NCBI GenBank assembly: GCA_948433435.1
Contig: CAOJDX010000013.1
Span: 1 to 38,800, forward strand
Direction of reading: 5' to 3'
Source of the DNA: an uncultured Clostridia bacterium
GTDB taxonomy: Bacteria; Bacillota_I; Bacilli_A; RF39; UBA660
DNA: 38,800 nt
In this document: positions 1 to 38,800 of the stretch, in pieces
Numbering within the stretch: the stretch's first letter is position 1
Layout: each line of letters begins with the position of its first letter
Translations under genes and position numbers: made by a program
Notes under the pieces: model-generated
Databases searched by the model: none
What the model was told of the DNA's origin: nothing
The model's input: only the letters and a program-made list of their open reading frames with translations

Positions 1-1469
1 TATGAATATACAGAGAAATCTTCTCTTACATTAGGTTGATCAACTCTATTTTCTGTCATCTCATTAAAAGCTTCCAAAGTATTACTCATAGGCATTTCTT
101 TTTCCCCTACAACACTATGATGGACTAACTTATAAGTTCCCTTTCCAACAAAGATTGCTGCAACAAGCGCTCCTGCTACTATTGTAAATCTTCTTACTAC
201 CTTATTCTTTCTTAATACCTCAAGTGCTTTTTTGAAAATATTTTTCTTTTTCTTCGGTTTTTCCAGGTCCTTTGGTTTTTTAAATTTATTTTTCATTGCC
301 TGTTGACAATAATCTTCATAACAACTCAAAATCTTAGATTGCTCAACACCTTCAACAATTCCACTATTAAATAGTTTTTCTAAATCATCAATCTTACGTT
401 GATGAGCATATTTTAGACACTCTTTTGAAGCTTCCTCTTCAGAAACATCTTTTGACTCACCATTTGTATAAAATAATACAGCCCTTCTCTGAAGTTCATT
501 ATTATCATCAGCATAAGCATAAAATACAATTTTCCCAACATCTAAAGGTTCTTTAGCTTTTTTACTCTTGTATTGTTTATGAAAATTATCTTGAAAAGCA
601 CTCATAAATTTAGAATTTTCTATCCATTCAATAAGTCCCTTCTGAACTAATTCTTCCTTTGTCTCGATACCATTTTCCGCTAAGCATGAAATAATTTCTT
701 TATCTAGTGTTTTTCCTGTTAAATATTTTACATCTCCACTTGTATAATAAACCATTCCTACTTTAATTCCATCAATTTGACAAAGGTCAATTTTTTGAAT
801 ACTAAGCTTATCTGAATGATTATCTTGATCATTATGATCAATTTCTTGAGGCTTTTCTGTAAAATCTATTGAATCTAATGTCTTTTGCAATAATGGTAAA
901 ATACCAGCCTCAAATAAATCTTTCACAGCATCTGCTACAAAACATATTCCTCCATTTTCAACTAATAAATCCTTAGCATTATGAATTTTCTTTTCTTTGG
1001 CATAGATCTCTAACATATTTATTATATCAAATGCTGGAAAGTCTTCATTAAAACTAATAGTTGACTCTTCTTTTTTTCCATCCATAAAATATTTATAAGA
1101 ATATTTCATTTGAGTTTTCAAGAGATTTTTCTTTTCTCCTTGAATGAAAAGAATACCTTTCCAACCCTCTTCAGTACGTATTTTTTGGTACCTTTTAGCA
1201 TGCTTTTCAATACTTTTTGCCATACCCTTTATTGATACTTTTTTCATTCCCTCATATTGCCCGATTACATTAGCAGCCATCAATTCTTTATAATCAACCA
1301 TTTGGTTTTCTTGAAAATATCTTGCTGCTTCGAACATAGCAGTTCGAACACCAACCTTAACTTTTACTCCATTACTATAAGTAAGTACTGCAAAATCTTG
1401 ATAACCCATTGATGCATAGTCTTCGTCATTAATCGCACTATAAAAATCAATACGTTTAATTTTTTCCAT
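1..1469 (-). CDS. Partial unrecognised protein with one C-terminal-half membrane segment
   Basis: An open frame of about 489 codons starts with ATG at 1469 and runs off the left edge, so the C-terminus is missing. The start is supported by a GGAG ribosome site about 10 bases upstream. The first 400 or so residues are charged and look soluble (N-terminus MEKIKRIDFYSAINDEDYAS). A lysine-rich stretch then leads into one hydrophobic segment near residues 428-448 (FTIVAGALVAAIFVG). This suggests a cytoplasmic domain anchored by a membrane helix, with more protein outside. I do not recognise the family. It begins 13 bases after the stop of the gene at 1483-2712, so the two are probably co-transcribed and may work together at the envelope. 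Confidence 0.75.
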   Translation of the reverse strand, partial: MEKIKRIDFYSAINDEDYASMGYQDFAVLTYSNGVKVKVGVRTAMFEAARYFQENQMVDYKELMAANVIGQYEGMKKVSIKGMAKSIEKHAKRYQKIRTEEGWKGILFIQGEKKNLLKTQMKYSYKYFMDGKKEESTISFNEDFPAFDIINMLEIYAKEKKIHNAKDLLVENGGICFVADAVKDLFEAGILPLLQKTLDSIDFTEKPQEIDHNDQDNHSDKLSIQKIDLCQIDGIKVGMVYYTSGDVKYLTGKTLDKEIISCLAENGIETKEELVQKGLIEWIENSKFMSAFQDNFHKQYKSKKAKEPLDVGKIVFYAYADDNNELQRRAVLFYTNGESKDVSEEEASKECLKYAHQRKIDDLEKLFNSGIVEGVEQSKILSCYEDYCQQAMKNKFKKPKDLEKPKKKKNIFKKALEVLRKNKVVRRFTIVAGALVAAIFVGKGTYKLVHHSVVGEKEMPMSNTLEAFNEMTENRVDQPNVREDFSVYS

Positions 1470-1482
1470 TTTTCTTCACTCC

Positions 1483-2712
1483 TTAATTTACTTTCTTTCT
1501 AACTCTTGTACTCTGATAACAAGCCGTTGCATACAACGGTTCTTCTCTCTTAGCCGTTTCCAGTTTTTTAATAATTTGATAAACATTTATATTTTTTTGG
1601 ACAATATTATTGCAATTTTCAGTTGTTGTTGAAACTTTGGTAATTGCTTTATTATATTCATATACATCATAATAATATGCTGGTGTACTAGAACATGTTT
1701 CTTGACAATTTTTAAAATCTGCTCCAACATATTTATAATATTTATTCGCTCCGAAATTTGGAGTTGTTGCTGTACTAATAGTTCCCTTATATGTCCAATT
1801 AGCTGTTGATGTTCTATTAAGAGAAAGGATTTCTTCATAATTTCCCAAAGTTCTATATATACTTCCCTGAATGATTACATAATTATAATTACTACATGCT
1901 TTTGTTTTTATTATTGCCTTTTTATTTAAATCTAAAGAATAAGTATGATAATTTTTAGTATATGTCCCAACTTTTTCCGTTTGTTTTTTCATTCTTATCT
2001 CTGTCAAACAAGAAAAGTCACTAACATTACAACTAACTTCAGTAGTATTACACGATGTTTTAATATATTCAGACCAATTACTAAAATTAGACAATTTTAC
2101 TTGTGCCATGTTATTAGTTGATAAACTAGAATCAACTTTTTCTATAACATCTTCCTTTTGCTCACTATTTACTAATACTGGCTCTTCTTCCATTTTTTCT
2201 TCTTTTATATCATCTTTTGTATGATCCTTTTCACAAATAGAATTAGTACAATAACTATATTTTCCAACATGAACTAAAGAATAATCTTTCTTCTTACCGC
2301 ATTTAACAAATAATTTCAATAAATAATCATCTTCTAACTTTGTCAGTTTTGCATAGGTCTTCTTCCCATCACAAACTTGATTATTAGAATCCACTAATTC
2401 AGAAATTAATTGCTCTTTTTGTAATTCCTTTAAAGTTACTAAGGCAATATCTTGATTTTCCTTTGGCAATTTATCTTCTTTATAATATGTCAATGCAGCA
2501 ACCTTTAATTTCGACAAATGATCAGAAACAGTACGATCCTGTGTATTTTCTTCTGTAATCTGAATTGATTTTTGCTTACTATTACTAGGTTTATACGAAA
2601 TAAGTTTCGGTAAAAGCCAAACAACTAGAAATATTACAGTAATAATTAAAAGTATTTTCAAAATAAATTTTCGAAAGAAAAAACCATTATGACGATATTC
2701 TTCTGTATACAC
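1483..2712 (-). CDS. Unrecognised signal-anchored, cysteine-containing extracellular protein
   Basis: About 409 residues. The longest frame starts at an ATG at 2754, but that ATG lies inside the spacer of a strong promoter (-10 at 2743-2748), so it cannot be in the transcript. The likely start is GTG at 2712, about 9 bases after an AGAGGGGG ribosome site. A membrane segment follows at about residues 14-35 (ILKILLIITVIFLVVWLLP), then a long polar, Asn/Thr/Tyr-rich domain with many cysteines, consistent with a secreted, possibly disulfide-bonded protein. Residues about 65-160 have a helix, an AALTYY stretch, then CDGKKTY and KLFVKCG elements; the layout recalls pilin-like modules in gut Firmicutes, but this is only an impression. 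Function unknown. Confidence 0.7.
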   Translation of the reverse strand: MYTEEYRHNGFFFRKFILKILLIITVIFLVVWLLPKLISYKPSNSKQKSIQITEENTQDRTVSDHLSKLKVAALTYYKEDKLPKENQDIALVTLKELQKEQLISELVDSNNQVCDGKKTYAKLTKLEDDYLLKLFVKCGKKKDYSLVHVGKYSYCTNSICEKDHTKDDIKEEKMEEEPVLVNSEQKEDVIEKVDSSLSTNNMAQVKLSNFSNWSEYIKTSCNTTEVSCNVSDFSCLTEIRMKKQTEKVGTYTKNYHTYSLDLNKKAIIKTKACSNYNYVIIQGSIYRTLGNYEEILSLNRTSTANWTYKGTISTATTPNFGANKYYKYVGADFKNCQETCSSTPAYYYDVYEYNKAITKVSTTTENCNNIVQKNINVYQIIKKLETAKREEPLYATACYQSTRVRKKVN

Positions 2713-2742
2713 AATACCTATCCCCCTCTCATATTGATTGCT

Positions 2743-2771
2743 ATTATAACACATTTACCTAATATTGTCAA
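2743..2771 (-). promoter_or_regulatory. Sigma-A promoter of the 1483-2712 gene
   Basis: On the minus strand a consensus -35 TTGACA (2766-2771) is followed by a 17-base spacer and an extended -10 TGTTATAAT (2743-2751). Transcription would start near 2736. The promoter sits right after the smr stop codon and rules out the upstream ATG at 2754. Confidence 0.85.
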
Positions 2772-3023
2772 TTATTTTCTTTTTAATCTAACAATTGTTT
2801 CTCCAGAATTAAACATATTTAACTCATACTTTTCCACTAATGAATTTCTTCTTAAATCATCCTGAATCTTTTTTCGTAAAACTCCACTTCCATTTCCATG
2901 AATAATTAAAACGGTTTTAATTCCCATCATGTGGTTATCTTTTATAAACTCTTTTACACAAATACTAGCATACTCTCGATCAAATCCATGCAAATCAATA
3001 ACTGGAGTATTTGATAATATCAT
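2772..3023 (-). CDS. Stand-alone Smr (small MutS-related) domain protein
   Basis: 83 residues, essentially one Smr domain. The hallmarks are the N-terminal VIDLHG (about residues 9-14) and the HGNGSG loop (about residues 43-48), matching the LDxH and HGxG motifs of Smr nucleases, which cut DNA or RNA. MutS2 normally carries this domain at its C-terminus; here it stands alone with no MutS ATPase nearby, as in other short Smr proteins. The ATG at 3023 is preceded by AAAGGTGA at good spacing. A promoter at 3048-3075 suggests it is a separate unit. Its substrate cannot be told from sequence. Confidence 0.85.
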   Translation of the reverse strand: MILSNTPVIDLHGFDREYASICVKEFIKDNHMMGIKTVLIIHGNGSGVLRKKIQDDLRRNSLVEKYELNMFNSGETIVRLKRK

Positions 3024-3047
3024 AAAATCACCTTTCTCTCACATTGC

Positions 3048-3075
3048 TATATATACCTTAAAACCTGTTAGTCAA
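3048..3075 (-). promoter_or_regulatory. Probable promoter of the Smr gene
   Basis: The minus strand shows -35 TTGACT (3070-3075), a 16-base spacer and -10 TATATA (3048-3053), about 25 bases upstream of the start codon. Confidence 0.55.
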
Positions 3076-3220
3076 GATGATCAAGTATCATATGTTTCTC
3101 CCAGATCTTTAGAATATTCTTAATAAGAACAAAAAATTTCTTTTCTGTATTGAAATATTATAACACAAAAAATTTTCTATCACTTAATAACATCGAAAGA
3201 TATACAATATAAATTACATC

Positions 3221-3245
3221 TAAAAAAGTCATGTATCATACATGA
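3221..3245 (-). terminator. Possible terminator of ppdK
   Basis: About 55 bases past the ppdK stop, an 8-base inverted repeat (TCATGTAT / ATACATGA, 3229-3245) is followed on the minus strand by C and six T. The stem is AT-rich with almost no spacer, so it could instead be a palindromic binding site. The rest of the 3024-3299 gap holds only the Smr promoter. Confidence 0.45.
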
Positions 3246-3299
3246 ATATACTAAAAATAACATTCAAATCGATATTAATAAATACAAAAAAAAGATATT

Positions 3300-5936
3300 T
3301 TACTTATATCTCTCTTCTTTTGCTAAAATTACCGCCTGACTAGCAGCTAATCTTGCTCCTGGAATACGATATGGAGAACATGAAACATAATTCAACCCTA
3401 TCCTATGACAAAAATAAATAGATTTCGGATCACCAGCATGTTCACCACATATTCCAAGTTCTATATCACTTCTAGTTTTTCGGGCAAGTTTACTGGCCAA
3501 ATCAATTAGTCTACCAACCCCTTCTTCATCAATCGAAGTAAAAGGATCCTGAACAAAAATATGTTTTGCATAATAATCTTTCAAAAACTTAGCAGCATCA
3601 TCCCGAGAAAAACCATAGGTTAGTTGAGTCAAATCATTAGTTCCAAAACTAAAGAATTCAGCTTCTTTAGCGATCTCATCAGCAATAATTGTAGCTCTAG
3701 GAATCTCTATCATCGTTCCAATTTGATAAGAAATTTTCCTATTTCTTTCCCTTTGAACTTTCTCTATTTCATCAACTAATACTCTCTTTACATAGTTTAG
3801 TTCCTTCATATCTCCTATCAAAGGAATCATAATTTCTGGTTTTACTACAATTTGCTTCTCTTCTATATTAATAGCAGCTTCAATAATCGCTCTTGCCTGC
3901 ATTCTAGCTATTTCTGGATAAGTTACATCTAATCGGCATCCGCGGTGCCCCATCATTGGATTAAACTCCTTTAAAGAAGCGACCTTATTTTTTAATTCTT
4001 CATAACTTAAATTTAGTGTAGGCGCAAGCTCTCTTAACTCCTCATCTGTATGAGGTAAAAATTCATGAAGTGGTGGATCCAATAATCTAATAATAACAGG
4101 AAGATTATCCATCACTAAAAATAACTGCTCAAAATCACTTCTTTGATAAGGAAGTATTTTATTTAGAGCATCATTTCTAACCTCTGGTGTTGGCGCTGTA
4201 ATCATTCGTCTAAAATTAAATATTCTTTCCTTTTCAAAAAACATATGCTCAGTACGACATAATCCTATTCCTTCAGCTCCAAATTTTCTTGCCATACTAG
4301 CATCCCTAAAAGTATCAGCATTAGTTCGAACTTCTAATTTTCTAAGCCGATCAGCCCAACTCATAAATTCTTGAAACTCACCAGTAATCTCAGCATCTTT
4401 AGTAGCTAATTTTTGTCCATAAACATCACCTGTAGAACCATTAAGACTCAAATAATCACCTTCATAGTACACTTTCCCATCCATAGTCATTATCCTCTTA
4501 TGTTCTACATCTACAATAATTTCATTACAACCTGAGATACAACATTTTCCCATGCCTCGAGCAACTACAGCAGCATGAGAAGTCATTCCTCCTCTAACAG
4601 TTAAAATACCTTCGGCTAAATTCATTCCCTCTATATCTTCAGGAGAAGTCTCTTCACGAACCAAAATGAATTCTCTTTCACCCATTTCATATCTTCTTTG
4701 GACCTCCTCAGCTGAAAAATAAATTTTTCCAGTAGCCGCCCCAGGAGAAGCCGCTAAACCATGAGCAATAACGGTAGCACTTTTTAATGAAACATCTTCA
4801 AAAATAGGATGCAACAGTTGATCTAATTGTTTTGGATCAATTCTTAATAAAGCCTCTTCCTGACTAATCATTCCCTCATGTACCATATCAACAGCAATCT
4901 TAATAGCAGCATGGGCAGTTCTCTTGCCACTTCTTGTCTGTAACATATAAAGTTTCCCATTTTCAATAGTAAATTCCATATCTTGCATATCTTTATAATG
5001 TTCTTCTAGAATATTACATATTTGTAAAAACTCCTGATAACATTCAGGCAGAACTTCTTGTAAAGTTGAAATGGGTTGAGGGGTTCTTATTCCTGCCACA
5101 ACATCTTCCCCTTGAGCATTCATTAAATATTCCCCATATAAAACCTTAACTCCGGTAGCTGGATCTCTAGTAAATGCAACTCCTGTTCCAGATCGATCCC
5201 CAATATTACCGTAAACCATACTTTGAACATTAACTGCCGTCCCCCAATCCTCAGGAATGTCATTTAATCTTCTATAGGTTTTAGCTCTCGCTGTATTCCA
5301 ACTTCTAAAAACTGCTTTAATTGCCTCCAATAATTGAACTCTAGCATCCGTTGGAAAAACGGTCTTTGTAAGATTTTGATATTCACTTTTATATCTAATA
5401 ATCACTTCCTGTAAATCTTCTGCTGATAAATCAGTATCTTTGATGATTCCCTTTTCTTCTTTGATTCGATCAAATAGTCCTTCAAAAGATTCTTTAGGAA
5501 GATTCACAACAACATCACTAAACATCTGAATGAAACGTCTATAACTATCATAAGCAAAGCGAGCATTATTGGTCATTTTGGCAATTGCCTCACAAACCTC
5601 ATCATTCATTCCTAAATTCAAAATAGTATCCATCATTCCTGGCATAGAAACTCGTGCCCCACTTCTTACTGATACCAAAAGAGGGTTCGAAGGATCACCT
5701 AAGCGTTTACCAGTTAAATCTTCCAATTCTCTTAACTTCTCCAAAATTTCTTGAACCAAATCTTGCTCCAAAGTCCCATGATCTTCATAATATTTTGTAC
5801 ATGCCTCTGTTGAAATAGTAAAACCTTGAGGAACAGGTAAACCTAATCCTGTCATTTCAGCAAGATTAGCTCCCTTTCCACCTAATATTTCTTTCATGTT
5901 TTTATTTCCCTCTTTAAAGGAATAAACATATTTCAT
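3300..5936 (-). CDS. ppdK: Pyruvate, phosphate dikinase
   Basis: 878 residues, the usual length for bacterial PPDK. The enzyme interconverts pyruvate, ATP and phosphate with phosphoenolpyruvate, AMP and pyrophosphate, and in anaerobic bacteria often works in glycolysis as well as gluconeogenesis. The domains are in the expected order. The N-terminal nucleotide-binding part opens with GGKGANLAEM and continues through GDRSGTGVAFTRDPATG. The central phosphohistidine domain has GGMTSHAAVVARGMG near residue 455, where His is the phosphate carrier. The C-terminal PEP/pyruvate TIM barrel ends in GICGEHAGDP with the catalytic Cys near residue 830. The start ATG has AGGAGTTGATAAG just upstream. It lies downstream of sigE on the same strand with no clear terminator between, so some read-through is possible. 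Confidence 0.97.
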   Translation of the reverse strand: MKYVYSFKEGNKNMKEILGGKGANLAEMTGLGLPVPQGFTISTEACTKYYEDHGTLEQDLVQEILEKLRELEDLTGKRLGDPSNPLLVSVRSGARVSMPGMMDTILNLGMNDEVCEAIAKMTNNARFAYDSYRRFIQMFSDVVVNLPKESFEGLFDRIKEEKGIIKDTDLSAEDLQEVIIRYKSEYQNLTKTVFPTDARVQLLEAIKAVFRSWNTARAKTYRRLNDIPEDWGTAVNVQSMVYGNIGDRSGTGVAFTRDPATGVKVLYGEYLMNAQGEDVVAGIRTPQPISTLQEVLPECYQEFLQICNILEEHYKDMQDMEFTIENGKLYMLQTRSGKRTAHAAIKIAVDMVHEGMISQEEALLRIDPKQLDQLLHPIFEDVSLKSATVIAHGLAASPGAATGKIYFSAEEVQRRYEMGEREFILVREETSPEDIEGMNLAEGILTVRGGMTSHAAVVARGMGKCCISGCNEIIVDVEHKRIMTMDGKVYYEGDYLSLNGSTGDVYGQKLATKDAEITGEFQEFMSWADRLRKLEVRTNADTFRDASMARKFGAEGIGLCRTEHMFFEKERIFNFRRMITAPTPEVRNDALNKILPYQRSDFEQLFLVMDNLPVIIRLLDPPLHEFLPHTDEELRELAPTLNLSYEELKNKVASLKEFNPMMGHRGCRLDVTYPEIARMQARAIIEAAINIEEKQIVVKPEIMIPLIGDMKELNYVKRVLVDEIEKVQRERNRKISYQIGTMIEIPRATIIADEIAKEAEFFSFGTNDLTQLTYGFSRDDAAKFLKDYYAKHIFVQDPFTSIDEEGVGRLIDLASKLARKTRSDIELGICGEHAGDPKSIYFCHRIGLNYVSCSPYRIPGARLAASQAVILAKEERYK

Positions 5937-6020
5937 CTTATCAACTCCTATTATTCTTCATTTAGCGGTAGTAATGTATTATTAGTAGTATTCTCTATTA
6001 TCATTACAAGTATAGTAAAT

Positions 6021-6716
6021 TTAAGAATAATTTACAAGAGCTTTTAATCTTTTAATCACTTTCTTTTCTATTCTTGAAATATAAGATTGACTAATTCCTA
6101 AAAGATCAGCAACCTCTTTTTGAGTTTTCTCTTGCTGCCCCATTAAACCATATCTTAAAATAATAATATCTCGATCTCTTGGATTCAATCTTTGAATTTC
6201 ATTAATCATTAACTTTCTTTCATCTTCTTGTTCAATTTCACGAGTTACAATATCACTATCAGTTCCTAAAATGTCTTCTAAATGAAGTTCATTTCCCTCT
6301 GAGTCATAACTCAATGATTGATCAATACTTACTTCTGTTTTTATCTTTTTAGTCTTTCTTAAATACATTAATATTTCGTTATCAATACATCTTGAAACAT
6401 AGGTAGCTAACTTAATATTTTTTCCCCGATGAAAAGTATTAATTCCCTTAATTAAACCAATTGTCCCAATACTAACCAAATCCTCTAAATCAACCCCTGT
6501 ATTTTCATACTTTTTAGATAAAAAGACTACTAATCTTAAGTTTCGTTCAATCAAAATATCTTTCGCAGCTTCATCTTTGTCTTCAAGTCGTTCTAAATAA
6601 TACTCTTCCATCTCCCTAGAAAGAGGTGCAGGTAAAGCATCAGTTTTCCCCACAAAAAATAAAACATTACCACTTTGTTCAACTATTGTTCCTATTAATA
6701 ATAATATACTAATCAT
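6021..6716 (-). CDS. sigE: Sporulation sigma factor sigma-E (pro-form)
   Basis: 231 residues of the sigma-70 family. Region 2 contains IERNLRLVVFLSKKYENTG and GTIGLIKGINTF, and region 4 ends in EVADLLGISQSYISRIEKK, very close to B. subtilis sigma-E as I remember it. Sigma-E directs mother-cell transcription early in endospore formation. A hydrophobic N-terminal stretch (about residues 1-22) precedes the LPAPLS motif and matches the membrane-tethering pro-sequence that SpoIIGA removes; it is about ten residues shorter than in B. subtilis. The start ATG directly abuts the spoIIGA stop, and its AAGGAGG site lies inside spoIIGA, so translation is probably coupled. Sigma-K is the main alternative, but the spoIIGA neighbour settles it. 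Confidence 0.95.
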   Translation of the reverse strand: MISILLLIGTIVEQSGNVLFFVGKTDALPAPLSREMEEYYLERLEDKDEAAKDILIERNLRLVVFLSKKYENTGVDLEDLVSIGTIGLIKGINTFHRGKNIKLATYVSRCIDNEILMYLRKTKKIKTEVSIDQSLSYDSEGNELHLEDILGTDSDIVTREIEQEDERKLMINEIQRLNPRDRDIIILRYGLMGQQEKTQKEVADLLGISQSYISRIEKKVIKRLKALVNYS

Positions 6717-7481
6717 TTATAATTCCTCCTTAATGATATTTGGTAAGATTACATCTACTCCCTCTATCTGAAACTTCTTTTGCGATTTTCCAACTAAAAT
6801 ATTAGTTAATTGTATCTTTTGATCAATAATAACCTTTTCTACCTTTTGACACTTCAATAAACCTTCATTTTCCAAAGTTTTATAAGGAACTAAAATACTA
6901 TTTTCATAGGTAAAGTCCAACTTTTCATCATACACCAAAATAATTGGTCTTTTTTTATAAGGATCTTCTAATTTATTGCCAGTATCCAAATAAGCAATAT
7001 AATGATACTTTTTTTGATTCAAATAAATTTCTATTTCGTGTTTTAGGCTATAGTTTAACTTGAATTTTCTTTGTTCTTTTAAATATTTAAACAATAGATA
7101 TGGGGCAATAATCAACAAGATTAAAAAATTAGTTAATAAATCTGTACTAGAAATTTGAAAAGTCAGTTTTAAAAAAAAGACCATTCCACCTAAAAGAACA
7201 CTTAATAAATAAAAATACACCATATTTTTTTTAAAGTAAGAAAAGTCCATATAACCAAAGGCTGTTATAATCATGAAAGTACTAGTTAAAAGTTTAACTA
7301 AAATAAGAGAGATAGTCGAAAGAGGTAAAAATAAGGCAACACATGAGATTTCTCCTAATAAAGTTCCTAATATTAATCTTATTTTGGATATTCTTCTTTT
7401 CAAAAGATTTTTTACTCCTAAAAGAAGAATTAGATCAAAGAAAAAATTTAATGTAAAAATCACATCTATATATACCTTCAT
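6717..7481 (-). CDS. spoIIGA: Sigma-E processing peptidase SpoIIGA
   Basis: 254 residues, shorter than the roughly 300 of B. subtilis. The N-terminal half (about residues 5-130) is a bundle of about five membrane segments. The C-terminal half is a soluble aspartic-protease-like domain with the catalytic motif YLDTGN (Asp near residue 166). The protein cleaves pro-sigma-E at the forespore septum and is activated by SpoIIR from the forespore; spoIIR is not in this window. It is followed without a gap by sigE, the classic spoIIG order. I see no convincing Spo0A box or promoter in the 59-base gap upstream, so how the operon is switched on is unclear. Confidence 0.93.
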   Translation of the reverse strand: MKVYIDVIFTLNFFFDLILLLGVKNLLKRRISKIRLILGTLLGEISCVALFLPLSTISLILVKLLTSTFMIITAFGYMDFSYFKKNMVYFYLLSVLLGGMVFFLKLTFQISSTDLLTNFLILLIIAPYLLFKYLKEQRKFKLNYSLKHEIEIYLNQKKYHYIAYLDTGNKLEDPYKKRPIILVYDEKLDFTYENSILVPYKTLENEGLLKCQKVEKVIIDQKIQLTNILVGKSQKKFQIEGVDVILPNIIKEEL

Positions 7482-7540
7482 TTTCTCTCACCAAATTAAT
7501 TATAAAAAAAAAGAAAACATAAATATGTCGTCTTTTGGCA

Positions 7541-7852
7541 CTACCCTTTCTTTTTCCAGAAAGTTTTTATAATATAGGTCTCAAAAATAATAAAGATTAC
7601 AATATAACACCAAATAAAAATAGTATATGGTATTCCTGTAATGTATTTTCCGACTAAAGAAGGAATACTTGCTGGAATATAATTATCAATTACTGCTGCT
7701 ATATCTTGAAGAGGAATATTCAACTTAATTAAAGTAAAAACTCGCAAAAAAATATCTACAATAGCAAAGAAATAAATAAAACTAGAAAAGTTTTTAAAAA
7801 AAACAATTACAATAGCAATTAAAACAATTAAGACAATTAAATCTATATACAT
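7541..7852 (-). CDS. Small conserved-looking membrane protein, unknown function
   Basis: 103 residues with about three hydrophobic segments (roughly residues 3-20, 24-45 and 74-96) and a short basic tail (FWKKKG). No catalytic motif is visible. It starts one base after the stop of the metallo-hydrolase gene, with AAGGAG inside that gene's last codons, so the two are translationally coupled. It sits just upstream of spoIIGA-sigE; the gap holds a weak hairpin followed by a long T-run on the minus strand (about 7505-7525), so transcription may or may not continue into the sporulation genes. A link to sporulation is possible but unsupported. Confidence 0.7.
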   Translation of the reverse strand: MYIDLIVLIVLIAIVIVFFKNFSSFIYFFAIVDIFLRVFTLIKLNIPLQDIAAVIDNYIPASIPSLVGKYITGIPYTIFIWCYIVIFIIFETYIIKTFWKKKG

Positions 7853-7853
7853 C

Positions 7854-8384
7854 CTATAACTCCTTTAAATACATATTATTTTCTAATTCATTAGCAAGTG
7901 TAGTTGCTTCTCCATGACCTGGATATATCTTAGTTTCTTTAGGATAAGTAATAATCTTTCTAAGACTTTCTTCCATTTGTTTTATGTTTCCTCCTGGAAA
8001 ATCACATCTACCAATAGTTTCTTTAAAAAGAAAATCTCCATCAAACATAATTCCTTCTTCTTCAAAATAAAAAGTAACTTGATCACTAGCATGACCTGGT
8101 GTATCAATAACTTTAAATCTAAAGTCACCAATTTGCTGCTCTTCTTTTGATAAAGTACTTTTTTTCAAAATCTTAATACTTTTTTTGGTTAAAAAGTTAC
8201 GAAGAGCTCCTACATGATCAAAGTGAGAATGAGTAATCAAAACTCCTAATACTTTACAATTACCAATTTGCTCTTTTATCTTCTCATAATCATCTCCTGG
8301 ATCAATCACTAAACATGTTTCATTTTTCTTTAATATATAACAATTCTCATCAAGAGAACCAGTAACAACAGTTTCAATTTGCAT
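7854..8384 (-). CDS. Metallo-beta-lactamase-fold hydrolase (glyoxalase II-like)
   Basis: 176 residues. The zinc-binding signature THSHFDH is at residues 51-57, with later metal ligands in DTPGHASD and YPGHGEAT, typical of short single-domain YcbL/GloB-like hydrolases. Such enzymes cleave thioesters such as S-lactoylglutathione or related metabolites, but the true substrate cannot be inferred. The open frame extends upstream to a GTG that overlaps the GGAG ribosome site, so the ATG at 8384, eight bases after GGAG, is the better start. It has its own promoter at 8409-8437 and is coupled to the downstream membrane protein. Confidence 0.88.
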   Translation of the reverse strand: MQIETVVTGSLDENCYILKKNETCLVIDPGDDYEKIKEQIGNCKVLGVLITHSHFDHVGALRNFLTKKSIKILKKSTLSKEEQQIGDFRFKVIDTPGHASDQVTFYFEEEGIMFDGDFLFKETIGRCDFPGGNIKQMEESLRKIITYPKETKIYPGHGEATTLANELENNMYLKEL

Positions 8385-8408
8385 AACTTTCACTCCTTAC
8401 TATAACCT

Positions 8409-8437
8409 ATTGTAACTTTTTCTCCAAATTATTTCAA
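8409..8437 (-). promoter_or_regulatory. Promoter of the metallo-hydrolase gene
   Basis: The minus strand carries -35 TTGAAA (8432-8437), a 17-base spacer and -10 TACAAT (8409-8414), 25 bases before the ATG. Confidence 0.7.
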
Positions 8438-8446
8438 TAGAACAAA

Positions 8447-9334
8447 TCACTTTTTTCGAATTTTAATCACATCATCAGATGCCAATTTACCAATAAGTAA
8501 GGAAGAATTTTCGTAATGGTTTTGACTGTTTTTTAAAACCTTTTGTTCATCAAAGTTAGCATAGCAATATTTACATAAATGATTACAAGAATTATAAGAA
8601 CCAATATCAACCATTTCTACACAATTACACTCTTTTTGCTTTCTAGATCTCCATTTAGGATAACTTTTTCCCGTTAGATGAAAAGCCACCTCATGAGAAA
8701 GACAATCATTCTTTTGAAACCCAAATTCTACTAGATTTCTTTCTTCACAACACGTTTGAACGACCATACCATTATTCTGTGCAATTGTACTAAAATGTTT
8801 TCCAATCATCTGATAATCTATTTCAGTAAAACTTCTATGCTTTAAAATATAACTATTTTTTCGAACATTTTGATAATCATCCATAAAAGAGACAATGATC
8901 GTTTTTACATAACCCTTTAATAATTGACATAATCTTTCAAATGCTCTTATGTGATATTCTACAGTATATTTGGGACTAATCAAAATAGGATCATAACGAA
9001 CATATAACTGATCGATTCCTACCAAAGAAGATAATTCTTTAATAGCCTCTATAATTTCTTTTTTAGATGGAACATTGGGTTCAATGTCCTTCTGATAAGA
9101 AGTCAAAGTAACATGAAATATAATAGGCTTCTTAATCTCTTTTAAATATTTTAAAATAGGAATAGGATTTTTTGTACAAAATAAGATAGCATCTACATCT
9201 TCAAAATAAATACGACTTACTAATTTAGGATAGAAAGGATTCCTGACATCTACATATCCTTCTTGATAACGTCTCATAAACCAAGAAGCATAAAAAGCTA
9301 CAATATCTGTTCTTCCACTGACATTTAAAATCAT
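8447..9334 (-). CDS. DUF1848 family protein (probable Fe-S/radical-SAM-like)
   Basis: 295 residues matching what I know of the DUF1848 family. The N-terminus ILNVSGRTDIVAFYASWFM is the characteristic opening, FCTKNP follows at about residues 52-57, and the C-terminus carries cysteine clusters ECNC (near 236) and SCNHLCKYCYANF (about 249-261). The CxxxCxxC-like spacing suggests an iron-sulfur cluster and a TIM-barrel fold related to radical SAM proteins; the reaction is unknown. It starts only 12 bases after the copZ stop, so it appears to be the last gene of the copper operon. Copper attacks iron-sulfur centres, which may explain the company, but that is inference. Confidence 0.85.
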   Translation of the reverse strand: MILNVSGRTDIVAFYASWFMRRYQEGYVDVRNPFYPKLVSRIYFEDVDAILFCTKNPIPILKYLKEIKKPIIFHVTLTSYQKDIEPNVPSKKEIIEAIKELSSLVGIDQLYVRYDPILISPKYTVEYHIRAFERLCQLLKGYVKTIIVSFMDDYQNVRKNSYILKHRSFTEIDYQMIGKHFSTIAQNNGMVVQTCCEERNLVEFGFQKNDCLSHEVAFHLTGKSYPKWRSRKQKECNCVEMVDIGSYNSCNHLCKYCYANFDEQKVLKNSQNHYENSSLLIGKLASDDVIKIRKK

Positions 9335-9346
9335 TTACTACCATCC

Positions 9347-9577
9347 TTAAATATTTTTAATCTCTCCTACTTGAAATCCTAAAGACTCTATTTTCTTGAT
9401 TATAATAGAATGTTCAATATTTTCTTTTAAATAAACTATACATTCCTGTTTTTCTAAATTGACTTTCACCCTTACCACTACATCAATTTCCTTCAATATA
9501 TTTTCTATCCTTTTCACACAATGTTGACAATTAAGACCTTCAAGATAAATGATTTTTTTAATCTTTTTTCCTAACAT
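9347..9577 (-). CDS. copZ: Copper chaperone-like HMA domain protein
   Basis: 76 residues forming one heavy-metal-associated domain. The metal-binding CxxC is in GLNCQHC (about residues 15-21), a variant of the usual GMTCxxC, and the beta-alpha-beta-beta-alpha-beta pattern is complete through SLGFQVG. CopZ proteins carry Cu(I) in the cytoplasm and pass it to CopA or CsoR. Its start abuts the copA stop (9578), so the two are coupled. The first 10 residues are unusually basic. Calling it CopZ rests mainly on the csoR-copA context. Confidence 0.88.
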   Translation of the reverse strand: MLGKKIKKIIYLEGLNCQHCVKRIENILKEIDVVVRVKVNLEKQECIVYLKENIEHSIIIKKIESLGFQVGEIKNI

Positions 9578-11794
9578 TTAATTCCTCTTTTCTAATTGAA
9601 TTTTTCTTAATCTTAATGTATTAATCATTACCATAATGCTACTAATAGTCATAGCACAACTAGCAACCATAGGATTCATCATAAAATGAAAGGGGTGAAA
9701 AAGCCCTATTGCTATAGGAATCATACATATATTATAGAAAAAAGCCCAAAAAAGATTTTGCTTAATATTAGTTATTGTTTTAGTACTAATTGTTATAAGA
9801 TCTACTATTCTTACTAAATTATTAGTCATCAAAATAACATCAGCAGAAGAAGTAGCAATATCGGTACCACTACTAATACTTACTCCAATATCGGCCATTG
9901 CTAAAGAAGGAGCATCATTAATACCATCACCAATCATCATCACTTTTCCACCATCTTGCATTAAACGGCGAACAACTTCCGTTTTCTCCTTAGGCATAAC
10001 ATTAGCTATAACTTTTTCAATCCCAATATTACTAGATATTTTCTGAGCAACCTTTTCATTATCCCCAGTCAACATAAGCACTTTCTTATGCTTTTTTTGA
10101 AGGAGTTGAACTACTTCTCTTGCAGAATCTCTGACCACATCACTAACTCCAATCAATCCTATGATTTGTTGATTTTCTATTACATATACTATACTATTTC
10201 CCTGTTCTAGTAATTGACTTTCGTCCTTTTTCTTAGTATTTTTCAAATTAAGTGTTGTAAATAATTTATCACTACCAATATAAATATCTTTCTGAGCAAT
10301 AACTCCCCGTAAGCCAATTCCTGCCATATTTTGAAAGTTCTTAACTTCTTGGAAAGATAAATCATTTTCGACAGCATATTGAAGAAAAGCTTTACTAATC
10401 GGATGTGAACATTTTTTCTCTATACTAGTAACAATCGCTAACAATTGACTATCTGAATACTGACTATAATTATATACCTGAGAAATTTTTAAATTTCCAT
10501 AAGTTAAAGTTCCCGTTTTGTCAAAAACAACAGTATCTATTTTGTGAGCATTTTCTAACACTTCACTGCTCTTTACTAAGATACCATTTTTAGCACATAA
10601 CCCTTCACTAACAACAATTGCAAGAGGGGTAGCTAAACCTAGAGCACAAGGGCAAGCAATCACCAGTACACTAACAAAAGAATTAAGTGCCCTTTCCAGT
10701 TCATAACCTAACAACAAATAACCTCCTAATGTTAATATAGCACTGACTATAATAAAAGGAACAAAATAGTTACATACCTTATCTGCTATTCCGGAAATAG
10801 GTGCCTTTGTATTAGTCGCCTCCACGACTAATCGAACAATTTCTGAGATCGTGGATTCTTTTCCAATTCTTTCAGCTTTATACTCTATATAACAATCATA
10901 ATTAATACTTCCAGCAACTACCTGACAGGTTACTTCTTTTTTCACAGGTATAGCTTCACCTGTAATAAAAGACTCATCAAAGTGTCCATTTCCTTTTACA
11001 ACGATTCCATCAACCGCTACTTTCATTCCTGGCTTTGCAATTAAAATATCACCTTTCTTAATTGTATCTAAAGTAACTTTTTTTTCACCTTTCCCTGTTT
11101 TTAAAAGAGCATAATTGGGAGTTATTTGAACTAGTTCTTTAATTGCTTCTTTAGTCTTTTCCTTACTTTTTAAATCAATAAGTCTTCCAAGTTTAATAAA
11201 AAAGATAACCATAACAATAGACTCAAAATATAAATGATTAACATAAGATAATTGACGATTACTAATCATTATTGTGCTAAAAATACTATAAGTAAAACTA
11301 GCTCCTACACCAATGGAAACTAAAGTATCCATATTTGGTGTTCTATGAACAAAATTTTGATATCCGCTTTTTAAAATATCAAAACCATATATAATAAAAG
11401 CAATACTAAGAATTCCCAAAGTGATTGCATATCTCAAAGGATACATATGCATATTTAAAAAAGGAATAATTGGTAAATAAATCATATGAGCCATAGAAAT
11501 ATATAAAGTAAGTCCTGCTAAAATTGCTGCAAAGATAAATTGTCCATCATTTTTTTGCCTCTCTTCTGTCATTTGCCTGCTATCATAAACACCTAAATTT
11601 TTAAAGCCCGCCTCTTTAATGTAATCACTAATTTTCGCAACAGAAATACTTTCCTCATATTCAATCATCGCTTGAGCTAATACTAAATTAACAGTAACAT
11701 TCTTAATTCCCAACTGCTTTTTTAAATACTTTTCTAACCCTGCAGAACAAGCACTACAACTCATTCCTCCAATATTTAAAATCACCTTTGCCAT
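9578..11794 (-). CDS. copA: Copper-exporting P1B-type ATPase
   Basis: 738 residues. One N-terminal HMA domain with MSCSAC (Cys 13 and 16) is followed by about eight membrane helices. The transport motif CPC is at residues 381-383 (ACPCALGLATPLA), the phosphorylated Asp is D425 in DKTGTL, the TGE actuator loop is near 278-280, the P1B HP motif is in KCSHPIS near 464, and GDGINDAPSLA is the hinge. The CPC motif, the MxxSS element in the last helix (CAMTISSIMVM) and the csoR partner all point to Cu(I) export. It lies 18 bases after csoR, in the same operon. Many homologues have two HMA domains; this one has one plus a separate CopZ. Confidence 0.95.
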   Translation of the reverse strand: MAKVILNIGGMSCSACSAGLEKYLKKQLGIKNVTVNLVLAQAMIEYEESISVAKISDYIKEAGFKNLGVYDSRQMTEERQKNDGQFIFAAILAGLTLYISMAHMIYLPIIPFLNMHMYPLRYAITLGILSIAFIIYGFDILKSGYQNFVHRTPNMDTLVSIGVGASFTYSIFSTIMISNRQLSYVNHLYFESIVMVIFFIKLGRLIDLKSKEKTKEAIKELVQITPNYALLKTGKGEKKVTLDTIKKGDILIAKPGMKVAVDGIVVKGNGHFDESFITGEAIPVKKEVTCQVVAGSINYDCYIEYKAERIGKESTISEIVRLVVEATNTKAPISGIADKVCNYFVPFIIVSAILTLGGYLLLGYELERALNSFVSVLVIACPCALGLATPLAIVVSEGLCAKNGILVKSSEVLENAHKIDTVVFDKTGTLTYGNLKISQVYNYSQYSDSQLLAIVTSIEKKCSHPISKAFLQYAVENDLSFQEVKNFQNMAGIGLRGVIAQKDIYIGSDKLFTTLNLKNTKKKDESQLLEQGNSIVYVIENQQIIGLIGVSDVVRDSAREVVQLLQKKHKKVLMLTGDNEKVAQKISSNIGIEKVIANVMPKEKTEVVRRLMQDGGKVMMIGDGINDAPSLAMADIGVSISSGTDIATSSADVILMTNNLVRIVDLITISTKTITNIKQNLFWAFFYNICMIPIAIGLFHPFHFMMNPMVASCAMTISSIMVMINTLRLRKIQLEKRN

Positions 11795-11812
11795 TTTCTA
11801 CACTCTCCATAG

Positions 11813-12103
11813 TTATTTTATTTTGTTAAATAAATCAATTACTTCATCTATTACTTCTAACTTTTCATTTTTTATATCTTCTACTACACAAGTAGTTAAA
11901 TGATTTTTTAAAATTTCATTACTTAAACTTTTTAAAGCCCTATTTATAGCAGCTACTTGAATTAAAATATCACCACAATATCGATCATCAATAACCATCT
12001 GTTTAATTCCCTTTACTTGCCCTTCTATAATATTAATTCTTTTTGTTAACTTTTTTGTCATTTCCTCCGAACGATATGTTTTTTTTAGGTCCGTTACCTT
12101 CAT
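11813..12103 (-). CDS. csoR: CsoR-family copper-sensing repressor
   Basis: 96 residues, all-helical, the usual CsoR size. The Cu(I) ligands fall at the expected spacing: Cys43 in RYCGDILIQ, then His68 and Cys72 in NHLTTCV. CsoR tetramers bind GC-rich operators when copper-free and release them on binding Cu(I). The ATG at 12103 follows GGTGATT closely. The first gene of the csoR-copA-copZ-DUF1848 operon, it sits beneath a promoter whose spacer is filled by a matching inverted repeat, so autoregulation is very likely. Other CsoR/RcnR members sense nickel or sulfide, but the C-H-C triad and copA favour copper. Confidence 0.93.
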   Translation of the reverse strand: MKVTDLKKTYRSEEMTKKLTKRINIIEGQVKGIKQMVIDDRYCGDILIQVAAINRALKSLSNEILKNHLTTCVVEDIKNEKLEVIDEVIDLFNKIK

Positions 12104-12118
12104 CTAATCACCAACCCT

Positions 12119-12147
12119 ATTATATACCCCTGGAGGGTATATGTAAA
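12119..12147 (-). promoter_or_regulatory. csoR-cop operon promoter with embedded CsoR operator
   Basis: The minus strand shows -35 TTTACA (12142-12147), exactly 17 bases of spacer and a perfect -10 TATAAT (12119-12124). The spacer is occupied by a perfect inverted repeat, ATATACCC (12122-12129) and GGGTATAT (12135-12142), with a five-base centre. The TACCC...GGGTA core resembles known CsoR operators. A repressor bound there would cover both promoter boxes. Confidence 0.88.
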
Positions 12148-12215
12148 GTTCAAAATAATTAAATCTTACTTTTTAATCTTATTAATTTGTAAAACAATAT
12201 TAATTACAACTCTAC

Positions 12216-12252
12216 TAAAAAAGTAAATCATACACTTTCATTGATTTACTTT
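12216..12252 (-). terminator. Terminator downstream of the 12406-13146 SDR gene
   Basis: A perfect 11-base stem (12220-12230 with 12242-12252) and an 11-base loop is followed by a short T-run on the minus strand. It lies about 150 bases past the SDR stop and before the cop promoter. I see nothing else in the AT-rich 12253-12405 stretch. Confidence 0.65.
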
Positions 12253-12405
12253 AAAAAATTAATATTTTAATATTTTTTACTAATTTTAACACCATAAATA
12301 GAAATTATTTATCTAACTCAACTAAAGAATTAATTAAAGTAATATAATATCTATTAAATAATATTGAAAAAAGTCTATTTTTAATAAATATACAAAATAA
12401 TTTTC

Positions 12406-13146
12406 TTAAACTCTGGCCGCTCCATCAACAGATAAAATAACTCCTGTTATATAACTAGCCATATCACTCGCTAAAAACAAAAATGCATTAGCAATATCTT
12501 CAGGTTCCCCAATTCTTCCTAGTGGAATAGTCTGAATTAAAGGTTCGATCACTTCTTTTGATAAATTTTTAACCATATCAGTTTTAGTGATTCCTGGGGC
12601 AACAGCATTCACTCTTATTCCATATTTTGCTAATTCTCGAGCTAAAGATTTAGTCATTCCATTGACTGCAAATTTACTTGTAGGATACATAACTCCTGAT
12701 GGTTGCCCATAAATACTAACCATTGAACTGGTATTCAAAATAACCCCTTTACTTTCTTTTAAATAAGGAATAGCTACTTTTGAACAAATAAAAACAGCTT
12801 TGATATTTAAGTCACATAACTTATCATACTCTTCCTCAGTGTAATCTTCTATTGTTGTTTTAGAAGAAGTCCCAGCATTATTAACCAGAATATCAATATG
12901 TCCAAACTTATTTTTAACTTCCTCAAATGTATTTTTAACTTCCTCTTCCTGAGTTAAATTAGGATAAAATCCTAGTACCTCATAATTTTCATTTTCCTGT
13001 TTTAATTCACTAATAGCTTTCATTACTGTATCCTCTCGAGAACCTAATAATGCAACTTTCGCTCCCTGCTCTAAAAACTTTTTTGCCGTAGCGAATCCAA
13101 TTCCCCTTGTTCCCCCTGTAATAATCGCAACACGTTCCTTTAGCAT
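12406..13146 (-). CDS. SDR-family oxidoreductase (FabG-like)
   Basis: 246 residues with the full classical short-chain dehydrogenase layout: the nucleotide-binding TGGTRGIG at 10-17, NNAG at 88-91, and the catalytic Ser140, Tyr153 and Lys157 (YPTSK). The NxxGTRGIG-type loop with a following basic residue favours NADP(H), as in 3-oxoacyl-ACP reductase. It stands alone rather than in a fatty-acid operon, so a role other than FabG (sugar, steroid or bile-acid alcohol oxidation) is equally possible. An AGGAGATTT site precedes the ATG. Confidence 0.88.
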   Translation of the reverse strand: MLKERVAIITGGTRGIGFATAKKFLEQGAKVALLGSREDTVMKAISELKQENENYEVLGFYPNLTQEEEVKNTFEEVKNKFGHIDILVNNAGTSSKTTIEDYTEEEYDKLCDLNIKAVFICSKVAIPYLKESKGVILNTSSMVSIYGQPSGVMYPTSKFAVNGMTKSLARELAKYGIRVNAVAPGITKTDMVKNLSKEVIEPLIQTIPLGRIGEPEDIANAFLFLASDMASYITGVILSVDGAARV

Positions 13147-13203
13147 CTAAATCTCCTCTTTTATTATAATTAAATATTTATTTTCATCATTTTCTTAAAT
13201 AAT

Positions 13204-13467
13204 CTATTTTTTATCCTTCCAATACCACCATTTTAATTTTTCTGGATCATGCTTTTCGTTTTCAGCATAATATACTGCCATTCTAAAAAGATATAACTGA
13301 CAACGATCTTCTTGAAAGCCTTTTTTATGGCAATCTTTTTGATAAAGTTTTTCTGGATCTTTTCCCTTTAGTTCTTGAACACAAGTTATTCCAATATTGA
13401 ATAAAGACTTTTTTGTTTTTTTTCCAATATTAGGAATAGTTAATAAATCTATTTTTTCTTTTTCCAT
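13204..13467 (-). CDS. Cdd1-like helix-hairpin-helix protein
   Basis: 87 residues. It matches the small 'pathogenicity locus' Cdd1 family: an N-terminal helix-hairpin-helix (LLTIPNIGKKTKKSLFNIG, about residues 8-27), a central DPEKLYQK element and a C-terminal YYAENEKHDPEKLKWWYWKD tail. The hairpin suggests DNA contact, but no activity is established as far as I know. The ribosome site is weak (AGG about 13 bases upstream). It lies between the SDR and the acyltransferase with gaps of 57 and 100 bases. Confidence 0.8.
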   Translation of the reverse strand: MEKEKIDLLTIPNIGKKTKKSLFNIGITCVQELKGKDPEKLYQKDCHKKGFQEDRCQLYLFRMAVYYAENEKHDPEKLKWWYWKDKK

Positions 13468-13567
13468 TTTTCAATAAACCTATTTATTTTTCTTAATCTA
13501 TGAACAGCTAATAATAAAACTGTTGATTTGAAACTTATATGTACTACATTTTGCTTGAATAATCATT

Positions 13568-14557
13568 TTACTCTCTCCTTTTTATGATTTTCTCTATTAT
13601 ACAAATAAATATTAGTGTTGACAAGACAACAATAAAATAATAAATAAGACTATTCTCGATTATTACTTGTAAACGAAAAATCTTAAAAAGAAAACGAATA
13701 AGTACAATGAATAGAGGATGCAATATATACAGCCAAGTAGCCATGTGACAGACCTTCTTATTTCTTTTCCATTCTCTTTCTCTTAAGAAACTAAACAAAA
13801 AATATGCAGTAGGAATTAAAAAGAAATACATACTGGTATGTCGCGGAATTTTGAACTGATATAAAATCATTCCCTCAATCCCCATTAAAATAAGACTCAC
13901 AAGCAATAAAGAAAAATTTTTCTTTACTGATAAAGTTCTATCTGTACAATAAATAACATACCCTATATATAAAAATATTGGAATATAAAAGAAACCATTT
14001 CTTGTATAATCAAAAAAATAAAATAAACAATCATAAAAAGATCTTAACACAGAAATTTTACTAATAACCCCATAATAACTATCTCCCAAAAGACCAATTA
14101 AAAATAATAGTAAAATTAAGAGAAAACTAATCTTTTGCTTTTCCTTCGTAAGGATAGCATAGTTAAGCCATAATCCTAATAGTAAAGCTGGAAAATACCA
14201 TAAATGATAAAATGTTCCATCAAAGAAAATATCTTTAATAAAATTGAAAAGACTGAACTGATGAAAGTAACCCATATAAATATTAAGTGGTAAATAAATT
14301 AACATACTAATCATATATAACTTCACTATTTTTTTAGTATACCTGATTAAAATCCGCTTATCTTTTAACATTTTAGGAATTAAAAAGTAACCAGTTAACA
14401 TTAAAAAAAATGGTACCGCAATTCTAAAAATGACACGAGTAAAAAAGTAATCTAGCCGCGGACTAATAGTTTCAAAAGGATACACATGAATGGCAACAAT
14501 CATAAAAGCTGCTAACAAGCGACATATATCCATATTAATGGCATTCTGTTTTTCCAT
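13568..14557 (-). CDS. Acyltransferase-3 family membrane protein
   Basis: 329 residues with about ten membrane segments. The N-terminus (NAINMDICRLLAAFMIVAIH, then VYPF) is typical of acyltransferase family 3, where the His in the first helix is thought to be catalytic. These integral enzymes acetylate or succinylate surface polysaccharides or peptidoglycan; the N-terminal half of VanT has the same fold. The longest frame begins at 14566, immediately after GAGGAG; the ATG at 14557, nine bases on, is the better start. It follows the VanW gene by 24 bases, so both probably act on the cell wall. Confidence 0.85.
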   Translation of the reverse strand: MEKQNAINMDICRLLAAFMIVAIHVYPFETISPRLDYFFTRVIFRIAVPFFLMLTGYFLIPKMLKDKRILIRYTKKIVKLYMISMLIYLPLNIYMGYFHQFSLFNFIKDIFFDGTFYHLWYFPALLLGLWLNYAILTKEKQKISFLLILLLFLIGLLGDSYYGVISKISVLRSFYDCLFYFFDYTRNGFFYIPIFLYIGYVIYCTDRTLSVKKNFSLLLVSLILMGIEGMILYQFKIPRHTSMYFFLIPTAYFLFSFLREREWKRNKKVCHMATWLYILHPLFIVLIRFLFKIFRLQVIIENSLIYYFIVVLSTLIFICIIEKIIKRRE

Positions 14558-14581
14558 AACTACCATCTCCTCTAAAAAGTT

Positions 14582-15400
14582 TTAATTGTTTTCTATCACT
14601 ACATCCTCAGCCAATTCATAATTAACTTCCACTACTTCATCATACAATTTTTCTTTTTTAATAATTTTTCCCGTCTTTCTATTTTTTGTTATTTTAACTA
14701 CTGCTACACTTTCGTATATTTTATTGTTTTTCCTAATATATCTAAAATTCTCATTAATAATGTGCCACTCTTCTTTAAAATTTTGATTAGATAAAATCTT
14801 AGCATACATATATTGATCATCAAAATCAATTACGATTTGATAAACCGCATCTGTATCATTTCGCACTTTTAAATCTAACCACCCCATATTAATAGTAGCA
14901 TCCACTCCTTCTAAAGAATCTTGATCAGGATTGGGAAATGATTTAGTTTTATGACCATGTCTTTCTACAATCGTCAACGGACTCATTAAAAAACTATAAT
15001 ATAATAAATTACTTAAATGACATATTCCTCCACCCTTCCTAGGAACTATTTTATTATCAACTAGAACTAATCCCTCTTTATAAGTTCCGTATTTTTGACT
15101 ATGTTTTGCTAAATAGTAAAATGAAAAGGTTTCGTTGGGCAAAATGATAATTTTATTCATCGTCTTACTAATAATTTTCAAGTTGTCAACCTTATTTTTT
15201 TGATAGATTATATCTTGTCCACTATTTTCATTGATCATCAGTGTTTTTGTATGACATACCTCGTATGGTAACAACTCATCACTTGTTTTTGCATATTTAT
15301 TTTTATCGAAAAACATTTTTAGCTGATAAACTACATTTCTTTGCCATATCCTAAGTGGCAATAAAAACGGCATTATCTGAGTTACTCTTTTTCTAGACAT
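14582..15400 (-). CDS. VanW family protein
   Basis: 272 residues. The VanW domain is clear: NETFSFYYLA, then KEGLVLVDNKIVPRKGGGIC and LSNLLYYSFLMSPLTIVERHGH, with SFPNPDQDS and VRNDTD later. VanW occurs as an accessory gene in some vancomycin clusters and widely in non-resistant Firmicutes; its activity is unproven. No vanH, vanA or vanX is present, so resistance is not implied. The frame opens upstream at 15436, but that ATG overlaps the promoter -10; the ATG at 15400, after AGAGGTGATACA, is correct. No signal peptide is evident. Confidence 0.9.
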   Translation of the reverse strand: MSRKRVTQIMPFLLPLRIWQRNVVYQLKMFFDKNKYAKTSDELLPYEVCHTKTLMINENSGQDIIYQKNKVDNLKIISKTMNKIIILPNETFSFYYLAKHSQKYGTYKEGLVLVDNKIVPRKGGGICHLSNLLYYSFLMSPLTIVERHGHKTKSFPNPDQDSLEGVDATINMGWLDLKVRNDTDAVYQIVIDFDDQYMYAKILSNQNFKEEWHIINENFRYIRKNNKIYESVAVVKITKNRKTGKIIKKEKLYDEVVEVNYELAEDVVIENN

Positions 15401-15418
15401 TGTATCACCTCTGAATAG

Positions 15419-15447
15419 ATTATAACACAAATTCACAACAACAACCT
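15419..15447 (-). promoter_or_regulatory. Promoter of the vanW-acyltransferase pair
   Basis: An extended -10 TGTTATAAT (15419-15427) lies 17 bases after a weak -35 AGGTTG (15442-15447) on the minus strand, about 20 bases before the chosen vanW start. Confidence 0.65.
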
Positions 15448-15513
15448 TACAATATAGAAAGGTTTAATTAGTTAATACATTTTATATAACACTAAAAAAC
15501 TGCACAAAATACA

Positions 15514-15540
15514 TAAAAAAACAAATCAGTTAGATTTGTT
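15514..15540 (-). terminator. Terminator of the DUF362 gene
   Basis: Five bases beyond the stop, a perfect eight-base stem (AACAAATC with GATTTGTT, 15520-15540) with a five-base loop runs into seven T on the minus strand. Confidence 0.88.
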
Positions 15541-15545
15541 AAATA

Positions 15546-16424
15546 TTAATCAATAGATATTAATTCATACTCCCTAGAACCCATACCTTGTCTTTCTGCA
15601 CTATCTATTGTTAAAAGACCATTACGAGATTCTATTCTTTCAACTAGCTTATCCCTTCCTGGATCTTCTGAACGATATACTAAATCAATACATACCTGAT
15701 CTAATGCCACTGGATCAGTAGATGCTAATAATCCAATATCCTGCATACATGGATCTTCAGCGACTTGACAACAATCACAATCAACAGACATATTAACCAT
15801 AGCATTAATATAAACAATTTTATCTTGATAAAAATCAGTAATAGTTTTGGCAGAATCAGCCATAGACTTTAAAAAAGAATCATGGTCAGCCGTAAACATA
15901 TCCTCAAAACTAGCATTTTCTGCACCAGATGTATGAATATATCTTTTCCCCTTACTAGAAGCAAGCCCAATTGAAAGATTTTTAATTGCACCACCAAAAC
16001 CTCCCATTGGATGTCCCTTAAAGTGAGACAATACTAACATAGAATCATAATTTTTCATCTTAGCACCAACAAAATTTTTCTGAATAACTTCCCCACTTGC
16101 ATTTTCTAAAACTTCATCTTGCTCACTGTCTAAAATATCCACTGTAAAGTGTTCGCTCCAACCATGCTTCTTCATCAATTCCATATGCTTTTCTGTCGTA
16201 TCACGAGCCCCTTCGTAAGCTGTATTACATTCTACCACTACTCCATCTACATACTCAATGATATCTTTTACAAATTCTGGCTTCATATAATTTTGATTAC
16301 CCTCTTCTCCAGAATGTAATTTCACAGCTACTCTACCAGGTAATGAAATTCCTAATTTTTCATAAAGTTCAACTAAACTTTGTCCTTCTATTTTTTTAGT
16401 AAAATAAACCTTAGCTTTTTCCAT
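15546..16424 (-). CDS. DUF362 domain protein
   Basis: 292 residues. Recognisable DUF362 elements are VAVKLHSGEEGN (about 33-44), VVECNTAYEGARDTT (63-77), SHFKGHPMGGFGGAIKN (133-149) and the cysteine cluster CDCCQVAEDPC (Cys 216, 218, 219 and 226). The family is often found fused to or beside ferredoxin domains, so metal or cluster binding is likely, but the reaction is not known. The frame extends upstream to a GTG that overlaps the AAGGAG site, so ATG 16424 is used. A monocistronic unit with a clear terminator; TGTTAAAAT just upstream may be its -10. Confidence 0.85.
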   Translation of the reverse strand: MEKAKVYFTKKIEGQSLVELYEKLGISLPGRVAVKLHSGEEGNQNYMKPEFVKDIIEYVDGVVVECNTAYEGARDTTEKHMELMKKHGWSEHFTVDILDSEQDEVLENASGEVIQKNFVGAKMKNYDSMLVLSHFKGHPMGGFGGAIKNLSIGLASSKGKRYIHTSGAENASFEDMFTADHDSFLKSMADSAKTITDFYQDKIVYINAMVNMSVDCDCCQVAEDPCMQDIGLLASTDPVALDQVCIDLVYRSEDPGRDKLVERIESRNGLLTIDSAERQGMGSREYELISID

Positions 16425-16540
16425 ATATTTCTCCTTTTTCACTTCATCTTCTATCTTTATTTTAACACACCACTATCTTGAAAAACAATGTATTTCTATA
16501 CAATAAAATTACATATAATTTCCAAAACTGACTAATAAAT

Positions 16541-17515
16541 CTAATTAATATACTTAATTTGTTGATGTTCTTCCAAATCAAAAATACTTAATTGATAACT
16601 ATTTTTATTTTCTTCAGTCATTCTAATTGCTGTTATCTGACTATTGTTATAAGTTTTATAATAATAAATACCTTTCGTCGTATTACAACAGCAAGAATAA
16701 GTCGTAATATTCCATTTTTTATCAGTTGTCATTGTAGTTCCTTTTACAACCAAAACAGAATCTAAAATATGAAAAAATTGTGATACAGAACATTCTTCGT
16801 TATCTCCACAAACGGAATTTAATTTAGTAAATGCCGCTCGTACAAATCTAGATGAAGGGGAATTATCACCTGGTAACCCTATCGCTCCCATTCCCAAGCC
16901 ATAAGCAGACAAGTCAACTTTACTAGAAAAACGATTATTAATCATATCAGGAGTTAAATTAATATAATTATTAATATTAGTTTGATGATACAGAAATGGA
17001 GGATTATTTGTTAATACTCCTATAGGATTATCATAAACTTTCAAACCACTCTCTACTGCCTCCAAGACAATACATTCCTCTTCATCACTAATCATCCAGT
17101 GTAGAGGAGATAAAGGAATATCATCCTTAAAAGGCATACTAAAAATATTCAAGCTTTCTAACTCTACCTTTAACTCTTCAACACTAGAAAAAACACCCAA
17201 AAGCCATGGAATCAATTCATAAGGAGTAATATTGATTTTATCTAAATTAATAGGATTATAATGTGCATTATCTGGAAACTGCAAACCTGCTATTGATAAT
17301 CCCTTTTCATTAGTCGCCTCTGCATATAAAGGATAATCATCAATTACCGTAGCCACTCCTATCATGGCATACTTCGTATTAAAAAGACCTCCTGCCTTTA
17401 AAGTAAAAGGATAATTTCTAGGAGTAATTACCACCTTTTCATTAAATCTATATTCCAAATCTAAATTACGTCCAAAATAATTATCTTTAGTCCTAAAAGT
17501 AATACATGTACACAT
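16541..17515 (-). CDS. Choloylglycine hydrolase / penicillin V acylase family Ntn hydrolase
   Basis: 324 residues, the usual family length. Removing Met would expose Cys2 (MCTCITF) as the N-terminal nucleophile. Other active-site elements are present: Arg16 and Asp19 in FGRNLDLEYR, Asn69 in EATNEKGLSIAG, Asn170-171 in VLTNNPPF and Arg223 in SSRFVR. The family cleaves linear amides: conjugated bile salts, penicillin V or acyl-homoserine lactones. Sequence reading alone cannot separate bile salt hydrolase from penicillin V acylase. The ATG at 17515 follows GAGGAGAGGGAAT; an upstream ATG at 17530 would bury the Cys and is rejected. No signal peptide, so cytoplasmic. A TATAAT lies near 17539-17544. 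Confidence 0.9.
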   Translation of the reverse strand: MCTCITFRTKDNYFGRNLDLEYRFNEKVVITPRNYPFTLKAGGLFNTKYAMIGVATVIDDYPLYAEATNEKGLSIAGLQFPDNAHYNPINLDKINITPYELIPWLLGVFSSVEELKVELESLNIFSMPFKDDIPLSPLHWMISDEEECIVLEAVESGLKVYDNPIGVLTNNPPFLYHQTNINNYINLTPDMINNRFSSKVDLSAYGLGMGAIGLPGDNSPSSRFVRAAFTKLNSVCGDNEECSVSQFFHILDSVLVVKGTTMTTDKKWNITTYSCCCNTTKGIYYYKTYNNSQITAIRMTEENKNSYQLSIFDLEEHQQIKYIN

Positions 17516-17621
17516 ATTCCCTCTCCTCAATCTTCTCTTTTATTATATGTAAAAATCTCTAAATTAAAAATAATCAAAATAATTATTTAAAATCAATTTA
17601 CTATTTTCTCTTATAATAGAC

Positions 17622-18165
17622 TTAATTTAAATTATATTTCTCTCTAAGTTGATAAACAATCTGTTCAAGTTCTTGTATTCCAGCATCTTTCGTCATCTTT
17701 ATCCAAAATATCAATCAGTACTCGCAATAGGAAAGTTTTATCTTTGAATCTTTTTATATTTTGTTAAGAAAAATATTTTAAGGCTCCTATATATAGGCTT
17801 AGTATAATCTCCTATTAGGTATAAATAATCAAATTTCAAATCTTTAACTTGTTCATGAACTCTGGAAGTATCGTCCTTTCCATTCGCTCCAAATCCAATT
17901 GTTCCCAAAACAGCAATTTTTCTGTAGCTCGACATATTATTTGAATCTTCAAGAAAAGTTATTACAGATTCAAAACAGGAATTATAGGTATCGTCGATAA
18001 CAATAATGCTATAATCAATATTTTGAAGCACTCTAAATCTGCCATCTATTGACTGAAAATCATTTATAGCTTTTACTATATTTTCATATTTTATGTGATA
18101 TATCTCTGCTATTTTTACTACTAAAATTATACTTTTATTTAAAACAATTTATCTAAGAAGAGTCA
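17622..18165 (-). pseudogene. Decayed MurF-like Mur ligase, C-terminal remnant
   Basis: A minus-strand frame open from about 18165 to 17738 reads NIVKAINDFQSIDGRFRVL, then IIVIDDTYNSCFESV, KIAVLGTIGFGANG and YLYLIGDYTK. This is the pattern of the C-terminal domain of MurF, the UDP-MurNAc-tripeptide:D-Ala-D-Ala ligase (gRl...iiDDaYNanp...riaVLG.m.elG). The N-terminal and ATPase domains are missing and the frame has no proper start. The real MurF tail appears in another frame further on (GIQELEQIVYQLREKYNLN, ending at 17622), so there is also a frameshift. About 150 of the roughly 450 residues remain. A functional murF presumably lies elsewhere. Confidence 0.7.
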
Positions 18166-18177
18166 TACTTAATCTAT

Positions 18178-18213
18178 AAAACTCATTTCTTAAAAAATGG
18201 AAATGAGTTTTTT
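18178..18213 (-). terminator. Bidirectional terminator after the YtrA-type ABC operon
   Basis: A perfect 12-base stem (18178-18189 with 18200-18211) and a 10-base loop is flanked by T-runs on both strands (four T on the minus strand, six on the plus). It ends the minus-strand ABC operon whose last stop is at 18288. Confidence 0.75.
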
Positions 18214-18287
18214 GATAATGAATCTATCTTTCTACTTTCTAATTCTTCTAATTTTTCTCACTAACTCAATTTCTACAAAAAAATTCT

Positions 18288-18917
18288 TTAATATTCTTTT
18301 TTCATACAAATAAAAATTGTGATTCGATAAGAGAAAAATAATACAACAAACATAACAATAGGCACTATTACTAAGTAATAATGATTAAAAAATAAAAACA
18401 AGTTTTTAGGAATAGAGATATTTATTTTTTGAATCAATAAATTAGTAATTGCTACCAATAAAATAATGGCTACAAAAATACCAAGTCGCCCTTTTTCTAC
18501 CCCATATTTAAAAATAATAGGATACATCACGGCAATAACAACTCCTATGCTGGCAAAACAAATCAATAATTCTGGAATAATTTCAACTAGTTCAAGATGT
18601 TGATGCAAAATTCCGGTACCAATAAAAAAGATTATGGAAATAATAGATGCCATGATGGCAAGAAGAAAAGCAGTTAGATATTTGGCTTTGATCATATTTT
18701 TCCTTCCATTGGGAAGAGTCATGGCATAATTATTCCAATGATTATACTCATCATAACTAAAGGTCGAAATTGACAGCATGATACTAACAAATATAGGAAA
18801 AAAAGAAAATTCATTATTTTGCTCCATCGCCATTAGACCAAAGATAATTGAAATAAAGAGCATTGATTTTAAGTTTCTTTTAATCATTAAAAGATCTTTT
18901 TTCACATAACCAAACAT
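18288..18917 (-). CDS. ABC-2 type transporter permease
   Basis: 209 residues with about six membrane segments. The element FSYDEYNHWNNYAMTLPNGR (about residues 53-72), between the second and third helices, is the signature of the ABC2_membrane_5 family. It would form the membrane pore for the ATPase encoded just upstream; the ATPase stop and this ATG overlap by one base (18917). In GntR(YtrA)-ABC sets such transporters often respond to cell-wall-targeting antibiotics, but the substrate here is unknown. Confidence 0.85.
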   Translation of the reverse strand: MFGYVKKDLLMIKRNLKSMLFISIIFGLMAMEQNNEFSFFPIFVSIMLSISTFSYDEYNHWNNYAMTLPNGRKNMIKAKYLTAFLLAIMASIISIIFFIGTGILHQHLELVEIIPELLICFASIGVVIAVMYPIIFKYGVEKGRLGIFVAIILLVAITNLLIQKINISIPKNLFLFFNHYYLVIVPIVMFVVLFFSYRITIFICMKKEY

Positions 18918-19777
18918 TATTTTTCCCCCTTTATCATTAACAACATCAACTCTTCCAAAGTGATTTTATCAATTACAAAATCTTGATATTTCTTACGAAG
19001 TTCACTTCTATTTTTTACTAAAATTTCCATATTATATTTATTCTTTTTCATATACATAATATCTTCCTTATCTATTTTACTCATCTCTTTTATATCACAT
19101 CTTAAAACTCCATATTGATCCATAATCTCATCTCTTGCTTCATTTAATAAAACTTGACCTTGATCAATAAAAACAATATAATCAGCTATACTTTCTAAGT
19201 CGGTAGTAATATGAGTAGAAAATAAAATAGTATTGCTTTCATCTTGAATAAACTCTTGAAAAACCTCTAAAACATCTGCCCTAGCAATAGGATCCAAACC
19301 ACTAGTTGCCTCATCTAATATTAAAAGTTTAGGATGATGAGCTAAAGCTGTTGCAATTTCTAATTTTTTTCTCATTCCTTTAGATAAAGTTTTAATCAGT
19401 TTATTTGTTGGCAACTGAAATCTTTCTAAATATTTATAAAATAATTCGCTATCCCAATGTTTATAAATTTCTCTCATACAAGCATTAACATCTTTAGGAG
19501 TCAAAATTTCTGGAAAAAACATATTGTCTAATACTACTCCGATATCCTCTTTTATCTCATTTTCCTGTTGTCTAGAATCTTTATCAAAAATCTTAATTTC
19601 TCCCTCATCAAGAGTTAAAAGGTTTAATATAACTTTAATCAAAGTCGTTTTTCCAGCTCCATTTTCGCCTATTAAACCTGTAATCATACCACTTGGTATA
19701 TTAAGATTAAGTTCTCCTAACTGAAACTTCATATCATATTTTTTAATCACATTCTTTATTTCAATAGCATTTTTCAT
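18917..19777 (-). CDS. ABC transporter ATP-binding protein
   Basis: 286 residues. Walker A is GENGAGKTT (about 38-46), the signature is LSKGMRKKLEIA, Walker B is LLILDEATSGLDP and the switch His is in FSTHIT. The C-terminal 75 residues are a lysine-rich extension that ends in a KGEK tail. It overlaps both neighbours (4 bases with the GntR regulator, 1 with the permease), so the three proteins are translationally coupled. It resembles YtrB-like and CcmA-type exporters rather than importers; no solute-binding protein is present. Confidence 0.92.
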   Translation of the reverse strand: MKNAIEIKNVIKKYDMKFQLGELNLNIPSGMITGLIGENGAGKTTLIKVILNLLTLDEGEIKIFDKDSRQQENEIKEDIGVVLDNMFFPEILTPKDVNACMREIYKHWDSELFYKYLERFQLPTNKLIKTLSKGMRKKLEIATALAHHPKLLILDEATSGLDPIARADVLEVFQEFIQDESNTILFSTHITTDLESIADYIVFIDQGQVLLNEARDEIMDQYGVLRCDIKEMSKIDKEDIMYMKKNKYNMEILVKNRSELRKKYQDFVIDKITLEELMLLMIKGEK

Positions 19778-20154
19778 TTTCCCTCTCCTTCCATCATAAA
19801 TTGGAATAAATCCACTATTTCCTTTTTAGAAATATTGCATTTAGCTGACAATTCGATAATTCTAATCATATATTCCTCTATTTCTCTTTGCAATTGTTCT
19901 CTAATCAACTCTAAATTTTTTGAAGCGATAAAACTGCCTTTACCCTGTCTAGTAACAATATATCCCTCTCTTTCCAACTCATCATAAGCCTTCTTAATTG
20001 TCATAACACTAATCCGAATATCCTTAGCTAAAGATCTAATAGAAGGTAGAGCTTCATCCTCTCTTAATTCTCCAGTTATAATTTGATTAATAATTTCTTG
20101 TTTTATTTGTTCATAGATCGGGACACTACTACTATTACTAATAATAATTTTCAT
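19774..20154 (-). CDS. GntR-family (YtrA subfamily) transcriptional regulator
   Basis: 126 residues, the short YtrA form. The N-terminal winged helix-turn-helix reads PIYEQIKQEI, then LPSIRSLAKDIRISVMTIKK and GYIVTRQGKGSFIAS. A C-terminal helical tail of about 45 residues probably dimerises; no effector domain is present. First gene of the operon, read from ATG 20154 five bases after AAGGAGG. A perfect palindrome in the promoter (20168-20190) is the obvious self-binding site. YtrA proteins are repressors relieved by cell-wall antibiotics in the cases I know; the trigger here is unknown. Confidence 0.92.
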   Translation of the reverse strand: MKIIISNSSSVPIYEQIKQEIINQIITGELREDEALPSIRSLAKDIRISVMTIKKAYDELEREGYIVTRQGKGSFIASKNLELIREQLQREIEEYMIRIIELSAKCNISKKEIVDLFQFMMEGEGK

Positions 20155-20167
20155 ACGACCTCCTTAA

Positions 20168-20207
20168 CTGTTATAATCATATTATAACAGTATATAACTT
20201 TTGTCAA
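20168..20207 (-). promoter_or_regulatory. Promoter and perfect palindromic operator of the YtrA-type operon
   Basis: CTGTTATAAT (20168-20177) and ATTATAACAG (20181-20190) form a perfect 10-base inverted repeat around CAT. It overlaps the -10 region downstream of a consensus -35 TTGACA (20202-20207; 15 bases to TATAAT or 17 to TAATAT). The ribosome site begins right after the palindrome, so binding would block initiation. Confidence 0.85.
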
Positions 20208-20298
20208 TACTATTACATTTTCTTATGGTCGCTCTATTTTATTTAATATAGTAATAGAAAATAAATTTATAATTCTCTAACTGAAAATTTAAAGGCAC

Positions 20299-20324
20299 AA
20301 AAAAAGTAAGAATTTTTTCTTACT
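20299..20324 (-). terminator. Terminator of the 20327-21058 SDR gene
   Basis: Directly after the stop, a perfect stem (AGTAAGAA at 20305-20312 with TTCTTACT at 20317-20324) with a four-base loop leads into six or more T on the minus strand. Confidence 0.88.
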
Positions 20325-20326
20325 TT

Positions 20327-21058
20327 CTAATAACCGCCATCAACCTTAATTACTTCACTATTAATATAATCAGCATCACTGCTAGCTAAAAAGGCAATTA
20401 CTGTAGCAATTTGTTCTGGATCAGCAAATCGTTTTAAATAAATTTTTTCCGTTTCCTCCTCTATCAAGTTCTGAGGTAAATCTTTATTCATATCTGTATT
20501 TACCCAACCAGGTGCCACTGCATTGACATGAACATAAGGAGCAAATTGGATAGCCAAATTATGAGTTAAATTAATAAGTGCTGCTTTAGAAGCATCATAA
20601 TCAATACTAGTTGGAAAAAAAGTATTTATTCCATTTGTACTAGAAACATTAATAATTCTTCCTTGTTTATTCTTTAACATTTCTCTTCCTACATATTTAC
20701 TTGCTAAAAAAGGGCCTATTAAATTAGTTCTTAAAGTATCCTCAAAATCTTCTACTGTTCGATCAAAAAACTCTTTATCCATGGCAATACCTGCATTATT
20801 TACTAAACAATCTATTTTGCCAAATCTTTTGATAACTTGAGAAACCATCTTCTTTATTTCCTCTTCCTTCCTAATATCTGCTCTAATTAACATGGCATTG
20901 ATAGAATAGTTCTCTTTAATATACTCTTTTAAAATTATAGCCTCATCTTCCCCCCTTAAATAATTTATGACAACTTGATAACCTCTTTTAGCAAACTCTA
21001 TGACTGTCGCTTTTCCAATTCCACAGGAACTCCCAGTTACCAAAACTACTTGTTTCAT
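20327..21058 (-). CDS. SDR-family oxidoreductase (FabG-like)
   Basis: 243 residues with TGSSCGIG at 8-15, NNAG at 87-90, Ser140, and Tyr154/Lys158 in YDASK; the C-terminus VIKVDGGY is typical of the FabG group. It is a classical NAD(P)-dependent alcohol dehydrogenase or ketoreductase of unknown substrate. A Cys replaces the usual residue in the glycine-rich loop. Single-gene unit with its own terminator. It is only distantly similar to the SDR at 12406-13146, so they are not a recent duplication. Confidence 0.88.
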   Translation of the reverse strand: MKQVVLVTGSSCGIGKATVIEFAKRGYQVVINYLRGEDEAIILKEYIKENYSINAMLIRADIRKEEEIKKMVSQVIKRFGKIDCLVNNAGIAMDKEFFDRTVEDFEDTLRTNLIGPFLASKYVGREMLKNKQGRIINVSSTNGINTFFPTSIDYDASKAALINLTHNLAIQFAPYVHVNAVAPGWVNTDMNKDLPQNLIEEETEKIYLKRFADPEQIATVIAFLASSDADYINSEVIKVDGGY

Positions 21059-21136
21059 AATTTAATCACCTCATTGAAAATTACACTCTTTTTTATTTTA
21101 AGAGACTCATCCTCATTTTGTTAAACAAAGTTTATA

Positions 21137-21745
21137 TTACTTATTACAATCAGTACACATAGAAACATTCACTTCTTTGATCATTTTAGTTAACTTCTTC
21201 TTTAACTCTTTAACTTCTTCTTTTGTCCAATATTCCTCTGGTTCTTTAAATCCTTTGGTATCATATGCCGTCTCATCATCAAAACCAACGATTTTTCCAT
21301 TTTTAACCGCAATAATACTAGGAGCATAAATTCGCCTATTTCCTTCTTTATCATATTGTAAATTTTCTTCTAAAAGAGCAACTAGTTTCTGATAACCTTC
21401 TGTATTTTTTTCTCTAGCTTCTTTAATGTTATAATAATATATATCTTCTAACTCTTCTGCTTTGGCTACTTCATTTAAATAGACAACGTATCTCTGACAC
21501 CATGGACACTCTGGAAAACCTAAATAAACAACACCTGTTCCATGTTCCAAAATTTTAATCACTTCATTCATACTTTTATAAGTATAAACATTATCTTCTG
21601 TTAATTCTTCATATTCCTTACTAAATTTTTCATGCTCACTAATATGATTGTTTTTTTCTCCTTTATCATCATCCAAGAAAATTACCCCCGCAATAGCAAC
21701 TGCTGCTATTATAAATATTCCTATAGTCATTATTTTTTTCTTCAT
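21137..21745 (-). CDS. Membrane-anchored thioredoxin-like protein (CPWC)
   Basis: 202 residues. A signal anchor (about residues 5-23) precedes a thioredoxin-fold domain facing outside. The redox motif is CPWC at residues 80-83 in FPECPWCQRY, and a candidate cis-Pro is in IYAPSII. It matches the pattern of Firmicute extracytoplasmic thioredoxin-like proteins near the bacteriocin-accessory type. A second CxxC ends the protein (CTDC at 197-200), which I do not recall as usual. It probably handles thiols or disulfides in exported proteins. The GGAGG site is well placed. No partner such as CcdA or DsbD lies next to it. Confidence 0.8.
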   Translation of the reverse strand: MKKKIMTIGIFIIAAVAIAGVIFLDDDKGEKNNHISEHEKFSKEYEELTEDNVYTYKSMNEVIKILEHGTGVVYLGFPECPWCQRYVVYLNEVAKAEELEDIYYYNIKEAREKNTEGYQKLVALLEENLQYDKEGNRRIYAPSIIAVKNGKIVGFDDETAYDTKGFKEPEEYWTKEEVKELKKKLTKMIKEVNVSMCTDCNK

Positions 21746-21833
21746 ATACTACTTCCTCCACTACTTCAGTTTAACTACAATCAAAAAAATAAACAATAAA
21801 ACTATAGTTGAATTGCTCAACTTAAGGTTGAAT

Positions 21834-22541
21834 TTATGGTTCGACACAACCATCCTCTAACTTTAAGGGAATCTTATAAGTTATTGTTTGATTTTTCTGG
21901 TTAATTGCATTGATTTCTAACTCTAGACTATTCTCAGTATAAGATTTACAAGTTTTCACATAATCATGAACATTAAACTTAATATTTTTCAATAACTCCT
22001 CTATTGTCGCTCCTCCAATTTTTTCATATACGTAATCATCTATTTTAATTTTACTATTTTGATTTTTTTCATAAAGAGTACATTTCATATTTTTATAAAT
22101 ATTAGTATCTTTTTTACCACAATAGTTTATATTAGATATATGAATTGCTGTTTTATTTTTATTATAAGCAATACTTCCTGTTATCGTAAAGTTTTTACAG
22201 TTAGCAGATAACTCTCTTAATTCAAAATTATTTTCTCTATGAAAAGAAAAGATTACTATCAAGACTAAACCAAAAAAAATAAAAACTAGAGATATTATTT
22301 TCTTCATATCTTTATTTTTTTTCTCTTCTTTCTGAACATTAACTGATAAAAGTTCATTAATATCAAGTTGATAAGTATCACATATTTTTCTTAAAATCAT
22401 GATATCTGGAATATTTTTATTATTTTCCCACTTTGACACCGCCTGATAAGTTACACCAAATTTTTGGGCAAATTCTCGTTGAGTTAAATTTTGTTTTCTT
22501 CTGATTTCCTTAATTTTATTACCTATGTTTCCTTGATCCAT
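21834..22541 (-). CDS. XRE-family HTH protein with membrane anchor and extracellular domain
   Basis: 235 residues. The N-terminal helix-turn-helix (IREIRRKQ-like start, then LTQREFAQKFGVTYQAVSKW, residues about 10-60) is the common XRE type. One membrane segment (about residues 80-98, IISLVFIFFGLVLIVIFSF) leads to a roughly 135-residue outer domain with several Cys and many Lys and Asn. The protein could sense an outside signal and bind DNA at the membrane. An upstream ATG at 22550 is jammed against AAAGGGA, so 22541 is preferred. An extended -10 at 22595-22603 is its likely promoter. The target is unknown; the neighbours are not obviously related. Confidence 0.8.
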   Translation of the reverse strand: MDQGNIGNKIKEIRRKQNLTQREFAQKFGVTYQAVSKWENNKNIPDIMILRKICDTYQLDINELLSVNVQKEEKKNKDMKKIISLVFIFFGLVLIVIFSFHRENNFELRELSANCKNFTITGSIAYNKNKTAIHISNINYCGKKDTNIYKNMKCTLYEKNQNSKIKIDDYVYEKIGGATIEELLKNIKFNVHDYVKTCKSYTENSLELEINAINQKNQTITYKIPLKLEDGCVEP

Positions 22542-22594
22542 CAAACTCATTCCCTTTACTTTCCTTTATTAAAATTTTTCATCTATTTATCCCA

Positions 22595-22603
22595 ATTATA
22601 TCA
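22595..22603 (-). promoter_or_regulatory. Extended -10 promoter of the HTH membrane protein gene
   Basis: TGATATAAT on the minus strand, with only a weak -35 (TTTATC, 22618-22623) 17 bases upstream. Confidence 0.55.
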
Positions 22604-22638
22604 TGAATATTGTACAAGATAAAGTCACCTCTTTAAAA

Positions 22639-22665
22639 TAAAAAAGTAGATATTAAAATCTACAA
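22639..22665 (-). terminator. Terminator of the 22674-23558 SDR gene
   Basis: A six-base stem (GTAGAT at 22646-22651 with ATCTAC at 22658-22663), nine bases after the stop, is followed by five T on the minus strand. Confidence 0.75.
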
Positions 22666-22673
22666 AACAAAAA

Positions 22674-23558
22674 TTAAGTATTAGCCTCTTCTGATATTTC
22701 CTCAATAGTCTTTTGACTTTTTTGTAATAGTGCCCCACTAGTCCAACTAGAAGTTAAACCAAAATCGATATAAATGAGTTGCCCAGACATATAAGAGCAA
22801 ATATCGCTACCAACTACAACCATAGGATAACCCATCTCTTTGGCTTCTGCTGCATATCCATTCCAACTTTTTAAAAAGATATTAGAAATTATCTCTTCAC
22901 CTTCTTTTACATTCCCATTAGGACTAGTAGAACGATTAAAGTCTTCCGTTAAGCCTGTGGTAGTATCTCCTGGATTAATAGCATTAAGTCTAATTCTTCT
23001 ATCAATAAATTCTTTAGACATACATTTATAAGTTACATAAGAAGCCAGACATTGTTTAGCAAAAACATAAGCATTTGAAATAAGTTCTGGATGTTCATCA
23101 TACCATTTCATTGCCTCTTCCCATGTAGGTAAATTAATAAGTTCCACCGCTTTGTCATATACCTGCTCCCATCCAAAACCTCCAACTGAAGAAATATAAG
23201 TTACCGAACCGTGATCTGCTATTTTAGAAAGTAATTTCTCTGTCATGTATTTTTGACTATAAAAATTTACTTTTTGAACTAATAGTTCTTTTCCCTTAAA
23301 ATGAGCAATACCATGACATAAAAATAAAGCATCTATTTTTTCAGGTAAATCAGCAAGTACTTGATCAATTTCCTCTTTTTTACTTAAATCCGCTTGATAT
23401 GCTTTCATAACTGGTAAATCAATCGAATTAATATCAATTGCATAAACATTAGCACCTAATTCTAAAAGCAATTCTGTTGCAGCTCTACTCATTCCTGAGG
23501 CCGCTCCCGTAATCACAACAGTTTTCCCTTCATATCCAAATAATTTTTTTAATTCCAT
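22674..23558 (-). CDS. Divergent SDR oxidoreductase, 3-alpha-hydroxysteroid/coniferyl-alcohol dehydrogenase-like
   Basis: 294 residues. It has the SDR layout with changes: the cofactor loop is TGAASGMS (18-25), the NNAG position reads CHGIA (81-85), and the catalytic Ser123/124, Tyr164 and Lys168 (YVFAK) are intact. A long insert (about 128-160) precedes the Tyr, and NPGDTTTGL follows it. The VYAIDINSIDLP and QADLSKKEEI elements, with the altered NNAG, resemble the branch that holds Comamonas 3-alpha-HSD and coniferyl-alcohol dehydrogenases. The substrate is uncertain. The ATG at 23558, seven bases after GGAGG, is preferred over the TTG just before it. Confidence 0.8.
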   Translation of the reverse strand: MELKKLFGYEGKTVVITGAASGMSRAATELLLELGANVYAIDINSIDLPVMKAYQADLSKKEEIDQVLADLPEKIDALFLCHGIAHFKGKELLVQKVNFYSQKYMTEKLLSKIADHGSVTYISSVGGFGWEQVYDKAVELINLPTWEEAMKWYDEHPELISNAYVFAKQCLASYVTYKCMSKEFIDRRIRLNAINPGDTTTGLTEDFNRSTSPNGNVKEGEEIISNIFLKSWNGYAAEAKEMGYPMVVVGSDICSYMSGQLIYIDFGLTSSWTSGALLQKSQKTIEEISEEANT

Positions 23559-23589
23559 CAAACAACCTCCTTTATTATTTGTTATTTAT

Positions 23590-23598
23590 ATTATAGCA
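23590..23598 (-). promoter_or_regulatory. Extended -10 promoter of the 22674-23558 SDR gene
   Basis: TGCTATAAT on the minus strand, about 30 bases before the ATG; no good -35 is visible. The rest of the 23599-23777 gap holds a weak imperfect hairpin (about 23660-23690) that could end the DUF4097 gene. Confidence 0.5.
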
Positions 23599-23777
23599 CA
23601 ATTCTTCCATTTTATTTTTACTATAATTTTTTGGAATAACAAAAATTTACAAAAGAAAAGAAAGATAAATTTTACCTTTCTTTCCCAACATATTTAAAAC
23701 TCCTATTGGTACAAAACCTTCACATATAAAACTAGAACTGTTACCTTTTGTTATAATAATGATCCTATTAAAAGACT

Positions 23778-24581
23778 TTACTTTTTAAAATTTAATTCAA
23801 GTTTTCCAATTCCACCCTCTACTTCTATTTTATGACTACCACTTCCATAAACAGTTTGGTTAGAATATTGTTGACCATTAATAGTAACATTCCCTAAACC
23901 TTTTTCGGCAAAAATTGTATAATCTTTCTCTTCTCCTAGTAGCATAATACTAATTTCTCCTACACCACACTCAATTTTATTAACTCCTGTAATATAAGCT
24001 TCAATATCAATCTTACCAACTCCACCATCTATATCTAAATGATTTAAGACCGAAGACCTAATTTCAGTTTTACCTACACCACTATCAATTGCTGTTGTTA
24101 AAAATTTAGAGTTAAGTATTTTAAGATAACCTACACCACAATCTATATCTAGTTGATTAGCCATAATACCATCAAGTTCTATTTCTCCAATACCACCATC
24201 TATATCTAAATCACCCATCTCACCTCTAGGTACATAAATAGTTATTTCTCCCTTTTGATGGTGACCAAAAAGCCATTTTTTCTTTTCTTCAATTTCTAAA
24301 GTGTTTCCTTTTTTTTGAACAGAGAACCCTTGATCAATACCATTTGCTTCTACTTTCCAAACCGTTCCTTCTTGAATTCTAATATTGGATTTAGTTAAAT
24401 CTACATCAACATTTTGAATATTTTGATAAATTTCTGAAAAATTTCTACTTTTTTGACGTTCTCCAATATGAAGATCTGTAAAAAGACCAAGCACTAGCAT
24501 AAAAGAACCAGCAATACTAACGATAATAAATATCGCTAAAAAAATAGCAAATGCCTTAATAATTTTTTGTATTTCTGTCAT
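23778..24581 (-). CDS. Membrane-anchored DUF4097-like beta-helical protein
   Basis: 267 residues. One membrane segment (about residues 8-33) is followed by a domain of short beta-repeats with recurring GG(V/I)G(E/K/Y) turns: DIDGGIGEIELDG, DIDCGVGYLKIL, IDSGVGKTEIR, DIDGGVGKIDIE, IECGVGEISIM. This is the pattern of the DUF4097 / putative adhesin beta-helix family often found with PspC, LiaF or anti-sigma-like modules. It overlaps the LiaF-like gene by four bases (ATGA), so the two are coupled. It probably faces outward and takes part in envelope stress sensing or signalling; this is inference. Confidence 0.8.
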   Translation of the reverse strand: MTEIQKIIKAFAIFLAIFIIVSIAGSFMLVLGLFTDLHIGERQKSRNFSEIYQNIQNVDVDLTKSNIRIQEGTVWKVEANGIDQGFSVQKKGNTLEIEEKKKWLFGHHQKGEITIYVPRGEMGDLDIDGGIGEIELDGIMANQLDIDCGVGYLKILNSKFLTTAIDSGVGKTEIRSSVLNHLDIDGGVGKIDIEAYITGVNKIECGVGEISIMLLGEEKDYTIFAEKGLGNVTINGQQYSNQTVYGSGSHKIEVEGGIGKLELNFKK

Positions 24582-25255
24582 TTTATCTCAATTCCTCCAA
24601 ACATACAAAAAGCTTCTATATAAATTGTTTTCTTAGATTCTGTTGAATTTAAAGCACTATTAGAAACGCCTCCAAAAATCGGAGTTGCTTTAACTTTGAT
24701 ATTAACATCATGTGGCACCAAAATAACTGCTCCTCCAAAAATAGCGCTAGCATCAATAACCATTTCATCTTCTAGTTTAGCCTTTCTTAAATCTAATACA
24801 ATATTTCCAAAAACTGAGTCAAGATTAGCACCTTTAAATTTCTCATTATCTTTATTAATTCTCTGTTCTGAGAATGTAGCAACAATTGTTTCTAAACCAT
24901 TTCCTTTTCCTTCTTTTACCTTTTTAGAAATTGTACTTTTAATTGTGCTATTAAAAATCATCGATAACCCTATTGCAATAAAGATAAGTGGTACAATCAT
25001 TTTTACAATCACTTCAAAATCAATAACCCCTCTTGCTGCTAGTAATAAAAGAAGTCCAATAATAAAAACAACTAGATTTCCCATCTTTCCTTCATGTGTA
25101 TCAAACAAACTAATAAATGAAGGAACAATAATAAATAAAGTCCACCATCCTTCAAAAAAAATATCAATATTAGTCAAACCAAAACTATTAGTAGCTATCA
25201 CAACTCCTATTAAGACAAAAACCAATCCCCACAAAATTTTACTAAAATTCTTCAT
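24578..25255 (-). CDS. LiaF-like membrane protein
   Basis: 225 residues. About four membrane segments fill the N-terminal 100 residues (ILWGLVFVLIGVVIATNSFG is the first). The C-terminal domain carries ASAIFGGAVILVPHDVNIKV and ATPIFGGVSNS, the hallmark of the LiaF C-terminal (cell-wall antibiotic response) domain. LiaF restrains the LiaRS two-component system in Bacillus; no liaRS lies here, so the partner is missing or elsewhere. The frame opens at 25303, but the ATG at 25255 has an AAAGGAGAAAAA ribosome site. Coupled to the DUF4097-like gene. Confidence 0.85.
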   Translation of the reverse strand: MKNFSKILWGLVFVLIGVVIATNSFGLTNIDIFFEGWWTLFIIVPSFISLFDTHEGKMGNLVVFIIGLLLLLAARGVIDFEVIVKMIVPLIFIAIGLSMIFNSTIKSTISKKVKEGKGNGLETIVATFSEQRINKDNEKFKGANLDSVFGNIVLDLRKAKLEDEMVIDASAIFGGAVILVPHDVNIKVKATPIFGGVSNSALNSTESKKTIYIEAFCMFGGIEIK

Positions 25256-25344
25256 TTTTTCTCCTTTACTTAACCATTTAACTTTTTCACTTATTGACAT
25301 CAACCATCTTACTAACTAGTAACAAATAATAAATGAATGACTAT

Positions 25345-25353
25345 ATTATATCA
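25345..25353 (-). promoter_or_regulatory. Extended -10 promoter of the liaF-like operon
   Basis: TGATATAAT on the minus strand, about 90 bases before the chosen liaF-like start; no convincing -35. Confidence 0.5.
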
Positions 25354-25408
25354 TACTTTTTTCAATATTTTCTAATTATATTTTAGAAATAATTCAAATC
25401 TTCTAATC

Positions 25409-25975
25409 TTAAAACAATTCAATAAAGAAACTATAAAAAAGTAAAGCAAATGGTTTTCCTAATAAAATAATAAAAATAAACTTCCTTAAACTCATTTTAC
25501 TAACTCCCGCAATATAACATAACAAATCATCAGGAAATCCTGGTAGAAAAATTCCTAAAAAGAAAATTTTATCAAACTTATTTGTTTGAATATAACTTAA
25601 ATACTGATTAAGTGTTTCCTCTTTAAATATTTTTTTGACTAATTGAATCCCATATTTCCTAGAAAGAATAAAAGAAATAATCGAGCCTATAACTAAACCA
25701 ATATAATTATAAATAAAGCCCATAACAGCTCCAAATGCTAAAACCCCTGCAAGACAACTAGCTCCTCCTGGTATCACAGGAAAAACCACTTGAATAGCTT
25801 GTAAAAAAAGAAAAAATATTGGCGCAAATATACCTAATTGTTGAATATATTGAACCAAAATATTCTTATCCTCAAAAATCCCTAATTTCAAAGCATAAAC
25901 AATAAAAATTAAAAGCAACATTGTTACTATAACAGTTATCACTTTAAATATACTTTTTAATCTTTTTCCTTCCAT
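25409..25975 (-). CDS. TVP38/TMEM64 (SNARE-associated/DedA-like) membrane protein
   Basis: 188 residues with about five membrane segments. The family core is visible: VFPVIPGGASCLAGVLAFG (about 66-84), then SFILSRKYG (about 101-109) and the second half-repeat FLGIFLPGFPDDLLCYIAG. The paired reentrant loops with the Pro-Gly-Asp motif are typical of the VTT domain found in DedA and TMEM41B. Members are linked to lipid scrambling or membrane homeostasis; the bacterial role is not settled. GGGAGTG precedes the ATG. The neighbours suggest an envelope role. Confidence 0.88.
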   Translation of the reverse strand: MEGKRLKSIFKVITVIVTMLLLIFIVYALKLGIFEDKNILVQYIQQLGIFAPIFFLFLQAIQVVFPVIPGGASCLAGVLAFGAVMGFIYNYIGLVIGSIISFILSRKYGIQLVKKIFKEETLNQYLSYIQTNKFDKIFFLGIFLPGFPDDLLCYIAGVSKMSLRKFIFIILLGKPFALLFYSFFIELF

Positions 25976-25995
25976 ACTACACTCCCTAACTACAT

Positions 25996-26230
25996 TTAAT
26001 CTATAATACTTTCCTCTATCTTATCTATTAACAATTGACAACGAACTAGTAATTGATCTATTGATATTCCTACATAACTCTTATAATAGTACCATCTTCT
26101 CAAAACATAATGTATTTTGATTTTCCCCCTTTAAGACTGTTCAACTCACAACATATAATATTTCTAAAACCTCTTTCTGAGATAATTTTTTCTTTTTCTA
26201 AGATCATACAACTTTTTCACCAAAATTCAT
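25996..26230 (-). pseudogene. Decayed small ORF, unrecognised
   Basis: An AGGAGAG site and ATG at 26230 open a frame (MNFGEKVV) that ends after eight codons. Continuing in the next frame gives MILEKEKIISERGFRNIICC and ELNSLKGGKSKYI up to a TGA at 26100. Another shift gives HYVLRRWYYYKSYVGISIDQ and LLVRCQLLIDKIEESIID up to the stop at 25996. The three pieces join into about 80 coherent residues, so this looks like a gene broken by two frameshifts. A TTGACA (26300-26305) lies upstream but with poor spacing to a -10. I do not recognise the family, and chance open frames are possible. Confidence 0.4.
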
Positions 26231-26543
26231 TTTTTTCTCTCCTCACCTAAAATTCTACTATTTTTTTCAGTTGCATTCTACCAACTTTAAGAAGAATTTT
26301 GTCAACTATCGTTAACATTTTTTAAATAAGAAAAGAAAAAAGCTGATTTCTTTTTAAATTTTTCTTTTTGAGCAATAATACAAATATATTAAGTTTTAAA
26401 AATATAAACTTATAAATAAAGTAAAATGAAAGAACAATACTAACTAGAACGAAATAAAATCATGATTTTTCAATTACTTCCTTCTAACATCAAATAAAAT
26501 GAGTCTCTATAATTAAAATTCATTAATAAATAGTACAAAATAG
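26231..26543. other. AT-rich intergenic stretch without a visible gene
   Basis: Apart from the candidate ribosome site and TTGACA at its left end, I find no open frame of note, RNA gene or repeat here. It separates the TVP38 region from the bce module terminator. Confidence 0.6.
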
Positions 26544-26581
26544 AAAACAGCAATTAAAAGAAAAAGGATAATTGCTGTTTT
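26544..26581 (-). terminator. Terminator of the bce module
   Basis: A perfect 12-base stem (AAAACAGCAATT at 26544-26555 with AATTGCTGTTTT at 26570-26581) around a 14-base loop. Minus-strand reading ends in CTGTTTTCTATTTTG. It lies 38 bases after the stop of the 39-codon ORF and may work in both directions. Confidence 0.8.
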
Positions 26582-26619
26582 AATAAAACAATTCTTTAGG
26601 AGAAAAGATTAGTTTTAAC

Positions 26620-26739
26620 CTAACTTTCATCCTTTCTCTTTATACTGGCAAATAATATAAAAATAGTAAATAGAATCATAAATGGTAATAAGATCAAAAA
26701 AATATCTTGAATAACTTCTAAAAAGTCTTGCATATTCAT
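26620..26739 (-). CDS. Small single-pass membrane protein after bceB
   Basis: 39 residues beginning MNMQDFLEVIQDIF, then a hydrophobic stretch (LILLPFMILFTIFILFASI) and a charged end (KRKDES). It starts four bases after the bceB stop and ends before the module terminator, so it belongs to the same transcript. No strong ribosome site is visible, so it would rely on coupling to bceB. The size, the single helix and the position suggest a small accessory subunit or modulator of the BceAB transporter. I know no such conserved partner by this sequence. An inner ATG at 26733 is the alternative start. Confidence 0.55.
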   Translation of the reverse strand: MNMQDFLEVIQDIFLILLPFMILFTIFILFASIKRKDES

Positions 26740-26743
26740 CAAA

Positions 26744-28786
26744 TTATCGATCTTTAATAATATTTTTACTACAAACATAGGTAATTAGGAAATAACCTCC
26801 ATAAATAATTACAATAAATACTGCCGTCATAATAATAGATGGTAATAACTGATCGTTTCCAAAAGTTTCTAATATAGTATTACAAAACATTATGCCAAAA
26901 ATTGAATGAATAATTGCAATTACTAGAGGAAACATGAAGAAAATAGCTATCTGCCTAAATAAAGCTTGATGAATCATTTTCTCATCTGTTCCTATTTTTC
27001 TTAACATTCTAAATCTTTCTTTATTATCACTACTTTCTGATAATTCTTTTAATGCCAAAATAGCTGCACTACTAATTAAGAAAATAATTCCTAAATAAAG
27101 ACCAATAAAAGTAACCAAACCACCTAACCCAATACTAGCTTCAGCAATTTCCAATTTTGTATTGATACTAATTAAACTGGTATTATCCCAAATTTTATCT
27201 ACTACATCACGTAATTCTAAGTCAAACTTACTTCTTTCTTCTTTTGCTGTCTTCACATAATTTGCTAATAAACCCTTATATCCAATATTCAAGTCTACTA
27301 CTGCACTATCTGGTACTATTATAATTCCATCATTAATATGATTTGAGGAAATTTCAATAAATCCTATCTGACATTCCTGATATTTAGGATAATAAGAAAC
27401 ATGACTAATTACTAATGGTTGATTCCTCTTTAATGCCTCATTCCTAATCTCTATCATACTATTAAAATCAGCAACAATCATATATTCATTTTCGTTTAAC
27501 TGATACTGCTCATTACCATATAACTTGGCAATTTTATTATAATCGCTAATCTTAATAATTCTTTCTAATTTTTCATATCCTAAATATTTATATTTAGTAG
27601 AAACTTCAGCAAAACTATCCCCTAACATCCTTCCCAAAGTTACAGTAACATCTTCATAAATGTTAAACTCAATAACATCTTTTAATTTTTCATCAATATC
27701 ATAATCATTTTTTTTCAAAGTTTCCTTAATAGATAAATCATAATCAGCAATAATATCTGGTTTATCAATATCTGTTGCAATAATTTTAGTCAATTGAACA
27801 TCAACAGGGGCTAATTCTTCTAGATTACTAGTCATAGAATTTTTTATAGATAAAGATGAAGAAAGTACACATATTGTAACGAATAACATTAAACAAATAA
27901 TAGTCATTGAAAACACAGTAGTATTAATCTTACTACTAAATTGCCTTAGAATAAAACTGTTTAAGCCCTTATAATAAACTTTTTTCATATTGGTAAATAT
28001 TCTAAGAAGTAGACCTGATAATGACCAGAAAATAAAGAAAGTGGAAACTACTCCCATAACCATAGGAATCAATATCTGATTAGCATTTTGAAGCTTCTCG
28101 ACACCTCCTGTCACTAAGTAATAAGCAACTCCTAAAACAGTCGCAAAAACAATGAAAATAATAGTACAAAAAATAGGATTTTTTAGTTTAATTCTTTCTG
28201 AATGTTTATGACCATGTAATAAATCAATTAATTTACATTTACTAATATTTACTGCATTAAAAATCATTACCAGTAAATACATCAGTCCAAAATAAATCAA
28301 GCATTTAATACAAGCACTCATCGAAAAAATAAATTGAAATCTAGTAATATCAGCCTCAAACATATTAGCAACTAACATACTCATAAATTGAGATAATATA
28401 AAACCAATTACCAGACCAACTATTAAGGAAATAATACCAATTACCAAGGTTTCTATAAATAGAATAAAGGATATTTTTCTTTTACTCATCCCTAAAGTCA
28501 AATAAATACCAAACTCTTTTTTTCTTCTTTTGATCAAAAATCTACTAGCATAAATAATTAAAAGGCCTAAAATAAAAGAAACAAAAACACTAACCCCTGC
28601 CAACATATTATTCATCAGTTTAATGATATCATATGTTGATTTGGAAACATTCATCATCACCGTTTGACTATCTATAGCATTAAAAACATAGAAAATAGCC
28701 ACTCCTAGTATTAAGGTGAAAAAATAAATAGCATAATCTTTTACACTTTTTTGAATGTTTTTTAAAGAAAGTTTAAAGAGCATCAT
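26744..28786 (-). CDS. bceB: BceB-type ABC transporter permease
   Basis: 680 residues with the BceB layout: about ten membrane helices, FtsX-like domains at both ends, and a large outer domain (about residues 310-540) between helices seven and eight. The N-terminus MMLFKLSLKNIQKSVKDYAI and the RRKKEFGIYLTLGMSKRKI loop (about 88-106) are characteristic. These permeases recognise peptide antibiotics such as bacitracin or lantibiotics in complex with lipid precursors, free the target, and signal flux to the BceS kinase. It overlaps bceA by 14 bases. The actual peptide cannot be read from sequence. Confidence 0.93.
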   Translation of the reverse strand: MMLFKLSLKNIQKSVKDYAIYFFTLILGVAIFYVFNAIDSQTVMMNVSKSTYDIIKLMNNMLAGVSVFVSFILGLLIIYASRFLIKRRKKEFGIYLTLGMSKRKISFILFIETLVIGIISLIVGLVIGFILSQFMSMLVANMFEADITRFQFIFSMSACIKCLIYFGLMYLLVMIFNAVNISKCKLIDLLHGHKHSERIKLKNPIFCTIIFIVFATVLGVAYYLVTGGVEKLQNANQILIPMVMGVVSTFFIFWSLSGLLLRIFTNMKKVYYKGLNSFILRQFSSKINTTVFSMTIICLMLFVTICVLSSSLSIKNSMTSNLEELAPVDVQLTKIIATDIDKPDIIADYDLSIKETLKKNDYDIDEKLKDVIEFNIYEDVTVTLGRMLGDSFAEVSTKYKYLGYEKLERIIKISDYNKIAKLYGNEQYQLNENEYMIVADFNSMIEIRNEALKRNQPLVISHVSYYPKYQECQIGFIEISSNHINDGIIIVPDSAVVDLNIGYKGLLANYVKTAKEERSKFDLELRDVVDKIWDNTSLISINTKLEIAEASIGLGGLVTFIGLYLGIIFLISSAAILALKELSESSDNKERFRMLRKIGTDEKMIHQALFRQIAIFFMFPLVIAIIHSIFGIMFCNTILETFGNDQLLPSIIMTAVFIVIIYGGYFLITYVCSKNIIKDR

Positions 28787-29543
28787 TTAAATCACCACCA
28801 AGTAAAGTTACTACATCAATAATCTGATCAAAAAATTCTTTTCTAGAACTATTTCCCTTATTAATCTCATTAAAAATCTTTCCATCCTTAATAAAAATTA
28901 CTCGAGAGGCATAAGAAGCCGTAAAAGCATCATGAGTTACCATCAGAATTGTTGCAGTCAATTCTTGATTTAAATAATGAAATCTTTCCAATAACATTTT
29001 TGAAGACTTAGAATCTAAAGCCCCAGTAGGTTCATCAGCTAATACTAATTTAGGATTTGTAATAATTGCTCTAGCAGCAGCTACTCTCTGTTTTTGACCT
29101 CCACTCATTTGATAAGGATACTTTTTTAAAACATTCTTAATATCCAAGTCTTCTGTTACCCTTTTAATTCGCTGATCTATTTCTTTGATATCGATATTTT
29201 GAATAGATAAGGCTAAAGCAATATTTTCATATGCTGTTAATGTATCTAATAAGTTAAAATCTTGAAAGATAAACCCTAATTCCTCTCTTCTAAATTTATT
29301 CAAGTGATTTCCTTTTAATTTTGTAATATCTTCACCCGCCACATAAATATGTCCACTTGTTACTTTATCTATTGTCGAAATAACGTTTAAAAGAGTTGTT
29401 TTTCCAGAACCACTCGCACCCATAATGGCAACAAACTCTCCTTTGTCCACTTCAAATGAAATATTGTCAATAGCTTTTGTTAATGAAGATCGAGTCCCAT
29501 AATATTTTTCTATTTGAGATATTTTTAAAATATTTTCTTTCAT
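28773..29543 (-). CDS. bceA: BceA-type ABC transporter ATP-binding protein
   Basis: 256 residues of the MacB/LolD/BceA type. Walker A is GASGSGKTT (about 42-50), the Q-loop is FIFQDFNLLDTLTAYEN, the signature is MSGGQKQRVAAARA, Walker B is LVLADEPTGALDS and the switch His is in MVTHDA. It powers the BceB permease encoded next to it. AAGGAGG precedes the ATG. A BceR-box-like palindrome 70 bases upstream suggests separate induction from bceRS. Confidence 0.95.
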   Translation of the reverse strand: MKENILKISQIEKYYGTRSSLTKAIDNISFEVDKGEFVAIMGASGSGKTTLLNVISTIDKVTSGHIYVAGEDITKLKGNHLNKFRREELGFIFQDFNLLDTLTAYENIALALSIQNIDIKEIDQRIKRVTEDLDIKNVLKKYPYQMSGGQKQRVAAARAIITNPKLVLADEPTGALDSKSSKMLLERFHYLNQELTATILMVTHDAFTASYASRVIFIKDGKIFNEINKGNSSRKEFFDQIIDVVTLLGGDLNDAL

Positions 29544-29612
29544 ATTTTTCCTCCTTACATACCATAATAGATTAAATATTTTCTGTTGTCGTTTGTTCGA
29601 TATTACTCTATA

Positions 29613-29626
29613 TTACAATTTTGTAA
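29613..29626 (-). promoter_or_regulatory. BceR-box-like inverted repeat upstream of bceA
   Basis: TTACA-ATTT-TGTAA is a perfect palindrome and an exact match to the TNACA-N4-TGTAA consensus that I recall for BceR-type regulators. It lies in the only gap within the module, between bceS and bceA, 70 bases before the bceA start. A weak -10 (TATTAT) follows near 29564-29569. Confidence 0.75.
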
Positions 29627-29632
29627 GTTACT

Positions 29633-30649
29633 TTACTTAATCACATCATAATATTTATTTTTAGAAAAGATAATCAATACTTTAGTGTAATTATTTTTTT
29701 GAGATTCAATCTTTATTTTATGCCCTAATTTATGACATAAAGAATGGACAATAAATAGACCCATTCCTGTCGATCTTGATTTAATTCTACCATTTTGCCC
29801 CGTAAATGACTTTTCAAATACTCGTGCTATATCAGTCTCAGGAATTCCTATTCCGTTGTCTTTAATTACTAAAGTTACCTGCTGCTCATCTTCCACTACA
29901 GATATTTTAATATATGAATGAATGTTCTCTTGTCTATATTTAATACTATTATTGATAATTTGATTCAAAATAAACTCTATCCATTTAGAATCAGTCAAAA
30001 CTTGACAGGAAATATCCTCTACTATCAAGTCTATTTTGTATTCCAGAAGATCATCTTTATTTTTTAAAGCAACATTATTGATAATCTTATTTAAATTAAT
30101 CGCCTTAATTAAATAATCTTTTTCTGCATTTTCACTTCTTACATAATATAAAACCTGTTCTAAATAGCTTTCAATCCTCCTAATTTGCTCACTTAAAATT
30201 TTATCATCTGTTTGATTATTATGTAACATTAAAATTAAACTAGCCAAAGGAATTTTTACTTCATGAATCCACATTTCAATATATTCTTTAAAATCATTCA
30301 TTTGTAATTCTAATGTTTTTACAAACTCATTCATTGATTTATTAATATCATATAAAGCTTGATACAATATTTTCCCTTCATAAAAAGTGGGTTTTTGAAT
30401 TACCTCTAATACTAGATAACTTTTTTCTAATAATTCAATATTTCTCAATAATTCCCGATAAAATTTTTTCTTTTGATAATAATCAATCAATACATACAAA
30501 AAATTAGTTACAACTAAAATTAACAAAACAGCAATTAATAGACTTTTTTCTACTTTAAAAGCTAGTAACATTAATAAAATAATGAACAAACTTAAAATAA
30601 AAATTCCAATAAGAAACATTTTATCTTTAAAATAATCCTTAAAATTCAT
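29633..30649 (-). CDS. bceS: BceS-type intramembrane-sensing histidine kinase
   Basis: 338 residues. Two membrane helices (about 12-30 and 33-53) are joined by only a couple of residues, so there is no outer sensor domain; this is the intramembrane-sensing design that takes its signal from BceAB. The phospho-acceptor is in MWIHEVKIPLASL (about 126-138). The ATPase domain has NQIINNSIKYR (N box), DNGIGIP (G1) and STGMGLFI (G2). It overlaps bceR by four bases (ATGA). Confidence 0.93.
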   Translation of the reverse strand: MNFKDYFKDKMFLIGIFILSLFIILLMLLAFKVEKSLLIAVLLILVVTNFLYVLIDYYQKKKFYRELLRNIELLEKSYLVLEVIQKPTFYEGKILYQALYDINKSMNEFVKTLELQMNDFKEYIEMWIHEVKIPLASLILMLHNNQTDDKILSEQIRRIESYLEQVLYYVRSENAEKDYLIKAINLNKIINNVALKNKDDLLEYKIDLIVEDISCQVLTDSKWIEFILNQIINNSIKYRQENIHSYIKISVVEDEQQVTLVIKDNGIGIPETDIARVFEKSFTGQNGRIKSRSTGMGLFIVHSLCHKLGHKIKIESQKNNYTKVLIIFSKNKYYDVIK

Positions 30650-31308
30650 ACTAAAATATAGCCCTGTCCCTTTCTTGTCTGAATAATTTCTTCATAGCCA
30701 ACTTCTCTTAATTTCGTTCTTAATCTACTAATATTTACAGTTAAAGCATTATCATTAATATATTCATTATTATTCCACAAATCAGTCATTAATTCATCAC
30801 GAGTAACGATTCTATTTTGATTATTCAATAAATAGTTAAAAATAATCATTTCATTCTTGGTAAGAACCACTTCCTGACTACCTCTGATAATTATTCCTTT
30901 TTGAACATTGATACTTAAATCTTTATATGTCTCTACTATAGAAGGTTTTTCCATTCTTTTAAATATAGCACCAATTCTTAAAAGCAGAATAGTTGGATTA
31001 TATGGTTTAGTAATATAATCATCAGCTCCATAAGAGATAGACAATACCTCATCTATTTCTGTATTTCTACTAGTAACCATAATAACTGGAAGATTAGACT
31101 CCTTTCGTATTTCCTGGAGTAATAATTCTCCATTGATATAAGGAATATTAATATCTAATAAAATTAAATCTGGTAATAATTTAAATATTTTCTCTTTAGC
31201 ATTGTGAAACTCTTTTAAAATAAAAGGTTGATATCCTGAATTTTCTAATAGTGTAGCTAGCTCTAGACATAAACTCTGATCATCTTCTATAATTAAAATC
31301 TTTTTCAT
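30646..31308 (-). CDS. bceR: BceR-type response regulator (OmpR/PhoB class)
   Basis: 220 residues. The receiver domain has the acidic pair near the start (IIEDDQS), the phosphorylated Asp in LILLDINIP (about 51), Thr in MVTSR and Lys in TKPYN. The C-terminal winged helix ends with RTKLREVGYEEIIQTRKGQG. It would bind the palindrome at 29613-29626 and switch on bceAB. The promoter upstream is an extended -10 at 31332-31340; GAGGAGATAGGGT precedes the ATG. Confidence 0.93.
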   Translation of the reverse strand: MKKILIIEDDQSLCLELATLLENSGYQPFILKEFHNAKEKIFKLLPDLILLDINIPYINGELLLQEIRKESNLPVIMVTSRNTEIDEVLSISYGADDYITKPYNPTILLLRIGAIFKRMEKPSIVETYKDLSINVQKGIIIRGSQEVVLTKNEMIIFNYLLNNQNRIVTRDELMTDLWNNNEYINDNALTVNISRLRTKLREVGYEEIIQTRKGQGYILV

Positions 31309-31331
31309 ACCCTATCTCCTCATCTATTTCA

Positions 31332-31340
31332 ATTATATCA
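31332..31340 (-). promoter_or_regulatory. Extended -10 promoter of bceRS
   Basis: TGATATAAT on the minus strand, 24 bases before bceR; no good -35 at the right distance. Confidence 0.6.
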
Positions 31341-31570
31341 TAACCAAAAAAAGAGGAATATTACAAAATAGAAAGATTACAATTGATTATATTTCTAAAA
31401 CTCTTTACCCTATCAATTATTTTTTTTTATCTTAAAAGTATAGTATTTTTTAAGTAACTTTTTATAAGTTCTTAAATGATGTTATATTCTTATTTTATGA
31501 GGATTTACGACATTTTATTTTTAGAAAATGTTTGAATATATTTTTATAATTTCTTATATTTTTGCTTTCA
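31341..31570. other. AT-rich intergenic stretch
   Basis: No gene is visible. The only structure is a seven-base inverted repeat (ACATTTT at 31510-31516 with AAAATGT at 31525-31531) of unknown role. Confidence 0.5.
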
Positions 31571-31593
31571 AAAGTAGTAAATTAGTAGTAAAA
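31571..31593 (+). repeat. 23-bp direct repeat, left copy
   Basis: Identical over 23 bases to 32836-32858. It is itself two near-identical halves, AGTAGTAAA and AGTAGTAAAA, separated by TT. The two copies bracket the hairpin element, the HD gene and the toxin-antitoxin locus. Confidence 0.85.
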
Positions 31594-31666
31594 ATTTAAA
31601 TATTTTTTGAGACATTAATTTTAAATATTAAAAATGCTGTGACATTGTACATTATTAAAGTATAGT

Positions 31667-31757
31667 CTTATGAGCGAGACTAGTGGCGTAGCCACAAAGT
31701 CCTCGCCATAATAAGGTATAGTATTACCCTTATTATGTAGCGTGTAGCATGTAGCAA
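31667..31757. other. Hairpin-rich non-coding element
   Basis: A GC-rich island in AT-rich surroundings. The first hairpin nests GTGGC/GCCAC (31683-31687 with 31691-31695, three-base loop) inside GACT/AGTC, GCGA/TCGC and CTTAT/ATAAG (31667-31715). A second perfect 10-base stem, CATAATAAGG (31707-31716) with CCTTATTATG (31728-31737), shares bases with the first, so the outer part of one excludes the other. Three GTAGC repeats follow (31738-31755). It sits just past the HD gene stop but lacks a T-run on the minus strand. It could be a structured RNA, a 3' UTR or a remnant of a palindromic mobile element. Confidence 0.6.
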
Positions 31758-31762
31758 ATTTT

Positions 31763-32386
31763 TTATTTAATTTTAGTTTTAATTTCTTTTAGTCTTTCGA
31801 CAAATTCTTTTTTATTATTTAAAAGATTGCGTAATTCTTTTAAATAATTGTTATACTCCATATCTTCTACAAAGAAATTAGCATAACCACCGTTTCCAAA
31901 TTTTTCTAATGTATGTTTATAACATTCCTCAATTGTTTCTTCCTCACTAAGTTTATTAAAATGTGTAATGCTATAAAGATAAATTCGTTTTAATGAATCA
32001 TCAACATCGATATTTCTATCTGCAGATGATAATATTTTTCCATAAATACTTCTAGGCTCTCGATTTAATGAAGCCCTATGATCTTCTATTGCCTCTTTCA
32101 TTATTATTAAGTTCTTGTCATTAAAAAAATTATTTAAGTTCGTATCATTATACATAATTTGAGCAGAAACTTTTTCATGATTTTTATAATCTACATAATA
32201 ACCAATATCATGATATGCCGCTATTACATAAAGCATGTTATTATCAATATCCATATTTTTACTTAATTTATAGCATCTATTGATAACATAGTTAATATGC
32301 TCTATTTGATGTCCTTTATCATTTAGTTTATATCGTGGAAATATGTTTTGTTCAATATATCTTTTTAATTCTTCATTCACATTCAT
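31763..32386 (-). CDS. HD-domain phosphohydrolase in the repeat-flanked cassette
   Basis: 207 residues with a complete HD metal site: His30 (IEHINYV), His59-Asp60 (AAYHDIGYY), His70 (NHEKVS), His103 (EDHRAS) and Asp123 (SSADR). HD enzymes hydrolyse nucleotides, (p)ppGpp or other phosphate esters; the substrate is not evident. It is read away from the divergent toxin promoter, and the 66-base gap to that promoter's -35 holds only weak promoter boxes (TTTATA-17-TATAAA). It is unlike the other HD protein at 35924-36436. The repeats on both sides suggest it arrived with the toxin locus. Confidence 0.85.
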   Translation of the reverse strand: MNVNEELKRYIEQNIFPRYKLNDKGHQIEHINYVINRCYKLSKNMDIDNNMLYVIAAYHDIGYYVDYKNHEKVSAQIMYNDTNLNNFFNDKNLIIMKEAIEDHRASLNREPRSIYGKILSSADRNIDVDDSLKRIYLYSITHFNKLSEEETIEECYKHTLEKFGNGGYANFFVEDMEYNNYLKELRNLLNNKKEFVERLKEIKTKIK

Positions 32387-32452
32387 TAACTCATCTCCAT
32401 AATACTAATTTATAATAAACGACTTTAAGTTTATAAAAATTAGCGTGTTCGC

Positions 32453-32481
32453 TTGTTTAATAAACTAACTTATAGTATAAT
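32453..32481 (+). promoter_or_regulatory. Promoter of the small toxin mRNA
   Basis: -35 TTGTTT (32453-32458), a 17-base spacer and a perfect -10 TATAAT (32476-32481); transcription would begin near 32488. Confidence 0.75.
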
Positions 32482-32546
32482 TCCTTTAGGAAATATCAGT
32501 TGTTGAGTGTCTACCGAATCTCTAATAGAGAGGAGGTTTGATAAAA

Positions 32547-32639
32547 ATGAAAACTAGGACTTTTATCATTAAAGCTCTTAAGCTCATTGCTATCATTTTA
32601 TTTCTCCTTATCATTATGATAGTAGTAATAAAAAAATGA
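32547..32639 (+). CDS. Candidate type I toxin, 30-aa hydrophobic peptide
   Basis: The peptide has a basic start (MKTRTFIIKALKL), one membrane helix (IAIILFLLIIMIVVI) and a KK end. This is the build of pore-forming type I toxins (Fst, TxpA and BsrG groups), though I do not recognise the family. The ATG follows a strong GAGAGGAGG site. It has its own promoter and terminator. A convergent antisense RNA starts from a strong promoter about 100 bases beyond the stop and overlaps the 3' half of the mRNA. A leader or regulatory peptide is less likely because no gene follows in the same direction before the terminator. Confidence 0.75.
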   Translation: MKTRTFIIKALKLIAIILFLLIIMIVVIKK

Positions 32640-32667
32640 CACTTAATTCTTCATTGAATTAAATGTC
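32630..32667 (-). terminator. Terminator of the antisense RNA
   Basis: A 12-base stem (32638-32649 with 32656-32667) with a six-base loop is followed by A and seven T on the minus strand. The one imperfect pair is G-U in minus-strand RNA but C-A in plus-strand RNA, so the hairpin is built for the antisense direction. It overlaps the toxin stop codon. Confidence 0.8.
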
Positions 32668-32744
32668 TTCACAATTCATTGGGTAGACATTCAACTCGCA
32701 AAAACTGAATGTTCCCTTTTTTATTTTATGCAAGTTCCCTTGAC
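32632..32744 (-). ncRNA. Candidate antisense RNA antitoxin
   Basis: A transcript of about 110 bases is predicted from a strong promoter (32751-32779) to the terminator at 32630-32667. It is fully complementary to the toxin mRNA from the stop codon through its terminator. Its 5' hairpin is the mirror of the toxin terminator stem-loop, a usual place for first contact in such pairs. No open frame of note is present. The layout, two convergent RNAs overlapping at their 3' ends, is that of txpA/ratA or bsrG/SR4. Ends are estimated from promoter and terminator positions. Confidence 0.72.
32681..32722 (+). terminator. Terminator of the toxin mRNA
   Basis: ACATTCA (32687-32693) pairs with TGAATGT (32706-32712), extended by GGG (32681-32683) with CCC (32714-32716), and six T follow directly. 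Its left arm is also the partner in the 5'-3' pairing. Confidence 0.8.
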
Positions 32745-32750
32745 ATATTC

Positions 32751-32779
32751 ATAATAACACATTTTATAATTATTGTCAA
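32751..32779 (-). promoter_or_regulatory. Strong promoter of the antisense RNA
   Basis: Consensus -35 TTGACA (32774-32779), 17-base spacer, extended -10 TGTTATTAT (hexamer 32751-32756). It is stronger than the toxin promoter, as expected for an antitoxin RNA made in excess. Confidence 0.85.
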
Positions 32780-32835
32780 AAATTCATATCAGAAAAAATG
32801 TATCATTTTTATGTAATTGTATGAAGATTTTATAT

Positions 32836-32858
32836 AAAGTAGTAAATTAGTAGTAAAA
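32836..32858 (+). repeat. 23-bp direct repeat, right copy
   Basis: Same orientation and sequence as 31571-31593, 1,265 bases apart. It lies 150 bases before tRNA-Arg; the 32859-33008 stretch holds only the tRNA promoter. Confidence 0.85.
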
Positions 32859-32962
32859 TAAGATATTAGATTATTCATACATCGTTTAAAATAAAGAATT
32901 CACATCGAAAATCAAAGTTTTATTATAAAAAATTATACTTTATACAAAGATTGAAAAATCAT

Positions 32963-32991
32963 TTTAAAAAATAATAAAGATATGTTATACT
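32963..32991 (+). promoter_or_regulatory. Promoter of tRNA-Arg
   Basis: -35 TTTAAA (32963-32968), 17-base spacer and -10 TATACT (32986-32991) preceded by TGT, 18 bases before the tRNA. Confidence 0.6.
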
Positions 32992-33008
32992 TAAATAGTA
33001 CAAGTTAT

Positions 33009-33085
33009 ATCCCCGTAGCTCACCAGGATAGAGCAAAAGTTTCCTAAACTTTAGGTAGTAGGTTCGAGTCCTATCGGGGATACCA
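33009..33085 (+). tRNA. tRNA-Arg (anticodon CCT)
   Basis: A full cloverleaf can be drawn: acceptor ATCCCCG (33009-33015) with CGGGGAT (33075-33081), D stem GCTC/GAGC, anticodon stem AAAGT/ACTTT around the loop TTCCTAA, T stem GTAGG/CCTAT around TTCGAGT, discriminator A and an encoded CCA. The anticodon CCT reads AGG arginine codons. tRNA-Arg(CCT) genes are frequent integration sites for phages and conjugative elements; I see no second copy of its 3' end in the window. Confidence 0.95.
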
Positions 33086-33095
33086 GATTGATACC

Positions 33096-33122
33096 AAACT
33101 CCAATTTATATTGGAGTTTTAA
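33096..33122 (+). terminator. Terminator of tRNA-Arg
   Basis: AAACTCCAA (33096-33104) pairs with TTGGAGTTT (33111-33119) around a six-base loop and runs into T's, 11 bases after the CCA. Confidence 0.85.
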
Positions 33123-33181
33123 TATAATTGGCAATAATTAAAATGTTGATAAAAATTATACCAATCGAGGTAATTCGTTTG

Positions 33182-33885
33182 ATGAAAAAAGAAATATTAG
33201 AATTTTATAAAGGAACTAGTCTTTATACAGACTTAGGATTATATAAAGACTTTGCTAAAAGTTTACCAAATAACATAGAAAAATTGAAGACAAAATACAT
33301 ATATGCTGTAGAGAACAAGCAATTTTATTAGCTAGCATCTTAAAAGCCAAGAATTTTTCAACCAGAGTTAGAAGTGGCTTTACAAAGTATGTTAATACTT
33401 CGGGGAAAACAGCTGGCGATCATTGGATTACCGAATATTACGATTTAGAAAAGGAAAAATGAACCTTAGTAGATGCAGATATGTATTTTAATGCAGATGT
33501 ATTAAATGAATACCACATAAATTTTAACTTATTAGATATTCCCCGTGATAAATTCATTTTTGGTGCTGAAGCATATTTAGGCCTAAGAACAGGCAAATTT
33601 AAGGACAAAGAAATCTATTATGCCTCTTCCCCATTAACCATCGGTATTAATGCCTCAATCCATGGGTTATTTTATGATTTTCATTCTTTAATGAATAATG
33701 AAATCATATTTTTACACTTACCAAAGTATATTGTTGATAAAAACTTCAAGTTATCTGAAAAAGAATATAGAGAATTAGATCAATTAGCAAATCTAATGTT
33801 AGAACCAGATAAAAATTTCGAGAAATTATTAGAAATATGGAATAAACAAGAAAAATTTAGAATCATGCAAGGAGGAATGAATTAA
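33182..33885 (+). pseudogene. Broken transglutaminase-like domain gene
   Basis: From ATG 33182 (GAGG site upstream) the frame reads MKKEILEFYKGTSLYTDLGL and stops at 33331. The following frame carries the domain core: CREQAILLASILKAKNFSTR, VRSGF, then GDHWITEYYD, the Cys, His and Asp-type elements of transglutaminase-like proteins. Thus one base was lost near 33304-33310. A TGA (33460-33462) then sits where a Trp is expected before TLVDADMYFN; after it the frame stays open to 33885. So there is one frameshift and one nonsense change in about 235 codons. The enzyme would have been a cytoplasmic protease or amidase-like protein of unknown role. Confidence 0.75.
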
Positions 33886-33949
33886 AATTAATCGTTTTCT
33901 TTAAGAACTTATATTAAGGATCAGCCATGTTAATAAATAGGAGGCACTT

Positions 33950-34655
33950 ATGACATTTAAAAAATATAATATATCACTTCCAAATATGCAGTCAAATTAT
34001 TTTCACTTCACCTCTATATCTAATTTAGAATCTATAAGAACAAACGGCTTACTTCCCCATATAGGAAAACATGCCAAATATATTGAGAAAACAAAAAAAG
34101 TTTTTTCGTAGAAGACTTAGATAATCTATTAATATTATTCGATTGCTGGATTAATATCTTTTATTATATGACTAAAATACCAATTATTTATACTTTAGGA
34201 GTCCATTTTTTAAGACAGAGATGGTTTCCTCAATTTATAGCAGATGGATATTTTTGGTTTAAAAAAAAACTAAAATTCATAGAAAAAGAGCCTATAAAGT
34301 ATTTGACAAATTGTTAAATGAATCTATTCTATTAAATCTCAATTTAGAAGAAGGTGTTGATTTCAAATATGATGATATAGATGAAATCAAGTCTAAAAGT
34401 TATCAAAAAAGACATCTAAAATTAATGGGATACTCAGAAAAGTATTCATCATTAATAAACAATAATATGGACAAATGGAATTTGCATTGTATAACTAACC
34501 ACATTATAACAAGCAATAAAATAAATTTAGCCTATATAAAGAACTCCTATAAAATGGATGATATTTTTCAATATGCAATACAAAATACCACGATTGATAT
34601 TGAAAAAATATGTCCAGTATTATTTGACTATTTAACTAATAAAAATAATAAATAA
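33950..34655 (+). pseudogene. Broken gene of an unrecognised family
   Basis: A perfect AGGAGG and ATG 33950 start MTFKKYNISLPNMQSNYFHF, then TSISNLESIRTNGLLPHIGK. A frameshift near 34100-34110 moves to FFVEDLDNLLILFDCWINIF and so on to LKFIEKEP, and a second near 34292 moves to YKVFDKLLNESILLNLNLEE, open to 34655. The three parts join into one protein of about 235 residues. The opening (FHFTSISNLESI...NGL-P-IG) resembles the start of small ADP-ribosyltransferase-fold or similar hypothetical proteins; this is a weak impression. It follows the broken transglutaminase-like gene by 64 bases, as if one operon decayed together. Confidence 0.65.
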
Positions 34656-34663
34656 GAGATAAA

Positions 34664-34692
34664 CAAAAACAACTAGCGAATAGTTGCTTTTA
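34664..34692. terminator. Bidirectional terminator
   Basis: CAACTA (34670-34675) and TAGTTG (34681-34686) with a five-base loop, flanked by CTTTT on the plus strand and TTTTTGTTT on the minus strand. It separates the broken plus-strand genes from the minus-strand gene ending at 34690. Confidence 0.8.
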
Positions 34693-35844
34693 AAAGAAAG
34701 AAAATAAATTACTTAAATAAAATTCATGAATAAATAAGTCATGGTCAAAAGTTAAATTTAATCTTCTACTTGTCTCACGAATCTTATCATTTCTATCTTT
34801 ATATTGATAATGCACAGTAACATTTAAAACAGCATTTTCATTTTCACCTAGTTTTATATGATTAATTGTAATCTTACCAATTACAAAATCACTAACTGCC
34901 TTGCTTTTATACTTTTCAATTAAACTATGATAACTTTCTTCAAATAAAGTATCTTCTTTTAAACTTTGACTATACAAAGAACTTTCTCTTACTTGTTGAA
35001 AATCACTGCCCTTAATAGCTCCCTCTACAATACTTTGAATACTTTCTTTAATATGATAAACTATCTTTTCATCACTTTTTGAATCAAGCTCTGAATAATT
35101 CAGTTTTTGATAATCTATTTCTTCATTAGTAAATACCGATTTAACATCAGTTATAGTCATTCTATTATTTAATTTTAAAGAAATTTTAACATCTTTTTTT
35201 AAAATAGAATCAATCTTATAAGTAACCATAGCCTCCTTGGTAGATATCTTATCTTTATCAGACAATTCTACCCCATCTATTACTAACTTTGAATCTTTAG
35301 GAACAGTAATTTTAATATTTTCAGCTACTAAATCAGAAGATGTAATGACATAATTATGAAAAATCAAAAATCTACGTCCTGCACTTTTCACTCTTAAACT
35401 AATAATACTATTAGCATTATCCGTTGTATATTTAACTGTTCTCGTATGCTCTCCTCTACTATTGTTTGTTGTTAATATTTTAATATCTACCATTCCCAGC
35501 TTACTACTCCCATATTTCCTTTGAATATTTTGTTTTGTAATAAATTGATTTTTTTCTTTACCAGATAGTTCAATTACTGTCATATAATCTTTATTAGCAT
35601 AAGCCTTTACATATCTTCTAATAACTGCTTCTTCACTAAAAAATGTGCTGTTCAGAAAATGATATACTAAAACAATAATTAGTAATACAGATAAGCCTAT
35701 AAACTGCTTTCTATATTTTTTTTCCAAGTTTTTAAAGTCAATTAAAGGTTCCTTTTTAACTTTAACCCTTCTCCCACATTCTGGACAGAAAAAATCATCC
35801 TCTTCTAATTTATAACCGCAATTTCTACAATACATACATCTCAT
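34690..35844 (-). CDS. Zinc-ribbon membrane protein, TcaA-like
   Basis: 384 residues. A zinc ribbon opens the protein (CRNCGYKLEEDDFFCPECG, about residues 6-24), followed by a basic linker and one membrane segment (about 48-67, FIGLSVLLIIVLVYHFL). The remaining roughly 310 residues face outside. They include an NTF2-like stretch after the helix (EEAVIRRYVKAYANKDYMTV) and a domain with PKDSKLVIDGVEL, the layout of TcaA/YvbJ-type proteins linked to glycopeptide and envelope stress in staphylococci. The start is uncertain: ATG 35844 follows AGAAGAT; a second ATG lies three codons in. Confidence 0.8.
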   Translation of the reverse strand: MRCMYCRNCGYKLEEDDFFCPECGRRVKVKKEPLIDFKNLEKKYRKQFIGLSVLLIIVLVYHFLNSTFFSEEAVIRRYVKAYANKDYMTVIELSGKEKNQFITKQNIQRKYGSSKLGMVDIKILTTNNSRGEHTRTVKYTTDNANSIISLRVKSAGRRFLIFHNYVITSSDLVAENIKITVPKDSKLVIDGVELSDKDKISTKEAMVTYKIDSILKKDVKISLKLNNRMTITDVKSVFTNEEIDYQKLNYSELDSKSDEKIVYHIKESIQSIVEGAIKGSDFQQVRESSLYSQSLKEDTLFEESYHSLIEKYKSKAVSDFVIGKITINHIKLGENENAVLNVTVHYQYKDRNDKIRETSRRLNLTFDHDLFIHEFYLSNLFSFF

Positions 35845-35899
35845 ATCTTCTAATTATCATTAATTTGATGACTAGATCCTTTCCAATTATTTATAAAGA

Positions 35900-35923
35900 A
35901 TAAAAAGCACTCAATAAGTGCTT
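35900..35923 (-). terminator. Terminator of the second HD-domain gene
   Basis: AAGCACT (35905-35911) pairs with AGTGCTT (35917-35923) around five bases, ending in a T-rich tail on the minus strand, right at the stop codon. Confidence 0.85.
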
Positions 35924-36436
35924 CTATCTAAGCTTCATTGTAATAAATATAAATAAAAATATAGAAGCTGTTTGCATTTGTTTTCTAATACTATATGTTC
36001 TCTCATAACAAGAGCATATATCATCAATTAAATCCACTAAATAACTCTCTTTATAATGTGGAATTGATATTGTAACAGGAAACATATGATTTTTAATAAT
36101 ATCCTTTTCTAGTTCTGTTAATTCAAAATGTTTAGAAGCATTCTTCAATGCATAATCTGGATGAGTTTTTAAAGCTTGATGAGCTTTATCCTCTTTTGTT
36201 TCATAAAAGAAAAAGTCATGAAGTAAAGCTCCCCTAGTTGCCTCTACATATCTTAAACCCAATTTTTTACTTATTATATAAGTATAATAAGATACCCTTA
36301 ATAAATGATTATATCTAGTAATTCCATGATGTGTAATTTCCTTCAATTTTTGAAATTCTGGGTTTTGTAAAATATCATCTACTATATAATAAAAATTCTC
36401 ATTTTTCAAATCATAATTTTCTTTTATATTTTTCAT
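35924..36436 (-). CDS. HD-domain phosphohydrolase
   Basis: 170 residues. The metal ligands are His44 (RYNHLLRVS), His73-Asp74 (ALLHDFFFYE) and His117 (IKNHMFP), in the order of an HD domain; the TRYNHLLRVSYYTYI opening recalls small YfbR/YGK1-like or uncharacterised Firmicute HD proteins. The substrate is probably a nucleotide but unproven. The frame can extend to a GTG at 36445 that is part of the AAAGGGTGG ribosome site, so ATG 36436 is chosen. It has a strong promoter of its own and a terminator, hence monocistronic between dnaB and the TcaA-like gene. Confidence 0.85.
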   Translation of the reverse strand: MKNIKENYDLKNENFYYIVDDILQNPEFQKLKEITHHGITRYNHLLRVSYYTYIISKKLGLRYVEATRGALLHDFFFYETKEDKAHQALKTHPDYALKNASKHFELTELEKDIIKNHMFPVTISIPHYKESYLVDLIDDICSCYERTYSIRKQMQTASIFLFIFITMKLR

Positions 36437-36467
36437 ACTTTCCACCCTTTAACTCTAACACTACTTA

Positions 36468-36496
36468 ATAATATCATAAACTATTCAGTCTTTCAA
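36468..36496 (-). promoter_or_regulatory. Promoter of the second HD-domain gene
   Basis: -35 TTGAAA (36491-36496), 17-base spacer, -10 TATTAT (36468-36473) with TGA before it (extended -10), in the short gap after dnaB. Confidence 0.8.
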
Positions 36497-36514
36497 GTGA
36501 AATATTTGTGAAGT

Positions 36515-37825
36515 TTACATAATATTTCTTAGTAATTGGTTAATTTCTTCTTCCTCCTCTTTAGAGGTTTGTTCCTTTTCAAGTTCTTTATCAAACCACT
36601 CAGGTAACACTTCCTCCTTTTTAGAAGATTTACTATATTTAGGAATTTCCTTCTTCTTTTCAATCATTTTTAGAATCTTTTTATGCTCTTTTTCTGTAAT
36701 TAACATAGCATCCTCAACCGTTTCAATATTTAATCTTTTCCATTGTCCTGCTATTGTTTCAATATAATTCTTATTCAATTTTTGATTATTAACCTTTAAA
36801 ACATAAGAAATTAAGACATTCACCACTCCTGGATTTAATTGTTGATCAATTAATAAAGATTCTATTAACTTTAAATCTCTAGAAGTTGGTGTTGTTCCCT
36901 TATATTTGGCTTTAAGAAAATAATATGGACTTGTATTTTCAAAAGTATACACCATTTTAGCCCACTTAGAAGAATCTCCCAATGGTTTTTTTAAATAGGC
37001 TGGTTGTGTTCTATATACAATAGTTGGTAATGTACCATCATTTTCAAATTGATAAAAGTTCCGACAACTTTTACGCAATAAAGTCTTATCAATTAACCCT
37101 TTCTCATTTAAACAATCTTTTACAAGATTTTGCATGGTAAAGTCATCTATATTATATGTAAAAATCAAAGAATTAATTAATTTTTTTGTCTCTTTAGTAA
37201 AACACTTTTCATGATACATATTATTGGGAATACCAGCTATTAATAAATCAAAGTCAATCTGATCCTCTAATTGCAAACTGTTAGTGGATTTAGAGGCTAT
37301 ATCTGGAACAGAGAGTTCACTTTTTCCTGGAACCGTTTTAAAGACATTGGAAAAACTCTTAGTAATATCTTGATAATCTTTTAAATTTAAACGTGGAATT
37401 TTATAAAAATTCAGTAATTTATCATATTCATCTTTTCCTAAATTGTTATATAAAACAATATTTAGTATCGGATGAGAAAAAAAATCATTAGCAGGAAGAG
37501 GCGAATATAACAAATAAATATAATGATTAATGCTATCTCTTTTTAAGTAAGTCTTTAATAAACCCACTGCCTCCAATTTTTCCCTAGCAACCACAATTTC
37601 ATCAAGTCTTAATTGCATAGTAGCCATCAAATGATGATGTGTATAATCATTACTCATGATCATCAACTTATCTAAATCATTAATTAAAGTTAAATACAAA
37701 GATACTGCTGTATGTCCAATTATTGGCTGATATAACATACTAATAATATTTTTATCTAGACTATTAAGAATACTCTTATTCACTACAGTATAGCTATCAG
37801 CAGGTAAAATAGTTACTTCTTTCAT
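36515..37825 (-). CDS. dnaB: Replication initiation and membrane attachment protein (DnaB, Bacillus type)
   Basis: 436 residues. The N-terminal winged-helix domain is recognisable (YTVVNKSILNSLDKNIISML, then YQPIIGHTAVSLYLTL), and the C-terminal DnaB/DnaD helical domain has TPTSRDLKLIESLLIDQQLNPGVVNVLISYVL (split here: about residues 307-338). The protein acts with DnaD and DnaI to load the helicase at the origin and at stalled forks; it is not the E. coli DnaB helicase. It ends with an acidic and Lys-rich tail. In B. subtilis dnaI follows directly; here an HD gene with its own promoter follows instead. AGGTGATT precedes the ATG. Confidence 0.88.
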   Translation of the reverse strand: MKEVTILPADSYTVVNKSILNSLDKNIISMLYQPIIGHTAVSLYLTLINDLDKLMIMSNDYTHHHLMATMQLRLDEIVVAREKLEAVGLLKTYLKRDSINHYIYLLYSPLPANDFFSHPILNIVLYNNLGKDEYDKLLNFYKIPRLNLKDYQDITKSFSNVFKTVPGKSELSVPDIASKSTNSLQLEDQIDFDLLIAGIPNNMYHEKCFTKETKKLINSLIFTYNIDDFTMQNLVKDCLNEKGLIDKTLLRKSCRNFYQFENDGTLPTIVYRTQPAYLKKPLGDSSKWAKMVYTFENTSPYYFLKAKYKGTTPTSRDLKLIESLLIDQQLNPGVVNVLISYVLKVNNQKLNKNYIETIAGQWKRLNIETVEDAMLITEKEHKKILKMIEKKKEIPKYSKSSKKEEVLPEWFDKELEKEQTSKEEEEEINQLLRNIM

Positions 37826-37958
37826 ACAATCACCTATATCAATAATACGACATATCTTTTAAAAATAAAAGGAAAAGAATCTTTTTCCATTTAATAAATA
37901 AAAAATTGTTTTTGATACATAAAGTTTTCTTTTGCATAAATTACTATAGGTGAAGAAT

Positions 37959-38735
37959 ATGTATTTTGAGAAAGAAAATTTTGAACTATACTATGAAAAA
38001 TATGGGAATGGAGAAAAAAGTATCGTAATACTACCAGGTTGGGGAGAAACTAAAAATACTTTTTACCGATTAATCAATTATTTTAAAAATGACTATACTA
38101 TTTATATTATTGACTATCCAGGTTTTGGCAATAGTCCATTTCCTAATATAGATTTAAATATTTATCAATATAGTAATTTAATTAACACCTTTTTAAAAGA
38201 ACTTAAAATAGAAAACCCTATCCTTATTTGTCATTCATTTGGAGGAAGAATCGCTACTATTTTAACTAGTATTTATCATCTTAAAATTGATAAAATGATT
38301 TGGATAGATGTAGCTGGAATAAAACCTAAAAAGAAATTAAAGACTATTATTAGGGAAAAAATTTATAAACTTAAAAAATTTATGATTAAAAAATTTTATA
38401 AAAAAAATAAAGAAGGAAAATTAGATAACCTAAGAAAAAAATATGGTTCAACTGATTACAATGCTCTACCCAATAACATGCTTACCACATTTAAAAATAT
38501 TGTTAATGAAGACTTAAAAGAATACTATAAAAAAATAGACAGTGAAGTATTATTAATATGGGGAGCAAAAGATAAAGATACTCCTTTAAAAGATGGTCAA
38601 TATATGAATAAAGTAATTAAAAATTCTGCCTTAATCATTTTTCCTGAAGGAAGCCATTTTACTTATTTAGAGTATAGTGATGCTGTTAATTTAATTATAG
38701 AAAGTTTCATAACTGAAAAAGATGTTATTTTTTAA
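37959..38735 (+). CDS. Alpha/beta hydrolase
   Basis: 258 residues with the alpha/beta hydrolase plan: the oxyanion loop LPGWGETKNT (about 25-34), DYPGFGNSPFP (52-62), the nucleophile elbow CHSFGG with Ser93, an acid in IWGAKDKDTP (about 205-214) and the catalytic His in EGSHFTYLE (about 237). A lysine-rich cap (about 125-160) probably covers the active site. Substrate unknown. The frame opens at a GTG (37950) inside the AGGTGA ribosome site, so ATG 37959 is used. It is divergent from dnaB; the 124-base gap holds a short hairpin (37871-37888) and no clear shared operator. Confidence 0.85.
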   Translation: MYFEKENFELYYEKYGNGEKSIVILPGWGETKNTFYRLINYFKNDYTIYIIDYPGFGNSPFPNIDLNIYQYSNLINTFLKELKIENPILICHSFGGRIATILTSIYHLKIDKMIWIDVAGIKPKKKLKTIIREKIYKLKKFMIKKFYKKNKEGKLDNLRKKYGSTDYNALPNNMLTTFKNIVNEDLKEYYKKIDSEVLLIWGAKDKDTPLKDGQYMNKVIKNSALIIFPEGSHFTYLEYSDAVNLIIESFITEKDVIF

Positions 38736-38745
38736 GTAACATCTT
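38716..38745 (-). terminator. Probable terminator for a minus-strand gene beyond the window
   Basis: A perfect nine-base stem (AAGATGTTA at 38719-38727 with TAACATCTT at 38737-38745) overlaps the hydrolase stop. The T-run follows on the minus strand (TTTTTC), so it would mainly end a gene coming from the right. Confidence 0.5.
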
Positions 38746-38800
38746 GAGTCTGTAAATAAATTTGTGTAAATAAAAAATCTTTCCATGATAAAATAAAAGA

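Follow-up and report, generated by a model that had tools for sequence, protein, structure and literature searches.

A 38,800-nt stretch of DNA from an uncultured Clostridia bacterium, referred to here as the window, carries a bceB-type permease gene that is followed directly by an open reading frame of only 39 codons, and the question raised by this locus is whether so short a frame is a gene at all and, if so, what its product would contribute to the Bce peptide-antibiotic module behind which it lies. The neighbouring genes form a Bce-type module, comprising a BceB-related FtsX-type permease with an adjoining ATPase, a sensor kinase and an OmpR-type response regulator, arranged in the order bceR, bceS, bceA, bceB, small ORF and likely terminator (Table 1). 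In phmmer comparisons, the permease matches B. subtilis BceB (7tcg) with E=1.4e-29 and PsdB (9ugg) with E=1.8e-23.

Table 1. Features of the bce locus, in coordinates of the window
Feature	Position	Strand	Remarks
Likely intrinsic terminator hairpin	26544-26581	-	13 bp, A+T-rich stem, 12-base loop, U-rich sequence behind
Small ORF, single-pass membrane protein gene	26620-26739	-	39 codons + stop
Small ORF frame with alternative upstream ATG	26620-26778	-	52 aa; ATG at 26778, inside bceB
AAAGA, sole Shine-Dalgarno-like stretch seen, weak	26751-26755	-	no GGAGG
bceB-type permease	26744-28786	-	680 aa, FtsX domains; Pfam FtsX E=2.5e-18
bceA-type ATPase	28773-29543	-	256 aa; ABC_tran E=2.6e-36
Palindrome TTACA-N4-TGTAA, putative operator	29613-29626		bceS-bceA gap
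bceS-type sensor kinase	29633-30649	-	338 aa; domain matches
bceR-type response regulator	30646-31308	-	220 aa; domain matches

A preliminary description of this DNA had placed the small ORF inside the operon, starting four bases past bceB behind a weak ribosome site, and all of this was borne out, with a 4-nt gap between the end of bceB and the start codon, a likely terminator hairpin 38 nt past the stop codon and AAAGA, rather than any GGAGG, ahead of the ORF. The 111-nt stretch containing the hairpin folds with -19.5 kcal/mol (z = -2.99), a value equalled by 2 of 200 shuffles; the hairpin, whose stem is A+T-rich, is not listed by a consensus terminator scan. It is likely an intrinsic terminator closing the operon. 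Starts of the related ORFs described below overlap or lie near the bceB stop (-17 to +29 nt), and hence the alternative ATG at 26778 is the less likely start, while translation of the small ORF is probably coupled to that of bceB. The palindrome TTACA-N4-TGTAA precedes bceA in 56 of the 70 loci with enough upstream sequence, including 12 of the 16 that carry the ORF, and occurs in none of 70 control stretches within bceB. BceR and GraR are both reported as binding to inverted repeats (PMC3128592). The palindrome is thus likely a response-regulator operator for bceA, bceB and the small ORF, which suggests that the ORF is most likely induced together with the transporter.

Beyond the terminator, a gene for a VTT-domain (DedA/TVP38-type) membrane protein is found at 25409-25975 (minus strand), and a gene similar to it by eye directly follows a bceB paralogue at another locus (L099). 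DedA-type proteins handle undecaprenyl phosphate, and such a gene near a bce module would fit bacitracin-type resistance. Further on, a LiaF-like protein with LiaF-TM and LiaF C-terminal domains is encoded at 23778-25303 (minus strand) together with a DUF4097 gene, and the two may form another unit for cell-envelope stress close to the bce genes. The same genome contains a second bceB-type module (L095, G000:C8:9500-14500), with a permease 28% identical and a response-regulator gene behind it. Over 4625 nt, this module shares 88.2% identity with a plasmid record of Clostridioides difficile (L190, NZ_CP149683.1), which suggests that it was transferred.

Whether the ORF belongs to a family was addressed by reading the sequence behind bceB. 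As a lone query the 39-residue peptide gave matches in 60 of 193 genomes at E <= 1, mostly noise, its own copy alone being strong, even if one such match (in G142) turned out to lie behind bceB. From 156 bceB loci entered, the majority belonging to the window's own GTDB family, 144 were kept after dropping six duplicates, three loci without the C-terminus and three with too little downstream sequence. The matching criterion, fixed after the family had been seen, called for 27-53 codons, a single strongly hydrophobic stretch, a basic tail and a start within -17 to +29 nt of the bceB stop. Such ORFs were found behind 22 of the 144 distinct bceB ends, the window included and nearly all from its own GTDB family, with identical peptides in three (L103, L104 and L105); by the same criterion, no such ORF followed any of 426 other long-ORF ends in the collected loci, and 7 of 5760 shuffles of the downstream sequence produced one. 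The presence of a small ORF after bceB is more than chance.

Sequence relatedness was assessed with leave-one-group-out profiles run over 25,869 frames drawn from roughly 1 Mb of sequence. A profile built without the window's ORF recovered it with E = 5.4e-4, no frame away from bceB stops scoring better, and, if the duplicate entry of the window's ORF is disregarded, the same was true of 9 of the 11 groups left out in turn. When L004 was left out, it scored weakly (E = 0.32) behind five frames from elsewhere, including the window's own ORF and the Priestia peptide discussed below. The L103/L113/L115 group, representing 5 of the 26 family loci, went unrecovered by a profile built without L103-type peptides, and its inclusion in the family rests on position and on a D-x-WLP stretch that it has in common with L170 and L171. 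In a held-out test, the profile was frozen before new loci from an order-wide search were fetched, and 4 of 27 such loci (L233, L246, L234 and L236, with L234 and L236 near-identical) matched with E values of 3.5e-19 to 8.8e-10, the next frame having E = 0.03. Thus, 26 of 171 distinct loci carry the family ORF, and the search for similarly sized single-helix ORFs behind bceB in related genomes, proposed in the preliminary description, gave a positive answer. The small ORF appears to be a genuine gene that related genomes have kept; those relatives that are named are metagenome bins labelled uncultured Clostridia, Bacilli and similar.

Selection on the frame was estimated from pairs among these relatives; the window's copy falls outside the estimate, its sole close relative being broken. 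Values of pN/pS were 0.10-0.52 in 15 of 16 pairs, the sixteenth differing at one position, and lay clearly below those of both other frames in 13. As for the other three, the ORF frame was level with one other frame in L016/L120, above one in L016/L162 and uninformative in L103/L105, so that two of the three pairs from the most diverged group (L016/L120/L162) have some other frame that does equally well. The 16 pairs represent five groups, four of which are clear, and four later pairs gave pN/pS of 0.05-0.51 without a frame control. Across most related pairs, the frame is under purifying selection.

The small ORF is an optional part of the module, since 145 of the 171 loci lack an intact copy and the copy in a genus-mate is broken. 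On a BceB tree of 122 rows built by a quick method, its distribution needs at least 12 gains or losses, whereas shuffled labels averaged 19.6 and in none of 500 shuffles came down to that number, and hence the ORF follows descent, yet has been frequently lost or gained. Within the window's own BceB clade of seven rows, four have an intact copy (L002, L004, L133 and L134), two have none (L005 and L006) and one, the nearest relative L003 from the same genus with 82% BceB identity, has the broken copy. The close relative L118 lacks the ORF cleanly and retains the terminator-like stretch that trails the ORF in its sisters. Behind bceB in L126, a copy interrupted by one in-frame stop reflects either decay or an assembly error.

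Outside the GTDB family, no member was established in 26 loci (L193-L218), taken from 26 of the 40 matching genomes in a phylum sample of 392; the frames of these loci also formed part of the background against which the leave-out profiles were run. Matches were also obtained in 47 plasmid records, of which 13 were opened, 12 of these being annotated. Directly behind the permease, 10 of the 12 annotated records list no small gene in tables known to be incomplete, an annotated Paenibacillus record has YxeA, and the unannotated Niallia record contains no family-type ORF. A Priestia aryabhattai plasmid (L189:2104-2244, P0003) has an annotated 46-aa hypothetical protein 17 nt behind a bceB-type gene, which resembles the family in plan, with WWLP and a basic tail, and was among the five best frames from other loci in one leave-out profile. 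Ranking 65th, 110th and 471st under three alignments, it is unsupported as a homologue. Other small hydrophobic ORFs, matching nothing in the family, lie behind bceB in L062 and L248.

The product of the window's ORF, MNMQDFLEVIQDIFLILLPFMILFTIFILFASIKRKDES (39 residues, minus strand), is predicted from its single sequence to form one helix spanning residues 3-38 with a mean pLDDT of 94.9, and has one hydrophobic segment and a basic tail (KRK), in keeping with the single helix with a charged end proposed initially. In 21 of 21 peptides compared (20 family rows plus that of Priestia, the charge table being made without the four later loci and two L103 copies), the charge is more positive in the C-terminal part than in the N-terminal one, and by the positive-inside rule the N-terminus is predicted to lie outside and the basic tail inside. 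A proline at the point of membrane entry is present in 21 of the 26 loci and absent from the five L103-type loci. Variation by column was counted for 14 of 18 peptides lined up, after removal of four near-duplicates, with L103-type peptides and further near-copies left out; the peptides were anchored on the proline, whose invariance in this count is therefore by construction. Columns 4, 8 and 12 after the proline (L, F and A) are the least variable three of columns 1-14, with K/R at column 15. This P-L-F-A pattern, recurring at every fourth residue and noticed post hoc, is a candidate one-sided stripe of the kind used in helix packing; a test for helical periodicity was not significant (p = 0.234).

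The slot behind bceB is also used by larger genes, and several relatives without the ORF have there a YxeA-like or VanZ-like gene, the VanZ-like proteins moreover starting with a helix that bears FP near its beginning, from which the small ORF might be taken for a remnant or signal-anchor stub of such a gene. However, six loci (L071, L133, L134, L170, L171 and L173) have the ORF and, behind it, a VanZ-like gene, with the held-out locus L233 a further case, and six others (L083, L120, L136, L137, L143 and L162) have the ORF ahead of a YxeA-like gene; Pfam confirmed VanZ for L134 and DUF1093 for L136, the other neighbours being assigned by likeness. With both genes present in these 12 loci, the ORF is not a fragment of either. 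Profile-profile comparison by hhalign was negative as well, giving five aligned columns, 1% probability and E = 0.056 against VanZ-like N-termini and 5.5% probability and a pairwise E of 0.007 against YxeA-like N-termini; Pfam detected neither DUF1093 nor VanZ in the window's ORF, and the predicted N-out, basic-tail charge pattern is the reverse of that of a signal anchor. Derivation from either gene is thus largely refuted by the double loci and retains hardly any probability. Searches of the window's ORF, the Priestia look-alike and four further members with Pfam and NCBIfam models gave nothing above cut-off. The best sub-threshold match was that of the L115 peptide to NF045849, a pilin-like conjugal transfer protein (E = 5.3e-5, 22.8 bits, cut-off 40); the same peptide matched PF16959 (E = 0.0039), and the window's peptide had best matches at E = 0.031 (NCBIfam) and 0.11 (Pfam); these sub-threshold matches were taken for chance similarity of hydrophobic sequence. 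L113 and L115 share yet another ORF behind the small one (68-70 aa, MIKNKENFIITIKYLISL...), and its L115 version gave no Pfam match.

VraH of the S. aureus VraDEH system, reportedly the subject of Popella et al. 2016, is the closest known counterpart in position. It was stated initially that no such member is known in the standard Bce module, a claim that does not hold in view of VraH (PMC5786555, PMC5985334, PMC10846014, PMC7438565), YxeA/YsaD (PMC7438565) and LugI (PMC7927808). VraH is described as a small membrane protein whose gene lies behind vraE; it is required for high gallidermin and daptomycin resistance and interacts with the transporter (PMC5786555, PMC5985334, PMC10846014, PMC7438565), and it matters for gallidermin and not for nisin or bacitracin (PMC5786555); with an effect limited to some peptides, a small effect of the ORF described here could likewise be missed. 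The two share their place directly behind a bceB-type permease gene, as an extra part of some Bce-type transporters, and a cytoplasmic basic C-terminal tail, predicted in the case of the small ORF peptide. However, VraH, by its published description, has two membrane helices with both ends in the cytoplasm (PMC5985334) and a tail YYKRREEKGK (PMC5786555), whereas the present family has one helix with a predicted outside N-terminus, and the window's peptide ends in the basic KRK without that motif. Because VraH has two helices with both ends inside, the family is not filed as VraH, and Pfam and NCBIfam offered no model above cut-off by which a VraH homologue could be recognized.

Similarly, LugI of S. 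lugdunensis lugIEFGH is a small accessory membrane protein that raises the resistance conferred by neighbouring ABC transporters, and is said to be VraH-like in size and topology with no obvious sequence similarity (PMC7927808); it differs in that its gene heads the name of an operon that belongs to a biosynthesis cluster and is not a Bce module with its own kinase. YxeA/YsaD (DUF1093) proteins are small accessory proteins using the same operon slot in several relatives, and YsaD of a Bce-like module, according to PMC7438565, altered signalling while being dispensable for resistance. They are distinguished by a length of about 110 residues, an exported part, a Pfam DUF1093 match (one tested) and a place behind the mini-protein where both occur. 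VanZ-like membrane proteins, too, occupy the slot downstream of bceB in a number of relatives, with about 195-370 residues and a Pfam VanZ match (one tested), and again stand behind the mini-protein. A literature search whose reach mostly excluded subscription papers found no single-pass family behind bceB.

Taken by analogy with these systems, the small ORF is probably translated into an accessory subunit of the Bce module, one that spans the membrane once and tunes BceAB or BceS. The choice of BceB or BceS as partner would follow from synteny and analogy; an accessory subunit of BceAB is favoured, and modulation of the transporter by the peptide, as suggested initially, is plausible. The main rival holds that the peptide acts on the kinase, as a single-pass feedback regulator of BceS made together with the transporter and damping or holding its signal. 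MgrB acts on PhoQ, and to it the peptide may be likened with its one helix, predicted outside N-terminus and basic inside tail; the location of the ORF behind a putatively operator-controlled bceAB unit also suits a feedback role, as does the altered signalling caused by YsaD, which is dispensable for resistance (PMC7438565). However, the ORF is encoded behind bceB and not behind bceS, and VraH, its nearest analogue, contacts the transporter (PMC5786555, PMC5985334), so that a regulator of BceS is considered unlikely, albeit worth weighing.

Two further readings were considered. The window's copy might go untranslated, as a chance frame or a decaying copy, with the gene working in relatives, and the weak ribosome site and the broken copy in the genus-mate speak for this; against it, the frame is intact with its proline, stripe and tail, is recovered by the profile built without it, and is accompanied by the ORF in L004 and L133 of the same clade, which renders such decay improbable. 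Alternatively, the peptide's small size, hydrophobicity and basic tail, along with the patchy occurrence of the ORF and its broken copies, recall a membrane-active toxin of a type I toxin-antitoxin system or another selfish small gene. Since most loci have the ORF adjoining or overlapping bceB, and the window has it enclosed between bceB and the terminator, and no well-scoring second copy was found in the genome (with a weak single-peptide query, and a family search centred on bceB), a toxin is very improbable.

For the favoured accessory subunit of BceAB, a course of events can be proposed in which the ORF would be carried on the bceA-bceB transcript, with the response regulator probably inducing it via TTACA-N4-TGTAA, and would be translated through coupling to the bceB stop. 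The peptide would insert with its N-terminus outside, the helix running to the membrane-entry proline and the basic tail in the cytoplasm; translation of the window's copy, its topology and its induction are all deduced from the sequence. The P-L-F-A stripe may then pack on one of the membrane helices of BceB, where BceB meets BceS or close by, and the peptide would adjust either the range of substrates or the flux signal that reaches the kinase, as VraH does for VraDE. A bolder proposal, offered as speculation, is that the ORFs define an undescribed family of single-pass Bce subunits, so far from one family of uncultured Bacillota, which dock by the stripe at the BceB-BceS contact and set the conversion of flux to kinase signal, a removable checkpoint that modules would gain and lose.

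The solved Bce structures (7tcg, 8g3a and others) generally show the transporter with or without the kinase. Should a tiny helix serve some lineages as an optional extra subunit, measurements of substrate range and signalling that leave it out may be misleading, and genes this short can be missed by annotation. How an accessory helix might tune a flux sensor could be approached through this family, for which an alignment already exists, together with a putative contact stripe and natural pairs of modules with and without the helix.
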